Assembly (NCBI GenBank): GCA_025963965.1 | Contig: JAOPZS010000134.1 | Span: forward strand, 35,450 to 99,449 | Direction of reading: 5' to 3' | DNA from: Solirubrobacterales bacterium | Lineage (GTDB): Bacteria > Actinomycetota > Thermoleophilia > Solirubrobacterales > Solirubrobacteraceae | DNA length: 64,000 nt | Shown here: positions 1-64,000 of the stretch, one piece after another | How positions within the stretch are numbered: position 1 is the stretch's first letter | How the letters are laid out: each line of letters begins with the position of its first letter | The notes under the pieces: model-generated | What the model was told of the DNA's origin: nothing | The model's database searches: none | The model's input: the letters and a program-made list of their open reading frames with translations, nothing else | Made by a program: the position numbers and the translations under genes

Positions 1-1
1 G

Positions 2-208
2 CTGCCCTGGATCGTGCGCGGCGCGCACGCCGCGCTGGACGTGATCGCAGCGGTCGTCTGGTCGGCGGCTGTGTGCTCGGCGGCGCCGGCGCTCGCCTCG
101 GGCCTGCACGGCGCGGTCGGCCACGCTTCCCCGCGGGGCGCCGTGCTCGGCGCGGTGCTCGGAGGGCTGCTGGCCGTCGGCGCCCGCGCCCTGCGCGGCC
201 CCGTCTAG
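2..208 (+). CDS. C-terminal end of a membrane protein (5' end outside window)
   Basis: The reading frame is open from the first bases of the window and ends at a TAG at 206-208, so only the last 68 residues are visible. They contain two hydrophobic, alanine-rich stretches (about residues 11-33 and 45-61 of the visible part), consistent with two membrane helices, and end in a short basic tail. No catalytic motif is visible and the family cannot be named. The next gene, an FHA protein, follows after 81 bp. That gap has no clear Shine-Dalgarno sequence and may carry the promoter of the FHA/phosphatase/kinase block. Confidence 0.55.
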   Translation: MPWIVRGAHAALDVIAAVVWSAAVCSAAPALASGLHGAVGHASPRGAVLGAVLGGLLAVGARALRGPV

Positions 209-289
209 GGCTCCCCGCCCCGCGAGTGTGCGTAGCATGGCCTGGCGGCCCGCCGCCAAGTCACCGCTGCGGCCCAAGTCACTCTGCCG

Positions 290-1087
290 ATGAACCTGCT
301 CAAGAGCGTCGAGAACACCATCGCGAGACTCGTCGAGGGCTCGTTCGGTCGCGCCTTCCGCTCGGAGGTGCGGCCGATGGAACTGGCCCGCAAGCTGGCG
401 CGCGAGATGGACGCTCACCGCACGGTCTCGGTCTCGCGCGTGTATGCCCCCAACGAATACGTCGTTTGGCTCTCACCCGAAGACCGTGATCGCTATGGGG
501 GCGTGGAAGGCGAGGTGATCGACGAGCTCTGTGCCTACCTGCTCGAGCACGCCCGCCGGGAGGATCTGATTCTGGCGGGAGCCGTGAACGTGTCGTTCGA
601 GACCGACGAGCGTCTGACGCTCGGCGAGTTCGGGATCCAGGCCCAATTGGTCCGCCCGGACGGTCAGAGTGCAGTCGACGGTGCTCCGGCGCCGCCTGCC
701 GCCGCGCACGAGCGGCTCCCCGACGAGGAAGAGCACGGCAAGACGATGATCTACAGCACCTCCGCTCGCGTTCGCGGTCCCGTCGAAGCCGCGCACGCGC
801 AGCGGGCGCCGCGCGCCCTGCTGTCCGTCGGCGGGCGCCGCCTGCTGCTCCCTCCCACCGGCGGCACCGTCGGGCGCAGCCGCGACTGCGATGTGGTGCT
901 CGATGACACGGGCATCTCCCGCCGCCACGCCCAGATCCGCCCTGGCGGCCCCGGATGGGAGATCGAGGACCTCGGCTCGACCAACGGCGTGCTCGTCAAC
1001 GGCCAGCCGATCCGTGGTCGCCATGCGCTGCATGCCGGCGACCACATCGAGTTCGGCTCGACCGATGCCCGGTTCGAGTTGGCGTGA
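290..1087 (+). CDS. fhaA: FhaA-like protein: DUF3662 domain plus FHA domain
   Basis: 265 residues. The N-terminal ~125 residues match the DUF3662 domain of mycobacterial FhaA (starts MNLLKSVENTIARLVEG). A low-complexity linker follows, then a C-terminal FHA domain (about 178-262) with the phosphothreonine-binding elements GRSRDCDVVL, SRRHAQI and DLGSTNGVLVNG. FHA domains bind phosphothreonine on Ser/Thr kinase substrates; mycobacterial FhaA binds phosphorylated MviN and regulates peptidoglycan precursor flux. This version is about half the mycobacterial length because the linker is short. Its stop overlaps the GTG of the next FHA gene, so the two are translationally coupled. It heads a conserved actinobacterial cell-wall signalling cluster. 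Confidence 0.9.
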   Translation: MNLLKSVENTIARLVEGSFGRAFRSEVRPMELARKLAREMDAHRTVSVSRVYAPNEYVVWLSPEDRDRYGGVEGEVIDELCAYLLEHARREDLILAGAVNVSFETDERLTLGEFGIQAQLVRPDGQSAVDGAPAPPAAAHERLPDEEEHGKTMIYSTSARVRGPVEAAHAQRAPRALLSVGGRRLLLPPTGGTVGRSRDCDVVLDDTGISRRHAQIRPGGPGWEIEDLGSTNGVLVNGQPIRGRHALHAGDHIEFGSTDARFELA

Positions 1088-1590
1088 ACGGTCTCGACCC
1101 GGCATCCGTCGCGCTCAAGTTCGGCTTTCTCGCCGTCCTCTACCTGTTCCTGCTGTGGGTCGCCCGCAGCGCCCGCCGCGACCTCAGCGGTGTGTCCGAG
1201 CCGCAGCGCGAGGCCTTCGCCTCACACACGCCGCCTCCGGATGCGACCGGCATGTACTCCGCCTCGACGCTCGGCACGGTCGACTACGCCGGGAGTTCTC
1301 CGCGCCTGGTCGTCGAGCGCGCGCCAGGTCACGAGTCGGGGATGATCTACGACCTCGACGGGGACCTCGTGCTCGGGCGAGGCGATCACGCGGAGATCCG
1401 CCTCGAGGATCCATTCGCCTCGGCTCGCCACGCACGCATCTACGAGCAGGGGAACAGCGTGATCGTCGAAGACCTCGGCTCGACCAACGGCACCTACCTC
1501 AACGAGGAGCTCCTGCAGACAGCGCGGCCGCTGCACCCCGGCGACCGCGTGCGGATCGGCGACAGCGAATTCGCCTTCGAGGTCGACTAG
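1084..1590 (+). CDS. fhaB: FhaB/FipA-like membrane-anchored FHA protein
   Basis: 168 residues from a GTG that overlaps the preceding stop (GTGA). One hydrophobic segment near residues 11-25 anchors the protein. A cytoplasmic FHA domain occupies about 70-165 with the motifs GRGDHAEIRL, SARHARI and DLGSTNGTYLN. In mycobacteria the equivalent FhaB (FipA) is phosphorylated by PknA/PknB and links kinase signalling to division. Here it sits between fhaA and the phosphatase, as in other actinobacteria. The region upstream of 1084 in this frame is only a shadow of fhaA, which is why the overlapping GTG was chosen. Confidence 0.88.
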   Translation: MNGLDPASVALKFGFLAVLYLFLLWVARSARRDLSGVSEPQREAFASHTPPPDATGMYSASTLGTVDYAGSSPRLVVERAPGHESGMIYDLDGDLVLGRGDHAEIRLEDPFASARHARIYEQGNSVIVEDLGSTNGTYLNEELLQTARPLHPGDRVRIGDSEFAFEVD

Positions 1591-1610
1591 AGCGTGCGGG
1601 CGACGATTTG

Positions 1611-2831
1611 ATGTTGAGGGTCGCCGAGCAGTACTACGGCAGCGACACGGGACGCCAGCGGCGGGCCAACGAGGACTCGTTGATGGTTCGCTCGCCGCTG
1701 TTCGTGGTCGCAGACGGCATGGGCGGGGCGCAGGCCGGCGAGGTCGCCTCGCAGCTCGCTGCCGAGACCTTCCAGGCCGGGCTGCCCGGGTCGGGCGAGC
1801 CGGAGGCGGCTCTCGAGGAGCTCGCGCAGGAGGCCAACGCGCGCATCCACGAGCTCTCCCACGCGAACGCCGAGCAGGCCGGGATGGGCACGACGCTGAC
1901 CGCCGTGTACGTCGGTGAGCGCGAGGTGGCGATCGCCCACGTCGGCGACAGCCGCGCTTACTGCCTGCGCGACGGGGAGCTGCTGCGGCTGACCGACGAC
2001 CACTCGCTGGTCGACGAGCTGATGCGCCAGGGACGCCTCACGCCGGAGGAAGCCGTCGAGCATCCCCAGCGCTCGGTGATCACGCGCGCGCTCGGCATCG
2101 AAGGCACGGTCGACGTCGACACCCGCTCGTTCCGCGGGCTCGCCGGCGACGTCTACCTGATCTGCAGCGACGGCCTGACGACGATGATCTCCGAGGAGCG
2201 GATCGCCGAGCTGCTGCGTTCGACTCCCCGCCTGCGCGAGGCCGGCGAGGCGCTGATCGCGGCCGCCAACGAGGCCGGCGGCCGCGACAACATCACCGTC
2301 GTGCTGCTGCGCCTCGAGGAGGTCGGCGGCGACGGTGCCGTGGCCGAGCAGGCGACACTGACCGGCCTGCCGGCGGTCCGCCCCGGGGGCGCCGCGGCGC
2401 AGCCGGCCGAAGCGCCGTCCGGGCCGTCGACCGAGGCCTACACCGCACCGGCGACGGCGGCGCCGCGCCGACCGCGCACGGGCCCCGTCCGAGCCCCTGC
2501 AGCGCGACGCCGACCCCGCCTCCAGGCCCGGCGCGTCGGACTGCTCGCGGGGGTGCTCGCCGTGCTCGCGCTGATCGGCGGGGGCGCGTTCCTCGCGCTG
2601 CAGTCGGTGTACTTCATCGGCACGAACGAACGCGGCCTCGTGACGCTCTACCAGGGCGTTCCCCTCGAGCTCCCGGGGAACATCGCGCTCTACAGCAGCC
2701 AGTACGTCTCGGGCGTCGGCGCCTCGACGCTCAGCGCTCAGCGCCGCAGCACGCTGCTCGACCACACGCTGCGCTCGGAAGCGAAGGCCGCTTCGCTGAT
2801 CCGCAGCCTCGAACTCGACCAACTCGAATGA
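1611..2831 (+). CDS. pstP: PstP-type PP2C Ser/Thr protein phosphatase
   Basis: 406 residues from ATG 1611. The PP2C catalytic domain (residues 1-~235) shows the metal-binding motifs RRANEDS, ADGMGG (Asp35), GMGTTLT, HVGDSRAY, CSDGLTTM and GGRDNITVVLL. A Pro/Ala-rich linker and one transmembrane helix (about 308-330) precede a C-terminal extracytoplasmic domain of ~75 residues. This is the PstP architecture: it dephosphorylates the PASTA kinase and its substrates. The PBP gene starts 10 bp downstream, and no SEDS (RodA/FtsW) gene lies between them, unlike the usual actinobacterial order. Confidence 0.92.
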   Translation: MLRVAEQYYGSDTGRQRRANEDSLMVRSPLFVVADGMGGAQAGEVASQLAAETFQAGLPGSGEPEAALEELAQEANARIHELSHANAEQAGMGTTLTAVYVGEREVAIAHVGDSRAYCLRDGELLRLTDDHSLVDELMRQGRLTPEEAVEHPQRSVITRALGIEGTVDVDTRSFRGLAGDVYLICSDGLTTMISEERIAELLRSTPRLREAGEALIAAANEAGGRDNITVVLLRLEEVGGDGAVAEQATLTGLPAVRPGGAAAQPAEAPSGPSTEAYTAPATAAPRRPRTGPVRAPAARRRPRLQARRVGLLAGVLAVLALIGGGAFLALQSVYFIGTNERGLVTLYQGVPLELPGNIALYSSQYVSGVGASTLSAQRRSTLLDHTLRSEAKAASLIRSLELDQLE

Positions 2832-2841
2832 GTGCCGCCCG

Positions 2842-4278
2842 GTGAACCGCCCGATCTTTCGCCTCTACGGCCTCGTGGTCGTGCTGTTCGCGCTGCTCGT
2901 CGGGTTCACCTCGCGCTGGACGATCTTCGAAGCGTCCTCGCTGCGCGAAAACAAGCTGAACCGCCGGGGGCTGCTCGAGCAGCAGCGCATCGCCCGCGGC
3001 CCGATCGTCGCCGCCGACGGCACGGTGCTGGCACGCAGCCATCGCGGCAGCGAAGGGATCTACGAACGGAGCTATCCGACCGGCAGCCTGTTCGCCAACA
3101 CCGTCGGCTACTACTTCACGAACCTCGGCAGCACCGGGATCGAGCGTTTCCGCAGCGCCTACCTGAACGGGCAGACCGACACCGGCGTGCAGGCGATCCT
3201 CGACCAGCTGCAGGGGCACAAACCGACGGGCGAGAAGGTCGTCACGACGCTCGATCCGAAGGCCCAGCGCGTGGCCGACGAAGCCCTCGCCGAACACAAG
3301 GGCGCCGTGGTCGCGATGGAACCTCGCAGCGGCGCCGTCACGGTGATGGCCTCCTCGCCCAGCTACGACCCGAACTCCCTGCGCTCGGCCAAGGCGTTCG
3401 AACAGCTCGCGCACGACACGCAGCGCGAGCCGCTCATCAACCGCGCCACCCAGTTCGGCTACGCGCCCGGGTCGACCTTCAAGGTCGTGACGGCGACCGC
3501 CGCGATCGACAGCGGCGCATTCACACCGCAGTCGACGGTCAACGGCCGCGACAACGTGCCGATCTCGGGCGTACCGCTGAAAAACGACAACAACGAGAGC
3601 TTCGGTGCGCTGTCGCTCGAACAGGGCCTCGCGAAATCGGTCAACACCGTCTACGCGCAGGTGGCAGAGCGTCTCGGCAAGGCCACGCTGGCGCGCTACA
3701 TGAGCCGCTTCGGCTTCGACCGCAAGCCGCAGCTCGACTACCCGGCAACGGAAATGTCGGCGAGCGGGGAGAGCGAAGGCGAAAAGATCGTCCCGCCGAC
3801 CAGCGAACGGGTCGACGTGGGGCGCATGGGGATCGGCCAGGACAAACTCGCCGTGACGCCGCTGCAGATGGCAGAGGTCGCCTCGGCGGTCGCCAACCAC
3901 GGCACCTTGATGGTCCCGCATCTGACCTCGCGAATCGTCAACGCCGAAGGGCAGACGACCGTGCGGATCGCGCCGCGCGTCCAGTCGAAGGTGATGAAGG
4001 GCTCCACGGCGGCCGCCGTGACGTCGATGATGGAAGCCGTCGTCAACGAAGGCACCGGTGTCTCGGCGCAGATCCCCGGCGTGCAGGTGGCCGGCAAGAC
4101 GGGCACCGCGGAGACGCAGATCGGCACGGCGATCAACAACGTCTGGTTCATCGCCTTCGCGCCTGCCCAGAACCCGCGCGTGGCGATCGCCGTGACCCTG
4201 AAGGGCGTGCCCGGGCAGGGCGCGTCGTTCGCCGCCCCCGTCGCACGACAGGTGATCGAACGGCTGCTCCATGATTGA
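2842..4278 (+). CDS. pbpA: Class B penicillin-binding protein (transpeptidase), PbpA-like
   Basis: 478 residues from GTG 2842. One N-terminal membrane helix (about 6-24) is followed by a dimerisation region and the transpeptidase domain. Active-site motifs are clear: SxxK at Ser211-Lys214 (STFK), SxN at 266-268 (SVN) and KTG at 419-421. The enzyme cross-links peptidoglycan stem peptides outside the membrane; in mycobacteria PbpA is a PknB substrate needed for septation. It overlaps the kinase gene by 8 bp. Glutamate codons are mostly GAA here, unlike the flanking cytoplasmic genes. Its usual SEDS glycosyltransferase partner is not encoded in the window. Confidence 0.93.
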   Translation: MNRPIFRLYGLVVVLFALLVGFTSRWTIFEASSLRENKLNRRGLLEQQRIARGPIVAADGTVLARSHRGSEGIYERSYPTGSLFANTVGYYFTNLGSTGIERFRSAYLNGQTDTGVQAILDQLQGHKPTGEKVVTTLDPKAQRVADEALAEHKGAVVAMEPRSGAVTVMASSPSYDPNSLRSAKAFEQLAHDTQREPLINRATQFGYAPGSTFKVVTATAAIDSGAFTPQSTVNGRDNVPISGVPLKNDNNESFGALSLEQGLAKSVNTVYAQVAERLGKATLARYMSRFGFDRKPQLDYPATEMSASGESEGEKIVPPTSERVDVGRMGIGQDKLAVTPLQMAEVASAVANHGTLMVPHLTSRIVNAEGQTTVRIAPRVQSKVMKGSTAAAVTSMMEAVVNEGTGVSAQIPGVQVAGKTGTAETQIGTAINNVWFIAFAPAQNPRVAIAVTLKGVPGQGASFAAPVARQVIERLLHD

Positions 4279-6202
4279 TCCCGACACGATCATCGACGGG
4301 CGCTACCGCGTCCTCTCGCGCCTTGGCTCCGGCGGCATGGCCGAGGTGTATCTCGCCCATGATCAGCTGCTCGGCCGCGAGGTCGCCGTCAAGGTCCTTC
4401 ACCACCACTTCGCCGAAGACCAGGAGTTCGTCGAGCGCTTCAAGCGCGAGGCCTCGAGCGCCGCGGCGCTGTCGCACCCGAACATAGTCGGCATCTTCGA
4501 CCGCGGCGAGTGGAACGGGACGTACTACATCGCGATGGAGTACGTCGCCGGACGCTCGCTCAAGGCGATCGTCCGTGAAGCCGGGCCGCTCGACCCGGCG
4601 GTGGCGATCGACACGGTGATCCAGATCCTCCGCGCCGCACGCTTCGCCCACCGCCGTGGCGTGATCCACCGCGACCTGAAGCCCCACAACGTGATCCTCG
4701 ACGACGAGGGGCGGGCGCGCGTCACCGACTTCGGGATCGCCCGCGCCGGCGCGTCGGACATGACGCTGACCGGATCGATCATGGGCACCGCGCAGTACCT
4801 CTCCCCGGAGCAGGCGCAGGGCTACGCCGTGAGCGCCGCGTCGGACATCTACTCCGTCGGCGTGATCCTCTACGAGCTGCTGACCGGGGCCGTCCCGTTC
4901 GAGGGGGAGTCGGCCGTCGCGATCGCCTTCAAGCAGGTCTCTGCGACCCCCCGCCCGCCGAGCGAGCTGAACCCTGGGCTCAGCCCGTCGCTCGACGCGG
5001 TCGTGCTGCGGGCGCTCGCCAAGGACCCGATCGAGCGCTACGCCGACGACGACGAGCTGATCAACGCGCTGGAGGCCGAGCGCGCGACGCTCCCCGCCCA
5101 TGGCGCCCCCGTCGACGGCCACCGCTACGGGGCCGGCCCGGCTTCCTACGAGCCGCCGACCGGCGTCATGCTCGCCGCGCCCGCGGCGTACCTCGAGGAC
5201 TATCCGCCGCCCGAGGAGGAGGAGCGCCGCCGCAACAAACGGTTCCTGTGGTGGGGCCTCGCCGCGCTGGCGATCGCAGGCGCTGCGGTCGCCGCCGTGC
5301 TGCTGCTCTCGCCGGCCGGGAAAGTGACGGTGCCCGACGTCGCCGGGCTCAGCGAACAGGCGGCCAGCTCGAGATTGCGTCATGCCGGGCTCGAACCGGT
5401 TCCCTCGCTGCAGCCGAGCTCGACCGTGCCGAGCGGTCTCGTCATCAGCCAGAGCCCGGCCGCGGGGGCGAGGGTCGAAAAGGGCCGCAAGGTCGGCATC
5501 GTCGTCTCCGGCGGTCCCGCCAGCGCGCCGGTCGTCGACGTCGAAGGCCTGAGCGCCGGGGAAGCCGTGGCGAAGCTCCGAAAAGCCGGTTTCAAGCCAA
5601 GGACGACGAAGGAAACCAGCTCGACGGTCGCGGCCGGGAAGGTGATCGCGACGAACCCCACGGCCGGCACCGAGAAGCAGCTCGGCAGCCCTGTCGTCGT
5701 GATCGTCTCGAGCGGACCCGCCCCCGTGAAGGTCCCCGACGTGATCGGGCAGTCCCAGTCCGCGGCCGAAGGCACGCTGAGGAACGCCGGCCTGACCGTC
5801 GGCACGGTGGCCAAGCGCACCTCCTCCGCGCAGGCCCCCGGCACGGTGCTGGCACAGTCGCCGGCGACGGGAACGTCGGTCAAGGCCGAAAGCAAGGTCA
5901 ACCTCACCGTCGCCCAGGCGCCGAAGGAAATCGCCGTGCCCGACGTCGTCGGCCAGAGCCAGACACTCGCACTGGTCGCGCTCGGCCAGGCCGGCTTCAA
6001 GCCGAAGACGGCCTCCGTCCAGACGAACCAGGCCGCTCAGGTGGGCGTCGTGCTGCGCCAGAGTCCCGCCGCGGGCTCGAAAGCGCCGAAGGGCTCCGTC
6101 GTGACGATCACGGTCGGCGTGCTCGGCCCCGAAACGACGCCGACCCCGCCGGCGACCACGACGACCACCACACCGGCGCCACCGGCGGCCGCAGGTGGCT
6201 GA
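4271..6202 (+). CDS. pknB: PASTA-domain receptor Ser/Thr kinase PknB
   Basis: 643 residues. A Hanks kinase domain (1-~275) carries Lys41, the catalytic loop HRDLKPHN (Asp135), DFG at 153-155 and SPEQ at ~178-181. A membrane helix spans about 326-346. Four tandem PASTA repeats follow from 351 (each beginning V.DV.G.S), then a Thr/Pro-rich tail. PASTA repeats bind muropeptides or lipid II and couple wall status to phosphorylation. The ATG overlaps the end of pbpA by 8 bp. Within this one gene the glutamate codons switch from nearly all GAG (kinase half) to nearly all GAA (PASTA half). Confidence 0.96.
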   Translation: MIDPDTIIDGRYRVLSRLGSGGMAEVYLAHDQLLGREVAVKVLHHHFAEDQEFVERFKREASSAAALSHPNIVGIFDRGEWNGTYYIAMEYVAGRSLKAIVREAGPLDPAVAIDTVIQILRAARFAHRRGVIHRDLKPHNVILDDEGRARVTDFGIARAGASDMTLTGSIMGTAQYLSPEQAQGYAVSAASDIYSVGVILYELLTGAVPFEGESAVAIAFKQVSATPRPPSELNPGLSPSLDAVVLRALAKDPIERYADDDELINALEAERATLPAHGAPVDGHRYGAGPASYEPPTGVMLAAPAAYLEDYPPPEEEERRRNKRFLWWGLAALAIAGAAVAAVLLLSPAGKVTVPDVAGLSEQAASSRLRHAGLEPVPSLQPSSTVPSGLVISQSPAAGARVEKGRKVGIVVSGGPASAPVVDVEGLSAGEAVAKLRKAGFKPRTTKETSSTVAAGKVIATNPTAGTEKQLGSPVVVIVSSGPAPVKVPDVIGQSQSAAEGTLRNAGLTVGTVAKRTSSAQAPGTVLAQSPATGTSVKAESKVNLTVAQAPKEIAVPDVVGQSQTLALVALGQAGFKPKTASVQTNQAAQVGVVLRQSPAAGSKAPKGSVVTITVGVLGPETTPTPPATTTTTTPAPPAAAGG

Positions 6203-7250
6203 CGTGGCCGCGACAGGCGCGGCCGGCTCGCCCGGCACGGCGGTCTCGACCCTGCGTGTCGCGGTGCTCGCCGGTGGACGCTCCTCCGAGCACGACGTCT
6301 CGCTGTCCTCCGCGGCGGCGGTGCGCGACGGCCTGCTCGCTGCCGGCCATGAAGTCACGGCGATCGAGATCGGTCGCGACGGCGTGTGGCGTCGTGACGG
6401 CTCCGTCGTGTCGGTGACGCCCGGTGAGGGGCTCGCCGGCGCCGACGTCGCGTTTGCCGCCCTGCACGGGCCCTACGGCGAGGACGGGTCGATCCAGGGG
6501 ATGCTCGAGACGCTCGGCGTGCCGTACGTCGGTGCGGGCGTGGCGGCTTCCGCCGTGTGCATGGACAAGGTGCTGTTCAAGGACCTGATGGCAACGCTCG
6601 GGCTGCCGCAGGTCGGGTATGCGGGCATCCGCGAGGAGCAGTTCGCGGAGGATCCCGCCGCCGCGATCGGCCGCGCCGCCGCCGTCGGGCTGCCGTCGTT
6701 CGTCAAGCCGGCTCACCTCGGCTCGTCGGTCGGCATCGTCAAGGTCGCCGACCGCGAGCATCTCGGCGCGGCTCTGCGCGTCGCGTTCTCCCACGACGCG
6801 CTGGCGATCGTCGAGGCTGCGGCCGGCGGCGTGGAGATCGAGTGCGGCGTGCTCGAGGCGCCGACAGGCGAGCGACCCCGGGCGCTCGCCTCCGAGCCGG
6901 GGGAGATCGTCTACCAGGGCGAGTTCTACGACTACGCCGCCAAGTACACCCCGGGCGCGATGGAGCTGCTGATCCCGCCGCGGATCTCCGCGTCCGCCCT
7001 CGCGCGGGTTCGCGCGCTGGCCCTGAGGACGTTCGAGGCCGTCGGCTGCGAGGGCCTGGCCCGCGTCGACTTCTTCGTCGACGGCGAGGAGGTGCTCGTC
7101 AACGAGCTCAACACGATGCCCGGCTTCACGCCGACGAGCGTCTACGCGAAGCTGCTCGACGCCTCCGGCGTTCCTTACCCGACGCTCGTCGATCGGCTCT
7201 GCCGGCTCGCGATCGAGCGCCACGCGCGCCAGGCCGGCCGGCGCAACTGA
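6195..7250 (+). CDS. ddl: D-alanine--D-alanine ligase
   Basis: 351 residues from GTG 6195, overlapping pknB by 8 bp. An ATP-grasp ligase of the Ddl family: N-terminal motif GRSSEHDVSLSSA, substrate loop LHGPYGEDGSIQG, ATP-binding segment FVKPAHLGSSVGI, metal-binding RVDFFV and the signature NELNTMPGFT near the C-terminus. It makes the D-Ala-D-Ala dipeptide for peptidoglycan precursors in the cytoplasm. The first ~18 residues are low complexity, so a GTG at 6204 is an alternative start. Placement as the last gene of the wall-signalling block is functionally coherent. Confidence 0.95.
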   Translation: MADVAATGAAGSPGTAVSTLRVAVLAGGRSSEHDVSLSSAAAVRDGLLAAGHEVTAIEIGRDGVWRRDGSVVSVTPGEGLAGADVAFAALHGPYGEDGSIQGMLETLGVPYVGAGVAASAVCMDKVLFKDLMATLGLPQVGYAGIREEQFAEDPAAAIGRAAAVGLPSFVKPAHLGSSVGIVKVADREHLGAALRVAFSHDALAIVEAAAGGVEIECGVLEAPTGERPRALASEPGEIVYQGEFYDYAAKYTPGAMELLIPPRISASALARVRALALRTFEAVGCEGLARVDFFVDGEEVLVNELNTMPGFTPTSVYAKLLDASGVPYPTLVDRLCRLAIERHARQAGRRN

Positions 7251-7264
7251 CCCGTCCGTGCGTG

Positions 7265-7282
7265 CGAGCGCCGGAGCGCTCG
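7265..7282. terminator. Hairpin between convergent ddl and kinase genes
   Basis: Perfect 7-bp inverted repeat (CGAGCGC / GCGCTCG) around a CGGA loop, in the 39-bp gap between two converging genes. No T-tract on either side. A bidirectional terminator is the likely role. Confidence 0.4.
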
Positions 7283-7289
7283 GGCGCCG

Positions 7290-8858
7290 TCACCTGAAAA
7301 GCGTGATGTCGGCGATCGTCGCCGACTGGCTGTGTGGGGGAAGCGTCGTCATCCACACCAGGTAGTAGCGGTGGCGCCCGCCGAGACGGGCCAGGCCGAT
7401 ACGTTCGCCGTCGCGGACATGGGAGCTGGCGCCGACCGGCCCTTTCCAGCCACGCGAGGCGAGCGACGCCGGGTCGCCGAACGGCAACGTGAGATCGACC
7501 TTGTCGGCGACGTAGACCTGCACGGCGAAGCCGGGCGTCGGCGTCTGGAGCTCGATGCCGCGTCCGACGACGCCGGGGGAGGCATCGAGGTACACGCCCA
7601 GGCCGGTGCCGCCCGCCTTGCGCAGGGTGCCTTCGTAGTAGCGCTCCGTGCTCCACGTCGTGCTCGGGTCGCTGTCGACGACATTGCTGATCAGGTCGCG
7701 GTTTTCGGGGCCGGTGCCGAACGGGTTGTAGCCGTGCGCGGAGGACTGCCCGAGCGGCACGGCGACGAGCCCGGCCTTCGAGCCGGCGCCGGGTGCCACG
7801 CCGGTGCCGCGGTGGGCGTTTTCGCTGGCGAGAAACCCGAAGATCACGACGATCGCCACGAGCAGGGCGAGCGAGGCGAGCCAGCGGGCCCGGTGGCGGG
7901 TCCGCCAGGGCAGCCGCCGCCGGGCACGGCCGCTCAGGCTGCGCAGCACCGTCGTCACCTCGCCGGTCGTCTGGCCGGTGCGGGAGGCCTCGATCGCCAG
8001 AACGTTTTCGAGGTCGGCGGTCATCGCCGCCGCGTCGGGGTAACGGTGGGCGAGGTCCTTGGCGACGGCGCGATCGACGACCGACGCGGTCGCTGCGGAA
8101 ATCTCCGGACGGCGCGCCTGCACGTCGGGCAGCTCCTCGCGGACGTGGCGCATCGCCACCGCAACCGGCGAGTCGCCGTGGAACGGGACGTCGCCGGTCA
8201 ACATCTCGTAGAGCACGATGCCGAGCGAGTACAGGTCCGACTGCGGCGTGACCGGCTGGCCGAGGGCCTGCTCCGGGGACACGTAGTCGGTCGTCCCGAG
8301 CACACGCCCGGCCATCGTCAGGCCCTCCTCGCTGAGCGAGCGGGCGATGCCGAAGTCGGTGATCTTCGCGCCCCCCTCGGGGTCGATCAGGATGTTGTGG
8401 GGCTTGACGTCGCGATGCACGATCTGGCACTCGTGAGCGGCGCCGAGGGCGCGGGCGATCTCGATTGCGTACGCGAGCGCCTGCGGGATCTCGAGCGGGC
8501 CGCCGCGCCGGATCACGCCCTTCAGCGTCTCGCCGTCGACGAATTCGAGGACGATGTACGGCGTCCCGGCGGCCCCGTCGTGGCCGTCCGCCACCCGCTC
8601 CTCCTCGGGCAGCGGCTCCTCGCCGGCGTCGATCACGGACACCACGTTCGGGTGGTTCAGCTGCGCGATCGAACGCGCCTCGCGGCGGAAGCGCTCGAGT
8701 TGGTCGGAGTCGCTTGCGATCTCCCGGTGCATCAGCTTGATCGCGACCGGCCGCTCGAGCACCGTGTCGAACGCCCTGTAGACGGTCGACATGCCGCCGC
8801 GGCCGATCACCGCGTCGAGCCTGTAGCGTCCGCCGATCAGGGTGCCAACAGCTGCCAT
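7290..8858 (-). CDS. Receptor Ser/Thr kinase with galactose-binding-like ectodomain
   Basis: 522 residues. Kinase domain 1-~290 with Lys41, HRDVKPHN (Asp150), DFG (168-170) and SPEQ. A membrane helix lies at about 326-344. The extracytoplasmic part (345-522) has no PASTA repeats; it reads like a discoidin/galactose-binding-like beta-sandwich (YNPFG, D.DPSTTWS, LGVYLD, FAVQVYV, RYYLVW, ending IADITLFR). A clearly similar ectodomain occurs in the zinc-ribbon protein at 25447-26475. It probably senses a cell-surface sugar or wall ligand and phosphorylates cytoplasmic targets; the ligand is unknown. It is convergent with ddl and likely transcribed alone. Confidence 0.92.
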   Translation of the reverse strand: MAAVGTLIGGRYRLDAVIGRGGMSTVYRAFDTVLERPVAIKLMHREIASDSDQLERFRREARSIAQLNHPNVVSVIDAGEEPLPEEERVADGHDGAAGTPYIVLEFVDGETLKGVIRRGGPLEIPQALAYAIEIARALGAAHECQIVHRDVKPHNILIDPEGGAKITDFGIARSLSEEGLTMAGRVLGTTDYVSPEQALGQPVTPQSDLYSLGIVLYEMLTGDVPFHGDSPVAVAMRHVREELPDVQARRPEISAATASVVDRAVAKDLAHRYPDAAAMTADLENVLAIEASRTGQTTGEVTTVLRSLSGRARRRLPWRTRHRARWLASLALLVAIVVIFGFLASENAHRGTGVAPGAGSKAGLVAVPLGQSSAHGYNPFGTGPENRDLISNVVDSDPSTTWSTERYYEGTLRKAGGTGLGVYLDASPGVVGRGIELQTPTPGFAVQVYVADKVDLTLPFGDPASLASRGWKGPVGASSHVRDGERIGLARLGGRHRYYLVWMTTLPPHSQSATIADITLFR

Positions 8859-8928
8859 CGCAGCCCTATTGTGGGGGTCGCAGCCGCAGGAGGCCTAGTG
8901 CTGCCGGGTGGCTCGGCAACGCCCCGGC

Positions 8929-9594
8929 TCAGCCGGCGGCATTCTCCGCCGGCTCACGGGGCCCCCGCCGCCGGCGTGCGATCCAGTAGACGACGGCGAC
9001 GACGACGAGGGCGGCGATCGCGTAGTCGACGTACTTGAAGTTCGTGCTGACTTCCTTCCATTCGCTGCCGATGGCTTCCCCGGCGATCGCGAGACCCAGC
9101 ACCCAGGGCACGCAGCCGGCGAGCGTGAGCAGCGTGAAGCGCATGAACGGCATCTTCGCGACGCCGGCCGGGAGGGAGATGAACGTGCGGATGATCGGCA
9201 GCATGCGGCTGAAGAAGATCGCCCGGTCGCCGTATCTCGCGAACCAGCGATCCGCCCATTCGATGTGGCTCGGCTTGATGTGCAGCCAGTGGCCATGACG
9301 TTCGACCAGCTCGAGGCGCCCGGCACGTCCCACCCCATAGGCGATCCACGAGCCCACCAGGTTGCCGAGCACGCCCGCGACGACGATCCCCACGAGGGTC
9401 AGGTGGTGGTGGGGGTGGCTCGCTCCGGGATCGGCGACTGCGAACCCTGCGAACAGCATCGTCGCCTCCGAGGGGATCGGGATGCAGGCGCTCTCGGCCA
9501 CCATCAGCACGAAGATCGCCGGCAGGCCCGCGTCGCGGACGAAATGCCAGGCGGTGTTGATGAGCGACTCCGATATCGAGGCGAGGACCAGCAC
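8929..9594 (-). CDS. DedA family (VTT/SNARE-associated) membrane protein
   Basis: 221 residues from GTG 9594. Hallmarks of DedA proteins are visible: the early acidic/Pro motif ESACIPIPSE, the re-entrant-loop region with GNLVGSWIAYGVGR, and the basic motif FFSRMLPIIRTFISLPAGVAKM, with several hydrophobic helices and an Arg-rich C-terminus. DedA proteins are undecaprenyl-phosphate or phospholipid transporters/flippases needed for envelope integrity, so placement beside polysaccharide genes makes sense. A TATCGT box lies 10 nt before the start. The reading frame is open further upstream but that part shows no family similarity. Confidence 0.85.
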   Translation of the reverse strand: MLVLASISESLINTAWHFVRDAGLPAIFVLMVAESACIPIPSEATMLFAGFAVADPGASHPHHHLTLVGIVVAGVLGNLVGSWIAYGVGRAGRLELVERHGHWLHIKPSHIEWADRWFARYGDRAIFFSRMLPIIRTFISLPAGVAKMPFMRFTLLTLAGCVPWVLGLAIAGEAIGSEWKEVSTNFKYVDYAIAALVVVAVVYWIARRRRGPREPAENAAG

Positions 9595-9693
9595 GGGCCG
9601 GCCAACGATACAGACCGGCCTTCCCGTGCGGATGAGAATTCCCTCGCGCCGCGCACGGGATCGCTCGCCGCCTGCCGGTAGCGTCCGTCGGCG

Positions 9694-10755
9694 ATGCGCG
9701 TCTGGATCGACCTCACGAACAGTCCCCACGTGCTCGTCATGCGACCCGTGATCGAGCGCCTGCGCGCGGAGGGCCACGAGGTCGACGTGACCGCCCGGGA
9801 CTTCGCCCAGACGCTCGAGCTGTGCGATCGCCTCGGCATCGAGCACACGGCGATCGGGCATCACCGCGGCGGCCGCCTGGGCGCCAAGGCGACCGGGCTG
9901 GCCTCGCGCACGGCGGCGCTCGTGCGCTGGGCGCGACGGCACCACCGGTTCGACATCGCTCTCGGCCACGGCTCCAACGACGTGACGCTCGCCGCCGCGC
10001 TGCTGCGAATCCCGAGCTCGACGATGTTCGACTACGAGTGGGCGGCGGTCCAGCACAACGTCAACTGCCGCCTCGCGGCGGCCGTCGTCGTGCCCGAGGC
10101 GATCCCACCGGAGCGCCTGGATCGCTACGGCGCAGCGGGCAAGCTGCGCCGCTACCCGGGGCTGAAGGAGGAGTACTACCTGTCGGACTTCGAGCCCGAT
10201 CCCGGTGTGCCCGCGGAGCTCGGCCTCGACGTCTCGCGGCCGATCGTCGTCGTGCGCACGCCGCCCGAGCTGGCCCTCTACCACCGCTTCGAGGGGGACG
10301 TGTTCGGCGCGGTGATCGAGCGCCTGCGGGCGGCCGGCGAGCAGGACGGCCTGCAGACCGTGGCCCTGCCGCGCGTGGCGGCACAGCGCGCTCAGCTGGC
10401 GGCGATCCCGGGCTTCGTCGTGCCCGAGCGCGCGATCGACGCGCAGTCGCTGATCGCCGCCGCGGAGCTGGTGATCTCAGCCGGGGGCACGATGAACCGC
10501 GAGGCCGTAGCGCTCGGCACGCCCGTCTACACCACCTTCCAGGGACGGCTCGGGGCAGTCGATGAGCAGTTGATCGCACAGGGCCGGCTGCGCATGCTCG
10601 AGGACGCTGCCGCCCTGGAGATCCCGACCGCCGGCGGCGGCGCTCGCGCCCCGCGCGTGAGGCGCGATCCCGGAGCGCTCGTCGATCTGCTGCTTTCGCC
10701 GCTGTCGGGCGCCGGACGCCCCGCCGGCGTCTCAGCCGCGACAGACGCGCCCTAG
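9694..10755 (+). CDS. DUF354 protein (MurG-like glycosyltransferase fold)
   Basis: 353 residues from ATG 9694. The N-terminus MRVWIDLTNSPHV and the C-terminal sugar-nucleotide-like motif SAGGTMNREAVALGTPVYTTF are characteristic of DUF354, a family with the GT-B fold of MurG/UDP-GlcNAc epimerase. It often sits in polysaccharide loci of archaea and actinobacteria; substrates are not known. It opens the exopolysaccharide locus and is followed 18 bp later by the 4,6-dehydratase. A TAGCGT box 9 nt before the ATG suggests a very short leader. Confidence 0.85.
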   Translation: MRVWIDLTNSPHVLVMRPVIERLRAEGHEVDVTARDFAQTLELCDRLGIEHTAIGHHRGGRLGAKATGLASRTAALVRWARRHHRFDIALGHGSNDVTLAAALLRIPSSTMFDYEWAAVQHNVNCRLAAAVVVPEAIPPERLDRYGAAGKLRRYPGLKEEYYLSDFEPDPGVPAELGLDVSRPIVVVRTPPELALYHRFEGDVFGAVIERLRAAGEQDGLQTVALPRVAAQRAQLAAIPGFVVPERAIDAQSLIAAAELVISAGGTMNREAVALGTPVYTTFQGRLGAVDEQLIAQGRLRMLEDAAALEIPTAGGGARAPRVRRDPGALVDLLLSPLSGAGRPAGVSAATDAP

Positions 10756-10760
10756 GCGCT

Positions 10761-10766
10761 TACAAT
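10761..10766 (+). promoter_or_regulatory. -10 box TACAAT for a leaderless transcript
   Basis: TACAAT lies 7 nt before ATG 10774, placing the expected transcription start on or next to the start codon. No Shine-Dalgarno sequence is present. This would give an internal promoter inside the polysaccharide locus. Confidence 0.6.
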
Positions 10767-10773
10767 CTTCAAA

Positions 10774-12876
10774 ATGCGCCGACGGATCCGCTCGGCGGCC
10801 TTCCCGATCCATCGTCACTCGCTGCCACAGCTCGCAGTGGACGGGGCTCTGGTCGCGCTCGCGTACTACCTCGCCTTCCAGCTTCGCTTCAACAGCGGCC
10901 CGCCGAAGCACTATGAAGAGCTGCGCTCGGCGACGATGTGGTGGGTGCTCGCCGGCAGCCTCCCGGTGCTCGTGCTCAGCGGCGTCTACCAGCGCCGCTG
11001 GCGCTACGCCGGACAGCGCGACTACGAGGCCGTCGTGCGCGCGGTGGTGCTGATCGTGCTGCTGACCGTTGTCGCGGTTGAGATCTTCAGGCCGACGCAC
11101 GCCTATCCGCCGCAGGCGGAGGGCCACCACGCGACGGTCGCGGTGGTGCTGCCCAACGGCGTGATCGTGCTCTATGCGCTGCTGGCACTGGCCTTCCTCG
11201 TCGGTGTCCGCGGCCTTGCCCGGACGATCTACGAGCGGCGGCCCCTTGCCGCCTTCCGCTCCTCGCGCAAGGGCGAGCGCACGATCCTGATCGCCGGAGC
11301 CGGCGAGGGCGGGCGGATGGTGCTGCGCGAGATCCTTCGCAACCGCGAGCTGGGGATGGCGCCCGTCGGCTTCCTCGACGACGACCCTTCCAAGCACAGG
11401 CTGCGCTTCGACGGCGTGCGCGTGCGTGGCGACACCGAAGGCGATCTGCCGCGGATCCTCGACGAGGCGGAGCCCGACGAAGTGATCATCGCGATTCCCT
11501 CCGCGCCGGGCTCGACGCGCGCGCGGATCGTCAAAGAGTGCCGCCAGCGCGGCATTCCGGTGCGCACGCTACCAACGGTCTTCGAGCTGCTGCAGACGCG
11601 AGGCATGCTCGCCAGGCAGGTGCGCGAGGTGCGCGTCGAGGACGTGCTCGGCCGCGAGCCTGTCCACATGGAGCTCGAGCGGGTCGGGAGCTATCTGGCC
11701 GGCCAGGTCGTGCTGGTGACGGGCGCGGGCGGCTCGATCGGCTCGGAGCTGTGCCGGCAGATCGCCCGCGTCGAGCCGCACCGGATCGTGCTGCTCGACC
11801 ATGCCGAGGACAACCTCTTCTCGATCCTGCGGGAGCTGCAGGAGGAGCGCCACGTGCCCGAGTCGATGCTCGCCGCGGTGCTGGCCGACTGCAAGGAAGA
11901 GGAGCGCATGCGAGAGGTCTTCAGCGAGCACCGTCCGGACGTCGTGTTCCACGCCGCGGCGTACAAGCACGTGGGCCTGATGGAGGCCAACCCGGTCGAG
12001 GCGGTGCGCAACAACGCGATCGCCACCCAGGTCGTCGCGCATGTGGCGGGCGGCAGCGGCACCGCCCGGTTCGTGCTCGTCTCCACCGACAAGGCCGTCG
12101 CCCCGGCGACTGTGATGGGCGCCTCCAAGGCGCTCGCCGAGTACGCGCTCGAGGCGGCCACGGCTCGCTTTCCCGAGACGCGCTATGCGGCCGTGCGCTT
12201 CGGCAACGTGCTCGGCTCGTCCGGCAGCGTCGTGCCGATCTTCCGCCGCCAGATCGAGCGCGGCGGCCCGGTGACGGTGACCGACGATCGCATGACGCGC
12301 TACTTCATGACGATCCCGGAGGCGGTGCAGCTGATCATCCGCTCGGGCTCGCTCGCGGGGGCACGCGCAGCGCAGAACGGCGCGCGGCGCCCGCGCATCT
12401 CCGAGGGCGGTGCCGCAGACGTGTTCGTGCTCGACATGGGCGAGCCGGTACGGATCGTCGAGCTGGCGCGCGCGATGATCGAGCTGTCGGGCCTGGACCC
12501 GGATCGCGACATCGACATCGAGATCGTCGGCAGCCGGCCGGGCGAGAAGCTGCACGAGCAGCTGTTCAACAGCTACGAGCGGGCGCGCCCCACCGACGCC
12601 GAGAAGATCCTGCGCGCCGAGCGCGAGCCGCTCGGCCTGCCGGCGGTGGAATCGATGTTCGCCGAGATCAGGCTGCTGGTGCTGGAGGGAGACGCAGCCG
12701 GGCTCGCCGCGAAGGTCTCAGAGCTCTCACGCGAGCTGCGCGACGGCGGTGAGCAGCCGCCCGCGACGCCCGCCCCGGCGCGCTCGGACGCCGAGCAGCG
12801 CGGTGGCGCGCCCGCCGCAACGCCGTCCGGGCAGCGCGGTGCGCCTGAGCCCCTCGTACACTCCCCGGATTCATGA
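10774..12876 (+). CDS. Membrane nucleotide-sugar 4,6-dehydratase (WbpM/PglF/CapD family)
   Basis: 700 residues. About four N-terminal membrane helices precede a first Rossmann domain (from ~170, ILIAGAGEGGRMV) and a catalytic SDR domain (from ~309, VTGAGGSIGSEL). The active site has the Met-x3-Lys pair (M448, K452 in VMGASKALAE) after TDKAVAPAT, typical of long inverting or retaining UDP-GlcNAc 4,6-dehydratases rather than Tyr-x3-Lys epimerases. It makes the keto-sugar precursor of di-amino or deoxy sugars in glycans, at the cytoplasmic membrane face. Its stop overlaps the next gene (ATGA). Confidence 0.93.
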   Translation: MRRRIRSAAFPIHRHSLPQLAVDGALVALAYYLAFQLRFNSGPPKHYEELRSATMWWVLAGSLPVLVLSGVYQRRWRYAGQRDYEAVVRAVVLIVLLTVVAVEIFRPTHAYPPQAEGHHATVAVVLPNGVIVLYALLALAFLVGVRGLARTIYERRPLAAFRSSRKGERTILIAGAGEGGRMVLREILRNRELGMAPVGFLDDDPSKHRLRFDGVRVRGDTEGDLPRILDEAEPDEVIIAIPSAPGSTRARIVKECRQRGIPVRTLPTVFELLQTRGMLARQVREVRVEDVLGREPVHMELERVGSYLAGQVVLVTGAGGSIGSELCRQIARVEPHRIVLLDHAEDNLFSILRELQEERHVPESMLAAVLADCKEEERMREVFSEHRPDVVFHAAAYKHVGLMEANPVEAVRNNAIATQVVAHVAGGSGTARFVLVSTDKAVAPATVMGASKALAEYALEAATARFPETRYAAVRFGNVLGSSGSVVPIFRRQIERGGPVTVTDDRMTRYFMTIPEAVQLIIRSGSLAGARAAQNGARRPRISEGGAADVFVLDMGEPVRIVELARAMIELSGLDPDRDIDIEIVGSRPGEKLHEQLFNSYERARPTDAEKILRAEREPLGLPAVESMFAEIRLLVLEGDAAGLAAKVSELSRELRDGGEQPPATPAPARSDAEQRGGAPAATPSGQRGAPEPLVHSPDS

Positions 12877-14453
12877 GCGTATCGCTGCTCGCCTTCTCGG
12901 TATCGAGCACCTTCACGAAGATCGGCGCGATCGTCGCCTTCGCCGGTCTGCTCGGAATTGCCGTCCTCTCGCTGCTCGTCTTCTCCCAGGCGCGTGAGAT
13001 CAGGCGGTTGCGCGAGTGGGCCGGCCGCGCCCCTGAGCGCGCCGCCGACATGGAGCAGCGCGTGTCCTCCGCCGCAGCTGCGCGCGTGCAGCAGGGCGCC
13101 GCTCCGCAGGCGGTTCGCACCGTTCCCCGCGCTCAGCCGATCCACACCCGACCGGCGCCCCCGGGCGGCGCGGCGACGCCGGCAGCTCCAGGGGCCGCCG
13201 TGAGCGCAGCCGGCACCCCCGCCGCGCCGATCCCGCCTCCGGTGGCGACGCCCGTCGGGGCGAGCGCCGCCACGGCTCCGGCAACCGCCGCTGCGGGAGC
13301 CCCGCCACCACCGGGAGCGCCCGGGACACCCGCCCCAGCCACCGCTGTCCCGGCGACCGGGGGACCGGGCTCGCCGGGTCAGCCCGACCAGCGCCCGCAG
13401 CCGATCCCGTGGCAGCAGCCGGCAGCGCCCGCCAAGGGGACCCCGGCGCCGCCGCCGCTCGGTGCCCCCGCCTCCGCTGCCGCGACGCAACGGGCGCAGA
13501 CTCAGCCGGGTCAGCAGAACGGCGCGCCGCCGGCGCAGGCACAGCCCGGCGTCCCGCCGGCCCCGGCCCCGGCGACAGCCGCCGCTGCGGCGGGAGCCGG
13601 CACTGCGAGCAGGGCGGCGAGCCCCGCCACGCCCCCACCGCGCTCGCCGAGCACCGCACCACCGGCCGCGCCCCGCTCTCCGAGTCCGCCGCCTTCGACG
13701 AGTCCACCGGGTTCGCCGCAGCCGGCTCAGGCACAGGGTCCCGCCGGCACGGTTCCGCCCGCCCCGGCCCCCGCGCAGCCGGTCGAGCGACAGCGTCCGC
13801 CCCTGCCGCCCGCGCCCGCGGCGCCGCGACGTGAGCCGGCCCGAGGCGAGGCGGCGGGAGCTTCGGCGGCCGCGTCGCGCACGACCACCGCCGGCGCCGC
13901 GCAAGCGGCAGAGCCGTCAAGCCGCGGGCGCCCGTCCCATGAACGACGGGGCGGATCGCGCGGCCGGATCGCGCTCCTCGCGCTCGGCGCCGCGATCATC
14001 GTCGCGCTGGTCCTCGTGCTCGCCACGAAAGGCGGCTCGTCGGGAGCCAAACACCCGAGCAGCTCGGCCGCGCAGACGGGCACGGCGACGACAACGGCCG
14101 CCAAACACCACAACGGCTCGAAAGCCGCTCCTAAACAGGCGAAAGCGACACCACCTGCCGAAACGAGCGTGGTCGTGCTCAACGGCACCGAAACACCGGG
14201 GCTTGCGCACCGCCTGTCCACCGAACTGCAGCAGAACGGCTACTCCCAGGCGAACGCGTTGTTCGCCCACCCTCCGGGCTCCAACGAAGTCACGGTCGTC
14301 GAGTACGCGGGTGGCCACCAGCCAGACGCCGCCCAGGTCGCGCGCTCGTTGTCGGTCAGCCACGTCCAGCCGATGGAACAGGGCGTCGCCCAGCTGGCCG
14401 GCTCGGCGAAGGTGGTGGTCGTCGCCGGCGCCGACAAGGCGACGACCCCATAG
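12873..14453 (+). CDS. LytR_C-domain membrane protein with ~300-residue Pro/Ala-rich linker
   Basis: 526 residues, starting in an ATGA overlap with the dehydratase. A first hydrophobic segment (about 13-36) is followed by a basic stretch and a ~300-residue Pro/Ala-rich, probably disordered region. A second helix (about 363-385) precedes the C-terminal LytR_C domain (about 430-520, starting SVVVLNGTETPGLAHRLS). LytR_C domains accompany LCP enzymes that attach polymers to peptidoglycan, but no LCP catalytic domain is present. Codon usage and charge suggest the Pro/Ala linker is cytoplasmic and LytR_C outside. It may help couple polysaccharide to the wall; function is inferred. Confidence 0.8.
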   Translation: MSVSLLAFSVSSTFTKIGAIVAFAGLLGIAVLSLLVFSQAREIRRLREWAGRAPERAADMEQRVSSAAAARVQQGAAPQAVRTVPRAQPIHTRPAPPGGAATPAAPGAAVSAAGTPAAPIPPPVATPVGASAATAPATAAAGAPPPPGAPGTPAPATAVPATGGPGSPGQPDQRPQPIPWQQPAAPAKGTPAPPPLGAPASAAATQRAQTQPGQQNGAPPAQAQPGVPPAPAPATAAAAAGAGTASRAASPATPPPRSPSTAPPAAPRSPSPPPSTSPPGSPQPAQAQGPAGTVPPAPAPAQPVERQRPPLPPAPAAPRREPARGEAAGASAAASRTTTAGAAQAAEPSSRGRPSHERRGGSRGRIALLALGAAIIVALVLVLATKGGSSGAKHPSSSAAQTGTATTTAAKHHNGSKAAPKQAKATPPAETSVVVLNGTETPGLAHRLSTELQQNGYSQANALFAHPPGSNEVTVVEYAGGHQPDAAQVARSLSVSHVQPMEQGVAQLAGSAKVVVVAGADKATTP

Positions 14454-14461
14454 CCGGCTTC

Positions 14462-15217
14462 CTGGACATCCCCGAGCGGACGGTCAAGCCGCGCGAGCAC
14501 GGCCTCACGCACGTGATCGACCGCGGCCTGTCGGTCGCCGAGGTGGACGGGCTGCTCGAGGTTGCGGGGCCGAGCGTCGACATCGTCAAGCTCGGCTGGG
14601 GCACGGCGGTCGTGTCGGCCAACCTCCAGGAGAAGCTCGCCCGCTATGAGGCACACGGGATACCGGTCGTGCTCGGCGGCACGCTCACCGAGGTGGCGAT
14701 CCGCCAGGGCCGCGTCGACGGGCTCGTCGCCTGGCTGCGGGAGCTCGGGCTGCGCCACGTCGAGATCTCCGACGGGACGATCGAGCTGGAGGCGCAGGCC
14801 AAGCGCGAGCTGATCGAACGGCTCTCGCCCGAGTTCACGGTCTTCGCCGAGGTCGGCAGCAAGGACGTCGACTTCATCATGGCCCCGTACGTGTGGGTCG
14901 AACAGATCGAACGCGACCTGGACGCCGGCGCCTGGAAGGTGATCGCCGAGGCCCGCGAGTCGGGCACGGCCGGCATCTATCGCGCCAACGGCGAACCGCG
15001 CACCGGGCTGATCGAGGAGATCGCGCACTCGATCGACCACAGGCGGCTGATCTTCGACGCGCCGCTCCAGGCCCAGCAGGTGTGGCTGCTCAAGCACTTC
15101 GGCACCGAGTGCAATCTCGGCAACATCGCCCCAGCCGACGTGCTCTCGCTGGAGACGCTGAGACTGGGGCTGCGCTCCGACACCGTCGAGCGCTTCGCGC
15201 TGGGCGGCGGCGATTGA
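14462..15217 (+). CDS. Phosphosulfolactate synthase (ComA) family protein
   Basis: About 251 residues. The sequence follows the ComA TIM-barrel family: HGLTHVIDRGL, DIVKLGWGTA, VLGGTLTE, EISDGTIEL, FAEVGSKD, EARESGTAGIY, IFDAPL and ETLRLGLRSDT. In methanogens ComA joins phosphoenolpyruvate and sulfite for coenzyme M; bacterial relatives probably make sulfolactate or act on another nucleophile. The first ATG/GTG/TTG is GTG 14513, which would cut off the conserved GLTHVID segment. The true start is therefore upstream, most simply CTG 14462, 8 nt after the preceding stop. It overlaps the next gene (TTGA). Confidence 0.72.
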   Translation: MDIPERTVKPREHGLTHVIDRGLSVAEVDGLLEVAGPSVDIVKLGWGTAVVSANLQEKLARYEAHGIPVVLGGTLTEVAIRQGRVDGLVAWLRELGLRHVEISDGTIELEAQAKRELIERLSPEFTVFAEVGSKDVDFIMAPYVWVEQIERDLDAGAWKVIAEARESGTAGIYRANGEPRTGLIEEIAHSIDHRRLIFDAPLQAQQVWLLKHFGTECNLGNIAPADVLSLETLRLGLRSDTVERFALGGGD

Positions 15218-15747
15218 GCGCAGCGGCGGCGGGCGCAGAGGGTGACGCCGAAAGTGGGGATGGGCAACGCGACGGCGTCGACCCGCTGGGCAGCGCCGTG
15301 TTCGCGGTGCTCGTCCTCGCATGCCTTCTCGCGTTCTTCCTGACACAGCGCCTGAAGCACGCGCCGACGGTCGTGCCGTCCTTCCAGCTGACGTCGAACT
15401 TCTCACCGACGCCGGCCGGGCGCCACAAACAGGAGCAGATCTCGTTCAAGCTCTCGCACGCCGAACGCGCGACCGTGGCCGTGATCGACTCGCATGGCAA
15501 CGTCGTCGCGACGCTGCTGCGCGGCTATCCGGTGCCGCGCTACAAACAGCTCTCGCTGCGCTGGAACGGGCGCCGCGGAACGGCTCGTGGCTACGTCACA
15601 CGGACGACCCCGGCGGGCCACCGCTACCTGGTGCCCGGCAACGGCGGACGCCTCGCGCCTGCCGGTGAATATCGGGTGCGCCTGAAGCTGAGCGGCCAGG
15701 CCAACCCGGTGCTCTCGCCGAAGAGCTTCACGCTGGTCCGGCGATGA
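15214..15747 (+). CDS. Membrane-anchored protein with FlgD-like Ig domain
   Basis: 177 residues from TTG 15214, overlapping the ComA-family stop; the frame upstream of this is only a shadow. After a ~25-residue acidic N-terminus comes one membrane helix (about 26-46), then an extracytoplasmic beta-rich domain. The pattern ISFKLSHAERATVAVID..G.VV.TLL, LRWNGR and PAGEYRVRLKL resembles FlgD-type Ig-like folds. No enzyme motif is seen. It lies between the ComA homologue and the polymerase with 4-bp overlaps at both ends, so it is surely co-translated. A structural role in polymer export or assembly is plausible but inferred. Confidence 0.75.
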   Translation: MSAAAAGAEGDAESGDGQRDGVDPLGSAVFAVLVLACLLAFFLTQRLKHAPTVVPSFQLTSNFSPTPAGRHKQEQISFKLSHAERATVAVIDSHGNVVATLLRGYPVPRYKQLSLRWNGRRGTARGYVTRTTPAGHRYLVPGNGGRLAPAGEYRVRLKLSGQANPVLSPKSFTLVRR

Positions 15748-17138
15748 GCGGCCTGGCCGCGACCAGCCTGCCCTCGACCGGGACGCTGCTGGCGCTGCTG
15801 GCGGCGGCGGCGGTGCTCGTCGCGGCGCTCGCGGCGGTGATGCGGCGATGGCCTGAAGCGTTCCCGCTGCTGGCCGTCGTCGCGCTGCCCTTCCGCGTTC
15901 CGGTGGCGGCGGACGGCCGAACGGTCAACCTGTTGATCCCGCTGTATCTCGTGATCGCCGCGGGCACCGTCGCGCACCTGCTGGCGCCGCTGCTCGAACG
16001 GCGCCGCCTGGCGCCGGCGCCGCAGGCCGTGGCGCCCGAGGGGCAGGCCGGGCCGCCGGCGAGGCGAGAGGTGGCATGGCTGGGATGGCTGCTGCTCGGC
16101 GCGGTTGCGCTGTACGTGCTGCAGATCTCCTACTCGGCGGATCGCGCGAAGGCCGCGGAGAACGTCGCGTTCTTCTACGTGCCGTTCGGGCTCCTCTTCG
16201 TGCTGCTGCGCGACGTGCGGTGGACGCCGCGTCTGCTGCGGCGCTGCCTTGGCCTGCTCGTCGGGATCGCCGTCGTGCTGGCCGGCGTGGGCTTCGTCGA
16301 GTACTACCGCAAGAGCCTGTTCCTGAACCCGAAGCTGGTCGCGGCCAACCAGTACGACAACTACTTCCGCGTCAACTCGCTGTTCTTCGACCCGAGCATC
16401 TACGGGCGCTTCCTGATGCTCGTGATGATCGGCGTCACGACCGCAGTGCTGTGGGGGGCGCGCCGTGAGGCGCAGGTCGGGGCGGCGGTGCTGGCGTGGC
16501 TGCTGGCGGGGCTCGTGACGAGCTTCTCGCAGTCGAGCATCGTCGCGCTGCTGCTCGGCCTGGTCGTGCTGGCGGCGTGGCGCTGGAGCGTGCGCGGGAC
16601 GGTGATCGCCGCCGCGGGGCTGCTGCTGGTGGCCGTCGCGTTGCTGGCACTGGCCCCGAGCAGCTGGCACTTCGGGCTGGGGGGCAGGAAAGGCTCGGCT
16701 GAAAACGCGACGAGCGGACGGGCCGCGCTGGTCGAAGGCGGCCTGGAACTGTTCGCCGACCGGCCCGTGCAGGGGTACGGGTCAGGGTCCTTCGAACGGG
16801 AGTACAAAAGCCACAGGACCGGCAGCCAGGCGACGGCACAGAACGCGACATCCGCCTCGCACACGATCCCGGTGACGATCGCAGCCGAGCAGGGGCTGCC
16901 CGGCCTGCTCGTCTACGTGGCGCTGCTGGCCGTGGCGTTCCTCGTGCTGTTCAGAGGCGCCGGGCGCTCGCCGCCCCGGATCGCGATCGCGGCCGCGTTC
17001 GCGGCGCTGGTGCTGCACACGTGGACTTACGCCGACTTCCTCGAGGATCCCTTCACCTGGGCGCTGCTGGCGATCGGCGTGGCGCTCGCCCGCGCGCAGC
17101 GAGAGCCCGCAGCGACGCCCACCGCGAATACCGTCTAG
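15744..17138 (+). CDS. O-antigen ligase/polymerase (Wzy-like) membrane protein
   Basis: 464 residues, strongly hydrophobic with about ten or more membrane helices and one large loop around residues 310-380. That loop contains GRAALVEGGLELFADRPVQGYGSGSFE and SHTIPVTIAAEQGLPGLLVY, features of the Wzy_C/O-antigen ligase superfamily. It would polymerise lipid-linked repeat units or ligate glycan outside the membrane. ATG 15744 overlaps the previous stop by 4 bp. The flippase follows after 2 bp, giving the usual Wzy-Wzx pairing. Confidence 0.87.
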   Translation: MSGLAATSLPSTGTLLALLAAAAVLVAALAAVMRRWPEAFPLLAVVALPFRVPVAADGRTVNLLIPLYLVIAAGTVAHLLAPLLERRRLAPAPQAVAPEGQAGPPARREVAWLGWLLLGAVALYVLQISYSADRAKAAENVAFFYVPFGLLFVLLRDVRWTPRLLRRCLGLLVGIAVVLAGVGFVEYYRKSLFLNPKLVAANQYDNYFRVNSLFFDPSIYGRFLMLVMIGVTTAVLWGARREAQVGAAVLAWLLAGLVTSFSQSSIVALLLGLVVLAAWRWSVRGTVIAAAGLLLVAVALLALAPSSWHFGLGGRKGSAENATSGRAALVEGGLELFADRPVQGYGSGSFEREYKSHRTGSQATAQNATSASHTIPVTIAAEQGLPGLLVYVALLAVAFLVLFRGAGRSPPRIAIAAAFAALVLHTWTYADFLEDPFTWALLAIGVALARAQREPAATPTANTV

Positions 17139-17140
17139 CC

Positions 17141-18670
17141 GTGCTCGGCTACCTCAGGCGCCTGGTGACGACGGGCGCGGCCTACCAGTTCGGGGACATC
17201 CTGGCGAAGGCGCTGGCGCTGCTGACGCTGCCGCTGTACACGCACCACCTGAGCCCGGACGCGTACGGGGCGGCGGAATCGCTGCTGACGGCGGTGATCC
17301 TCTCGAGCATCCTCGTGCGGGTCGGAGTCGGCGAGGCGTTCATCCGTTTTTATTTTGATGACGAGGACGTGCAGCGGCGTGATCGGATCGCACGCACGGC
17401 GACGGCCACGGTCGCGTGGACGACGACGCTCGCCGCCCTCGCCGCGCTGGCGTTCGCCGGACCGCTCTCGAAGCTGATCCTCGGCTTCCGCGACGCGCTG
17501 CTGTTCGACTGCGCGGTGCTCGGCCTGTGGGCCTTCACGAACCTCGAGATGGCCTACGGGCAGCTGCGCGTCGACGAACGGGCACGGACCTACATCTACG
17601 CCTCGGCGGCGAACGTGCTGCTGACGATCGCCTTCACGGTGACGCTCGTCGTGTTCGCCGGGCAGGGCGCGCGAGGGCTGCTGCTCGGCAACTTCGGCGC
17701 TTCGACGGTCGTCGTGCTCGCCCTCTGGTGGGTGCTGCGCCGGCGCGTCTCGCTGCGCGTGCGCAGGGCCGACCTGAGCGCGATGCTGATCTTCGGGCTG
17801 CCCACTGTCCCTGCCGACGCGAGCGTCTACGCGCTGCAGGTCGCCGATCGCTTCTACCTGTTCCGGTCCTACTCGCACGCCGCGGCGGGGCTCTACGCCG
17901 TGGCGATCAAGCTGGCGACGGTCGTCTTCGTCGCGGTGCGCGGGTTTCAGTACGCGTGGCCGCCGCTGGCGTACTCGATCGAGGACGACGAGGAGGCCGG
18001 GCGGCTCTACTCGATCGTGACGACCTACTACGCGCTGGCGACGGGTGTCGTCGTCTGCGCCGTCACGCTGCTCGGGCGCTGGCTCGTGTCGCTGCTGGCC
18101 GCTCACCGCTACTTCGACGCGCACCGCGCGCTTCCATGGCTGGCCCTCGGGTGGGCGCTGTACGGGCTGTACCTCGTGTTCGTTGCGATCTCCGGTCGTG
18201 CGCGGGTGACGACCCGCAACCTGCCTGCGGCGGCCGTGGGCCTCATCGTCAACATCGTGCTGCTGGTCCTGCTCGTGCCCTCGAGCGGCGCCGGGCTCGG
18301 CATCGCCGGCGCCGGCGTGGCGCTGTGCGGCGCCTACGCGGCGATGCTGGCGGTCATGTACGTGCTCACGCGCGGTCTGTTCCAGGTCGGCTTCCAGTGG
18401 CTTCGCCTGGCGAAGCTCGTTGTGATCCTCGCCGGCGTCGCCGTCTCGGGAGAGCTGCTGCTCCCCGATCACGGGCTGCTCGGCCTGCTGGCGCGCACCG
18501 CGTGGCTCGCGCTGGTGCCGCTCGGCCTGCTCGGGACGCGCTTCTTCGCCGAGAACGAGCGCCGGCAGGTCCGGCGCCTGATCGCCGACGGGCGCCGCCG
18601 CGTGGCCGCCTTCCGCGCCTCCCACGGAGAGGTCGAGGCCTATGCCGAGGATCCCCTGCGGGACCTCTGA
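17141..18670 (+). CDS. Polysaccharide flippase (Wzx/MOP superfamily)
   Basis: 509 residues from GTG 17141. The N-terminus (LRRLVTTGAAYQFGDILAKALALLTLPLYTHHLSP, in parts) is the classic start of MOP-family oligosaccharide flippases, followed by 12-14 predicted helices. It would translocate undecaprenyl-linked oligosaccharide to the outer face for the adjacent polymerase. The part of the frame before 17141 overlaps the polymerase gene and is not coding here. An acidic/basic C-terminal tail (ending AEDPLRDL) is cytoplasmic. Confidence 0.9.
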   Translation: MLGYLRRLVTTGAAYQFGDILAKALALLTLPLYTHHLSPDAYGAAESLLTAVILSSILVRVGVGEAFIRFYFDDEDVQRRDRIARTATATVAWTTTLAALAALAFAGPLSKLILGFRDALLFDCAVLGLWAFTNLEMAYGQLRVDERARTYIYASAANVLLTIAFTVTLVVFAGQGARGLLLGNFGASTVVVLALWWVLRRRVSLRVRRADLSAMLIFGLPTVPADASVYALQVADRFYLFRSYSHAAAGLYAVAIKLATVVFVAVRGFQYAWPPLAYSIEDDEEAGRLYSIVTTYYALATGVVVCAVTLLGRWLVSLLAAHRYFDAHRALPWLALGWALYGLYLVFVAISGRARVTTRNLPAAAVGLIVNIVLLVLLVPSSGAGLGIAGAGVALCGAYAAMLAVMYVLTRGLFQVGFQWLRLAKLVVILAGVAVSGELLLPDHGLLGLLARTAWLALVPLGLLGTRFFAENERRQVRRLIADGRRRVAAFRASHGEVEAYAEDPLRDL

Positions 18671-18782
18671 GCGACGCTCGGGCCGGGACGAGCCTCTTCG
18701 TGCGTCGCCGAGCCCATCTCCTGCACCGTCCAGAGGCGCTTTCGGGGCTCAAGCTGGTCTGAACGGAAACCGATCAGCCAGT

Positions 18783-19970
18783 ATGGTCGAGCTGACGACG
18801 GTGAAGCCGCGCCTGGCGGGCGCGCACGAGCGCCGCGTGCGAGCGGAGGCGCTGCGCCGCCACCGCGAGGAAGTTCGCGCCCGCGGCGCCGGCTCCGCGG
18901 GGGAGCTGTCCTACCTGCGCGCGCAGCTGCGCGTCGCGGCAAGCCTGACCACCCGCCTGGCGGCCGCTCGCGAGCCACGCGAGATGGCGTCGCAGGTCGT
19001 CGACGAGCTGCACGAGTGCTTCTCCTTCTACCTCGCGGCGATCCAGCAGCTGCACGACGACGGCACGCTGCGGCTCGTCGCGGCGCGGGGACGGCTGGCT
19101 GCCGTGATGGAGGAGTTCCTGCTGATCGAGCAGCCGGTGGCCAGCGGCGTCAACGGCCGCGTGGCGCGCTCCGGGGTGACGGCGCTCGTCGGCGACACCC
19201 GCAGCGACCCCGACTACATCGTCCGCGACCCCGGCACGGACCCGCGCTCGGAGCTGAGCGTGCCGATCGTCGTCGACGGATCGGTCTGGGGCGTGCTCAA
19301 CATCGAGGGCGCCGAGCGCGATGCCTTCGCCGAGGTCGACGTCGTGCTCGTCGAGGCGGTCGCGGCAAGTCTCGGCTCGGCGCTGCACCGCGCAAGGCTC
19401 GTGGAGGAGCTGGAGGGCGCCTTCTCGACGACGCTGGCGCTGCTGACGAGCACGGTCGAGGCGAAGGACGACTACACGGCCTCCCACGGAGAGGACGTCG
19501 CCGAGCTCGCCGAGCGCGTCGCCGTGCGGATGGCGTTGACGGAGAGCGACGCGCGCGACGTGCGGTTGGCCGCGATGCTCCACGACATCGGCAAGATCGC
19601 CGTGCCGAGCGAGATCCTGCTGAAGCCCGGCCCGCTGAACGACGAGGAGTGGGTCACGATGCGCGGCCACGCCGCGGCGGGCGGCGAGCTGGTGGCCCGG
19701 ATCGAGGCGTTCGCGCATCTCGCGCCGGCGGTGCGCGCGAGCCACGAGCGCTGGGACGGCGAGGGCTACCCGGACGGCCTGGTGCGCGAGAAGATTCCGC
19801 TGGCGGCACGCATCATCGCCGCCTGCGACACGTATGACGCGATCGTCACCGACCGGCCCTACCGGCCGGCCCGCACCGGCGGCGAGGCTCGTGAGGAGCT
19901 CGAGCGCGTCGCCGCCTCGCAGCTCGATCCGGCTGTCGTCGCGGCGCTGATCGACGAGCTGCAGGCCTAG
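18783..19970 (+). CDS. GAF-HD-GYP protein, probable c-di-GMP phosphodiesterase
   Basis: 395 residues from ATG 18783. A helical N-terminus (~70 residues) leads into a GAF domain (about 70-215), then an HD-GYP domain with HGEDVAELAERV, HDIGKIAVP, RGHAAAGGEL, SHERWDGEGYPDGL and AACDTYDAIVTDRPYR. The HD and GYP signatures are intact, so hydrolysis of cyclic di-GMP is expected, controlled by whatever the GAF domain senses. It lies inside the exopolysaccharide locus, the usual target of c-di-GMP. It converges on a glycosyltransferase gene: both genes end in the same CTAG palindrome. Confidence 0.92.
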   Translation: MVELTTVKPRLAGAHERRVRAEALRRHREEVRARGAGSAGELSYLRAQLRVAASLTTRLAAAREPREMASQVVDELHECFSFYLAAIQQLHDDGTLRLVAARGRLAAVMEEFLLIEQPVASGVNGRVARSGVTALVGDTRSDPDYIVRDPGTDPRSELSVPIVVDGSVWGVLNIEGAERDAFAEVDVVLVEAVAASLGSALHRARLVEELEGAFSTTLALLTSTVEAKDDYTASHGEDVAELAERVAVRMALTESDARDVRLAAMLHDIGKIAVPSEILLKPGPLNDEEWVTMRGHAAAGGELVARIEAFAHLAPAVRASHERWDGEGYPDGLVREKIPLAARIIAACDTYDAIVTDRPYRPARTGGEAREELERVAASQLDPAVVAALIDELQA

Positions 19971-20920
19971 CTCTCGCGGTTGTATCGATCGGCTGCCTCG
20001 CGCAGCCCTTCGCCGCGCCGCGGGAACAGCGTCGCGGCTACGTGCAGCCAGAGGCGCCGCGCGTCGTGCCCGGGCAGCGCAAGCGCGGCGAGCGCCCTGA
20101 GCGCGTAGGCGTAGGCGGTCAGCCAGCGCACGGCCCGCGCCGCGGCGGCGGAGTGGTGCTTGCGCATGTAAAGGTCGCGGTTGCGCGAGAGCTCGACGAT
20201 GCGCCGTGCAGGAACGGCGCCGGTCGCGAGCTGCTCGTGGTGGACCGCCCGCGCGGCCGGGACGAACACGCTCGACCAGCCCGCCCGGTGCAGCCGCCAG
20301 GCGAAGTCGACCTCGTCTGAGTAGACGAAGAAGTCGGGGTCGAGGTAACCGATCGCCGCGGCAGGCTCGCGGCGTACGAGCAGCGCCGCGGACTGGCACC
20401 AGTCGACCTCGCGGACACTGTCGCCGCGGCTCTGCACCGTGTAGAGGCGGTGCAGGAAGAGCGCCCCGGCGAGCGCCGTCAGGGGGCTCGGAAAGCGCCA
20501 CGCGCAGGGCTGCGGTGAACCGTCCGGTCGCAGCAGCCGCGCCCCGGCGAGCGCCGCGCGCGGGCGCTCCCTCAGCGCCTGCCACAGCGCGGCCGTCGCG
20601 CCGGGCAGCAACTCGGTGTCCTCGTTGAGCAGCAGCGCGAACCGCCCCCGCGCGGCGCGCAGCAGCTCGCTGTCGTTGAGGCCCTTGCCGCGACGTGAGG
20701 AGACCGCGATCACCCGGTCCACCGCCGGGTGCGCCTCCGCAGCAGCGGAGGAGCCGTCGCGCGAGCCGTTGTCGAGCACGATCACCTCACTCGCGAACGC
20801 CAGCGTCTCGCGCTCGCGGGCGATCGCGTCGAGCCCGCGCAGCAGCAGCTCCCGCTGCGAGGTGTTGACGACGCAGAAGCTCACCTCGACGTCCCCGTCG
20901 TCGTGCTCGGCGCCGTCCAT
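19967..20920 (-). CDS. Family 2 glycosyltransferase (rhamnosyltransferase-like)
   Basis: 317 residues from ATG 20920. GT-A fold motifs: VSFCVVNTSQRELL, VIVLDNGSRDGS, GKGLNDSELL, LLLNEDTELLPGA (DxD-like) and FFVYSDEVDFAWRLHRAGW with a later VHHE motif. This is the dTDP-rhamnosyl/galactofuranosyl type of GT2 that adds sugars to lipid-linked acceptors on the cytoplasmic face. The C-terminal ~60 residues are amphipathic. The start faces the GT4 gene across 37 bp; a GAGAAT box lies 6 nt before the ATG. Confidence 0.88.
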   Translation of the reverse strand: MDGAEHDDGDVEVSFCVVNTSQRELLLRGLDAIARERETLAFASEVIVLDNGSRDGSSAAAEAHPAVDRVIAVSSRRGKGLNDSELLRAARGRFALLLNEDTELLPGATAALWQALRERPRAALAGARLLRPDGSPQPCAWRFPSPLTALAGALFLHRLYTVQSRGDSVREVDWCQSAALLVRREPAAAIGYLDPDFFVYSDEVDFAWRLHRAGWSSVFVPAARAVHHEQLATGAVPARRIVELSRNRDLYMRKHHSAAAARAVRWLTAYAYALRALAALALPGHDARRLWLHVAATLFPRRGEGLREAADRYNRES

Positions 20921-20943
20921 GCCCGCATTCTCGCTGGCGCGCC

Positions 20944-20949
20944 TATTGT
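20944..20949 (+). promoter_or_regulatory. -10 box TATTGT for a leaderless transcript
   Basis: TATTGT ends 8 nt before GTG 20958 in the 37-bp divergent gap. No Shine-Dalgarno sequence precedes the GTG. Confidence 0.5.
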
Positions 20950-20957
20950 CCGTCGGC

Positions 20958-22070
20958 GTGCGCGTCCATCTCGTAGACCCTTCGGCGTACACGCCGCCCT
21001 ACGACCATGCGCTGGCGGCAGGGCTTGCGTCGGCGGGCGCCGAGGTCGAGCTGTTCACGAGCCGCTTCGCCTACGGCCCGGTGCCGGCACCGGCCGGCTA
21101 CCGGCGCGAGGAGCTCTTCTACCGCGGTGCGGCCCGCGTCGGGAACGCGCGGGCACGGCGGCTCGTCAAGCTCGCCGGGCACGTCCCCGGCATGCTGCGC
21201 TACCGGGCGCGCGCCGCCGCGGCCGACGTCGTCCATTTCCAGTGGCTGACCGTGCAGCACCTCGACGGAGCGCTGCTGCCGTCGCGCCGTCGCGGGCGCC
21301 CGCTGCTGCTGACCGCGCACGACATCCTGCCACGCGAGGCGCGCCCTGGGCAGCGTGCGGCGCAGCGCCGCCTGTACCGGCGCTTCGATGCGGTGATCGC
21401 CCACTCCGAGCACGGACGGAGCCGCCTGGTCGAGGATCTCGGAGTCGAGCCCGAGCGCGTGCACGTGATCCCCCACGGCGTCTTCGCCCACCTCGCCGAG
21501 CAGCCGGTGACCGACGGCCCGCTGGGCAGGCCGCCGTTCACGAGCGAGCTGCCCGTGGTGCTGTGCTTCGGGCTGATGCGCCCGTACAAGGGCATCGATG
21601 TGCTGCTCGACGCCTGGCGCGGGATCGAGGGTGCGGAGCTGTGGATCGCCGGGATGCCGCGGATGGACATCGCTGCGCTGCGCGCTGCCGCTCCGCCGAA
21701 CGTGCGCTTCGTGGCGCGCTTCATCGGAGACGCGGAGCTGCCGGCGTACTTCCGCGCCGCGAGCCTCGTCGTCCTGCCCTACCGGGAGATCGACCAGTCG
21801 GGCGTGCTCTTCACGGCGCTCGCGTTCGGACGCCCGCTGCTGCTCAGCGACGTCGGTGGCTTCCCCGAGGTGGCCGCGACGGGCGCCGCGCGCATCGTCC
21901 CGGCGGGCGACCCCGCCGCGCTGCACGGCGCGCTCGCGTCGCTGCTCGCTGACCCGGCCGAGCTTCGGAAGATGTCCGAGCGGGCGCTGCTGGCCGGCGA
22001 GGGGGAGTACTCGTGGCCGGCGATCGCAGACCGAACGCTGGCGCTGTACGAGCGCCTGCGTGCCGCCTGA
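20958..22070 (+). CDS. Family 4 (GT-B) glycosyltransferase
   Basis: 370 residues from GTG 20958. N-terminal acceptor domain (VHLVDPSAYTPPYDHALA, with LTAHDILP and VIAHSEHGRSRLV). C-terminal donor domain with VIPHGVF, LCFGLMRPYKGIDVLLDAW, RFIGDAELPAYFRAASLVVLPYREIDQSGVL and the GT4 motif FGRPLLLSDVGGFPEV. It transfers a nucleotide-activated sugar to a growing glycan in the cytoplasm. The frame before 20958 is antisense to the divergent GT2 gene. It ends one base before the convergent cupin stop. Confidence 0.9.
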   Translation: MRVHLVDPSAYTPPYDHALAAGLASAGAEVELFTSRFAYGPVPAPAGYRREELFYRGAARVGNARARRLVKLAGHVPGMLRYRARAAAADVVHFQWLTVQHLDGALLPSRRRGRPLLLTAHDILPREARPGQRAAQRRLYRRFDAVIAHSEHGRSRLVEDLGVEPERVHVIPHGVFAHLAEQPVTDGPLGRPPFTSELPVVLCFGLMRPYKGIDVLLDAWRGIEGAELWIAGMPRMDIAALRAAAPPNVRFVARFIGDAELPAYFRAASLVVLPYREIDQSGVLFTALAFGRPLLLSDVGGFPEVAATGAARIVPAGDPAALHGALASLLADPAELRKMSERALLAGEGEYSWPAIADRTLALYERLRAA

Positions 22071-22071
22071 G

Positions 22072-22455
22072 CTACTCGGTCCAGAAGTCGTGCAGCAGCT
22101 CGCCGTCGGACTCGTGGCGGGGGCCGAATGCGAGGACGGTCATCCCATCCGGGCCCGCCTCGAGGGCGCGGACCACGGGGGGCGCTATGCGGATCGCGTC
22201 GTGCTTGGAGATCTCGCGGACGTCGTCATCCAGGCGGATGCGCCCGGCGCCGTCGAGCACGACGTAGACCTCCTCGGCGTTCTCGTGGCGATGTCCGAAC
22301 CCCTGGCGCATGCCGGGTTTCAGAACGTGGTAGGCGAAGCCGGTCGTCTCCGCGTCGAGCTCCTCGCGCGGGAAGTGCGCCTCGCCCACCTGCGACAGCC
22401 CGAAGTCCTTGGCGCTGTCCTTCGTGTCATCGAGGTTCTTGATCGTGTAGCTCAT
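22072..22455 (-). CDS. Small cupin-domain protein
   Basis: 127 residues from ATG 22455. A single cupin barrel: HVLKPGMRQGFGHRHENAEEVYVVLDG (motif 1 with two His and a Glu, given in parts) and the second strand set around HDAIRIAPPVVRALEAG. It could be a sugar-phosphate isomerase-like or metal-dependent oxygenase/sensor domain; the substrate is unknown. It is monocistronic, convergent with the GT4 gene and divergent from the next glycosyltransferase. Confidence 0.8.
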   Translation of the reverse strand: MSYTIKNLDDTKDSAKDFGLSQVGEAHFPREELDAETTGFAYHVLKPGMRQGFGHRHENAEEVYVVLDGAGRIRLDDDVREISKHDAIRIAPPVVRALEAGPDGMTVLAFGPRHESDGELLHDFWTE

Positions 22456-22462
22456 CGCCCGG

Positions 22463-22468
22463 AGTCTA
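22463..22468 (-). promoter_or_regulatory. -10 box TAGACT for leaderless cupin mRNA
   Basis: On the minus strand TAGACT lies 7 nt before ATG 22455. No Shine-Dalgarno sequence is seen. Confidence 0.55.
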
Positions 22469-22489
22469 GCCAGCGGGGAGAATGACCCC

Positions 22490-23650
22490 GTGACCGTCAT
22501 CGCGGTGATCTTCTGGCTGTGCGTCGCCATGATCGTGTGGACCCAGCTCGGCTATGCGCTGGCCCTCGCGGGGGTTGCGGCGCTCAGCCGGCGCCGGTCG
22601 GCGCCTCGCGCCGGCGATGCTACGGAGCTGCCGTCCCTGTCGCTGATCGTCGCCGCGCACGACGAGCAGGGGGTGATCGGGGAGAAGGTCGGCAACGCGC
22701 TCGAGCTCGACTACCCGCGCGAGCTGCTCGAGGTGATCGTGGCGTGCGACGGCTGCACCGACGCGACCGCCGAGCGGGCGAGGGCGGCCGGGGCGGACCT
22801 CGTGCTGGAGCTGCCGCGCGGCGGCAAGATCCGTGCGCAGGATGCTGCCGTGGAGCGAGCGCGCGGGGAGCTGGTGGCATTCTCGGACGCCAACGCGCAG
22901 TGGCAGCCGGACGCGGCGCGCGAGCTCGCCGGAGCCTTCGCCGAGCCGCGCGTGGGCTACGCCTGCGGGCAGGTCCGCTTCGTCCAGGCCGCGCACGGCC
23001 GCGCAGCGGGAAACCAGGAGGGCGTCTACTGGCGCTACGAGCTGGCGGTGCGCGGCCTGGAGTCGCGGCTCTCCTCGGTCACCGCCGGAAACGGCGCGAT
23101 CTACGCGACCCGCCGAAGCGCCTACCTCGTCGTCGACCCGATCATGGGTCACGACCTCTCGCTGCCGTTCAACATGGTCAAGCGCGGCCTGCGCGCGGTG
23201 TACGTGCCGAGCGCGAGGGCGACGGAGAAGATGGTGCCGACGATCGAGGGGGAGTTCGCCCGCAAGCGGCGCATGATGAGCCACACCTGGCCGATCCTGC
23301 TGCGCGGCGGGATGCTCTCCCCGCGCGGTTATCCGCCGGGCTACGCGGCGATGATCTTCTCGCACCGCCTGCTGCGCTACTCGACGCCCGGGCTGCATGC
23401 GGTGGCGCTCGTGCTGAACGTCGTGCTCCTCGCCGGGACCGGCGGCGCCGCGCGGGTCCTCTACGCCGTCACGCTCCTCGCGCAGCTCGTGCTGCTCGCC
23501 GCCGCCGCGCTCGCCGGCGTCCTGCCGCTGCGCCCGCTGCTCGTGGCCCGCTACTACGTCCTCACGACCGCATCGCCGGCCGCCGGCCTGTGGGACTGGC
23601 TGCGCCACGGCACCGAGGCCTCCTGGGAGGCCGCCGACGGAACACGCTGA
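22490..23650 (+). CDS. Membrane family 2 glycosyltransferase (processive type)
   Basis: 386 residues from GTG 22490. One N-terminal helix, then a GT2 domain (SLSLIVAAHDEQGVI, IVACDGCTDAT, AFSDANAQWQPDA, TAGNGAIYATRRSAY, IMGHDLSLPFNMVKRG, FARKRRM). Three or four C-terminal membrane helices follow. The architecture resembles hyaluronan, cellulose or poly-GlcNAc synthases. The expected processive Q/RxxRW motif is replaced by KRRMMSHTW, so it may add a limited number of residues. It is probably a membrane-embedded polymerising or elongating transferase of this locus. Confidence 0.85.
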   Translation: MTVIAVIFWLCVAMIVWTQLGYALALAGVAALSRRRSAPRAGDATELPSLSLIVAAHDEQGVIGEKVGNALELDYPRELLEVIVACDGCTDATAERARAAGADLVLELPRGGKIRAQDAAVERARGELVAFSDANAQWQPDAARELAGAFAEPRVGYACGQVRFVQAAHGRAAGNQEGVYWRYELAVRGLESRLSSVTAGNGAIYATRRSAYLVVDPIMGHDLSLPFNMVKRGLRAVYVPSARATEKMVPTIEGEFARKRRMMSHTWPILLRGGMLSPRGYPPGYAAMIFSHRLLRYSTPGLHAVALVLNVVLLAGTGGAARVLYAVTLLAQLVLLAAAALAGVLPLRPLLVARYYVLTTASPAAGLWDWLRHGTEASWEAADGTR

Positions 23651-23758
23651 CGGGCGGCAGGCGGCGTGCTACGGCGTCCTCGGTCGCTCATGTACAGAGC
23701 ACACTTCGCTCCCTGCGTCCTCGTATCACTTGCCTGCCACCCGTCAGCTGCTGACAAG

Positions 23759-24361
23759 ATGCCGAGAGTGCTCCGGCGCCTGCTCGACATCGTGGTCTCC
23801 TCCTTGGCGCTGGCGCTGGTCTCGCCGCTGCTTGCCGTCGCGGTCGTTGCGATCCGGCTCGAGAGCCGGGGGGGCGTGATCTACCGCCAGCGCCGCGCGG
23901 GCCGCGACGGGGAGCCCTTCGACGTCCTGAAACTGCGCACGATGGTCGATGGCGCCGAGCACATCGGCGCGGGCCTCGCGATCGACGCCGGCGACGCCCG
24001 CGTGACGCGCGTCGGGGCGCTGCTGCGCCGCACGTCGATCGACGAGCTGCCGAACCTCCTCAACGTGCTGCGGGGCGACATGACGTTGATCGGCCCGCGG
24101 CCGACGCTGCCGGCGCAGGTGGAGCAGTACAGCGCGCGCCAGCGCGGCCGGCTGGCGGTCAAGCCCGGGATCACCGGCTGGGCGCAGGTCAACGGGCGCG
24201 CGTCGCTGCCCTGGAGCGAGCGGATCGAGCTCGACCTGTACTACATCGAGCACCGCTCGCTCGCGCTCGACCTGCGGATCATCGGGCGCACCGTCGCGAT
24301 GGTGCTGGGGGGGCACGGCCTGTACAAGGGCGCCACCGGGGGCTGGGAGGGCGAGCTGTGA
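23759..24361 (+). CDS. Initiating sugar-phosphate transferase (PglC/WbaP C-terminal type)
   Basis: 200 residues from ATG 23759. Bacterial sugar transferase domain: one N-terminal re-entrant helix (LDIVVSSLALALVSPLLAVA), the basic motif YRQRRAGRDGEPFDVLKLRTM, then RRTSIDELPNLLNVLRGDM, GPRPTLPAQV and KPGITGWAQVNGR. The small size matches PglC-like phosphoglycosyl transferases that load the first sugar-1-phosphate onto undecaprenyl phosphate. This is the committed step for the repeat unit polymerised by the nearby Wzy protein. Its TGA overlaps the GTG of the ATP-grasp gene. Confidence 0.93.
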   Translation: MPRVLRRLLDIVVSSLALALVSPLLAVAVVAIRLESRGGVIYRQRRAGRDGEPFDVLKLRTMVDGAEHIGAGLAIDAGDARVTRVGALLRRTSIDELPNLLNVLRGDMTLIGPRPTLPAQVEQYSARQRGRLAVKPGITGWAQVNGRASLPWSERIELDLYYIEHRSLALDLRIIGRTVAMVLGGHGLYKGATGGWEGEL

Positions 24362-25371
24362 GCGCTGAGCACGAGTCGCTCCCGGCGATCCTGCTGACGG
24401 CGGCCGGCAAGCGCTACGACATCGTCTCGTGCTTCGCGCGGCTGACGCGGACGATCGTCGCCGACGCCTCGCCGCTGGCCCCGGCGCAGTACGCGGCGCA
24501 GGTCCGCGAGACGGTGCCCCGGATGGACGACCCCGGCTACGTCCCGGCGCTGGCGGCGATCTGCGAGCGTTACGGCGTCGGCGCCGTGCTGCCGCTGACA
24601 GACCTCGACATCGAGATCCTCGCCCGCGCCCGCGAAGCCGGCACGCTGCCGGCGCTCGTGCCCTCCGCCGAGGTCGCCGCGGCGACGTACGACAAGTACG
24701 AGACCCACCGGCTGCTCGGTGCGCTCGGCCTGCCCTCACCGCCGACGGTGCTGCCCGACGACGACCTGGCGGCGATCGACTACCCGGTGATGGTCAAGCC
24801 GCGCCGTGGCTCAGGAGCCCGCTCGATCCACCTCGCTCGCGACGAGCGCGAGGCGCGCTTCTTCGTCGACTACGTGGCGGAGCCCGTGATGGTTCAGCAG
24901 GCGATGAACGGACCGGAGATCTCGATCGACTGCCTCGGCGACGGCGACGGCCGGTGCCTCAACGCGATTCCCCGCACGATGATCGAGTCGCGCGGTGGCG
25001 AGTCGATCAAGGGCACGGTGATCGAAGACGCCGAGATGGTCGCGCTCGGTCGGCTGGTGGTCGAAGCGCTCGGCCTGCGCGGCCCGGCGACGATCCAGGT
25101 GTTCCGCGACGCCGACACGGGCCTCGGCATCACCGATGTCAACACCCGTTTCGGGGGCGCCTTCCCGGCGCCCGTCTACGCGGCGCTGCCCGGGCGCACG
25201 TACCCGGAGCTGATCGTCGCGATGGCGGCCGGCCGGACGATCGAGCCGCACGTCGGCGAGTTCAACGCCGGGATGACGTTCACGCGCTACTACTGGCAGC
25301 TGGAGCTGGACGAGCTGATGCGTCCGACCGGCCGGGACATCGTCCCGAACGGCCCGCCCGCGCCGCGATGA
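24358..25371 (+). CDS. ATP-grasp enzyme (CarB/PylC-like ligase)
   Basis: 337 residues from GTG 24358 (GTGA overlap). N-terminal Rossmann-like part (LTAAGKRYDIV, LPLTDLDIEIL), then ATP-grasp: YPVMVKPRRGSGARSIHLA, VMVQQAMNGPEISIDCLGDG, ATIQVFRD and TDVNTRFGGAFP (Asn and acidic residues for Mg-ATP). Such enzymes form amide or carboxylate-amine bonds. Coupling with the initiating sugar transferase suggests modification of a glycan sugar or lipid carrier, for example with an amino acid. The substrate cannot be read from the sequence. Confidence 0.82.
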   Translation: MSAEHESLPAILLTAAGKRYDIVSCFARLTRTIVADASPLAPAQYAAQVRETVPRMDDPGYVPALAAICERYGVGAVLPLTDLDIEILARAREAGTLPALVPSAEVAAATYDKYETHRLLGALGLPSPPTVLPDDDLAAIDYPVMVKPRRGSGARSIHLARDEREARFFVDYVAEPVMVQQAMNGPEISIDCLGDGDGRCLNAIPRTMIESRGGESIKGTVIEDAEMVALGRLVVEALGLRGPATIQVFRDADTGLGITDVNTRFGGAFPAPVYAALPGRTYPELIVAMAAGRTIEPHVGEFNAGMTFTRYYWQLELDELMRPTGRDIVPNGPPAPR

Positions 25372-25432
25372 GCACGGCGCTGCCCGTCGGGGGCCGGGCG
25401 CGTCAACTGCGCGATCGGGCCACGAGGGGGAC

Positions 25433-25438
25433 TAGACT
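25433..25438 (+). promoter_or_regulatory. -10 box TAGACT for a leaderless transcript
   Basis: TAGACT lies 8 nt before GTG 25447. No Shine-Dalgarno sequence is present in the 75-bp gap. Confidence 0.55.
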
Positions 25439-25446
25439 CCCTCTTC

Positions 25447-26475
25447 GTGGCAACGCAGCTGGCCGATTCCCCGCCCGATCAGGGGCGCACGGAGACGGAG
25501 CCCGGAGCCCCGCCGCCGACGGCGCCGCCTCAAAGCCCGTCTGAGGCGGGCGCGGGCTGCGCAAGCTGCGGCGCGCGCATGGCGCCCGGGCAGGACTGGT
25601 GCCTGCAGTGCGGAGCAGGTGCGCCCGGCAGCGTGGGGCGCGGCGGCTGGCGGCCGCTGGCAGGCGTGCTCGCAGCCACGACCGTTCTCGTGCTCGGCGC
25701 CGCCGCCGCCGGGTACGCGGCGCTCAGCAAGAAGACCCGGCACGCGCCCGTCGTGACGAGGACGGTCGCGCAGGCCACCCCGGCGCCGACGACGCCGACA
25801 CCCGGTGTGACCCCGCCCACGACGTCCACGCCCACTCCCGGCATCGCCAAACCGCCGAAGATCCCGCTCACCGCCGCGACGCCGACGCCCGCCGCGACGA
25901 CGCCGGCCGTGACGCCGACCACGCCGAGCACGACGACCGGCACCGGCAACCAGGGCAATTCGGGCACCGGGGGCAGCCAACCGGCCGAAGAACCGAAGCC
26001 TGAAGCGATCCTGCTCGACACGAACGCCGCCTCCACGTACAACCCGTACAACTACCCGACGACCTGGTTCGGCGATCCCAGCCTGACGATTGACGGCGAC
26101 ACGACGACGGGGTGGAGCGCGCAGGTCAACCCCGCCACCGCGCCGAACCTCGCGGAGGGACTGCTGCTCGACCTCAAGTCGGCGCGCAAGCTCTCGGCGG
26201 TGAAGCTCGTGACCAGCACGACCGGCATCACCGTGCAGGTCTACGGCACGGCGGCAAGAACGGTCCCTGCCTCGATCACCGACCCCGCCTGGGTCCCGCT
26301 GAGCCGCTCGATCACCGTCAAGAAGCGCCACGCTCAGATCGCCCTGCGCAACCGCAAGAAGTCCTACCGCTTCGTCACCGTCTGGATCAGCAAGGCGCCG
26401 GCCTCGGCGCTCGGCACCGCGGAAGCGCCGGGGAAGATCGTCCTCGACGAGATCGAACTGCTGCCGGTCGGCTAG
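25447..26475 (+). CDS. Zinc-ribbon membrane protein with galactose-binding-like ectodomain
   Basis: 342 residues from GTG 25447. A cytoplasmic zinc ribbon (CASCGARMAPGQDWCLQCG, two CxxC knuckles) is followed by a membrane helix (about 69-92) and a Thr/Pro-rich stalk (100-185). A C-terminal beta-rich domain (about 195-340) has YNPYNYP, IDGDTTTGWS, GLLLDL, GITVQVYG, SYRFVTVW and DEIELL. That domain matches the ectodomain of the receptor kinase at 7290-8858. The zinc ribbon may replace the kinase as a signalling or docking module. It lies just after the polysaccharide locus; function is unknown. Confidence 0.82.
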   Translation: MATQLADSPPDQGRTETEPGAPPPTAPPQSPSEAGAGCASCGARMAPGQDWCLQCGAGAPGSVGRGGWRPLAGVLAATTVLVLGAAAAGYAALSKKTRHAPVVTRTVAQATPAPTTPTPGVTPPTTSTPTPGIAKPPKIPLTAATPTPAATTPAVTPTTPSTTTGTGNQGNSGTGGSQPAEEPKPEAILLDTNAASTYNPYNYPTTWFGDPSLTIDGDTTTGWSAQVNPATAPNLAEGLLLDLKSARKLSAVKLVTSTTGITVQVYGTAARTVPASITDPAWVPLSRSITVKKRHAQIALRNRKKSYRFVTVWISKAPASALGTAEAPGKIVLDEIELLPVG

Positions 26476-26484
26476 CACCGCCGC

Positions 26485-26508
26485 CGGCACGCTCGGGGCG
26501 AGGTGCCG
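26485..26508. terminator. Hairpin between convergent genes
   Basis: CGGCAC/GTGCCG outer arms and CTCG/CGAG inner arms with one bulged G and a GGG loop, filling the 42-bp gap between two converging genes. Probable bidirectional terminator without a T-tract. Confidence 0.45.
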
Positions 26509-26517
26509 CGGGCGCCC

Positions 26518-27447
26518 CTAGCCCCGCGCGGCGCTGCGGCTCTTTCTCGGTTTCGCGCTCTTCTGCGAGCGCGTCGCGGCCTTCGGCCGGGCCCGCCAAG
26601 CGTCGTCGAGGAAGTCGGCGATCTCACCGGTCAGCCGCTCGGGCTGCATCCGCAGCTCCACAAGCGAGTCGGCTTCGATCAGGCGCGAGTTCGGCATCTC
26701 ACGCGCCAGCATCCCGGCGTCGGAGAACGGGTGCACAGGGTCCCGCCCGTGTCCGAGGATCAGGGTCGGCGTCGTGAACGTGCGGCGCTCGCTGCGAGGT
26801 GGCGCGATCCGCCCGAAGAAGAGTCCCTGCAGCAGCGCGCCGCCCGGTCCCGGATCCTGGCGAACGACGTCGAGCATCACGTTGCCGTAGTGGGGCAGCA
26901 GGCGCCTGGGAACGGCGCGGGCCGCCCGTGCGACGAGCTTCATCGCGGGCTCGCCGAAGGTCAGAGCGACCAGCAGCGGCGTGAAGGCGAGCGCGCTGCC
27001 GAGCAGGCCGTTGTCCAGCACGGGCATCTCGACGATGAGCCCGCGCAGGCGCTCGGGGCTGGCGGCGGCCACCTCGAGCGCGGCGTTGGCGCCCAGCGAG
27101 GTTCCCATCACGACTGCTTCGTCGATCCCGAGATGGTCCATCAGCGCGACCACCTCACGCCCGTAGTCGGCCATCGAGTAGCGCCACATGTCGCGCGGGC
27201 GGTCCGAGCGCCCGTGGCCGAGCAGGTCGAGCGTGATCACGCGATTGCCGCGGGCCGCCAGGTCTTCGGCGAGCGGCCGGTGCATGTCCTGAGAGAGCAG
27301 CAGGCCGTGAAGCAGGATCAGCGTCCGCCCGGCCGCCGGCGCGCTGCGCGCCGTTCGCCCGCGAGCGCCCGCCCCCGTCACCGCCGCCGGCCCACCCCCG
27401 TACTCGGTGTAGGCGAGCCGCTGTCCCTCGACCTTGAAGAACGGCAT
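26518..27447 (-). CDS. Alpha/beta hydrolase
   Basis: 309 residues from ATG 27447. Alpha/beta-hydrolase fold: oxyanion region LILLHGLLLSQDM, LDLLGHGRSDRP, nucleophile elbow VMGTSLGANAA (GTSLG serine), acid strand TPTLILGHGRDPVHPFSD. The expected catalytic His region near the C-terminus reads IEADSLVELRMQPE, so a canonical His is not obvious and activity is uncertain. The last ~30 residues are very basic (Lys/Arg/Ser-rich), which could bind nucleic acid or membrane. A Gly/Ala-rich insert lies at residues 18-38. Confidence 0.8.
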   Translation of the reverse strand: MPFFKVEGQRLAYTEYGGGPAAVTGAGARGRTARSAPAAGRTLILLHGLLLSQDMHRPLAEDLAARGNRVITLDLLGHGRSDRPRDMWRYSMADYGREVVALMDHLGIDEAVVMGTSLGANAALEVAAASPERLRGLIVEMPVLDNGLLGSALAFTPLLVALTFGEPAMKLVARAARAVPRRLLPHYGNVMLDVVRQDPGPGGALLQGLFFGRIAPPRSERRTFTTPTLILGHGRDPVHPFSDAGMLAREMPNSRLIEADSLVELRMQPERLTGEIADFLDDAWRARPKAATRSQKSAKPRKSRSAARG

Positions 27448-27454
27448 CGCCGGG

Positions 27455-27460
27455 ACACTA
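27455..27460 (-). promoter_or_regulatory. -10 box TAGTGT for leaderless hydrolase mRNA
   Basis: On the minus strand TAGTGT lies 7 nt before ATG 27447. Confidence 0.5.
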
Positions 27461-27556
27461 CTACCGCGGTGCTGACGGAACCAGCGGCGGGACGCCCACC
27501 GGCGCGGCGCTGTAGCGTTGCGGAGCACTTCAGCGGCTTTCACAGGAGGAGATCGG

Positions 27557-28513
27557 ATGGCAAAGCAGCCCCGCATCCTCGCCGGCCAGACGGCGGCGAT
27601 CACAGGCGCCGCGCGCGGGATCGGACGGGCCACCGCCCAGGCGCTGATCCGCCGGGGGATGAAGGTCGCGATCGGCGATCTCGACGAGCAGGCTGCGCGG
27701 CGGACCGCCGAGGAGCTGGGCACGAGCGCGATCGCTCTTCCCCTGGACGTGACCGACAGGGGCTCGTTCGTGGCGTTCCTCGACGCAGCCGAACAGCGCC
27801 TCGGCCCGCTCGACGTGCTCGTCAACAACGCGGGCATCATGCAGCTGGGGCGCTTCATCGACGAGGACGACCTGACCGCGCGCAGGATGGTCGACATCAA
27901 CCTGCACGGCGTGATCCTCGGCTGCAAGCTTGCCCTCGAGCGGATGATCCCCCGCGACCGCGGGCATATCGTGAACATCTCCTCGCAGGCCGGAAAGTTC
28001 GGCGCTCCGGGGGGCGCCACGTACTCGGCCACCAAGCACGCCGTGATCGGCCTGACCGAGGCGATTCGCGGCGAGCTGCGCCTGATGGGCGCTCACATCG
28101 ACGCCAGCTACGTGATGCCGTTCGTCGTCAACACCGAGCTCGGCTCGGGCCTTGGCCAAGCGCGCGGCATCAGCAACCTCGAGCCCGCCGACGTAGCGGA
28201 CGCGATCGTCGAGGCGCTGCAGATGAGACTTGTCGACGTGTGGGTGCCGAAGTCCTCGAAGCGCACGAACGTGCTCGGCGTGGTCCTGCCGCGTGCCCTC
28301 TCGGAGGGGATGGCTCGGGCGATGAAGGCCGACCGCGTGCTCGCCGGCGCCGACCTGAACCGCAGGCGCGACTACGAGCTGCGCGCGTCGCATTCGGAGC
28401 CGGCCCTCGAGCCGGCGCCGGAGCCGGCGCAGATCGCGCCCGAAGCGGGCCAGATCGCCTCCGAGCCCGTCCAGCTCGCCTCCGAGCCGGCGGCGGGCGA
28501 CGAGCAGGCCTGA
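27557..28513 (+). CDS. Short-chain dehydrogenase/reductase with acidic Pro-rich tail
   Basis: 318 residues from ATG 27557, preceded by a strong Shine-Dalgarno sequence (AGGAGGAG), unusual in this window. SDR fold: TGAARGIGRA (NAD(P) binding), D62-type acidic motif, NNAGIM, catalytic Ser in VNISSQAGKFG and Tyr-x3-Lys in TYSATKHA. The residues after the glycine motif (GDLDEQAA) suggest NAD(H) preference. The substrate is unknown. The last ~45 residues form an imperfect repeat (EPAPEPAQIAPEAGQIASEP), probably disordered and not part of the enzyme fold. Confidence 0.9.
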   Translation: MAKQPRILAGQTAAITGAARGIGRATAQALIRRGMKVAIGDLDEQAARRTAEELGTSAIALPLDVTDRGSFVAFLDAAEQRLGPLDVLVNNAGIMQLGRFIDEDDLTARRMVDINLHGVILGCKLALERMIPRDRGHIVNISSQAGKFGAPGGATYSATKHAVIGLTEAIRGELRLMGAHIDASYVMPFVVNTELGSGLGQARGISNLEPADVADAIVEALQMRLVDVWVPKSSKRTNVLGVVLPRALSEGMARAMKADRVLAGADLNRRRDYELRASHSEPALEPAPEPAQIAPEAGQIASEPVQLASEPAAGDEQA

Positions 28514-28568
28514 ACGCCTTGCGGGGAAGAGCGTCCCGGCGCCCCGGCGCGAGCGGCGCCCCGTTCGC

Positions 28569-29450
28569 TCAGCCGGCGGTAAGCCAGTCGGCGATCAGGC
28601 CGCCGATCAGCGGTCCCTGATCCTCTTGCAGGAAGTGGCTCGCGTCGGGGATCGTGCGCGGCGCCGGGCGCCCGATCGACGCGGCGAAGCGCTCGCCGGT
28701 GCTCAGCGGCAGCACCGGGTCGGAGTCGGCCCACAGCATCAGCGACGGGCGGCGATCGTTCTTCAGCGCGTCGTGCACGCGGCGGCCGGCCTCGGCGCCG
28801 TCGGCATCGGGCGTGCGCGGGATCATCAGCGGAAAGGCCCGCGCCCCGGCCTTCGACGCCGCGTCGGGGTAGGGCGCGTCATACGCGGCGATCACATCGT
28901 CGCCCGGGTCGTTCTTGCATGCCCCCCTGACGAGAAAGCCGACCGGCAGGTCCTCGGTCCGCTCGACGAAGTCGCGGAAGGCGATCCACGCGTCGGTCAT
29001 CTGCTGGTGGCCCGTGAACAGCCCCGTGTCGAGGATCACGAGGCGGTCGACCCGCTCGCTCTGCTCGACCGCCACGCGCAGACCGATCGGGCCGCCCCAG
29101 TCGTGGACGACGACCGTCGCGCCGTGCAGGTCGAGCTCCTCGAGCAGCTCGCCGGCGAGGGCCGTGTGCCGGTCGTAGCTGTACCAGCCGATGTCGGTCG
29201 GCTTGTCCGAGCGCCCGAATCCCGCCAGGTCGGGGGCGATGCAGCGAAACCCGGCGTCACGCACGGGCGGCAGCACGTTGCGCCACAGAAACGACCAGGT
29301 CGGCTCGCCGTGGAAGAAAACGACCGGCGGGCCCTCGCCCTCGTCGAGGTGAGCGAGCCTCAGCCCTTCGACTTCCCGGTAATGGGACCGGTATGGAAAG
29401 TCCGGCAGGCCCTCCAGCGCGCCTTCGGGCGCTCGCACCGCGTCGGTCAT
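28569..29450 (-). CDS. Haloalkane dehalogenase-like alpha/beta hydrolase (HLD-I type)
   Basis: 293 residues from ATG 29450. The start gives the family N-terminus (AVRAPEGALEGLPDFPY). The oxyanion loop is HGEPTWSFLWR, the nucleophile elbow VVHDWGG has Asp117 with the halide-binding Trp118 next to it, and the catalytic His is in PDASHFLQED. This arrangement matches haloalkane dehalogenases of the DhlA/subfamily I type, which hydrolyse carbon-halogen bonds, rather than esterases or epoxide hydrolases, though some relatives lack activity. An in-frame ATG at 29465 is an alternative start. The gene is divergent from the cupredoxin gene. Confidence 0.85.
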   Translation of the reverse strand: MTDAVRAPEGALEGLPDFPYRSHYREVEGLRLAHLDEGEGPPVVFFHGEPTWSFLWRNVLPPVRDAGFRCIAPDLAGFGRSDKPTDIGWYSYDRHTALAGELLEELDLHGATVVVHDWGGPIGLRVAVEQSERVDRLVILDTGLFTGHQQMTDAWIAFRDFVERTEDLPVGFLVRGACKNDPGDDVIAAYDAPYPDAASKAGARAFPLMIPRTPDADGAEAGRRVHDALKNDRRPSLMLWADSDPVLPLSTGERFAASIGRPAPRTIPDASHFLQEDQGPLIGGLIADWLTAG

Positions 29451-29483
29451 CTCGCCGCGGAGCATATCCGCGGGCTCATAGGC

Positions 29484-29489
29484 TAGGCT
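29484..29489 (+). promoter_or_regulatory. -10 box TAGGCT for a leaderless transcript
   Basis: TAGGCT lies 7 nt before GTG 29497 in the gap divergent from the dehalogenase gene. Confidence 0.5.
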
Positions 29490-29496
29490 CGCGCCC

Positions 29497-30201
29497 GTGC
29501 ACACCGCCCATCAGCTCGCGCTGGTCCTGGCCGCGGGGAAGAGCAAGGTCCCGTTCTACATAACCGGTGGCCTGCTCGTCGGCTGGGCACTGTTGATCTC
29601 GATGGCGATCGGCATGCGCCGCCCGAGCTTTCCATCCGGTCTCTCCCAGGAGCGGCTGGTGATCGCGATCAGCGCCGTGCTGGTGCTCGCGACGGTGTCC
29701 TCCGCGGTGATCATCTCCGGCGGGGAGGGCAAACCTGAGAGCGCAGGGGCTGCCAAGACGCCGCAGACGTCCAGCACGGAAACGCAGACCGGCTCGGCCA
29801 CCCCTGCCGGGACGTCCTCGACGGCGACGACCGAAAGCACCCCGGCGAGCACGTCATCGAAGCCGACGGCGACCACCGGGACGCCGGCCCCGCCGTCCTC
29901 TCCGGCGGCCGGAAAGACGACGAAGCTCGCGCTGGCGGCCGACCCCGGCGGTCAACTCGCCTACGACACGAGGACGCTGCGCGCGAAGGCGGGGACCGTC
30001 AGCATCGTGATGGCCAACATGTCGCCGGTGGAACACAACGTGACGATCGCCCAGAGCAGCAAGGTGCTGGGCGGAACGCCGACGTTCGTGGGCGGCTCCA
30101 AGACGCTCACGCTCAAGTTGAAGGCGGGAAGCTACGTGTTCTACTGCTCGGTCCCCGGGCACAAGCAGGCCGGCATGGAAGGGACGCTGACGGTCTCATG
30201 A
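29497..30201 (+). CDS. Membrane-anchored cupredoxin (plastocyanin/azurin-like)
   Basis: 234 residues from GTG 29497. Two N-terminal hydrophobic helices (about 20-40 and 52-73) and a Ser/Thr-rich linker (75-140) lead to a C-terminal blue-copper domain. The type 1 copper ligands are visible: His in SPVEHNVTI, and Cys, His and Met in FYCSVPGHKQAGMEG. It would carry electrons outside the membrane, or deliver copper. Its TGA overlaps the ATG of a small thioredoxin-fold gene, so the two are co-translated. Confidence 0.88.
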   Translation: MHTAHQLALVLAAGKSKVPFYITGGLLVGWALLISMAIGMRRPSFPSGLSQERLVIAISAVLVLATVSSAVIISGGEGKPESAGAAKTPQTSSTETQTGSATPAGTSSTATTESTPASTSSKPTATTGTPAPPSSPAAGKTTKLALAADPGGQLAYDTRTLRAKAGTVSIVMANMSPVEHNVTIAQSSKVLGGTPTFVGGSKTLTLKLKAGSYVFYCSVPGHKQAGMEGTLTVS

Positions 30202-30479
30202 AGCTCTACGTGTGCTGGGGCACGTTCCCGACGCCACGCCCCGGCGGCCATCCGTGCGCGAACGCGTACAACGCCCTGCGGGACGCCGGGCACGACCCCG
30301 AGGTGGTCCGCTCCTACGGCCTCGCGCCGCTGCCGGGCGTGTTCAACCGGACGCGCGGCCGACGCGAGGTCCAAGAGCTGACGGGCAACCGCTGGGTGCC
30401 CACGCTGCTCCTCGACGACGGCACCGTCGTCGACGGATCAGGCGAGATCGCCAGCTGGGCAGCGGCCAACCCGGCGTAG
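30198..30479 (+). CDS. Small glutaredoxin/GST-N-like thioredoxin-fold protein
   Basis: 93 residues, ATGA overlap with the cupredoxin gene. It begins MKLYVCWGTFP and has HPCANAYNALRDAGHDPEV, the cis-Pro motif RWVPTLLLDDGTVVDGSGEIASW and no C-terminal helical domain, so it is a stand-alone thioredoxin fold. The Cys6/Cys20 pair is too widely spaced for a classical CxxC; a single-Cys redox or metallochaperone role is possible. Pairing with a copper protein hints at copper-site maturation, which is inference. Confidence 0.75.
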   Translation: MKLYVCWGTFPTPRPGGHPCANAYNALRDAGHDPEVVRSYGLAPLPGVFNRTRGRREVQELTGNRWVPTLLLDDGTVVDGSGEIASWAAANPA

Positions 30480-30634
30480 CTCTGATGAAGCTCGCGCGCG
30501 ACGTCCGCGCCGAGCCGCCCCGCCAGCAGCTCGCTCAGATCCTCGTCAGCACGTGCGGCGATGCGCGCCATGGCGAGCGCCATGATCGCGCCGGACGTAA
30601 GTATGGCTACCCCACAAATGACGATGATGGTCAT
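30314..30634 (-). CDS. Possible small membrane protein, partly antisense to the thioredoxin-fold gene
   Basis: 106 residues from ATG 30634. The first ~22 residues form a convincing membrane helix (MTIIVICGVAILTSGAIMAL), followed by an amphipathic segment (ARADEDLSELLAGRLGADVARELHQS). A GGGAGG sequence sits about 13 nt upstream. The last ~55 residues are antisense to the 30198-30479 gene and look like ordinary shadow sequence. The first half may therefore be real with an unclear end, or the whole frame may be chance. Confidence 0.3.
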   Translation of the reverse strand: MTIIVICGVAILTSGAIMALAMARIAARADEDLSELLAGRLGADVARELHQSYAGLAAAQLAISPDPSTTVPSSRSSVGTQRLPVSSWTSRRPRVRLNTPGSGARP

Positions 30635-30801
30635 CACACGCAACTGACCTCCCCCGCCTGGCCTCTCCGCGCTCAGCGTCCCACACGCCACGGACACGAA
30701 CGCCGGCGATGCGGGCGTCGGCTGATGCACGTAGATTTCTGCGCGGGGGGCGCTTTGTCCTCCCCTCGGCACTCGAGGATCGCTACAGACGGGAGAACGT
30801 G
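30480..30801. other. 322-bp gap without a well-supported gene
   Basis: Between the thioredoxin-fold gene and the haem-oxygenase-fold gene. The only coding signal seen is the tentative minus-strand membrane-protein start at 30634. No tRNA, clear hairpin or strong promoter motif was recognised. Confidence 0.5.
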
Positions 30802-31437
30802 ATGGACGTCCTTGCCAGGCTCGACCAGGCGCGTGCCGCCACCGACGTGCTGCAGCACCCCTTCTACCAGCGCTGGAGCGCCGGCGAGCTCAGCCGCGAG
30901 GAGCTCGGCCGCTACGCGGGCCAGTACCGGCACGCCGTCCGCGCCCTGGCCGCCGCCTCCGACGGTGCAGCCGCCGTCGCGGGCCCCCGGCACGCGGACG
31001 GGCTGTCGCGCCACGCCGAAGAGGAGCGCGCCCACATCGCCCTGTGGGACGGCTTCGCCCACGCTTGCGGCGCCGCGACGGACGACGAGCCGCTGGCCGG
31101 GACGGCTTCCTGCGTGGCGAGTTGGCAGGCCGGCGAGGACCTGCTCGAGCGCCTCGCCGTGCTGTACGCGATCGAGGCCTCTCAGCCGGCGATCTCGCAG
31201 ACGAAGCTGGAAGGGCTGCGCGAGCACTACGACCATGTGGAGGAAGGCCCGGCGACCGAGTACTTCAGCGTGCACGCGGTGCGCGATCACGAGCACGCCG
31301 ACGCGGCTGGACGGCTGATCGACGAGCTGATCGCGGCTGTCCCGGACCGGGAGGCCACGACCGAGCGGATGGTCGCCCGCGCCGAGGCCGCGCTGCGGGG
31401 CAACTGGCGGCTGCTCGACGACGTCGACGCGGCGTAG
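30802..31437 (+). CDS. Haem-oxygenase-fold protein (TenA/PqqC/CADD-like)
   Basis: 211 residues from ATG 30802, with GGGAG 7 nt upstream. An all-helical fold: LQHPFYQRWSAGELSREELGRYAGQYRH is the TenA/PqqC/CADD-type start (in parts), followed by EEERAHIALWDGF, YAIEASQPAISQTKLEGLREHY and VHAVRDHEHAD. The last contains His158-x3-Asp162-x2-His165, and with Glu125 and the Glu/His cluster at 73-78 could bind iron in a haem-oxygenase-like di-iron oxidase (HDO) site. Thiaminase-type Cys residues are not evident. An oxidase acting on a small substrate is more likely than thiamine salvage; the substrate is unknown. Confidence 0.8.
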   Translation: MDVLARLDQARAATDVLQHPFYQRWSAGELSREELGRYAGQYRHAVRALAAASDGAAAVAGPRHADGLSRHAEEERAHIALWDGFAHACGAATDDEPLAGTASCVASWQAGEDLLERLAVLYAIEASQPAISQTKLEGLREHYDHVEEGPATEYFSVHAVRDHEHADAAGRLIDELIAAVPDREATTERMVARAEAALRGNWRLLDDVDAA

Positions 31438-31463
31438 GGCAGCCGGCGGCGACCGCCTCGCGG

Positions 31464-32231
31464 CTAGCGCCGCGTCGCGGGGCCGCCGGACAGCCGCCAG
31501 GCGAACAGCACGGCAGCCACGGAGGTCGCGAGGTTCAGGCTGGAGACGCCATCGCGCATCGGGATCCGCAGCCGCCCGTCGGCGCGGGCGAGCAGCTCCT
31601 CGCTGAGGCCGTCGCGCTCGGTGCCGAACGCGAGGATCGCCTGCCGAGGCAGGCGCCCCGGGTCGAGCTCCTCGCCGTCCGGGTCGAGCGCGAGCAGCGG
31701 GCGAGCCGCGCCGTCGAGCGGCGCGAGCGACTCCAGCCCCACGACCGGCAGCGCGAAATGCAGGCCTGCGGCCCCGCGCAGCGCATCGGGGTGCCAAGGA
31801 TCGTGGCTGCCGGTGCTGAGCACGCCGGCGGCGTCGGCTCCTGCGGCGACCCGGACGCAGGCGCCGACGTTGCCGAGGTCGCGCGGGTTCTCGAGCAGCA
31901 CCAGTGGGGCGGGGACGGCCGAGGCGATCACCTCAGCCGCGTTCAGCCGCGGGCGGCGCGCCAGCGCGATCACGCCGGTGGCCGGCGGCAGCGGCGCGAG
32001 CTGGTCGAACAGCTCGGGATCGACCTCGTGCGCCTGGCGCAGCTGCTCTGCGAGATCCGGGGCGAGCCGCTCGGCCAGGCGTCCGAGCGCCACGGGGTCG
32101 CGCGTGACGAGCACCTCGAGCTCGGCGCCGAAGCGCAGGGCGTGCTTGACGGGGTGGAGCCCTTCGAGCACCGCCATCGCCGGATCGCGCCGCGCGCGCC
32201 CGAAGCGCGGGATTAGCGATCCGTCACGCAC
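31464..32231 (-). CDS. SpoU/TrmH-family RNA 2'-O-methyltransferase
   Basis: About 255 residues from GTG 32231; ATG 32177 (MAVLEGLHPVKHAL) is an alternative start. It has the substrate-binding N-domain, then the knotted SPOUT domain with motif 1 LLENPRDLGNVGACVRVAAG, motif 2 LAFGTERDGLSEELL and motif 3 IPMRDGVSSLNLATSVAAVLF. These enzymes methylate ribose 2'-OH in rRNA or tRNA using S-adenosylmethionine. The exact target cannot be told. It converges with the haem-oxygenase-fold gene and is divergent from the dioxygenase gene. Confidence 0.88.
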   Translation of the reverse strand: MRDGSLIPRFGRARRDPAMAVLEGLHPVKHALRFGAELEVLVTRDPVALGRLAERLAPDLAEQLRQAHEVDPELFDQLAPLPPATGVIALARRPRLNAAEVIASAVPAPLVLLENPRDLGNVGACVRVAAGADAAGVLSTGSHDPWHPDALRGAAGLHFALPVVGLESLAPLDGAARPLLALDPDGEELDPGRLPRQAILAFGTERDGLSEELLARADGRLRIPMRDGVSSLNLATSVAAVLFAWRLSGGPATRR

Positions 32232-32273
32232 TGCGCCGATGATCGCAGGCGCGCTAGCCTGTTGGCCGATCGC

Positions 32274-33212
32274 GTGAAGCTCGACGGCATCCACCACATC
32301 AGCGCAATCACCGGCGATGCGCCCGGCAACGTCGAGTTCTACACGGGCGTGCTCGGCATGCGGATGGTCAAGCGCACGGTCAACCAGGACGAACCGGCGG
32401 TGTACCACCTGTTCTACGGCGACGACGGCGGCTCGCCCGGGATGGACCTGACGTTCTTCGAGTACCCAGGCGCTTCACCCGGCGTGCCCGGCGCCGGGAT
32501 GGTTCACCGGATCGTCTGGCGTGTCGCCTCGCGCGAGTCGGTGGAGTTCTGGAAGCAGCACCTCGAAGATCACGGCGTGGCTGCCGAGTTGAGCGCCAAG
32601 GCGCTGCTGTTCTCCGACCCGGAGGGCCTGGAACACGAGCTGGTGGTCGACGCCACGCAGGACGAGCGGCTGAGCGCGGCCTCGCCGGAGATCCCGGCCG
32701 AGCACGCGCTGCTCGGCTTCGACGGCGTCCGCGCGTACAGCGCCGAAGCGCCTCGCAGCGAGCGCCTGCTCGGCGAGACGCTCGGCTTCAGCCGCAGCGG
32801 AGGCGAGACCTGGGAGGTCCGAGGCGAGAGCCGGGGCAGCACCTACGCCTACGACCCCGCCCCGCCGGAGATCAACCGGCGCCAGGGAGCCGGGTCGGTG
32901 CACCACGTGGCCTTCGCGTCCAAGTTCGACGAGATCGAGCAGTGGCGGACCCGGATCGCCGAGGCCGGCGCGCGGCCGACACCGGTGATCGAACGCTTCT
33001 ACTTCAAATCCGTCTACTTCCTCGAGCCGAGCGGCGTCCTCTTCGAGATCGCGACGATCGGCCCCGGCTTCGCGATCGACGAGGATCCGGAGCACCTCGG
33101 CGAGCGGCTGTCGCTGCCTGCGCCGTTCGAGCCGATGCGCGAGCAGCTCGAGCGCACGCTGAAGCCGCTGCCGTACCCGCCGGCCTGGCGCGCGGCGCCG
33201 GCAGCCGGCTAG
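32274..33212 (+). CDS. VOC-family ring-cleaving dioxygenase (PcpA/MhqO-like)
   Basis: 312 residues from GTG 32274 (TTG 32262 also possible). Two vicinal-oxygen-chelate modules: the first starts GIHHISAITGD (His8 as ligand), the second has GSVHHVAFAS (His near 210) and FEIATIGPGF (Glu near 260), giving the 2-His-1-Glu iron site. The closest named families are hydroquinone ring-cleaving dioxygenases (PcpA, LinE, MhqO). It probably cleaves quinols or catechols, perhaps in detoxification. It shares its CTAG stop with the convergent hydrolase gene. A TAGCCT box at 32255-32260 fits a short leader. Confidence 0.87.
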   Translation: MKLDGIHHISAITGDAPGNVEFYTGVLGMRMVKRTVNQDEPAVYHLFYGDDGGSPGMDLTFFEYPGASPGVPGAGMVHRIVWRVASRESVEFWKQHLEDHGVAAELSAKALLFSDPEGLEHELVVDATQDERLSAASPEIPAEHALLGFDGVRAYSAEAPRSERLLGETLGFSRSGGETWEVRGESRGSTYAYDPAPPEINRRQGAGSVHHVAFASKFDEIEQWRTRIAEAGARPTPVIERFYFKSVYFLEPSGVLFEIATIGPGFAIDEDPEHLGERLSLPAPFEPMREQLERTLKPLPYPPAWRAAPAAG

Positions 33213-34144
33213 ACCAGCGCGCGCTCGTCGCGTCTCGTGCGCGGAGAGCGGTGCGCCAGCACCGCGCCCCAGTCGGCGAGCGCGTCGGCCGGCGCGGGCT
33301 CGGTGGCGGCGATGAACTCGAGCAGCGCATTGGCGAGACCGTCGGGGTCTTCGAGGTTGGGAAAGTGCGCCGCGGCGGGCAGCGTCCGGAACTGGCTGTG
33401 GGGCACGGCACGGTGTGCCGCGCGGCCGTGCTCCAGCGGGATCGTGTGGTCGCGCTCGCCCCACACGATCAGCGTCGGGATCGCCTCGAGCAGATAGAGC
33501 CTGTCGGTCGCGCTGACGCGCTGGCCCCGCGCATCGATGACCGCGCGCAGCGTCTGCAGGAACGCCTCCCGCGCACCTGCGTTCTGAAGCGGCCGAAGCG
33601 CCCGGGCGATTGCCTGCAGGTAGGCGCCGCTGCCCATCCCACGCGCTCGCATTCGCGTGCCGGCCTCACGGATCGCCCCGAGCAGCCGCGGGTGGATCGT
33701 CAGCGACAGCAGCGCCGAGGTTCCGGGCAGCGCAGCGGTGCGCAGCAGCGGTCCGACCTCGCGGCCGAGGCCGCCGCTGGAGATCAGCGCGAGCCGTTCG
33801 ACGCGCTGGGGGAACTGGTAGAAGAACTGCATCGCGACGCCGCCGCCGAGCGAGTGCCCGACGATCGTCGCGCGATCGATGCCGATCGCCGCGAGCAGAT
33901 CGCGGATGCTCGCTGCGTGCGCGCCGAGCGAGTAGTCCCCGCGAGGCGCCGCCGAGTCGCCGTGCCCGATCAGGTCGGGGGCGACGACGGTGTACTGCGC
34001 GGCCAGACGCCGCGCCACCGCCTGCCAGTGGCTCGAGGAGTTGAGCATGCCGTGGATCAGCACGACCGGCGGTCCGCTGCCGGCGATCCTGTAGATCGCG
34101 CGTCGCCCGTGCAGGGCGATCTCCCACTCCTCGAACTCCGCCAC
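33209..34144 (-). CDS. Alpha/beta hydrolase
   Basis: 311 residues from GTG 34144. VVLIHGMLNSSSHW (oxyanion), APDLIGHGDSAAP, nucleophile elbow VGHSLGGGVAMQF (Ser), acid in VWGERDHTIP and His in LPAAAHFPNLED: a complete Ser-Asp-His triad. The sequence resembles esterase/meta-cleavage-product hydrolase types, and neighbourhood with a ring-cleavage dioxygenase makes an aromatic-pathway role possible. The convergent arrangement means they are not one operon. Substrate unknown. Confidence 0.87.
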   Translation of the reverse strand: MAEFEEWEIALHGRRAIYRIAGSGPPVVLIHGMLNSSSHWQAVARRLAAQYTVVAPDLIGHGDSAAPRGDYSLGAHAASIRDLLAAIGIDRATIVGHSLGGGVAMQFFYQFPQRVERLALISSGGLGREVGPLLRTAALPGTSALLSLTIHPRLLGAIREAGTRMRARGMGSGAYLQAIARALRPLQNAGAREAFLQTLRAVIDARGQRVSATDRLYLLEAIPTLIVWGERDHTIPLEHGRAAHRAVPHSQFRTLPAAAHFPNLEDPDGLANALLEFIAATEPAPADALADWGAVLAHRSPRTRRDERALV

Positions 34145-34152
34145 CGCCGGTG

Positions 34153-34158
34153 ACGCTA
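34153..34158 (-). promoter_or_regulatory. -10 box TAGCGT for leaderless hydrolase mRNA
   Basis: On the minus strand TAGCGT lies 8 nt before GTG 34144. A weaker plus-strand box, CATACT at 34164-34169, lies 9 nt before the divergent ATG 34179. Confidence 0.5.
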
Positions 34159-34178
34159 CCAGCCATACTCCGGGCGGG

Positions 34179-34934
34179 ATGCTTCGGCTCGTCACGATCC
34201 CGATCAGCCACTACTGCGAGAAGGCGCGATGGGCGCTCGAGCGGGCCGGGATCGCCTATCGCGAGGAGCCGCACGTACAGGGCGTGCACCGTCTCTACGC
34301 GCGGCGCGCCGGAGGGGGGAGCACGGTGCCCGTGCTGGTCACGCCGGACGGGGCGATCGGCGAGTCGGCCCAGATCCTCGAGTGGGTCGACGCGCGCCTG
34401 GCACCTGCGCGACGGCTCGGCGGCGAGGGCGCCGAAGCCGGCAGGATCGCCGCGGCCTGCAGGCGCTTGGACGATCGGCTCGGCCCATGCGGCCGGCGCC
34501 TGATCTACGTTCGGATGTTCGCGCAGCGGGACTTGATGCTGCGCTTCAACAACCAGGGAGTCCCGCGCTGGGAGGACCGCGCGATCCGCGCCGGCCTGCC
34601 CATGGCTCAGCGCTTCATCGCACGCGCCCTGCAGATCTCACCGGGCGTCGAGGTCAGCGACGAGGCGGTCGTCTGGGAGGAGTTCGACTGGATCGCGTCG
34701 CTGCTCGCCGACGGGCGCCCGTTCCTGCTCGGAGACCGCTTCACCGCCGCCGACCTGACGTTCGCGGCGCTTGCCGCGCCGATCGTTCTGCCGTCGCGCT
34801 ACGGCGTCGCGCTGCCGCCTCGCGAGCTGCTCGACGAGCCGACGTCGCGCCTGGTCGCCCGCGGACGCGAGCACCCGGCCGGGGCATACGCGCTGCGGAT
34901 GGTCGCCGAGCAGCGCGGCCCGATACCGGGCTAG
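34179..34934 (+). CDS. Glutathione S-transferase family protein
   Basis: 251 residues from ATG 34179. An N-terminal thioredoxin fold begins LVTIPISHYCEKARWALERAGI with the SxYC-type thiol-binding site, cis-Pro in GSTVPVLV and ESAQILEWVD. An all-helical C-domain ends with PFLLGDRFTAADLTFAALAAP, the usual GST N-capping box. Most actinobacteria lack glutathione, so another thiol or a non-catalytic role is likely. It shares a CTAG stop with the convergent regulator gene. Confidence 0.85.
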   Translation: MLRLVTIPISHYCEKARWALERAGIAYREEPHVQGVHRLYARRAGGGSTVPVLVTPDGAIGESAQILEWVDARLAPARRLGGEGAEAGRIAAACRRLDDRLGPCGRRLIYVRMFAQRDLMLRFNNQGVPRWEDRAIRAGLPMAQRFIARALQISPGVEVSDEAVVWEEFDWIASLLADGRPFLLGDRFTAADLTFAALAAPIVLPSRYGVALPPRELLDEPTSRLVARGREHPAGAYALRMVAEQRGPIPG

Positions 34935-35554
34935 TCCGGCTCCGCCCAGAGCGTGACGTTCCGCCGGCCGGCTCGCAGCGCCCGCAGCGCCGGGGGCTCG
35001 CCCGGGCCGGGCTCGTCACGGTCGGCGTGCTCGTCGGAGGGCTCCGGCCACTCGTGAAGGCAGTGCCACGCCGAGCCGAGCCGCCGGCAGTCCCCGAGCA
35101 ACCGGTGTCCTAGCGCGAACCATCGGTCGGAGTGCGGCGCCGCGCCGGCCCCCGCCGGAAGCGTCGCGAGCATCTCCTCGGCCTCGGCGAGGCCGGCGTC
35201 GAGGCGCGCGGCAAAGCGCGCGAGCTCCTGCCCTGCCGCCAGTCGCCCGCGCCGCCAGGCGAGGTGCTGGGGGGACTCTCCCAGCACCGGCCCGCGTCCG
35301 GCGCGCTCGGCTGCCACCAGCCGGCGCGTCCCCGCCGGGGCGAGCCCCCAGACCGCCACGCCGTGCGCGCGTGATCGCCTCACCGCGCCGCGCTGCTCGA
35401 GCTCCTCCAGGCGCCGGCGCACGGCTCGCGCCGACGTGGTGCGCCGGGTGATCCCCAGGTGCGCGAGGACCGCGCGCAGGGGCGCCCCCCGATGGGCGGC
35501 TCCACCGTGCAGTCCAGCCCGGCGAACCGCCGCGAGAATCAGCTGATCGTCCAT
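34931..35554 (-). CDS. Winged-helix regulator-like protein
   Basis: 207 residues from ATG 35554, which has a good Shine-Dalgarno sequence (AGGAGG, 8 nt spacing). The N-terminal ~75 residues look like a winged helix: LRAVLAHLGITRRTTSARAVRRRLEELEQRGAVRRSRAHGVAVWGLAPAG (in parts). The rest is helical and ends in an acidic, Pro-rich stretch before a short basic tail. No ligand domain was recognised. It faces the polyamine operon across ~400 bp but need not regulate it. Confidence 0.65.
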   Translation of the reverse strand: MDDQLILAAVRRAGLHGGAAHRGAPLRAVLAHLGITRRTTSARAVRRRLEELEQRGAVRRSRAHGVAVWGLAPAGTRRLVAAERAGRGPVLGESPQHLAWRRGRLAAGQELARFAARLDAGLAEAEEMLATLPAGAGAAPHSDRWFALGHRLLGDCRRLGSAWHCLHEWPEPSDEHADRDEPGPGEPPALRALRAGRRNVTLWAEPD

Positions 35555-35961
35555 TGCGTGGCCTCCTGTGCCCGTGGCGCCGGATCGGCCGGGAGGCCGC
35601 CGTCCGTCGCGCCGGCCCCGAGTGCGGAGTTGCGCGACAATCGACGAGCATCGAGGCTGAGCGACTCGGTGCCGGGCCCGGGGTGTTGACGCACCGCCGG
35701 GCCGCTGTCTCGTGAGTATTCGCCGGACGTTAGTCACGGCTCGTCCGAGCGAAAAGCGTGGATGCGGAGACGTTGCAGAGTCGACACGCCCCTGACACGA
35801 GCGTGAATCACAGTTCGCGCCCGGGACACAAATCGGGCGAGGGGCGCCCGAATGTCCGGGGCCAGACTGTCCCTCAAAGCCGAGAAGTAGCAGCGGGCCG
35901 GCCGAGGTTGTCCGGTCGAGACAATTGCCCGTGTCAGGCGCTCGCACTAGACTCGCGCCGG
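35555..35961. other. 407-bp divergent intergenic region upstream of the polyamine operon
   Basis: No supportable gene. The open plus-strand frame here is only an upstream extension of the ATPase gene without family similarity. A 5-bp inverted repeat TTGTC/GACAA (35908-35924) and several TGTCC copies lie before the operon and could be operator half-sites. No riboswitch fold was recognised. This is the longest non-coding stretch in the window, so regulatory sites for both flanking genes are expected. Confidence 0.5.
35948..35953 (+). promoter_or_regulatory. -10 box TAGACT for the polyamine operon
   Basis: TAGACT lies 8 nt before ATG 35962, implying a leaderless or nearly leaderless operon mRNA. 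The same hexamer precedes the genes starting at 25447 and 22455. Confidence 0.6.
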
Positions 35962-37047
35962 ATGGTGACCGGCGGCGGTACGACGATCGACGCTCCCAGC
36001 GGGCGTCCTTCGCCGCCGGAAGACGAGACGGCGCCGGCCGTGCGCCTGACCGGTGTGCGCAAGTCCTACGGGCCGGTCGTGGCGATCGAGGATCTCTCGA
36101 TGGAGGTCCGCCCGGGGGAGTTCTTCACGATGCTCGGCCCGTCCGGCTCGGGCAAGACCACGACGCTTCGCGTGATCGCCGGCTTCGAGCCCGCCGACAC
36201 CGGGCGCGTCGAGCTCCACGGCCTCGAGGTGACCGGCACCCCCCCGTATGAGCGGCCGGTGAACACGGTCTTCCAGGACTACGCGCTGTTCCCGCACATG
36301 AGCGTCCTCGACAACGTCGCCTACGGCCTGCGCGTGAAGGGGGTCGGCCGGCGCGAGCGGGCCGAGCAGGCGGCGGCGGCGCTGGCGATGGTGCGGCTAC
36401 CCGGCGTCGAGGGCCGCCGGCCCGCGCAGCTGTCCGGCGGCCAGCGCCAGCGCGTCGCGCTGGCTCGCGCGATCGTGAACCGCCCCCGTGTGCTGCTGCT
36501 CGACGAGCCGCTCGGGGCCCTCGACCTGAAGCTGCGCCAGGAGATGCAGCTCGAGCTGAAGGCGATCCAGCGCGAGCTGAGCGAGCGCATCACGTTCGTC
36601 TACGTCACCCACGACCAGGACGAGGCGCTGACGATGAGCGACCGCATCGCTGTCTTCTCCAATGGCCGCCTCGAGCAGGTGGGTACGCCGGGGGAGATCT
36701 ACGAGCGTCCCGTCAACGAGTTCGTCGCCGGCTTCGTCGGCACCTCCAACGTGCTCGAGCGCGACGGCAGGCGCGTGATGGTGCGTCCTGAGAAGATCCG
36801 GCTGCTGGCACCCGGCGAGGACGCGCCCGGCGCCGTCAGGGGCGTGGTGCGGGAGGTCGCCTATCTGGGCTCGGTCACGCGCTACGTCGTGGAGTCCGAG
36901 CGGGGCGAGAAGATCGTCGTGCTGCGACAGAACCTCGACACGTCCGCCGAGCGGGTCCTGCAGGAACGGGGTCGTGAGGTGCGCCTCGAGTGGCGTCCCG
37001 AGGACGCATCGGTGCTGGATCACAAACAACAGGAGGCGGAGGCATGA
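35962..37047 (+). CDS. potA: Spermidine/putrescine ABC transporter ATPase (PotA)
   Basis: 361 residues from ATG 35962. ABC ATPase: Walker A GPSGSGKTTTL (from ~59), Q-loop FQDYALFPHM, signature LSGGQRQRVALARA, Walker B LLLDEPLGALD, H-loop VTHDQ. A TOBE domain occupies the C-terminal ~100 residues (FVGTSNVLERD, VRPEKIRLL). The family drives polyamine import (PotABCD) or related 2-aminoethylphosphonate/thiamine uptake; the neighbouring substrate-binding protein and decarboxylase favour polyamines. The stop overlaps the next gene (ATGA). Confidence 0.92.
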   Translation: MVTGGGTTIDAPSGRPSPPEDETAPAVRLTGVRKSYGPVVAIEDLSMEVRPGEFFTMLGPSGSGKTTTLRVIAGFEPADTGRVELHGLEVTGTPPYERPVNTVFQDYALFPHMSVLDNVAYGLRVKGVGRRERAEQAAAALAMVRLPGVEGRRPAQLSGGQRQRVALARAIVNRPRVLLLDEPLGALDLKLRQEMQLELKAIQRELSERITFVYVTHDQDEALTMSDRIAVFSNGRLEQVGTPGEIYERPVNEFVAGFVGTSNVLERDGRRVMVRPEKIRLLAPGEDAPGAVRGVVREVAYLGSVTRYVVESERGEKIVVLRQNLDTSAERVLQERGREVRLEWRPEDASVLDHKQQEAEA

Positions 37048-38210
37048 AGCTTGCGAAGGTGGACTGGGCGCTGGGGGCCGTGCTCGCGGTGATGATCCTG
37101 GGGGCGAGCGCCTGTGGCAGCTCGTCGTCGAGCAAATCGTCGGCGAGCAACCTGCCGGCGAAGGTCGGCGCGGGCGAGGGTCAGCTCAACCTCGTCGCCT
37201 GGGAAGGCTATACACAGCCCCAGTGGGTGAAGCCGTTCGAAAAGCAGAGCGGCTGTCAGGTCCACGCGAAGTACGCGGGCTCCTCCGATGAAATGGTCAC
37301 TCTGATGCGCCAGAACGGCGGCAACCAGTACGACATGGTGTCGGCCTCCGGAGATGCGAGCCTGCGCCTGATCGACGGTGGCGACGTCGCGCCGATGAAC
37401 GTTGCGCTCGTGCCCGAATGGAAGAACTTCATTCCGCAGCTGCAGTCGCCTTCGCACAACACGGTGAAGGGCGTCCACTACGGCATCTCGCTGCAGTGGG
37501 GCCCGAACACGCTTCTCTACAACACGAAGTCGGTGACTCCGGCACCGACCAGCTGGGCGGAGATCTACGGCACGAAGTACAAAGGCCAGGTCACGGTTCC
37601 GAACAACCCGATCCAGATCGCCGACGCCGCGCTGTACCTGTCGAAGACCGAACCGGCCCTCGGCATCTCAGACCCCTATGAGCTCACCGAACCGCAGCTG
37701 AACGCCGCGGTCAACCTGCTCAAAAAGCAGCGCCCGCTGATCAAGAAGTACTGGGCGCTGGCCTCCGATGAGATCGAACTGTTCAAGAACGGCGATGCCG
37801 TGATCGGCGCCGCGTGGCCCTACCAGTACTCGACGTTGATCGGCGATCACGTCCCCGTGCAGCAGATCATCCCGTCGCAGGGTGCGACCGGGTGGGCCGA
37901 CACGTGGATGCTCTCCGCGCACGCCAAGCACCCGAACTGCGCATACAAATGGACGAACTGGGTGTCGAGCCCGAAAGTACAGGCCGAGCAGGCGATCAGC
38001 TACGGAGAGACACCGGTCAACCGGAAGGCGTGCCCGCTGATGGAAACCATCCAGAAGGGCTCGTGCGAGGTCTACCACGCCAACGCGCCGGCGGCGTACT
38101 TCGACTCGATCAAGTTCTGGCGGACGCCCGTGGCCGCATGCGGCAACGGCCAGAGCAACTGCATGGACTACACGAGCTGGCAGAAGAAGTGGACAGAAGT
38201 AACCGGCTAG
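37044..38210 (+). CDS. potD: Polyamine-binding lipoprotein (PotD/PotF-like)
   Basis: 388 residues from ATG 37044, with AGGAGGCGGAGG just upstream. A lipoprotein signal peptide ends in ASAC (Cys24), followed by a Ser-rich spacer. The mature part is a periplasmic-binding-protein fold of the PotD type: LNLVAWEGYTQPQWVKPFEKQ in parts, YDMVSASGD, YGISLQWGPNTLLYN, WAEIYGTKYKGQV. It captures the substrate outside and hands it to PotBC. Cysteines near the C-terminus could form disulfides. Position 2 in the operon (A-D-B-C) differs from E. coli (A-B-C-D). Confidence 0.9.
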   Translation: MKLAKVDWALGAVLAVMILGASACGSSSSSKSSASNLPAKVGAGEGQLNLVAWEGYTQPQWVKPFEKQSGCQVHAKYAGSSDEMVTLMRQNGGNQYDMVSASGDASLRLIDGGDVAPMNVALVPEWKNFIPQLQSPSHNTVKGVHYGISLQWGPNTLLYNTKSVTPAPTSWAEIYGTKYKGQVTVPNNPIQIADAALYLSKTEPALGISDPYELTEPQLNAAVNLLKKQRPLIKKYWALASDEIELFKNGDAVIGAAWPYQYSTLIGDHVPVQQIIPSQGATGWADTWMLSAHAKHPNCAYKWTNWVSSPKVQAEQAISYGETPVNRKACPLMETIQKGSCEVYHANAPAAYFDSIKFWRTPVAACGNGQSNCMDYTSWQKKWTEVTG

Positions 38211-38219
38211 GCGGCGGGC

Positions 38220-39122
38220 TTGGCTAGCAGCATCGCTGCAAGCAGGACGCCCCGCGCCCGCGTCTCGGCGGCACTCTTCCGCCGGCCGTGGCTGCGGGCC
38301 GTCCTGCTGCTGTCGGCGCCCGGCGCCTGGTTCGTGCTGATCTACCTGGCGGCGCTGGCGCTGTTGTTCGTCTCCGCGCTGTGGAAGGTCGATCCGCTGA
38401 GCGGCAAGCTGATCCACAGCTGGACCCTGCAGAACTTCGAAGAGCTCGTCAACGAACCGGTCTACCGGACGATCGCGCTGCGCACGATCGGCATCGCGGC
38501 GGCGGCGACCCTGACCGATGTCCTGCTGGCGGTGCCATTCGCGTTCTTCGCGGTGCGGGTCGCCTCCAAGCGGATGCAGGGCGTCCTGTTCGTGGCCGTG
38601 CTGATCCCGCTGTGGTCGAGCTACCTCGTGCGCGTCTTCGCGTGGCGCCTGATCCTCGCCAAGAACGGCATCCTCAACTCCTTCCTGGGAGGGCTGGGGC
38701 TCGGCTCGGTCAACATCGGCTACTCCAACACGGCGATGTGGATCGTGTTCAGCTACATCTGGCTGCCGTTCATGATCCTGCCCGTGTGGTCGTCCCTCGA
38801 GCGCGTCCCCGACTCGCTGATCGAAGCCTCGGCCGACCTCGGCGCCCGCGGCTGGCGCACATTCCGGACCGTGATCTTCCCGCTGATCCTGCCGGGGATC
38901 GCGGCCGGCTCGATCTTCACGTTCGCGCTGACGCTCGGCGACTTCATCACGCCTACGCTGGTTGGGGGCGCGGGCTCGACGATGATCGGAAACGTGGTCT
39001 ACTCCAACGTCGGCATCGCCAACAACGTGCCGTTCGCGGCCGCCTTCGCGGTCGTCCCGCTGATCGTGATGGGCCTCTACCTGCTGCTCGCCCGCCGGCT
39101 TGGAGCGTTCGAAGCTCTATGA
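38220..39122 (+). CDS. potB: Polyamine ABC permease (PotB)
   Basis: 300 residues from TTG 38220, 9 bp after potD. About six membrane helices and the BPD permease EAA-type loop EASADLGARGWRTFRTVIFPLILPGIAAG (in parts). The start region GAWFVLIYLAALALLFVSALW is typical of PotB/PotH. With PotC it forms the transmembrane pore coupled to PotA. The stop overlaps the ATG of potC. Confidence 0.9.
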   Translation: MASSIAASRTPRARVSAALFRRPWLRAVLLLSAPGAWFVLIYLAALALLFVSALWKVDPLSGKLIHSWTLQNFEELVNEPVYRTIALRTIGIAAAATLTDVLLAVPFAFFAVRVASKRMQGVLFVAVLIPLWSSYLVRVFAWRLILAKNGILNSFLGGLGLGSVNIGYSNTAMWIVFSYIWLPFMILPVWSSLERVPDSLIEASADLGARGWRTFRTVIFPLILPGIAAGSIFTFALTLGDFITPTLVGGAGSTMIGNVVYSNVGIANNVPFAAAFAVVPLIVMGLYLLLARRLGAFEAL

Positions 39123-39946
39123 CCGGCTCGAGTCGCGCAAGCCGCATCGCGCTGGGTGTCTTCACGGCGCTGCTGATGCTGTTCCTGTTCTTCCCGATCG
39201 TGATCATCATGCTCTACGCGTTCAACCCGTCGAACATCCAGAGCTGGCCGTTGCCGGGGCTCTCGACGCGCTGGTTCTCGCCGACCTGGCACAACGCCGA
39301 AATGCGCCACGCGCTTTGGCTCTCGGTCCGCGCCGGGCTGTTCTCGACGGCGATCGCGATGGTGCTCGGCTCGATGGCGGCATTCGCGGTGCACCGCTTC
39401 CGCTTCTTCGGGCGCGAAGCGATCTCGTTCCTGATCGTGCTGCCGATCGCGCTGCCCGGCATCATCACCGGTATGGCGCTGAACTCGTTCATCAGCTTCG
39501 GCGGTGTCGAATTCGGGCTCCTGACGATCATCGTCGGGCACGCCACGTTCTGCATCGTCACGGTCTACAACAACGTGCTCGCCCGCCTGCGCCGCACACC
39601 GTCGTCGCTCGTCGAGGCATCGATGGACCTCGGCGCCGACGGCCTGACGACATTCCGTTACGTCACGTTGCCGATGATCGCCACGGCGCTCGTCGCCGGT
39701 GGCCTGCTCGCCTTCGCGCTGTCGTTCGACGAGATCGTCGTGACGACGTTCACAGCCGGCGCGCAGAGCACCCTGCCGATCTGGATCTTCGGGAACATCC
39801 GTCTGGGTCAGCAGTTGCCGCAGGTCAACGTCGTCGTGCTGTTCGTGATCCTTCTCAGCCTGATCCCGGTGGCGCTGGCGCAGCGCCTGACGCGGGACAC
39901 GGGCGTATTGCGCCAGGCTGCGGCGCCCGCCGCGGCCGTGCCATGA
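39119..39946 (+). CDS. potC: Polyamine ABC permease (PotC)
   Basis: 275 residues from ATG 39119 (ATGA overlap). PotC/PotI signature near the N-terminus: LFFPIVIIMLYAFNPSN, then six helices and the loop EASMDLGADGLTTFRYVTLPMIATALVAGG (in parts), FALSFDEIVVTTFTAG. Second half of the permease heterodimer. Its stop overlaps the decarboxylase start, so import and catabolism are translationally linked. Confidence 0.9.
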   Translation: MTGSSRASRIALGVFTALLMLFLFFPIVIIMLYAFNPSNIQSWPLPGLSTRWFSPTWHNAEMRHALWLSVRAGLFSTAIAMVLGSMAAFAVHRFRFFGREAISFLIVLPIALPGIITGMALNSFISFGGVEFGLLTIIVGHATFCIVTVYNNVLARLRRTPSSLVEASMDLGADGLTTFRYVTLPMIATALVAGGLLAFALSFDEIVVTTFTAGAQSTLPIWIFGNIRLGQQLPQVNVVVLFVILLSLIPVALAQRLTRDTGVLRQAAAPAAAVP

Positions 39947-41424
39947 GCGAGCCACTCGACCAGCGCCGCACGCCCTACCTGGACGCCCTTGACGACTACG
40001 CCGATCGCATCCCGGCGCGGCTTCACGTGCCGGGTCACAAGGGCGGGCCGGGAGCCGATCCGGGGCTGATGGGCGCGATCGGCGAGCGGGCGCTCGCGAT
40101 GGACGTGCCGGCGCTGACGCACGGGATCGACGTCGGCGTCAATCCGACGCCGTTCGAAGAAGCGCAACTGCTCGCCGCACAGGCGTGGGGCGCGAAACGG
40201 GCGTGGTTCCTGGTCAACGGCGCGTCGCAGGGCAATCTGGCCGCCGGCCTCGCGCTCGCGCACCACGGCGATGAGGTCGTCGTGCAGCGCAACGCGCATT
40301 CCTCGACGATCGACTCGCTCGTGCTCTCGGGGATGCGCCCGACGTTCGTTGCACCGGAGATCGACCCGGAGCTCGGCATCGCACACTGCCTCTCACCCGA
40401 GGCGCTCGAGGCTGCGCTGGAGGCTACGCCGGAGGCGGTCGCGGCATGGGCGATCTCGCCTACCTACTTCGGCGCCGCTGCCGATGTGCGCTCGCTCGCG
40501 GAGGTCGCGCACCGGCGCGGCGTCGCGCTGGTCGTCGACGAGGCCTGGGGCGCGCACATGGCATTCCACGAGGACCTGCCCGAGCACGCCCTCTCGGCGG
40601 GCGCCGACCTCGTCATCTCGAGCACGCACAAGATCGTCGGCAGCCTCACGCAGTCCGCGATGCTGCACCTCGGGCACGGCGCCGGGCTGATCGGCGAGGA
40701 CACCGTCGACCGCGCGGTCACGCTGACAGAGTCGACCAGCCCCAACTCGCTGCTGTTCGCGTCGCTCGATGCGGCGCGGCGGCAGGCCGCGGTGCACGGG
40801 CGAGAGCTGCTGGAGTACACGATGGCCGCGCTCGCGGAGGCGCGCGCGCAGATCCGCGCGATCGACGGGCTCGACGTGCTCGACGAGCGTCTTGCGGGCC
40901 GTCCCGGCGTGTTCGGCTATGACCCGCTGCGGCTCGCCGTCGACGTACGCGGGATCGCCGCCAGCGGCTACCAGCTGGCGGCGCTGTTGCGCGAGATCGA
41001 CGACATCAACCTCGAGCTGTACGGGCAGAACGTGATCGTCGCCGTCTTCGGCATGGGCGAGCGGCGACTGTCCGAGGCGAGGCGGCTGGTCGACGCGCTG
41101 CGCGAGGCGGTCGACCGCGTCGGCCCCGATCCGGGCGGGGAGCACGCGTCCTTTGCCGCGCCGCCGCCGTGGGGAGAGCTGGCGATGACGCCGCGCGAGG
41201 CGTATCTCGGAGCGCAGGAGGTGCTGCCGGCCGAGCAGGCGATCGGGCGGATCGCCGCGGAGTCGCTGGCGACCTACCCCCCGGGCATCCCCAACGTGCT
41301 GCCCGGCGAGCGGCTGACCGCCGAGACGCTCGCTTACATCCGCGGCACGCTCGAGCTCGGCGGCTCGATCCGTGGCGCGAGCGACCGCCTCCTGCGGACC
41401 GTGCGCGTGGTCATCGAGTCCTGA
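39943..41424 (+). CDS. Orn/Lys/Arg-type PLP decarboxylase
   Basis: 493 residues from ATG 39943 (ATGA overlap with potC). Fold-type I PLP enzyme: substrate-end motif RLHVPGHKGG, FLVNGASQGNLAA, Asp199 in VVDEAWGAHM, PLP-binding Lys230 in SSTHKIVGS, and a C-terminal domain with YPPGIPNVLPGE, the hallmark of the Orn/Lys/Arg decarboxylase family (SpeA/CadA/YaaO type). It would decarboxylate arginine, lysine or ornithine to a polyamine precursor. The absence of the N-terminal wing domain matches the shorter Gram-positive type. The exact amino acid cannot be assigned. Confidence 0.9.
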   Translation: MSEPLDQRRTPYLDALDDYADRIPARLHVPGHKGGPGADPGLMGAIGERALAMDVPALTHGIDVGVNPTPFEEAQLLAAQAWGAKRAWFLVNGASQGNLAAGLALAHHGDEVVVQRNAHSSTIDSLVLSGMRPTFVAPEIDPELGIAHCLSPEALEAALEATPEAVAAWAISPTYFGAAADVRSLAEVAHRRGVALVVDEAWGAHMAFHEDLPEHALSAGADLVISSTHKIVGSLTQSAMLHLGHGAGLIGEDTVDRAVTLTESTSPNSLLFASLDAARRQAAVHGRELLEYTMAALAEARAQIRAIDGLDVLDERLAGRPGVFGYDPLRLAVDVRGIAASGYQLAALLREIDDINLELYGQNVIVAVFGMGERRLSEARRLVDALREAVDRVGPDPGGEHASFAAPPPWGELAMTPREAYLGAQEVLPAEQAIGRIAAESLATYPPGIPNVLPGERLTAETLAYIRGTLELGGSIRGASDRLLRTVRVVIES

Positions 41425-41444
41425 CGCCGCGAAGCCTGCGGCCG

Positions 41445-42173
41445 CTAGCGCGGAAAGCCGGCTACCTCGACCAGCCAGCGCGCGAACAGCTTGCGGGCCA
41501 GCGGCACCGTGTCGGCCTGCGCGGCGCGCACCTGCGCGAGCATCCGCGCCGGCGCGCCGGGGCCGTCAAGCCGTTCGAGTTCGGCGACGTACTCCGGAAC
41601 CGCCATCCAGCTCTCGGCCAGAGCGGCGTCGACCTCGAGGTGGAACTGCAGGCCGTAGGCGGCGCCGATCGCGAACGCCTGCTGCTCGTAGCGCGCCGAG
41701 CGTGCGAGGCGCGTGGCGCCGTCGGGCAGCTCGTAGGTGTCACCGTGCCACTGCAGTGTCTGGAACGAGGGGGGCGCCACGGCGAAGACCCGATCGCCGG
41801 CCGCCTCGTCGGTCAGCGTCACGCTCAGCACTCCGAGCTCCGGTGCCGGCCCGGGCGCGACACGAGCGCCGAGCGCCGCGGCGAGCAGCTGCGCCCCGAG
41901 GCACACCCCCCAGTACGCGGTGCCGGCCTCGACCGCCTCGGCGATCAGTCGCTTCTCCGCCGCCAGCCACGGGTACCGGGTCTCCTCGTAGGCGCCCATC
42001 GCACCGCCCATCGCGACGATCCCGGCGTGTTCGCGCCAGTCCGGCAGCTCGCGTGCCTCGTCGACCACGACCCGCGCGATCGCGATGCCGCGGTCGCGCA
42101 GCTCGTCCTCGTAGACCCCCGGCGGCTCGCAGCCGGCGTGCTGCAGCACGAGCAGCGTGGGCACATCGCTCAC
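41445..42173 (-). CDS. Class I glutamine amidotransferase-like protein
   Basis: 242 residues from ATG 42173. Catalytic triad visible: Cys91 in WGVCLGAQLLA, His178 and Glu180 in LQFHLEV. It is a stand-alone GATase1 of the GMP-synthase-like type, related to enzymes acting on gamma-glutamyl compounds or unknown amides. The oxyanion motif GGAMGAYEE precedes the nucleophile. Its start overlaps the stop of the upstream GNAT gene, so they are a two-gene operon convergent with the decarboxylase. Confidence 0.87.
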   Translation of the reverse strand: MSDVPTLLVLQHAGCEPPGVYEDELRDRGIAIARVVVDEARELPDWREHAGIVAMGGAMGAYEETRYPWLAAEKRLIAEAVEAGTAYWGVCLGAQLLAAALGARVAPGPAPELGVLSVTLTDEAAGDRVFAVAPPSFQTLQWHGDTYELPDGATRLARSARYEQQAFAIGAAYGLQFHLEVDAALAESWMAVPEYVAELERLDGPGAPARMLAQVRAAQADTVPLARKLFARWLVEVAGFPR

Positions 42174-42676
42174 TCAGGCCCCTCACTTGCGATCGGCGCG
42201 TCCCGCTCGGCCGCTTCGGCCACGATCAGCTCCATCAGCAGCGCGTCGTTCCAGCCCCCGCTCGGGTTGCGCTCGTACGCGTGCATCACGCCGACCGGCT
42301 CGAAGCCGCTCGCCCGGTAGGAGCGAATCGCCCGTTCGTTGCCGACGTTCGGGTCGAGCGTGAAGCGGTGGTGCCCCCTTCTCACGAAATGTTCGATCGC
42401 CAGGGCCAGCGCGCGCCGGCCCAGCCCCTGGCCGTGCAGGTGCGCGGTCAGGGCGATGTCGAAGGCGACGCTCGGATACCACGCGTAGGACTCCTCGTGG
42501 TACTCCAGCCAGCCGGACAGCTCGCCCGCGTGCTCGATCACCCAGCCGTGCTCGGGAACGAAGTCCGGCACCGGCCACCAGCGCATCACCTCGGGCTCGG
42601 CGAGCAGCCCCAGAAGCGCTGCCCGATCGCCCTCGCGGAATCCTCGCAGCGTCAGGTCGCCGTCGGCGAGCGCCAT
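42170..42676 (-). CDS. GNAT N-acetyltransferase (AAC(6')-like)
   Basis: 168 residues from ATG 42676. GNAT fold: LTLRGFREGDRAALLGLLAEPEVMRWW, motif A with FDIALTAHLHGQGLGRRALALAIEHF (acetyl-CoA pyrophosphate loop QGLGRR), then HRFTLDPNVGNERAIRSYRASGFEPVG (each in parts). The order and the ERNPSGGWNDALLMEL ending resemble aminoglycoside 6'-acetyltransferases and related enzymes. Substrate not assignable. It overlaps the amidotransferase gene. Confidence 0.85.
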   Translation of the reverse strand: MALADGDLTLRGFREGDRAALLGLLAEPEVMRWWPVPDFVPEHGWVIEHAGELSGWLEYHEESYAWYPSVAFDIALTAHLHGQGLGRRALALAIEHFVRRGHHRFTLDPNVGNERAIRSYRASGFEPVGVMHAYERNPSGGWNDALLMELIVAEAAERDAPIASEGPE

Positions 42677-42682
42677 CGGCGC

Positions 42683-42688
42683 AGCGTA
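42683..42688 (-). promoter_or_regulatory. -10 box TACGCT for leaderless GNAT mRNA
   Basis: On the minus strand TACGCT lies 6 nt before ATG 42676. It sits 3 bp from the divergent TACAGT box of the peptidase gene, forming a compact 26-bp divergent control region. Confidence 0.55.
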
Positions 42689-42690
42689 GC

Positions 42691-42696
42691 TACAGT
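42691..42696 (+). promoter_or_regulatory. -10 box TACAGT for leaderless peptidase mRNA
   Basis: TACAGT lies 6 nt before ATG 42703, in a gap too short for a leader plus ribosome-binding site. Confidence 0.55.
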
Positions 42697-42702
42697 CGCG
42701 AG

Positions 42703-43923
42703 ATGGCCTACGTCCCCGCCCCGGAGATCCTCGAGCGCTATGCCTCGGTGCTCGTCGAGTTCGCACTCGGCGGCGGCGAGGGCATCAAGGCCGGGGACGT
42801 CGTGCGCGTCAGCGCACCGGAGAGCGCCAAGCCGCTCTACCTCGAGCTGTGCAGGGCCGTGTGGCGCGCTCAGGGCAACGTCATCGGCGGCTACCACCCG
42901 GACGAGGAACAACGGGGCGGCGGATCGAAGGACTTCTTCGAGCTCGCCTCCGACGCGCAGCTCGCGCATTTCCCGGCGCGCTACATGCGCGGGCTGATCG
43001 ACGAGATGGATCATCAGGTCTCGGTCATAACCGATGCCGACCCGCACGCCCTGGAGCAGGTCGACCCTGCGCGGATCATGCGCCGCGGCGAGGCTCTGCG
43101 CACGATGATGGACTGGCGCGGGGAGAAGGAGAACGAGGGTCGCTTCAGCTGGACGCTCGGCCTGTACGGCACCGAGGCGATGGCCGCGGAGGCGGAGATC
43201 AGCCTCGAGCAGTACTGGCAGCAGATCATCCATGCGTGCTTCCTCGACGAGGAGGACCCGATCGCTCGCTGGCGGGAGGTGGGCCGGCGCCTGGAGCAGA
43301 CGCGCGAACGCCTCGACGCGCTCGAGATCGAACGGGTTCACGTGCAGGGGGAGGACGTGGACCTGTGGGTCACGCTCGGCGAGAGCCGCCGCTGGCTGGG
43401 CGGCCGCGGGCGCAACATCCCGAGCTTCGAGCTGTTCACCAGCCCCGACTGGCATGGCACGGAAGGCTGGATCCGCTTCAACCAGCCGCTGTACCGCTAC
43501 GGCAACCTCGTCAAGGGCATCAGCCTCTCCTTCGCGGACGGTCGCGTCACGAAGGCGAGCGCCGAGCAGAACGAGGCGGTCCTGAAGGAGATGATCGCCA
43601 CCGACGGCGCCGACCGCGTCGGGGAGTTCTCGCTCACCGACAAACGCTTCTCGCGGATCACGCGCTTCATGGCCCAGACGCTCTACGACGAGAACGTCGG
43701 CGGCCCGTTCGGAAACACCCACATCGCGCTTGGACGTGCCTATCAGGACGCCTACACGGGAGACCCGGCGGGAGTCGCGCCCGAGGAGTGGCAGCGGCTC
43801 GGCTTCAACGACTCGAGCGTGCACACCGACATAGTCTCCACGACCGACCGGGTCGTGACGGCGCAGCTGCGCGGTGGCGAGGAGCGCGTCATCTACCGCG
43901 ACGGGGAGTTCCAGCTGGACTGA
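42703..43923 (+). CDS. M29-family aminopeptidase (AmpS/PepS-like)
   Basis: 406 residues from ATG 42703. M29 thermophilic aminopeptidase family: GIKAGDVVRVSAPESAKPLYLELC at the N-terminal domain; metal-binding region with GRGRNIPSFELFTSPDWHGTEGWIRFNQPLY, GEFSLTDKRFSRITRFMAQTLYDENVGG and FGNTHIALGRAY (given in parts), ending NDSSVHTDIVS. The Glu/His/Tyr/Asp metal ligands of the family are present. A cytoplasmic zinc or cobalt enzyme removing N-terminal residues from peptides. Glutamate codons are nearly all GAG. Confidence 0.9.
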   Translation: MAYVPAPEILERYASVLVEFALGGGEGIKAGDVVRVSAPESAKPLYLELCRAVWRAQGNVIGGYHPDEEQRGGGSKDFFELASDAQLAHFPARYMRGLIDEMDHQVSVITDADPHALEQVDPARIMRRGEALRTMMDWRGEKENEGRFSWTLGLYGTEAMAAEAEISLEQYWQQIIHACFLDEEDPIARWREVGRRLEQTRERLDALEIERVHVQGEDVDLWVTLGESRRWLGGRGRNIPSFELFTSPDWHGTEGWIRFNQPLYRYGNLVKGISLSFADGRVTKASAEQNEAVLKEMIATDGADRVGEFSLTDKRFSRITRFMAQTLYDENVGGPFGNTHIALGRAYQDAYTGDPAGVAPEEWQRLGFNDSSVHTDIVSTTDRVVTAQLRGGEERVIYRDGEFQLD

Positions 43924-43928
43924 GGCGG

Positions 43929-43947
43929 CAGCCGCGCCGGGCGGCTG
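43929..43947 (+). terminator. Hairpin after the aminopeptidase gene
   Basis: Perfect 7-bp arms CAGCCGC/GCGGCTG around a GCCGG loop, 5 bp after the stop; a second small hairpin (GGCCG/CGGCC, 43952-43963) follows. Likely terminator, no T-tract. Confidence 0.45.
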
Positions 43948-44106
43948 GGACGGCCGAGCGGCCGGCCCCCGGGGACGCTGCCCCGTGGTATGTTCCGGCT
44001 CGATCAGAGGGAGGCCGCTCGGCGGGTGTGCGACGGCGATGGTCGACCGTCGCGAGCGCGATAACTCGGGCCTTCCTTGGAATGCGAAAGCAAGGAGATC
44101 CAAGGG

Positions 44107-44841
44107 ATGAGACGGACATCGATTGCGGTCGCTCTCGCGGCGGCCCTGTTTGCGCTGGTGGTGCTCGCCTCACCGGCCCTCGCAGTCAAAGAAAAACCGG
44201 TCTTCGGGAAGTTCAAGGCGTCGACGGCGGGCACCGTGCGTGGCATCGGCGAAGCCGGCGAAATGACGCTCGGTCCCTACAAGTTCGAAGAATGCGAAAA
44301 GGAACTTCACTCCGTGGGCACGGTCGTGATGGGCGAATCGGAAACCTTCTTCCAGGAAGTTCGGTTCTCCCACTGCGAAACGACGCGCAATGTCGGCGGC
44401 GGCCTCGAAGAAGCAATCGACGCGACGTTCACGCTGGGGATGGAATTCCACTCCAACGGCTCGCTCAAACTCGGGCCCTCGAGTGTCACGTTCGGCGCCA
44501 CCCACAGCCTCTGTGAAGTGACGATCCCGCCGCAATGGGTCCCGGCCGTGGCCGAAACGAAGGGCGAAGACAAACTCTTCGAAGACGCTACGTACTCCAC
44601 CGAAAAGGAAAAACTGGAAGGTGGCCCGGCCAAAAAATTCGGTGAATTCCGCGAACGCCTGGACATCGAATGGGAACTCAAAGGCATCGTCACAACGGTC
44701 AAACTGACGCCGGAATGCAAATACAAGGGCTCGCACATCAACGGCGCCGGCGAAGCCGAATTCTCCGGTGGCAAAATGGAAGGCGAACTCGAAGAAGTCA
44801 CGCTCAACAACGGCAACCTGAGCTTCATCCCGCCGGTCTGA
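44107..44841 (+). CDS. Orphan secreted protein with extreme GAA codon bias
   Basis: 244 residues from ATG 44107, with AAGGAG about 10 nt upstream. A Sec signal peptide (hydrophobic core ~7-22, cleavage near SPALA) precedes a ~218-residue mature domain with five cysteines or so, alternating beta-strand patterns ([32 protein letters not shown]) and no recognised motif. All 32 Glu codons, counted by eye, are GAA, whereas the preceding peptidase gene uses almost only GAG. A TATGTT box at 43989-43994 may be its -10. Function unknown; an extracellular beta-rich domain is all that can be said. Confidence 0.75.
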
Positions 44842-44849
44842 CGCACCGA

Positions 44850-44879
44850 TCGGGCGCGGGGCACGGTCCCCGCGCCCGA
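44850..44879 (+). terminator. Strong hairpin terminator after the secreted protein gene
   Basis: 12-bp perfect stem (44850-44861 with 44868-44879; core CGGGCGCGGGG) and a 6-nt loop CACGGT, 8 bp after the stop. No T-tract, as is common for high-GC actinobacterial terminators. Confidence 0.65.
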
Positions 44880-44974
44880 CGGCGCAGCAGCGCTCCGGTG
44901 CGTGCGGCGGCCGGACAGGACGCGCGAGGCTTGCGGGTTCCGCGCCCCGGCCTAGGCCGGGGGTGGAGCCTGCT

Positions 44975-46939
44975 GTGACGGCGAGCAAGACTTCTCAGCG
45001 CTTTCGCGACCGGACCGAGGCCGGGCAACGGCTGGCCGAGCGGCTGCCGTCCTATGCGGGACGCCGCGACGTCGTCGTGCTGGGGCTGCCGCGAGGCGGC
45101 GTGCCGGTGGCGTTCGAGGTGGCACGGTCGCTCGATGCGCCGCTGGACGTGTTCCTCGTGCGAAAGCTCGGCGTTCCGGGTCATGAGGAACTCGCGCTGG
45201 GCGCAATCGCCTCGGGCGGCGTGCGTGTGCTCAACGAGCGGCTGATCGCGGCCCTCGACATTCCCCCGGAGGTGCTCGAAGCGATCGACGCGAGGGAGCG
45301 CCGCGAGCTCGAGCGCCGCGAGCGCGCCTACCGTGGCCGCCGTCCGCCGCCGGACATCGCCGGGAGGACTGTGATCGTCGTCGATGACGGCCTCGCGACC
45401 GGCTCGACGATGCTCGCGGCGATCGAGGCGCTGCGGGCCGAGGAGCCCGCGAGCGTCCTCGCCGCAGTTCCCGTCGCCGATCCCGACGTGTGCGAGCTGG
45501 TGCGCTCCGCCGCCGACGACGCTGTGTGCCTGAGGACCCCGCAGCCGCTCGGTGCCGTGGGCCTGTACTACGAGGACTTCTCCCAGACGACCGATGAGGA
45601 GGTCCGCGAGCTGCTCGGCGCGGCCCGGCCGCCGCCGCTCGCCCGCGCCGTCGAGGGCGCCCGCGAGCTGACCGGCGGCGACGCGGACTACGTCGCGCTG
45701 CTCGAGCGCGCCGCGGCGGCGCGCTTCGTGCTGATCGGCGAGGCCTCGCATGGCACGCACGAGTTCTATCGCGACCGTGCCGAGATCACCAAGCGCCTGA
45801 TCGCCGAGCAGTCGATCGGCGCGGTCGCCGTCGAGGCCGACTGGCCCGACGCCTACAGGGTCAACCGCTTCGTCCGCGGCGAGGCCTCCGACCGGGAGGC
45901 CGAGCAGGCGCTCTCCGACTTCGAGCGGTTCCCCGGCTGGATGTGGCGCAACACCGTCGTCGCCGAGTTCGTGCGGTGGCTGCGCGACTGGAACGGGCGC
46001 CTGCCCGCCGGCCGGCCGAAGGTCGGCTTCTACGGCCTCGATCTATACAGCCTGCACCGCTCGATGGACGCCGTGATCGACTACCTCGACCACGTCGATC
46101 CCGGTGCGGCACGGCGAGCACGGGAGCGCTACGCGTGCTTCGACCACTTCGGGCGCGATCCGCAGGTCTACGCCTACGAGGCAGGCATCGGCGGTGCCGA
46201 GTCATGCGAGCAGCAGGCCGTCGAGCAGCTCGTCGAGCTGCAGCGCATGGCCGCGGAGCAGGACGCCTCGGGCGCCGCCCGCGCCCCCGACGACGAGCTG
46301 TTCTTCGCCGAGCAGAATGCTCGTCTGGCGCTGAGCGCCGAGCGGTACTACCGGGCGATGTTCCGTGGCGGCGTCGAGAGCTGGAACCTCCGCGATCGGC
46401 ACATGGCTGAGACTCTCGAGGCACTCGCCGCCCACCTGCAGGCCCGCCAGGGGACGCCGAGGATCGCCGTGTGGGAGCACAACTCCCATCTCGGTGACAA
46501 CCGTGCGACCGAGCTCGGCCAGACCGGCCAGCTGAACGTCGGCCAGCTCGTCCGCGAGAAGCACGCCGGGGAGACGCTGCTCGTCGGCTTCTCGACCTAC
46601 AGCGGCACCGTCACGGCCGCCTCGGACTGGGGTGGCGCGGCGGAGCGCAAGCGCGTTCGCCCGGCGCTGCCGGGGAGCTGGGAGGAGCTCTTCCACGAGC
46701 AGGCGCCGGGTGCCGCCCTGATCGACACGGCTCGGCTTCACGGCCGGCGGCTCGAGCGCGCGATCGGCGTCATCTACCGACCCGAGACCGAGCGCATCTC
46801 GCACTACTTCCACGCGCGCCTCGCCGAGCAGTTCGACGCCGTCATCCACTTCGACGAGACGCACGCGCTCGAGCCGCTCGAGCCGAGCGAGCTGTGGCAG
46901 CAGGGCGAGGTGCCCGAGACCTACCCGTTCGGGGTGTGA
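44975..46939 (+). CDS. Phosphoribosyltransferase-erythromycin esterase fusion
   Basis: 654 residues from GTG 44975, preceded by GGAG with 6-nt spacing (GTG 44963 is an alternative). N-terminal PRTase-like domain (1-~215) with [16 protein letters not shown] and the PRPP-loop motif [15 protein letters not shown]-terminal erythromycin-esterase domain (~230-654) with [49 protein letters not shown] and WEHNSHLGD (His/Glu active-site residues of EreA/EreB relatives). The same domain pairing is known in mycobacterial Rv2030c of the dormancy regulon. Reaction unknown; macrolide hydrolysis should not be assumed. Confidence 0.9.
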
Positions 46940-47055
46940 CGCCCGGGGTCCGTCTCGCGCTCGGCCCCGATCCCGGCGCGCGCGTGGCCGAAGCGGCGAG
47001 CGAAGCCGCATGACGATTCAGAACGGGCGTGCGCGGGTATAGACGTGGCATTCCA

Positions 47056-47114
47056 GCCGGCCCGACCAGGGAGCGGGCCGGCAAATGATCGAGATTCCGC
47101 GCGTGCGTGCGGAA
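47056..47114 (+). promoter_or_regulatory. Two hairpins in the 5' region of the CocE-type hydrolase gene
   Basis: A 9-bp perfect inverted repeat (GCCGGCCCG at 47056-47064 with 47074-47082) and a 6-bp one (TTCCGC/GCGGAA, 47095-47114) lie between a TATAGA box (47038-47043) and the start codon. The second hairpin ends next to the GGGGGAG ribosome-binding site. They may terminate upstream transcription, act as operators, or control translation. Confidence 0.45.
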
Positions 47115-47131
47115 CGGGGGAGAGTCGCCAC

Positions 47132-49537
47132 GTGCTGAATCGAGCGAGCGTAGATCGTCGGGTCGTGAGCCGAGGGGGAGAGAGCCATCGCAAGCCACGC
47201 CGTTCACGGGCGCGGATCAGCGTCGTCTCGACCTTCGTGGCGCTGGCTGTTTCGCTGGTGGCGGCCACGAGCGCGTCCGCGTTCACCACCCAGGGGAGCG
47301 TGAAGCAGGTGGACGTCACCGGCTTGGCCCCGAACGCACAGGCGTCTCTGCTGAGCTCCAAGGGCACAACCGTCTACACGCAGAACGCCGACTCGCTCGG
47401 AGGACTGCTGTTCCGGAACGTGGCTCCGGGCGCCGGCTACCGGGTTCGCACCTCCACGGGCGAAACGTCTGGGAAGATCACCGTGCACTCCGATGCCGCG
47501 GCGCCTTGGGACTCGAGCGTCTACAACCAGTCGATCCCAGACAACGGATACACGTATCTGACGACGCGGGACGGCACGCAGCTCGCCATCACCGTCCACC
47601 CGCCGAGCAGCCCGGCGGGCGAGCCCGGCGTCCCGTCGAGCTTCCACTTTCCGACCTTCCCGCAGCCCGGCGTGCCGACGCCGAGCTACGCGCCGCCGTA
47701 TCCGACGCTGATCGAGTACTCGGGCTACGGGTATGCGGACCCGGCCGGCCCGGAAAGCGGCATCGCCGTGCTCGCCAACCTGATGGGCTTCGCCGTGGTC
47801 GATGTGAACATGCGCGGCACCGGCTGCTCGGGCGGCGCCTTCGACTTCTTCGAGTCGCTGCAGAACCTCGACGGCTACGACGTGATCGAGACGATCGCCC
47901 AGCAGCCGTGGGTCCTCAACCACAAGGTGGGCATGCTCGGCATCTCCTACGGGGGGATCAGCCAGCTGTTCACGGCGCAGCTCCGGCCACCCGACCTCGC
48001 AGCGATCGCGCCTCTGTCGGTGATCGACGCGACGGCGACGACCCTCTACCCAGGCGGCATCCGCAACGACGGTTTCGCCGTCGCATGGGCCGAACAGCGC
48101 CAGCAGAACGCCGAACCGGCAAGTCCCGGCCACGGGCAGGCGTGGGCGACCAAGCAGATCGAAGAAGGCGATCAGACGTGTGCGGCCAACCAGGCGCTGC
48201 ATGGCGAGGCCGCGAACCTGATGGAAAAGATCGAAGCGAACTCGACCTACAACCCGTCTGTGGCCGATTCGCTGGACCCGGTCACGTTCGTCAAGAAGAT
48301 CAATGTGCCGACGTTCATGGCCTGCCAGTGGGAGGACGAGCAGACCGGCGGCCACTGCGCCGATCTGGCCCAGCACTTCACCGGCACGAGCCGCAAGTGG
48401 TTCACGTTCACCAACGGCGCTCACATCGACTCGCTCGATCCAGCGACGTACAACCGCTTCTACGACTTCTTGGAGCTGTACGTCGCCCATCAGGCGCCGA
48501 TCGTCAACCAGGCGGTGCCCCGCGCCGCCGCCCCGGTCGTCTACCAATCCGCGATGGGGCTCCCCCAGAGCGAGCTCGTCACGCTTCCACCGGATCCGAT
48601 CCAGTTGCAGCCGACCTACGAATCGGCCCTGGCCGCGTTCGAAGCGCTGCCGCCGATCCGGGTGCTGTTCGACAACGGCGCCGGGACCTCGCCCACGGGC
48701 AGCACGACCGCCGGCGATCCCTACCCCGGGTTCGAACAGTCGTTCTCCAAGTTCCCGATCCCCGGCACGAAGGCCAAGTCCTGGTACTTCGGCCCGGGGG
48801 GCACGCTGAACGAGCAGCAGCCGACGGCTGAAGGGGTCGACTCCTACACCTCGGATGCGAATGCCCTGCCGCTGACGGATTACTCGAACAACACAGGCGG
48901 TGGCGGCCTCTGGGGCAACGCGTCCCAGTGGGAATACAACTGGGCGCAGGCTCCGGCAGGCTCCGCCGTGTCCTACGTGTCGGCTCCGCTCACGAGTGAC
49001 ACCACCGCGATCGGCGGCGGCGCAGTCCATCTCTGGGTGAAGTCCTCAACTCCGGACGTCGACCTGCAGGCGACCGTCAGCGAGGTGCGTCCGGACGGCA
49101 ACGAGACGTTCGTGCAGAACGGCTGGATTCGGGCGAGCGAGCGCAAGCTGGCGACCAGCTCGAAGAACATCTTCAAGCAGAAGCCCACGCTGCTCCAACC
49201 GATTCCGACGCTGCTCGCATCCGACGCGGAACCGATGCCGACGAACGAATTCGTCCCGGTCGTCCTACCGCTCTACTTCCAGGGTCACGCCTACCGCACG
49301 GGGTCGCGGATCAGGGTCACGATCGCCGCGCCCAACGGGACACAGCCGATCTGGTCGTTCGGGCACACAGAGCCCGGCACGACCGCGGCGGAGTCGATCG
49401 CGTTCTCGCCCAGCATGCCGTCGAGCCTGGTCCTCCCGATCGTGCCCGGCGTCGGCGTGCCGACAGCCCTGCCCCCATGCCCGAGCCTGCGCAACGAGCC
49501 CTGCCGGCCCTACCAGGCAATCGTCAACGGCGGCTGA
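47132..49537 (+). CDS. Secreted CocE/NonD (X-Pro dipeptidyl-peptidase S15-like) hydrolase
   Basis: 801 residues from GTG 47132 (GGGGGAG 9 nt upstream); GTG 47165 is an alternative start. Signal peptide with basic n-region and hydrophobic core near 31-48, ending SASAF. Catalytic alpha/beta domain: MRGTGCSGGAFD, nucleophile Ser272 in GISYGGISQ, acid near FMACQWEDEQTGG and His in FTNGAHIDSL. A C-terminal jelly-roll domain (from ~580) has VSAPLTSDTTAIGG and LPLYFQGHAYRTGSRIRV. The family hydrolyses acyl or peptide bonds after proline, or esters. A second secreted member lies at 51002-54214. Substrate unknown. Confidence 0.88.
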   Translation: MLNRASVDRRVVSRGGESHRKPRRSRARISVVSTFVALAVSLVAATSASAFTTQGSVKQVDVTGLAPNAQASLLSSKGTTVYTQNADSLGGLLFRNVAPGAGYRVRTSTGETSGKITVHSDAAAPWDSSVYNQSIPDNGYTYLTTRDGTQLAITVHPPSSPAGEPGVPSSFHFPTFPQPGVPTPSYAPPYPTLIEYSGYGYADPAGPESGIAVLANLMGFAVVDVNMRGTGCSGGAFDFFESLQNLDGYDVIETIAQQPWVLNHKVGMLGISYGGISQLFTAQLRPPDLAAIAPLSVIDATATTLYPGGIRNDGFAVAWAEQRQQNAEPASPGHGQAWATKQIEEGDQTCAANQALHGEAANLMEKIEANSTYNPSVADSLDPVTFVKKINVPTFMACQWEDEQTGGHCADLAQHFTGTSRKWFTFTNGAHIDSLDPATYNRFYDFLELYVAHQAPIVNQAVPRAAAPVVYQSAMGLPQSELVTLPPDPIQLQPTYESALAAFEALPPIRVLFDNGAGTSPTGSTTAGDPYPGFEQSFSKFPIPGTKAKSWYFGPGGTLNEQQPTAEGVDSYTSDANALPLTDYSNNTGGGGLWGNASQWEYNWAQAPAGSAVSYVSAPLTSDTTAIGGGAVHLWVKSSTPDVDLQATVSEVRPDGNETFVQNGWIRASERKLATSSKNIFKQKPTLLQPIPTLLASDAEPMPTNEFVPVVLPLYFQGHAYRTGSRIRVTIAAPNGTQPIWSFGHTEPGTTAAESIAFSPSMPSSLVLPIVPGVGVPTALPPCPSLRNEPCRPYQAIVNGG

Positions 49538-49557
49538 CGCCACACGCAAGGACCTTC

Positions 49558-49633
<76 letters not shown>

Positions 49634-49722
49634 GTGTCGGCCGCCTCGCGGCGACAACCTGCGGTGCCTGAAGTCTAGTCGCCGAACGTGTTCAGGCGGG
49701 CCGAGTATGGTTTGCCTGCGGC

Positions 49723-50199
49723 ATGGGATTGCTCGACGAGGCCATACGCGACCACCTGGAGCTCAAGCGCCGCCGTGGCGCCGACCCCAGCGAGATCGCC
49801 CGCGCCGAGCGCGAGGCGCTCGAGCCCGTCTTCCCCGACGAGCCGCGTCCGGCGGCGCTGGACGGCGAGCCTCGGGCTGTGCTCAGCGACGATGCGCCGC
49901 CGCAGGGCGATCCGCTCGCCGAAGCCGCCGCGTCCGACCCTGAGGAGCCGCCGTCCCAGCCGGGCGGCGCACCCGGGCTCTCAAGCCTTGGACAGGAGAC
50001 AGCCGAGCTCGACATGGAGGCCGTGCTCGAGCAGGACGCTCCGCTCGGCGCGGGCGACGACGCGGCCCCGTCAGCCGTCGCACCGGTGCGAGCCGAGGCA
50101 GCCGCCGAGGATGAGCCGCTCGAATGGGAGATGCCCGGCCGCTCCGCTGAGCCGCCTCCGGAGCCGCTGCCCGGGCAGGAGCGCCTCTCCTTCGAGTAG
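49723..50199 (+). CDS. Acidic Pro/Ala/Glu-rich protein of unknown function
   Basis: 158 residues from ATG 49723. The first ~25 residues (MGLLDEAIRDHLELKRRRGADP) form a likely amphipathic helix and look conserved-type; the remainder is Asp/Glu/Pro/Ala-rich and probably disordered, ending ERLSFE. No domain recognised. GAG dominates the glutamate codons, so it is probably cytoplasmic. A TATGGT box lies 11 nt before the ATG. Confidence 0.65.
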   Translation: MGLLDEAIRDHLELKRRRGADPSEIARAEREALEPVFPDEPRPAALDGEPRAVLSDDAPPQGDPLAEAAASDPEEPPSQPGGAPGLSSLGQETAELDMEAVLEQDAPLGAGDDAAPSAVAPVRAEAAAEDEPLEWEMPGRSAEPPPEPLPGQERLSFE

Positions 50200-50211
50200 C
50201 ACTCGACCGTC

Positions 50212-50232
50212 CTGCCCCGCGCGACAGGGCAG
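50212..50232. terminator. Weak hairpin between convergent genes
   Basis: CTGCCC/GGGCAG 6-bp arms with a 9-nt loop in the 39-bp gap between the acidic-protein and TetR genes. Confidence 0.3.
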
Positions 50233-50238
50233 CAAGCG

Positions 50239-50910
50239 TCAGGGAGCGATATCCGGCTGAGGCCGGGAAGTCGCGCCTTCGAAAAGCAGCCGCGCCAGCT
50301 CCTGAACGGCCGCTGCTCGCTCGTCCACGCAGTCCAGGCGTCCCTGCAGCGCGTACTCGTGCACGTAGGCCTCAGCCGTCAGCAGGATCGCCGCGTAGGC
50401 CGCCTCGTCGAGCTCGACTCGGTCGCCCGAGCGGGCGGCCAGCACGGCGACGCCCGCGAGCGTGCGGGTCCAGTCCTCGAGCGCCTGGCCCCGCGCCTCG
50501 AGGGCGCGCCGGCCGGCGCGGTGGACCTCGACGACCGTGGTCACCGCCACCTCCGGGTGATCGGCCATCCAGCGAAAGTACGCGCCGATCCCGGCGGCGA
50601 GCTTCTCGCGCCAGCCCTCGACCGCCGCCGCCGCCTCGAGCGACGCGCCGATCCGCGCCCTGGTCATCTGCCCATATGTCTCCAGAAAGCAGGCTTCCTT
50701 GTCGGCGAAGTGCTTGTAGAAGACCGTCCGCGACGTGCGCGCCACGCGCACCACGTCGGCGATCGTCGTCTCGACGTACCCCTGCCCGCTGACGCAGAGG
50801 CCCATCGCGCGCAACAGTCGCTCCCGCTGACGCGCGCTGACCTCTTCCGGATCGAGCGTGTGGCGTCCCGCCGGGATCAGGAGCTCGTCATTGATCTTGA
50901 CAGAGTCCAT
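50239..50910 (-). CDS. TetR-family transcriptional regulator
   Basis: 223 residues from ATG 50910. N-terminal helix-turn-helix domain: RQRERLLRAMGLCVSGQGYVETTIADVVRVARTSRTVFYKHFADKEACFLE (in parts), the TetR signature, at about 27-75. The C-terminal ligand domain is helical and not assignable to a named subfamily. It is divergent from the secreted hydrolase at 51002; that gene's promoter overlaps the first codons of this one, and inverted repeats lie between them. It probably represses the hydrolase and itself in response to a small ligand. Confidence 0.9.
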   Translation of the reverse strand: MDSVKINDELLIPAGRHTLDPEEVSARQRERLLRAMGLCVSGQGYVETTIADVVRVARTSRTVFYKHFADKEACFLETYGQMTRARIGASLEAAAAVEGWREKLAAGIGAYFRWMADHPEVAVTTVVEVHRAGRRALEARGQALEDWTRTLAGVAVLAARSGDRVELDEAAYAAILLTAEAYVHEYALQGRLDCVDERAAAVQELARLLFEGATSRPQPDIAP

Positions 50911-50925
50911 GTCGTCGAGTATAGA
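50897..50925 (+). promoter_or_regulatory. Sigma-70-type promoter of the secreted hydrolase gene
   Basis: TTGACA (50897-50902), exactly 17 bp spacer, TATAGA (50920-50925). This is the best consensus promoter in the window. It points to the gene at 51002, with a predicted start near 50932 and a ~70-nt leader. Confidence 0.7.
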
Positions 50926-50926
50926 A

Positions 50927-50972
50927 TACGCCTGCGTACACGGAGGAGTACGCCTCAGTACTCACTGAGGCG
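50927..50972. promoter_or_regulatory. Likely TetR operators between divergent genes
   Basis: An inverted repeat TACGC-CT-GCGTA (50927-50938) overlaps the predicted transcription start. A perfect 9-bp inverted repeat CGCCTCAGT/ACTGAGGCG with a 4-bp spacer lies at 50951-50972. TACGCCT occurs in both. The positions fit repression of the 51002 gene; the second repeat would also form an RNA hairpin in the leader. Confidence 0.6.
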
Positions 50973-51001
50973 GCGAGGGGATCGATCAGAGGAGTGAGGG
51001 A

Positions 51002-54000
51002 ATGTCGAAGCTGCGTAGCTTGTCGCTGCTTGCGGGCACAGTGCTCTGCATGCTGGTGGTGCCGTCGGTCGCCGGCGCCGCGATCACGTCGGTGTTCGGA
51101 GGCACGGTCGCCTGCACGGAACAAGTCGGGGCGAACGCCGGGCAGCGCTGGTGCGGCAACGCGGCGAACACGACCGTCCCGGTCTGGGACGGAACACCTA
51201 TCGATGTTTCGGTGGCGTTCCCGCCGGCGACGGGCGCGGACAACAACTATCCCGTCGTCGGCATGTACCACGGCTGGGGCGGCAGCAAGATCACGCCGTC
51301 GAGTGCCGGCGCGCAGCGCTGGCTGAAACTCGGCTACGCCGTCTTCTCGATCACCGACCGCGGCTGGGGCTCATCGTGCGGGAAACCGTCCTCCCCCGCG
51401 AACTCACTCAAGCCGGCCCCATGCGAACGCGGCTACATCCACCTGCTGAGCAGGCGCTACGAGGTGCGCGACGTGCAGACGCTCCTCGGCAAACTTGCCG
51501 ACGAAACCGTCATCAACCCCCAGCAGATCGGCGCCAACGGCGGCAGCTACGGCGGTGGCATGTCGCTCGAGCTCGGCTCGCTGAAGGACCGGGTCGAACT
51601 GCAGAACGGCGAACTGATCCCATGGGCGAGCCCCGAAGGCAAGCCGATGAAGATCGCCGCGACGGCACCTGAATTCCCGTGGAGTGACATCGCGCAGGCG
51701 CTGCAGCCCAACGGCAGCACGCTCGACTACGTCGAAAACGCCCCCTACAGCGGGATGCTCGGCAACCACCGCTACGGGATCGAAAAGGACAACTGGAACG
51801 CCGGCCTGTTCCTGACGGGCGCCTCGTCCGGCTACTACGCCCCGACAAGCGCCAACGATCCGGAAGCCAACATCCAGAACTGGCACACGTTCAACGGCAC
51901 CGGCGGCCCGTACGACGGCCAGGCGCTGGCGATCCAGCAGGAAGAACAGCTGCCGAACCACAGCGCCTACTACACGAACCTCGCAGAGCCTCCAGCTCCG
52001 GCGATCATGGAGAACGGCTGGAACGACGACCTGTTCCCGGTCGATGAAACCGTCAAGTACTACAACAAGGTCCGCGCGGCCTACCCGAACCAGCCGATGC
52101 AGATGTTCGACTGGGATCTCGGGCACAACCCGCGCTCGGCAACGGCGCTGTCGAGCAGCGACTCGGCAAAGTACGTCGCCGCGCAGAACGCCTGGTTCTC
52201 CTACTACATCAAGGGCGAAGGCTCAGAACCGGCGAACGCCAAGGGTGGCGCGACCGCGATCACGAGCGCTTGCCCGCAGAGCGCAGGCGCCTCCGGGACC
52301 GAGTACAAAGCCGCCAACTGGGCGAGTCTCGCTCCGGGTGAGCTCCGCTACACCAGCGCCGCCGAACAGACCGTCCAGGCTCCCGGCACGGCGACGGCCA
52401 GCGCGTTCACCAGCGGCACGGTCTGCACGACGCAGAACGCGGCCGCGAACCCGTCGGCCGCCGAGTACAAATTCACCGAAGCGCCCGCCGGCGGCTTCAC
52501 ACTGGTCGGGTCGACGACGGTGATCGGCGAAATCTCGACGCCGGGCGCCAATGACCAGCTGATCGCCCGCCTCTACGACGAAAACGTGGTTGCCGGCACC
52601 GAGCAGCTGATCGGCCGCCAGGCCTACCGTCCGCTGAACCCGGGCGAAGGCTTCACCAAGCAGGTCTTCCAGCTGCATCCGCAGGCCTGGAAGGTGGAAG
52701 CGGGGCACGCACTCAAGCTCGAGCTGCTGGTCGCGGACTCGACGTCGTGCACGGGCCTGCTTCCGGCTTGCTATGTGCGCCCGTCCTCCTCGCCGCACTC
52801 GATCGGGGTCAAGAACCTCGAGCTGCGAGTGCCCGCGGCGGACGCTCCGGGCAGCGCCGAAGGAAACGTCAAAACCCCAGCGGCTCCGTACCTGCCGCCG
52901 GGGTACACGCTGGCGCGCAACGAGCGCACCACCGCGCCCGGCCAGCCGCACCTGACGAGCGGCTCGACGCCGAACAAGGACGGCGTGTACACGCTCGGCT
53001 GGTCGGCCTCCGAGGCGGCCACGGCACTCAGCTACACGCTCGAACACAAGAACGCGAGCGGCGGCTGGAGCATCGTCGCGGGCGGGCTGGCGAGCGCCGA
53101 ATACGCGTTCACCGCCGGCACTCCCGAGGCCGAAGGCACTTGGGAATACCGGGTCACGGCGAGCGACGAAGGGCCAGCGTCGGAACCGTCCGAAGCATCG
53201 GCCCCGGTCGTTGTCGACGAGTCCCTGCCCAATGCGCCGATCGTGACCGCTGACCGCCTGCCCGACTACTCCGGCGCGGGCGGTTGGTATTCGAACTCGG
53301 TCACGGTCTCCTTCGCGGGCAACGGCGACCCGGCGCTGTCGGACGGCAGCTCCGGTAGCGGCGTCGACCCCGGCTCCGTGCCGGCGCCGCAGACGTTCTC
53401 CACCGACGGTGCTCACACCGCCGCGGGGACCGTCACCGACAACGCCGGCAACGTCTCGGCGCCCGGTGAACTGGCGGTGCAGGTGGACGCCAGCCCGCCG
53501 AACGTGGAAGTCGGCTGCCCGGCCAGCGCGGTCTACGGCAGCGCCGCGACCGCGACGATCACGGCCTCCGACGGACAGTCGGGCCTGGCCGTGGACCCGA
53601 GCGGCACGGTGCCGATCGACACGAGCACCGTCGGCTCGAGGACGACCTCGGCTACCGCCGTCGACAACGTCGGCCACGGCGCCGAAGCGTCCTGTGTGAC
53701 GACCGTCAAATACAGCCAGGTGATCAGCGGCTCGGTGAAAGGCAAACTGACGATCGGCAAAGGCCAGGGCGTCGAGATCGGTCCCGGCGCGAAAGTCAGC
53801 GGCGCGGTGAAGGTCAAGCCGGGCGGCGCGATCGACGTCGAGGGCGCGACCCTCGCCGGCGGTCTGAGCACGAGCAAAGCGACCGTCGTACGGGTCTGCG
53901 GCGCGAGCGTCTCGGGTCCGACGAAGCTAGTCGCGACGACCGGCCCCGTGACGCTGGGACGCTCCGGCGGCGGATGTCTCGCCTCCTCGTTCTACGGCAA

Positions 54001-54214
54001 CGTCGTCGTCAAATCGACGAGCGGCGCCGTCGTGATCGAAGGGACCTCGCTGGTCGAAGAAAACATGTTCCACGGGTCGCTGAACGTCAGCTCGAACACC
54101 GGCGGGACGACCGTGCGCAACAACTCGGTCAACGGCTCGCTGACGGTCAAGGGCAACAGCGGCACGGTGATCGACACGCCGAACAGCGTCGAAGGAAAGT
54201 CGAAGGTCCAGTAG
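51002..54214 (+). CDS. Large secreted CocE-type hydrolase with Ig-like and beta-solenoid-like C-terminus
   Basis: 1070 residues from ATG 51002, with GAGGAG upstream. Signal peptide (core ~5-24, ending VAGAA). Catalytic alpha/beta domain with YHGWGGSKITP, nucleophile Ser182 in GGSYGGGMSL, acid in NGWNDDLFPVDE and His in DLGHNPRS. A jelly-roll region (~400-640) follows, then Ig/FN3-like modules (~650-905) and a C-terminal Gly/Ser/Val-rich repeat region (~910-1070; KGKLTIGKGQGVEIGPGAKV) resembling a beta-solenoid. It is probably a cell-surface or secreted esterase/peptidase whose C-terminus binds a polymer. Target unknown. Confidence 0.85.
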   Translation: MSKLRSLSLLAGTVLCMLVVPSVAGAAITSVFGGTVACTEQVGANAGQRWCGNAANTTVPVWDGTPIDVSVAFPPATGADNNYPVVGMYHGWGGSKITPSSAGAQRWLKLGYAVFSITDRGWGSSCGKPSSPANSLKPAPCERGYIHLLSRRYEVRDVQTLLGKLADETVINPQQIGANGGSYGGGMSLELGSLKDRVELQNGELIPWASPEGKPMKIAATAPEFPWSDIAQALQPNGSTLDYVENAPYSGMLGNHRYGIEKDNWNAGLFLTGASSGYYAPTSANDPEANIQNWHTFNGTGGPYDGQALAIQQEEQLPNHSAYYTNLAEPPAPAIMENGWNDDLFPVDETVKYYNKVRAAYPNQPMQMFDWDLGHNPRSATALSSSDSAKYVAAQNAWFSYYIKGEGSEPANAKGGATAITSACPQSAGASGTEYKAANWASLAPGELRYTSAAEQTVQAPGTATASAFTSGTVCTTQNAAANPSAAEYKFTEAPAGGFTLVGSTTVIGEISTPGANDQLIARLYDENVVAGTEQLIGRQAYRPLNPGEGFTKQVFQLHPQAWKVEAGHALKLELLVADSTSCTGLLPACYVRPSSSPHSIGVKNLELRVPAADAPGSAEGNVKTPAAPYLPPGYTLARNERTTAPGQPHLTSGSTPNKDGVYTLGWSASEAATALSYTLEHKNASGGWSIVAGGLASAEYAFTAGTPEAEGTWEYRVTASDEGPASEPSEASAPVVVDESLPNAPIVTADRLPDYSGAGGWYSNSVTVSFAGNGDPALSDGSSGSGVDPGSVPAPQTFSTDGAHTAAGTVTDNAGNVSAPGELAVQVDASPPNVEVGCPASAVYGSAATATITASDGQSGLAVDPSGTVPIDTSTVGSRTTSATAVDNVGHGAEASCVTTVKYSQVISGSVKGKLTIGKGQGVEIGPGAKVSGAVKVKPGGAIDVEGATLAGGLSTSKATVVRVCGASVSGPTKLVATTGPVTLGRSGGGCLASSFYGNVVVKSTSGAVVIEGTSLVEENMFHGSLNVSSNTGGTTVRNNSVNGSLTVKGNSGTVIDTPNSVEGKSKVQ

Positions 54215-54224
54215 GAGGGTGCCG

Positions 54225-54252
54225 GGCGGGCGGGGCGACTGCTCCGCCCGCC
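54225..54252 (+). terminator. Hairpin terminator after the large secreted hydrolase
   Basis: A 12-bp stem including one G-U pair (perfect core GGCGGGCGG/CCGCCCGCC) with a GACT loop, 11 bp after the stop. Confidence 0.6.
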
Positions 54253-54298
54253 ACGTCGCTCCGACGGGCCGCTCACCGTCGGTCTTCGCTCGAAGCGA

Positions 54299-54353
54299 CA
54301 GGCCGGCCGCACTGCGCGGGCGAATCCCCCGATCGCCCGCCGCGGCCGGCCTG
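54299..54353. terminator. Long nested hairpin between convergent genes
   Basis: A 12-bp outer stem (54299-54310 with 54342-54353) encloses an 8-bp inner stem (GCGGGCGA 54316-54323 with TCGCCCGC 54333-54340). It is near-palindromic, so it can terminate transcription from both the hydrolase and the pilin gene. Confidence 0.6.
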
Positions 54354-54402
54354 CGGCTTCAATGGCTCGTCCGGGTCCCCCGACCGGCCGAGCGGGCCCC
54401 CA

Positions 54403-54912
54403 TCACCAGCTGCCCGTTTCTCCCTGCGAGCAGCTCTTCACGTTTTTCGGGCTCCGGCAACTACGCCCGACTTCGCCCGCGGTGTTCCTGCTGAGCGTCA
54501 GTTCGGTGCCGTCGGTCGCCTTCGCCGTGACCGAGTATTCGCGGGGCGAATGCGTGGTCGTCGTGACGTAGGCGTGGCTTTCGCTTTTTTCGATCGCGAT
54601 TGCCGGCTCGATCCTGTTCAGTTCCGTCGTCGTGACGCTTTCGTACGAGCCGTCGTTCTCGGCACCGATCGCCTCGGCCGTGACCTGCGCCCCGTGGAGG
54701 AGCTCCTTCGCCGAGACGTCCTTGGCCTTCGCGCTCTGCGAGAGGAACTGCGGGATCGCGATCGCGCACAGCGCGCCGATCATCAGGCAGACGACGAGCA
54801 GCTCGATCAGCGAGTACCCGTCCTGTGCCCTCTCGCGTGGAGGCAGCCCCGGCGTGGATCCAGCGCCCTGCTCGTCTTCAACCCCTGCGTCGTGCAGCCT
54901 TGCAGTCAACAA
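54403..54912 (-). CDS. Type IV pilin-like prepilin
   Basis: 169 residues from TTG 54912, with GGGAGGG 6 nt upstream (TTG 54909 is adjacent). A long ~32-residue leader ends in AQDG, followed by the prepilin motif YSLIELLVVCLMIGALCAIAIP: cleavage after Gly, Glu5 of the mature protein and a hydrophobic N-terminal helix. The remaining domain (AENDGSYESVTTTELNRI, ESHAYVTTTTHSPREYSV in parts) is typical of major pilins and pseudopilins, with two Cys near the C-terminus that could form a disulfide loop. No assembly genes are in the window. A GEMM-like riboswitch lies in the leader, so expression is probably c-di-GMP-controlled. Confidence 0.88.
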   Translation of the reverse strand: MLTARLHDAGVEDEQGAGSTPGLPPRERAQDGYSLIELLVVCLMIGALCAIAIPQFLSQSAKAKDVSAKELLHGAQVTAEAIGAENDGSYESVTTTELNRIEPAIAIEKSESHAYVTTTTHSPREYSVTAKATDGTELTLSRNTAGEVGRSCRSPKNVKSCSQGETGSW

Positions 54913-54917
54913 CTCGA

Positions 54918-55010
54918 ACCCTCCCTGGCGGTTACCTGGCGGTCGAGCTGTCTCTGGGGCGAGACCTCTGACTTTGCGCCCCCGTCTCGCGACGGGTTTG
55001 CCCTTTGCAG
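54918..55010 (-). promoter_or_regulatory. Cyclic di-GMP-I (GEMM) riboswitch candidate upstream of pilin
   Basis: Minus-strand RNA reads AAAGGGCAAACC, then a 6-bp hairpin CCCGUC-GCGA-GACGGG (GNRA tetraloop, 54981-54996), then GGCGCAAAGUC, a second arm with a GUCUC/GAGAC hairpin, and CCAGGUAACC before the ribosome-binding site. This follows the GEMM-I order: GGGCAAACC, GNRA-capped hairpin, GGGACGCAAAGCC, second hairpin, GGUNACC closing strand. The 3' end abuts the GGGAGGG Shine-Dalgarno, so ligand binding could control translation or termination. Confidence 0.78.
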
Positions 55011-55034
55011 TTTCTTTTCGGTGGTGTGATGCCG

Positions 55035-55062
55035 AGTGTACGGACGCTCTCAACGACCGCAA
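55035..55062 (-). promoter_or_regulatory. Probable promoter of the riboswitch-pilin transcript
   Basis: On the minus strand TTGCGG (55057-55062), 16-bp spacer, TACACT (55035-55040). The predicted start lies ~20 nt before the conserved riboswitch core. Confidence 0.45.
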
Positions 55063-55160
55063 CCAAACTCGACGTATGTACTAGAGGCTCCGGGCGGTCT
55101 CTCCCGTGCGCCCCCATCAGAAGGTCGGCGCCTGCGGCGATTGCCGCCCCCGGTTCGGGG

Positions 55161-55166
55161 TAGATT
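55161..55166 (+). promoter_or_regulatory. -10 box TAGATT for the formate dehydrogenase operon
   Basis: TAGATT lies 7 nt before GTG 55174; no Shine-Dalgarno sequence. The operon mRNA would be leaderless. Confidence 0.55.
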
Positions 55167-55173
55167 TGGCGTC

Positions 55174-55461
55174 GTGACGACGCGCGCGCAGGTTCTCGAG
55201 CTGCTCGATCAGGGGCACACCTACGAGACGGCCGCGCGCGAGCTGCGCATCCCCGCAGGCCAGGCCTACATGATCGCCACGGGACTGCCGGCGGACGGCA
55301 GCGACGCGCCGAGCCCGGAGGAGCTCGCCGAGAAGCCGGTGCTGCCGGGCAGCTCCCAGCAGCTCGTCAACCCGCCTCCTTTCAACCCGACCCGCAAGCA
55401 GCACGTGATCGACTGGGTGCGCCGGCGGGCCGAGCGCGACCTGCGCGCCCCGAGCCGATGA
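55174..55461 (+). CDS. Small HTH-like protein heading the formate dehydrogenase operon
   Basis: 95 residues from GTG 55174. The N-terminal half (VLELLDQGHTYETAARELRIPAGQAYMIATG, in parts) looks like a helix-turn-helix in which ELRIPAGQAYMIAT would be the recognition unit. The C-terminal part is Pro-rich, then basic (RKQHVIDWVRRRAERD). The stop overlaps the ATG of the catalytic subunit (ATGA), so it is co-translated with the enzyme. It may be a regulator or an assembly factor; no named family was recognised. Confidence 0.7.
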   Translation: MTTRAQVLELLDQGHTYETAARELRIPAGQAYMIATGLPADGSDAPSPEELAEKPVLPGSSQQLVNPPPFNPTRKQHVIDWVRRRAERDLRAPSR

Positions 55462-58400
55462 CGCCGTCTCCCGGCGACTGGCCGCTGCTGCGCCAGCTGC
55501 GCGGTGAGGATCGGATGGGGCGGGGAGCGGCGGCGCGTTCGAGGCATACCGCAGGGCTGACGCCCCGCACGGCCGCAGCCGACCGCGTCGTCAAGTCCGT
55601 CTGCCCGTACTGCGCGGTCGGGTGCGCACAGAACCTGTACGTCAAGGACGACCGCGTGGTCCAGATCGAGGGCGACCCCGACGCCCCTCACAGCCGCGGC
55701 CGGCTCTGCCCGAAGGGGTCGGCGACGCTGCAGCTGACGACGGGCGAGGCCCGTGAGCGCCACGTCCTCTACCGCCCTCCGCACGGCGCCGACTGGGAGC
55801 GCCTCGATCTCCAGACGGCGATGGACATGGTGGCCGACAAATTCGTCGCGACGCGTCGCGAGGGCTGGGAGTGGGAACGCGACGGCAAGCGCACGCGCCG
55901 CTGCATGAGCATCGCGGCGCTCGGCGGCGCCACGCTGGACAACGAGGAGAACTACCTGATCAAGAAGTTCCTGACCTCCGCCGGAGTCATCCAGATCGAG
56001 AACCAGGCCCGCGTCTGCCACAGCTCGACGGTCGTCGGGCTCGGCACCTCCTTCGGTCGCGGCGCCTCGAGCACGCTGCCCGGGGACCTGCAGAACTCCG
56101 ACCTGATCGTGCTGGAGGGGTCGAACATGGCAGAGGCCCACCCGGTCGCCTACCAGTGGGTGATGGAGGCCAAGGCGCGCGGGGCCACCGTCATCCATGT
56201 TGATCCGCACTACAGCCGCACGAGCGCCCTGGCCGACATGTTCGTGCCGCTGCGGGCCGGAACCGACATCGCCTTCCTCGGCGGGATCATCAACCACGTC
56301 CTCCAGACCGACTCCGACTTCCGCGAGTACGTGCTGGCCTACACCAACGCTCCGACCATCGTCCGCGAGGAGTTCGAGGACGCCGGTCCCGACGGGATCT
56401 TCTCCGGCTTCGACCCCGAGAAGGGGAAATACGACCCGTCGAGCTGGCAGTACGACGGCGCCTTCGTCGCCGCGGCGGCCGGTCAGCGCGACCTCGAGGG
56501 CAACGTCGAGGGGCTCGCCGACGAGGGCGAGGGTCGCGACGAAGCCGCTGCGCGCGAACAGCCGAAGCTCGACATGACGCTCGAGCATCCTCGCTGTGTC
56601 TGGCAGATCCTCAAGCGCCACTACGCGACGTACACGCCGGAGATGGTCGAACGGATCTGCGGCGTGCCCCAGGACGTGTTCGCGGAGGTGTGCCGTCTGT
56701 TCGTGGAGAACTCCGGTCGGGAGCGCACGACCGCGTTCGTCCACGGCGTCGGCTGGACGCAGCACACGATCGGCTCGCAGTACATCCGAGCCGCGTCGAT
56801 GCTCCAGCTGCTGCTCGGCAACATGGGCCGTCCCGGCGGCGGCGTGATGGCGATGCGCGGGCACGCCTCGATCCAGGGGTCGAGCGACATCCCGACGCTG
56901 TTCGACACGCTGCCGGGCTACATCCCGATGCCCAACGCCCACCGTCATGAGGACCTCGACGAGTTCGTCGCTACGACGTCCGCCAGGCGAGGCTTCTGGG
57001 GGAACCTCCGCGACTACACGGTGAGCCTGCTGAAGGCATGGTGGGGACCCGCGGCGACATCCGAGAACGACTACTGCTTCGGATACGTGCCCCGCCTGAC
57101 CGGCAGCCACTCGACCTACGACACCGTCATGGAGCAGATCAAAGGGACCGTCAAGGGCTACTTCCTGTTCGGCGAGAACCCGGCGGTGGGCTCGGCGAAC
57201 ACGCGCATGCAGCGACTGGGCATGTCAAAGCTCGACTGGCTCGTCGTGCGCGACTTCTCCCTGATCGAGAGCGCGACCTGGTGGAAGGACGGCCCGGAGA
57301 TCGAGACCGGTGAGATGCGCACCGAGGACATCGGCACGGAGGTGTTCTTCTTCCCGGCCGCGGCGCACATCGAGAAGGAGGGCACTTTCACGAACACGCA
57401 GCGGATGCTGCAGTGGCACCACAAGGGCCAGGACCCCTGCGAGGAGCAGCGCAGCGACCTGTGGTTCATGTATCACCTCGGCAAGCGCATCCGGGAACGG
57501 CTCGCGGGCTCGCACGATGAGATGGACCGCCCCGTGCTCGAGCTGACGTGGGACTACCCGACCGAGGGCGAGCACGAGGAGCCGACCGCCGAGGCGGTGC
57601 TGGCCGAGATCAGCGGCTGGAATGCCGAAGGCGAGTTCCTCGGCGGCTACACCGAGCTGAAGGACGACGGGTCGACCTCGTGCGGCTGCTGGATCTACTC
57701 CGGGTGCTACGCCGAGGGCGTCAACCAGACAGCCCGGCGCAAGCCGGCGCGCGAGCAGAACTGGACGGGGCCGGAGTGGGCGTGGGCGTGGCCGATGAAC
57801 CGGCGGATCCTCTACAACCGCGCATCGGCCGATCCCGAGGGGCGGCCATGGAGCGAGCGAAAGGCGCTCGTCTGGTGGGACGAGGAGCAGGGCAAGTGGA
57901 CCGGTCACGACACCCCCGACTTCGAGGCGGACAAGCCTCCGAGCTACCGGCCGTCCCCCGACGCGGCAGGACCCGATGCGATCTCCGGGGCGACGCCGTT
58001 CATCATGCAGGCCGACGGGCGCGGCTGGCTCTACGCACCCTCCGGTGTCGCCGACGGACCGATGCCGACCCACTACGAGCCGCAGGACTCGCCCGTGCGC
58101 AACCGCCTTCACGAGCACCAGCGCAACCCGGCCCGCCAGACCTACGCGCACGAGAACAACCGCTACCACCCCGGTCCCGGCGAGCCGGGTGAGGGCGTCT
58201 ACCCGTTCGTCGTCACGACCTACCGGCTGACCGAGCACTTCACGGCCGGAGGCATGAGCCGCTGGACGCCCTACCTGTCCGAGCTGCAGCCCGAGTTCTT
58301 CTGCGAGGTCTCCCCCGAGCTCGCCGCCGAGCGGGGCCTCGAGCACGCCGGCTGGGCGATGCTCGTGAGCGCTCGAGGTGTGATCGAGGCGCGCGTGATG

Positions 58401-58676
58401 GTCACCGACCGGATGACGCCGCTGCGGGTCGACGGCCGCACGATCCATCAGATCGGGATGCCCTACCACTGGGGGGCCAACGGCTACTCCAAAGGCGACT
58501 CGATGAACGAACTGTCCTCGATGGCGCTCGATCCGAGCTCTCACATCCAGGAGGTGAAGGCGCTGACCGTCGACATCCGCCCCGGTCGACGCCCGCGCGG
58601 CCCCGCGCGCCAGGAGCTCGTGCGCGAGTACCGCGAGCGAGCCGGCATCACGGAGATGACGGGGATGGCGCCGTGA
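55458..58676 (+). CDS. fdhA: Formate dehydrogenase major subunit (bis-MGD molybdo/tungsto-enzyme, FDH-N type)
   Basis: 1072 residues. An Fe-S motif Cys49-x2-Cys52-x3-Cys56-x27-Cys84 begins the bis-MGD oxidoreductase fold. The metal ligand is Cys187 in ARVCHSSTV, encoded by TGC (not TGA), followed by the conserved His188. Regions such as GYFLFGENPAVGSANT, RDFSLIESATWWKDGPEI and FFFPAAAHIEKEGTFTNTQRMLQWH (in parts) match FDH-N/FDH-O alpha subunits. It oxidises formate to CO2. No twin-arginine signal is evident, so the active site may face the cytoplasm. It overlaps its Fe-S partner gene (GTGA). Confidence 0.92.
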   Translation: MTPSPGDWPLLRQLRGEDRMGRGAAARSRHTAGLTPRTAAADRVVKSVCPYCAVGCAQNLYVKDDRVVQIEGDPDAPHSRGRLCPKGSATLQLTTGEARERHVLYRPPHGADWERLDLQTAMDMVADKFVATRREGWEWERDGKRTRRCMSIAALGGATLDNEENYLIKKFLTSAGVIQIENQARVCHSSTVVGLGTSFGRGASSTLPGDLQNSDLIVLEGSNMAEAHPVAYQWVMEAKARGATVIHVDPHYSRTSALADMFVPLRAGTDIAFLGGIINHVLQTDSDFREYVLAYTNAPTIVREEFEDAGPDGIFSGFDPEKGKYDPSSWQYDGAFVAAAAGQRDLEGNVEGLADEGEGRDEAAAREQPKLDMTLEHPRCVWQILKRHYATYTPEMVERICGVPQDVFAEVCRLFVENSGRERTTAFVHGVGWTQHTIGSQYIRAASMLQLLLGNMGRPGGGVMAMRGHASIQGSSDIPTLFDTLPGYIPMPNAHRHEDLDEFVATTSARRGFWGNLRDYTVSLLKAWWGPAATSENDYCFGYVPRLTGSHSTYDTVMEQIKGTVKGYFLFGENPAVGSANTRMQRLGMSKLDWLVVRDFSLIESATWWKDGPEIETGEMRTEDIGTEVFFFPAAAHIEKEGTFTNTQRMLQWHHKGQDPCEEQRSDLWFMYHLGKRIRERLAGSHDEMDRPVLELTWDYPTEGEHEEPTAEAVLAEISGWNAEGEFLGGYTELKDDGSTSCGCWIYSGCYAEGVNQTARRKPAREQNWTGPEWAWAWPMNRRILYNRASADPEGRPWSERKALVWWDEEQGKWTGHDTPDFEADKPPSYRPSPDAAGPDAISGATPFIMQADGRGWLYAPSGVADGPMPTHYEPQDSPVRNRLHEHQRNPARQTYAHENNRYHPGPGEPGEGVYPFVVTTYRLTEHFTAGGMSRWTPYLSELQPEFFCEVSPELAAERGLEHAGWAMLVSARGVIEARVMVTDRMTPLRVDGRTIHQIGMPYHWGANGYSKGDSMNELSSMALDPSSHIQEVKALTVDIRPGRRPRGPARQELVREYRERAGITEMTGMAP

Positions 58677-59614
58677 GCAGCGGCGCCGACGGATCCGCGA
58701 ACGGGAAGGCGAGCCCGGCCGTCAGCGACAGCGGCGACGTGCTGGGAGTCCTGCTCGGCGGCGCCGACCCGGCCGGCTCGGCGGGCTGGCAGGAGCACCC
58801 GCCGCGGATGGGCTTCTTCACGGACACGTCGCTGTGCATCGGCTGCAAGGCCTGTGAGGTCGCCTGCAAGGAGTGGAACCAGGTGCCCGAGGACGGGCTC
58901 AACTGGACCGGGCACTCGCACGACAACAGCGAGCGCCTGGGCGCGGACACCTGGCGGCACGTCGCGTTCGTCGAGCAGCGCGTGAAGGTGGGCAACCACG
59001 AGCCGAACTTCCAGCGTGCCCCGTCGGCGGGGGGCGAGGGCGAGGACGGCTTCCGCTGGCTGATGGCCTCGGACGTGTGCAAGCACTGCACGCACGCGGC
59101 GTGCCTCGATGTCTGCCCGACCGGTGCGATCTTCCGCACGGAGTTCGGAACGGTGGTCGTGCAGGCGGACGTCTGCAATGGCTGCGGCTACTGCGTGCCC
59201 GCGTGCCCCTATGGCGTGCTCGACAAGCGCGAGGAGGACGGGCGCATCTTCAAGTGCACGCTGTGCTACGACCGTCTCGGCGTCGGGCAGGAGCCGGCCT
59301 GCGCCAAGGCCTGTCCGACCGACTCGATCCAGTTCGGCGAGGTCGATGAGCTGCGCGAGCGCGCCGCCGGCCGGGTCGAGCAGCTGCACGAGGTGGGCGT
59401 CGTCGAGGCCCGCCTGTACGGCCACGATCCCGACGACGGGGTCGGCGGCGACGGCGCCTTCTTCCTGCTCCTCGACGAGCCGGAGGTGTACGGGCTGCCG
59501 CCGGACCCGATCGTGACGACGCGCGACCTGCCAGAGATGTGGAAGCGGGTGGGCATCGCCGCCGGGGGCCTGCTGGCCGGCGCCGCTGCCTGCTTCGCGG
59601 GCGCGAGGCGATGA
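58673..59614 (+). CDS. fdhB: Formate dehydrogenase Fe-S electron-transfer subunit
   Basis: 313 residues from GTG 58673. Four ferredoxin-like clusters: CIGCKACEVAC, CKHCTHAACLDVC, CNGCGYCVPAC and CTLC...CAKAC, the pattern of FdnH/HybA-type beta subunits. An N-terminal ~40-residue extension is low complexity. A C-terminal hydrophobic segment (MWKRVGIAAGGLLAGAAACF, ~290-309) may be the membrane anchor seen in FdnH. It passes electrons from the catalytic subunit to the membrane subunit. ATGA overlap with the next gene. Confidence 0.93.
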   Translation: MSSGADGSANGKASPAVSDSGDVLGVLLGGADPAGSAGWQEHPPRMGFFTDTSLCIGCKACEVACKEWNQVPEDGLNWTGHSHDNSERLGADTWRHVAFVEQRVKVGNHEPNFQRAPSAGGEGEDGFRWLMASDVCKHCTHAACLDVCPTGAIFRTEFGTVVVQADVCNGCGYCVPACPYGVLDKREEDGRIFKCTLCYDRLGVGQEPACAKACPTDSIQFGEVDELRERAAGRVEQLHEVGVVEARLYGHDPDDGVGGDGAFFLLLDEPEVYGLPPDPIVTTRDLPEMWKRVGIAAGGLLAGAAACFAGARR

Positions 59615-60624
59615 GCGAAGCCGAGGTCACGCGCGAGGGCCTGAAGGGAGTGCGGCCCGGACGGGAGGCGCGGACCTTCTCGGGCGAGGGCGGACGGCGA
59701 CGCCGTGACGCGCCGGCACGCGACCATCCCGGCTCCTCCTATTACGGTCAGCCGGTCATCAACCCGCCCGTCTGGGCGGAGCTCGACATCGCCGGCTACC
59801 TGTTCGCCGGGGGACTGGCCGGCTCGAGCTCGATCCTCGCCGCCGGTGCGGAGCTGAGCGGCAGGCCGCGTCTCGCGCGCCGCAGCAAGCTCGGTGCGGG
59901 CGCCGCGCTCGGCGTGTCGCTCGTCGCGCTGATCCACGACCTCGGCCGGCCGGGGCGCTTCCTGAACATGCTGCGCGTCTTCAAGCCCACCTCGCCGATG
60001 AACGTCGGCTCCTGGCTGCTCGGTGCCTACGGGCCGCTGATGGCGGGCGCTGCGGCCAGCGACGTGCTCGGCGTCGCGCCACGTGCCGGTCGGGTCGCAG
60101 CGGCGGGCGCCGGCGTGCTCGGCGCAGGCGTCGCCTCCTACACGGCGGCGCTGATCGCCGACACCGCCGTGCCCGCCTGGCACGACGGCTATCGGGAGTT
60201 GCCGTTCCTGTTCGCCGGCTCGGCGGCGGCGGCGGGCAGCGGCCTCGCGATGATCGCCGCGCCGCACGCGGAGAGCACACCGGCGCGTCACATGGCGCTG
60301 CTCGGCGCAGCGGCGGAGCTCGGCGCCGAGCAGCTGCTCGAGCGCCGCCTCGGGATCGTCGCCGAGACGCTCCACGAGGGCACGGCAGGGCGGCGCCTGA
60401 AGGCGGCCAAGGCGCTGACGGTCGCCGGGGGACTCGGCGCTGCCACCATCGGCCGCCGAGGCCGGCTCGGCGCCGCGCTGAGTGGCGCGTGCCTGCTCGC
60501 CGGGTCCGCGCTGACCCGCTTCGGGCTGTTCGCAGCCGGGATGGCGTCCGCCCAGGACCCGCGCTACACCGTGCAGCCACAGCGCGAACGGCTCGCGCGC
60601 GAAGCGGACGCGGACTCGCACTGA
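59611..60624 (+). CDS. NrfD/PsrC-like membrane subunit of the formate dehydrogenase
   Basis: 337 residues from ATG 59611. The cytoplasmic N-terminus (~50 residues) contains YYGQPVINPPVWAELDIAGYLFAGGLAG, the characteristic NrfD entry, followed by about eight hydrophobic helices and LIHDLGRPGRFLNMLRVFKPTSPMNVGSW (in parts). This is the quinone-reactive anchor of NrfD/PsrC type rather than the cytochrome b FdnI. It would hand electrons to menaquinone. It is the last gene of the operon; no FdhD or FdhE maturation gene is visible here. Confidence 0.88.
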   Translation: MSEAEVTREGLKGVRPGREARTFSGEGGRRRRDAPARDHPGSSYYGQPVINPPVWAELDIAGYLFAGGLAGSSSILAAGAELSGRPRLARRSKLGAGAALGVSLVALIHDLGRPGRFLNMLRVFKPTSPMNVGSWLLGAYGPLMAGAAASDVLGVAPRAGRVAAAGAGVLGAGVASYTAALIADTAVPAWHDGYRELPFLFAGSAAAAGSGLAMIAAPHAESTPARHMALLGAAAELGAEQLLERRLGIVAETLHEGTAGRRLKAAKALTVAGGLGAATIGRRGRLGAALSGACLLAGSALTRFGLFAAGMASAQDPRYTVQPQRERLAREADADSH

Positions 60625-60641
60625 CCTCGCGGGAGGCGTCC

Positions 60642-61616
60642 TCAGACGGCCTCGACGAGCTCCTGCACATCCTCGCGGGTCAGCAGCGCAAAGGGGATCG
60701 AGACGACGAGCCGTGTCACCTCGGCAGCGAAGGCCCCGACGATCGCCGCCGGCAGGGCGATACCCAGCCAGCTGAGGCCGAGCGGCACGAGCACCTCGGC
60801 CACGCCGGCACCGGCCAACGGCAGACCGCGCGGCGTCAGCACGTAGCCCGTGGCGAAGCCGACGATCGCGACAAGGGGCGAGCAGGTGATGCCGAACGCC
60901 CGCAGCGCGGCCCAAAGCGCCCCGATCTCGGCGCACCAGTAGAGCAGCATCCCGGCGGTCGCGGCGAGCGCCCGCAACGGGCGCCGCGACTGGCCGGCGA
61001 GGATCGCGCCGCCGAGCAGCAGGCTCTTGACAGGACGCGCCCAGCGTCCCCGGACCGGCCGTCGCGACAGGGCGACGTAGGCGCTGCTCGCAACCGCGAC
61101 TCCCGCCGGGACGCCGACGATCCACGGCCAGATGACGGCGCTCTGCACGTGGCCGGCCCCAATCAGCAGCAGCGAGCCGACCCAGGCACCGGACGCCAGC
61201 ACGGCGTACTCGAACATCGCCAGCGCCGCCACGTGCGCACGGGCCGCACGTCGGCTCGCCCCGGAGCCGCGCAGCGCTCTGGCGTCGATCGAGAAGCCGC
61301 CCTTCAACGACGTCGCGCCTGCACCGAAGGCGACGACTCTCGCCGCCGTGTCCGGTTCGATGCCGCTCTCCTCGCAGGCGCTCATCACGCGGTGATGCGC
61401 CAGCGCGTAGCCGAGATAGGCAACCAGCCGTGCGCCGACGGCCGCCGCGAGCCAGCCGGGCGCGATCCGCGTGAGGACATCGGCCGTCGCGGCGAAGCCC
61501 GCGAACGCGGCCATCGCGCTCGCCGCGCCCAGCGCGATCACCGCGGCAGCGGCGCCCATCAGCAGCGGCCTGCGCTCGAGCCGAGCCCACAGCCGCCGCT
61601 CCCGCCGCTCGCTCAT
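60642..61616 (-). CDS. UPF0104/LPG-synthase-like integral membrane protein
   Basis: 324 residues from ATG 61616. Seven or eight membrane helices of the lysylphosphatidylglycerol synthase TM/YbhN family: RLVAYLGYALAHHRVM, GFATGYVLTPRGLPLAGAGVAEVLVPLGL and FAAEVTRLVVSIPFALL (in parts). The cytoplasmic aminoacyl-transfer domain of MprF is absent, so this is a flippase-like or unknown lipid-handling protein. It converges with the formate dehydrogenase operon (17-bp gap). Confidence 0.8.
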   Translation of the reverse strand: MSERRERRLWARLERRPLLMGAAAAVIALGAASAMAAFAGFAATADVLTRIAPGWLAAAVGARLVAYLGYALAHHRVMSACEESGIEPDTAARVVAFGAGATSLKGGFSIDARALRGSGASRRAARAHVAALAMFEYAVLASGAWVGSLLLIGAGHVQSAVIWPWIVGVPAGVAVASSAYVALSRRPVRGRWARPVKSLLLGGAILAGQSRRPLRALAATAGMLLYWCAEIGALWAALRAFGITCSPLVAIVGFATGYVLTPRGLPLAGAGVAEVLVPLGLSWLGIALPAAIVGAFAAEVTRLVVSIPFALLTREDVQELVEAV

Positions 61617-61648
61617 GTCAGTGTGGTTACCCGATCTTTCCTCGCGGC

Positions 61649-62134
61649 GTGCTTGTCGCCGTAATCTCCGACACGCACCTGCGCCGCCGTGGCGCTCTGC
61701 CCGGCGCCTGCGTGGCACGCCTCGAGCAGAGCGACCTGATCGTGCACGCCGGCGATGTCATCGCCGCCGAGGTGCTGCAGGAGCTGTGCGAGATCGGGCC
61801 GCCGGTGCTGGCAGTGCGGGGCAACGTCGATGAGCGCTCGCTCGGCCGAGCTCTGCCGGAGCGCCTGGAGTTCGAGGCCGGCGGGCAGCGCTGCGGGGTG
61901 ATCCACGACGCCGGCCCGTCACGTGGCCGGCTGGACCGGATCCGGACGGCGTTCCCCGGCTGTGCGGCGGTCGTCTTCGGCCATTCGCACGTCCCGCTGC
62001 ACGAGGTACGGGAGGGCTTTCAGATCTTCAACCCGGGAAGCCCGACGGCGAGACGCCGCCAGCCACACCACACGATGGGACTGTTGCGGGCGAGGCCGGG
62101 CGAGCTCGCGTTCGAGCTGCTCGCGCTGGACTAG
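61649..62134 (+). CDS. YfcE/MJ0936-type metallophosphoesterase
   Basis: 161 residues from GTG 61649. Calcineurin-like fold with metal motifs ISDTHLR, HAGDVI, VRGNVDE, GHSHVPL and the closing NPGSPTARR. These small enzymes are manganese-dependent phosphodiesterases acting on cyclic or simple phosphodiesters; cellular substrate unknown. It is divergent from the membrane-protein gene and convergent with LysR. Confidence 0.9.
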   Translation: MLVAVISDTHLRRRGALPGACVARLEQSDLIVHAGDVIAAEVLQELCEIGPPVLAVRGNVDERSLGRALPERLEFEAGGQRCGVIHDAGPSRGRLDRIRTAFPGCAAVVFGHSHVPLHEVREGFQIFNPGSPTARRRQPHHTMGLLRARPGELAFELLALD

Positions 62135-62158
62135 CTGCCGCCGGCGGGTTCGGTGCCC

Positions 62159-63070
62159 TCACCCCGTGCCCGATGACCGGCGCGCCGAGTCGACGAGAGC
62201 CCGGACGAGGGGATGCGCGCGGCCGGCGTGCCAGACCAGCGAGACGGTGGCGGGCGCCGCGTCGGTGAGCGGGACGGCCGCCACGCCGGGAAGCACATGC
62301 GCCACCAGCTGCGCGTCGGCATCCGGTAGCGCGGTGATCGCTCCGGAGACGGCGAGGCCGCCGAGCCGTCCGAGCATCTCCAGCGACGTCGCGATGTGAT
62401 CTTCGGTGACCGCCGCCGGCGCGCCGCCGCGATGGTCGTCGAGACTGTGAAAACCGGCCCAGCGGGCCTGCACGCTCGGGTGGTAGCTGATGAAGGTCTC
62501 GCCCAGCGCCTGCTCGACTCGGGCCTCGCCGCCTGCGGCCAGCGGGTGCTCGGCGGGTACGACCAGCGTGCGCGGCTCGACGCGCACGGGGTGCACCTCG
62601 ATGTGCTCGTCGAGGTCTGGCGGCTGGCAGAAGGCGACGTCGATCCCCTCCAGCCACGTCCTCGTCGTGCCGCGCGGGAAGGGTAGCTCGCGGAAGGACA
62701 CGTCAGCCTCCGGATGCGCCTCGGCGAACTCGGTGAACAGTCCCGGTGCAGTCATCTGCGGGGGCGGGCCGATGAAGCCGACCTCGATCACGCCGCGTGC
62801 GGCCCGCGCCAGGGATTGCGCGGTCAGCTGCACGTCACGCTCGGTGTCGACGACCGCCCGCGCCTTCTCGAGGAACGCCTCGCCGGACGGCGTCAACCGG
62901 ACCCCCCGCGGATGGCGCTCGAGCAGCTGCAGGCCGAGGTCGCTCTCGAGCTGGGAGATCGCCTGCGAGAGCGCGGGCTGAGCGATGTAGAGCTTCTCGG
63001 CGGCGCGCGTGATCTGCCCCTCTTCGGCGACCGTCACGAAATAGCGGAGCTGATCGGTCTTGAAGCTCAT
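62159..63070 (-). CDS. LysR-type transcriptional regulator
   Basis: 303 residues from ATG 63070. N-terminal winged HTH (LRYFVTVAEEGQITRAAEKLYIAQPALSQAISQLESDLGLQLLER, in parts) and a C-terminal substrate-binding domain (VEVGFIGPPP-like segment, VAFCQPPD, TLVVPAEHPLA). The inducer is unknown. No divergent partner gene is close, since the gene upstream is the STAS gene in the same direction 131 bp away. Its target is therefore not evident. Confidence 0.92.
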   Translation of the reverse strand: MSFKTDQLRYFVTVAEEGQITRAAEKLYIAQPALSQAISQLESDLGLQLLERHPRGVRLTPSGEAFLEKARAVVDTERDVQLTAQSLARAARGVIEVGFIGPPPQMTAPGLFTEFAEAHPEADVSFRELPFPRGTTRTWLEGIDVAFCQPPDLDEHIEVHPVRVEPRTLVVPAEHPLAAGGEARVEQALGETFISYHPSVQARWAGFHSLDDHRGGAPAAVTEDHIATSLEMLGRLGGLAVSGAITALPDADAQLVAHVLPGVAAVPLTDAAPATVSLVWHAGRAHPLVRALVDSARRSSGTG

Positions 63071-63201
63071 CTGGCGCCGGACCTGGGAGGCGGACACAGC
63101 CAGCGGCCGGCGGCCCGATCATATTGCCGGAATCACTCCGCCTGTCGGCCGGTTACGCCGTACCGACGTATCCGGCGCGGCGGCTGCCGCGCCGGAGCTC
63201 C

Positions 63202-63702
63202 TCACCGCTCGCAGGCGTCGAGCGAGCGCTCACCGAGCGCGCCGACAGGCGGAGCGGTCTCGGCGGCATCCTCGAACGGCAGCATCCCCAATACGCCCGC
63301 CCTTTCGAACGCGTGCTGCACGGTCTGCGGACCGCGGATCAGCCGGAAGCCGTAGCCGCGCTTCTCGCAGAGCCCGCACCGGAACGCGATCACGGCCACG
63401 CCGACCGGGTCGATGCCCGTCAGGTCGCGCAGGTCCAGCGTGATGTCGGTCACGCCTTCTTCGCACAGCCGCTCGATCTCCAACTCGAGCGCGTGCGCCG
63501 AGTGGCGCGTCAGCTCGCCGGTCAGGATCAGCGTGTGGTTCCAGGTGTTGACGCTGGTCAGCACCAGTCCTCGCTCGCCGGTCTCGATCGCCGGCGGGTC
63601 CGGCTCGAGCGGCACCGAGCGGGGCTGGTCGAGCACCCCCGATCCGGTCGAGCCCGGTCCCCCTATGTTCACTGCCGATGTCGTCGAATGACGTTTCATC
63701 AC
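63202..63702 (-). CDS. STAS-domain protein lacking the phosphorylatable serine
   Basis: 166 residues from ATG 63702 (an in-frame ATG follows immediately), with GGAAGGAG upstream. A ~48-residue Gly/Pro-rich extension precedes a STAS domain (~50-150): TLILTGELTRHSAHALELEIERL, ITLDLRDLTGIDPVGVAVIAF, ERAGVLGMLPFED (in parts). In SpoIIAA-type anti-anti-sigma factors the loop reads DSSG; here it is Asp98-Pro-Val-Gly, so there is no serine for phosphorylation at that position. It may be a constitutive or degenerate partner-switch component. Confidence 0.82.
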   Translation of the reverse strand: MMKRHSTTSAVNIGGPGSTGSGVLDQPRSVPLEPDPPAIETGERGLVLTSVNTWNHTLILTGELTRHSAHALELEIERLCEEGVTDITLDLRDLTGIDPVGVAVIAFRCGLCEKRGYGFRLIRGPQTVQHAFERAGVLGMLPFEDAAETAPPVGALGERSLDACER

Positions 63703-63740
63703 GGCTCCTTCCAGAGCAGCCTCGAAATGATTTCCAGGTG

Positions 63741-63765
63741 GCGGGCAGTCGTCGACTGCCCGCCG
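63741..63765 (-). terminator. Hairpin terminator after the surface-protein gene
   Basis: Perfect 11-bp stem (arms GGCGGGCAGTC and its complement) with a 3-nt loop, 21 bp downstream of the minus-strand stop at 63787 and before the STAS gene. It separates the two genes. Confidence 0.6.
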
Positions 63766-63786
63766 AGGCGGAGTTGACCGGCGGGA

Positions 63787-64000
63787 CTAGCCCGGTCGCT
63801 CTGGAATCAGTACGAAGAACGCCGTGAGGTAAGGGCGGCAGGAGAGACGCAGGCGCCGCAGCGCGCGGGGAGCCGCGAGCAGCAGCAGTCCCGCGAGGGT
63901 CAAGAATCCGGAGAGGCCGACGGCGCCGCCGCTGCCGCCCGCTGCGACTCCGCCGGCCGCGCCCCCCGGCGCCGGGCCGGGGCTGGGCGTGTCCGGCCGG
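63787..64000 (-). CDS. C-terminal end of a surface/secreted protein with membrane anchor (start outside window)
   Basis: The minus-strand frame is open to the window edge and ends at TAG (63787-63789), giving the last ~70 residues. A Gly/Ala/Pro-rich stretch is followed by one hydrophobic helix (GFLTLAGLLLLAAP), a basic cluster (RALRRLRLSCR) and the terminus ERPG. This is the usual layout of a C-terminal membrane anchor of an extracellular protein with a short cytoplasmic tail. The N-terminal domains are beyond the window. Confidence 0.6.
   Translation of the reverse strand, partial: RPDTPSPGPAPGGAAGGVAAGGSGGAVGLSGFLTLAGLLLLAAPRALRRLRLSCRPYLTAFFVLIPERPG

What the first reader, a model, noticed from the sequence alone, without database searches (positions are those of the whole stretch)
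54403..55062. c-di-GMP riboswitch directly controlling a type IV pilin gene
The leader of the pilin gene carries the conserved GEMM-I elements in the right order: GGGCAAACC, a GNRA-capped hairpin, CGCAAAG, a second hairpin and GGUAACC. The 3' end abuts the GGGAGGG ribosome-binding site. A promoter-like TTGCGG-N16-TACACT lies just upstream. GEMM control of pili is known in other phyla; here it would tie pilin synthesis to the second messenger that the window's HD-GYP protein is expected to degrade.
Basis: partly seen in the sequence, partly recalled or inferred. Interest (0 to 1): 0.85.

Follow-up and report, generated by a model that had tools for sequence, protein, structure and literature searches.

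The report
Signal-sensing RNA switch before pilin gene
The start of this soil bacterium's pilus-subunit message carries an RNA element that almost certainly senses the signal molecule c-di-GMP, so the cell can tie making that surface fibre to its attach-or-roam signal; the element belongs to a known family, but its wiring in this phylum looks new.

Summary
Minus strand 55011-54934 is a full-length Rfam c-di-GMP-I-GGC aptamer (RF03167, 65.3 bits, cut-off 59, E 3.5e-13) just before the ribosome-binding site of a type IV pilin gene. All five genus-level orthologues of this pilin carry it. Pilin-linked aptamers across Actinomycetota covary strongly and keep the three c-di-GMP contact bases, including the G that separates c-di-GMP from cGAMP aptamers.

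The best-supported mechanism is a translational ON switch. Without ligand, the 3' strand of P3 (54952-54943) pairs with the start-codon region (54917-54908); ligand binding keeps P3 closed and frees the start. Orthologues pair the same strand with the Shine-Dalgarno region, although the window's sequence has diverged. Direction and ligand binding are inferred, not shown.

Beyond the finding: among 74 such riboswitches across the phylum, 38 lie just behind a WhiG (sigma-28)-type promoter (shuffled upstream DNA about 0.6%; TPP riboswitches 0 of 28), and 17 precede a pilin. WhiG is itself held by the c-di-GMP-bound anti-sigma RsiG, so c-di-GMP would act twice on those transcripts. The window's pilin has a sigma-70-type promoter instead, but its genome encodes both WhiG and RsiG.

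The parts
55069..55083 (-). box TAGTACATACGTCGA upstream of the promoter, conserved in orthologous leaders (possible activator site)
   Evidence: TAGTACATACGTCCA or close variants in L236, L238, L239, L089; shorter GTCCA in L237, L070
55035..55062 (-). sigma-70-type promoter TTGCGG-N16-TACACT
   Evidence: read directly; same form in related leaders L237 and L070; not found by the generic scan
54934..55011 (-). c-di-GMP-I-GGC riboswitch aptamer
   Evidence: RF03167 65.3 bits, E 3.5e-13; RF01051 56.1 bits; covariation in A1
54943..54952 (-). P3 3' strand GACAGCUCGA, proposed switching strand
   Evidence: 10-bp complement to 54917-54908; 0.2-0.6% of shuffles do as well; present in the unconstrained minimum-energy fold
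54908..54917 (-). UCGAGUUGUU, start-codon region, partner of the switching strand
54919..54925 (-). ribosome-binding site GGGAGGG
   Evidence: sequence; orthologues have GGGAGG or GGAGGG at the same place
54403..54912 (-). type IV prepilin gene, start TTG 54912, long leader peptide, QDG|YSLIEL cleavage site
18582..19967 (+). GAF-HD-GYP protein (putative c-di-GMP phosphodiesterase), about 35 kb away, no direct link shown
   Evidence: PF13487 E 7.2e-36, PF13185 E 3.1e-17

Best explanation
The pilin mRNA of this Solirubrobacteraceae bacterium is predicted to begin about 17 bases before a class-I c-di-GMP aptamer (GGC variant). c-di-GMP binds at the P1/P2/P3 junction through the conserved G, A and C. 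When no ligand is bound, the 3' strand of P3 leaves the aptamer and pairs with the start-codon region (with the Shine-Dalgarno region in orthologues), so ribosomes cannot start. When c-di-GMP is bound, P3 and P1 stay closed, the start is free and the pilin is made: a translational ON switch that raises pilin at high c-di-GMP. Shown by computation: aptamer identity, covariation, conserved contact bases, conserved position before this pilin, the competing helix. Inferred: ligand, direction, translational level, transcription start, effect on pili.
For: RF03167 hit far above chance. All five pilins of the genus in this orthologue group (about 50% identity) have it directly upstream, while the other pilins of the same genus do not. 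In 21 pilin-linked aptamers RNAalifold recovers the fold with 12 of 19 pairs compensated; covariation score 0.473 against at most 0.104 when slid, and 0/500 shuffles. The columns corresponding to Vc2 G20, A47 and C92 (contact residues in PMC4744006) are invariant in 21/21. Competing helix: window 10 bp, P 0.006 by score; orthologues L237, L238, L239 P 0.003, 0.0075, 0.02; L236 not significant (0.11). Among 95 riboswitches of the family these leaders head the list. The window keeps the helix although both strands have changed, including one U-A to C-G change. Three of the five leaders form it strongly and one partly in the free ensemble. No intrinsic terminator on the coding strand. The genome has 17 GGDEF domains and a type IV pilus assembly protein, PF00482.
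Against: Ligand binding was not measured. The orthologous leaders share ancestry, so their helices are not independent; L236 scores weakly. Enforcing the aptamer costs 9-16 kcal/mol against the free ensemble in this energy model, so switching must rely on cotranscriptional folding or on tertiary and ligand energy that the model lacks. In the aptamer-enforced model the Shine-Dalgarno region itself does not become more open in the window (0.48 to 0.46); only the start codon does (0.01 to 0.44). Class-I riboswitches tested in C. difficile are OFF switches (PMC6200980).
Confidence: 0.6

Rival explanations
1. Same c-di-GMP aptamer, but an OFF switch: the ligand-bound aptamer, ending just before the ribosome-binding site, hinders ribosome loading, so pilin falls at high c-di-GMP. 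This would agree in sign with RsiG-WhiG control of pili.
For: Aptamer 3' end 54934 and Shine-Dalgarno start 54925 are very close. Modelled Shine-Dalgarno accessibility does not rise on enforcing the aptamer in the window. Class-I switches in C. difficile are OFF (PMC6200980).
Against: No base pairing of the Shine-Dalgarno region by the closed aptamer was found; the competing helix that would block translation exists only in the open form and recurs in orthologues.
Confidence: 0.25
2. The aptamer controls transcription, for example Rho-dependent termination or RNA stability, with translation following.
For: Many pilin leaders in other genera have 70-100 bases between aptamer and start codon, room for another platform.
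Against: In the window only 21 bases separate aptamer and start codon; no intrinsic terminator on the minus strand; the competing helix reaches the start codon.
Confidence: 0.1
3. The aptamer senses another dinucleotide (3',3'-cGAMP), as the GEMM-Ib switches before Geobacter pil genes do.
For: GEMM-Ib switches are near-identical in fold and control pili (PMC9262584).
Against: The discriminating position is G in all 21 pilin-linked aptamers; cGAMP aptamers carry A there (general knowledge; a single key change in the pocket is described in PMC9481103).
Confidence: 0.04
4. A chance or vestigial aptamer-like sequence without function.
For: Two genus members (L070, L089) keep the leader while no pilin could be recognised downstream.
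Against: E 3.5e-13; five of five orthologues keep it; strong covariation.
Confidence: 0.01

Closest known systems
Rfam RF03167 c-di-GMP-I-GGC (clan CL00126, with RF01051 c-di-GMP-I / GEMM-I, e.g. Vibrio cholerae Vc2)
   Same: Full-length model match, same fold, same contact bases
   Different: Stands before a pilin gene in Solirubrobacteraceae; no experimentally tested member from this phylum was found in the papers searched
Clostridioides difficile pilA1 and its class-II c-di-GMP riboswitch Cdi-2-4 (PMC6200980)
   Same: c-di-GMP riboswitch directly before a type IV pilin; predicted ON here, shown ON there
   Different: Class II RNA unrelated in fold; acts by transcription read-through
Geobacter metallireducens pilM GEMM-Ib riboswitch (PMC9262584)
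   Same: GEMM aptamer fold before a pilus gene; ON switch with mutually exclusive aptamer and expression platform
   Different: Binds cGAMP; works through a terminator; controls pilM, not a pilin
RsiG-(c-di-GMP)-WhiG sigma/anti-sigma switch of Rubrobacter type IV pili (PMC8325347)
   Same: c-di-GMP control of actinobacterial pili; WhiG and RsiG both encoded in the window's genome
   Different: Acts on the sigma factor; that paper does not mention riboswitches

Membership tests
c-di-GMP-I-GGC riboswitch (RF03167) | Covariance-model score over the gathering score, full length | tested here: met
   65.3 bits against 59, positions 1-80/80
c-di-GMP-I-GGC riboswitch (RF03167) | P1-P2-P3 fold kept by compensatory change | tested here: met
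   12 of 19 RNAalifold pairs compensated; covariation score 0.473 against at most 0.104 slid
c-di-GMP-I-GGC riboswitch (RF03167) | Ligand-contact bases G20, A47, C92 (Vc2 numbering) | tested here: met
   Columns 11, 38, 97 invariant in 21/21; residue list from PMC4744006, placement partly from my knowledge of the Vc2 structure
c-di-GMP-I-GGC riboswitch (RF03167) | Binds c-di-GMP | not testable with these tools
   needs in-line probing or ITC
cGAMP-sensing GEMM-Ib | A in place of G20 | tested here: not met
   G in the window and in all pilin-linked relatives
Type IV pilin | Prepilin peptidase site followed by a hydrophobic helix with E5 | tested here: met
   G|YSLIELLVV; PF07963 18.5 bits, E 0.0014, slightly below Pfam's cut-off of 21.2; about 50% identity to pilins of related genomes
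WhiG (sigma-28) promoter at the window pilin | TAAA-N14-16-GCCGATAA at a usable distance | tested here: not met
   best match 9/12 and placed so that P1 would be lost; no site of 10/12 or better in the window

The most novel reading that the evidence does not exclude
In Actinomycetota c-di-GMP gates the same pilin and surface-protein transcripts twice: at initiation, by RsiG-(c-di-GMP) holding the sigma factor WhiG, and again in the leader, by a c-di-GMP-I-GGC riboswitch. If the riboswitch is ON, the pair forms an incoherent band-pass gate, expressed only at intermediate c-di-GMP; if OFF, a doubled repressor. In the window's genus the inputs are split: a pilin cluster has WhiG-type promoters, while this extra pilin has a sigma-70-type promoter and the riboswitch, which could swap pilin type as c-di-GMP rises.
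Probability: 0.5. Interest if true: 0.8.

Novelty: new member of a known kind. Interest (0 to 1): 0.6.

Why it matters
It places direct RNA sensing of c-di-GMP on a type IV pilin in a phylum where, in the papers found, pilus control by c-di-GMP was described only through the RsiG-WhiG sigma switch. The pairing of WhiG promoters with c-di-GMP riboswitches, found here across the phylum, gives a testable two-input logic for surface attachment in abundant, largely uncultured soil actinobacteria, with cultured relatives (Solirubrobacter, Rubrobacter) in which to test it.

Tried and rejected
A first regular expression for the aptamer was wrong and found nothing; corrected and replaced by a covariance model. 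My first reading of L002 put an HD-GYP gene under the second riboswitch; the riboswitch is on the other strand, and its target is a 230-237 aa exported protein. A riboswitch-like string before a pilin in L241 was not supported by the model. A WhiG promoter for the window pilin itself was considered and rejected. The original 2017 paper on the GGC variant is not held in the library, so the published distribution and targets of that family could not be compared.

Full report
Check. cmscan of the window finds RF03167 (c-di-GMP-I-GGC) at 55011-54934 on the minus strand, 65.3 bits against a gathering score of 59, full length, E 3.5e-13. The broader c-di-GMP-I model agrees, 56.1 bits against 35. The gene behind it is a prepilin: TTG 54912, ribosome-binding site 54925-54919, QDG|YSLIELLVV cleavage site, N_methyl E 0.0014, slightly below Pfam's cut-off.

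Where it is. The window lies on a 3.03 Mb draft genome (G000). A genome of the same genus (G102) has a contig of the same length as a record titled Solirubrobacteraceae bacterium CRAIB_MAG111, and another family member (G135) matches Solirubrobacter phytolaccae in the same way. The genome has three RF03167 copies; 90 of 146 family genomes and 157 of 397 phylum genomes have at least one match at E 0.001 or better.

Conservation. Searching the genus with the pilin gives five members of one orthologue group (window and L236-L239, about 50% identity), and all five have the aptamer directly upstream; the other pilins of the same genus do not. Pilin-linked aptamers from 21 places, from Solirubrobacteraceae to Acidimicrobiaceae, Thermoleophilaceae and a Frankiales genome, give 12 compensated pairs of 19, 94% of cells paired, and a covariation score of 0.473 against at most 0.104 for slid partners. 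The three c-di-GMP contact positions of Vc2 listed in PMC4744006 (G20, A47, C92) fall on invariant columns; the placement uses the invariant first two pairs of P2 and the 27-base spacing and rests partly on my knowledge of the Vc2 structure. The G at position 20 argues for c-di-GMP and against cGAMP.

How it may switch. In the five orthologous leaders the P3 3' strand of the aptamer is complementary to the ribosome-binding or start region: GAUAGCUC or GAUAGCCC with (G)GGCUAUC in four, GACAGCUCGA with UCGAGUUGUU in the window. By shuffling, P is 0.006 for the window, 0.003 for L237, 0.0075 for L238, 0.02 for L239 and 0.11 for L236; in a scan of 95 family riboswitches this group heads the list. 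Because P3 must open for this helix to form, ligand binding should free the start: an ON switch. Caveats: the leaders are related by descent; the thermodynamic gap is large; in the window only the start codon, not the Shine-Dalgarno region, gains accessibility in the model. The direction is therefore my weakest step.

The riboswitch's wider role. In Solirubrobacteraceae nearly every other copy is followed, mostly within about 5-85 bases, by the start of a protein with an export-signal-like N terminus: CAP domains in 10 of 63 scanned, putative glycosyl hydrolases (GHL15) in 9, beta-helix in 4, subtilase in 3. The pilin belongs to a c-di-GMP-sensing exported-protein set.

The unexpected part. 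In many pilin leaders a sequence matching the sigma-28/WhiG promoter (TAAA, GCCGATAA) lies just before the aptamer. In a sample of 74 phylum-wide aptamers, chosen by score and not by downstream gene, 38 (51%) have a match of 10/12 or better, against 0.6% in shuffled upstream DNA and 0.9% with permuted motifs; TPP riboswitches from the same phylum give 0 of 28 (Fisher P 1.3e-7). Seventeen of the 74 precede a GFTL-type pilin, and 12 of these 17 have the promoter. In Rubrobacter, WhiG is held inactive by RsiG with c-di-GMP and is thought to direct type IV pilus genes; that paper has no mention of riboswitches (PMC8325347). The window's genome encodes a FliA/WhiG sigma factor (284 bits) and a single-motif RsiG (PF22802, 68.9 bits; PDB matches to Rubrobacter RsiG chains), and carries WhiG-type sites beside pilins on contig C117. 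The window pilin itself lacks such a promoter; its genus uses a TTG...TACACT form. So the double gate is a property of relatives, and in this genus the two inputs appear to be split between pilins.

Verdict. The element is a new member of RF03167 in front of a type IV pilin gene, about as sure as sequence can make it. The ON mechanism is likely but unproven. The pairing of WhiG promoters with c-di-GMP riboswitches is the more surprising result and was not seen in the papers that were found, though those were judged by title, abstract and term counts, the library holds open papers only, and the family's founding paper was not available.

Noticed in passing
L270-L349 (phylum sample); L078, L121, L124, L203 and others: About half of the c-di-GMP-I-GGC riboswitches sampled in Actinomycetota sit directly behind a WhiG/sigma-28-type promoter.
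   Followed up: yes
window 55083-55069 (-); L236, L238, L239, L089: Conserved box TAGTACATACGTCCA upstream of the pilin promoter in the genus; its GTCCA core recurs before other riboswitch genes (L002, L012, L029, L036), perhaps an activator site.
   Followed up: partly
L002 (G000:C78:9285-12363): Second riboswitch of the genome precedes a 230-237 aa exported protein without Pfam match and diverges from an HD-GYP gene; the RsiG gene is on the same contig.
   Followed up: partly
L003 (G000:C66:42823-45899): Third riboswitch precedes a large exported protein without Pfam match; the Shine-Dalgarno directly abuts P1, a different platform from the pilin's.
   Followed up: no
L070 (G112:C105), L089 (G106:C61): Leaders with the pilin-type riboswitch and competing helix but no recognisable pilin downstream: possible orphan leaders after gene loss.
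   Followed up: partly
L056, L069, L046, G114: Repeated cassettes: two pilin genes each with its own riboswitch (L056), neighbouring aptamers about 90 bases apart (L069), duplicated riboswitch-gene units (L046), ten copies in one genome (G114).
   Followed up: no
L124, L129, L139, L222, L223 (Thiobacillus and Hydrogenophilales): The same aptamer core string occurs in Thiobacillus and related genomes; L124 also has a perfect sigma-28 promoter upstream, so the pairing may not be limited to Actinomycetota.
   Followed up: no
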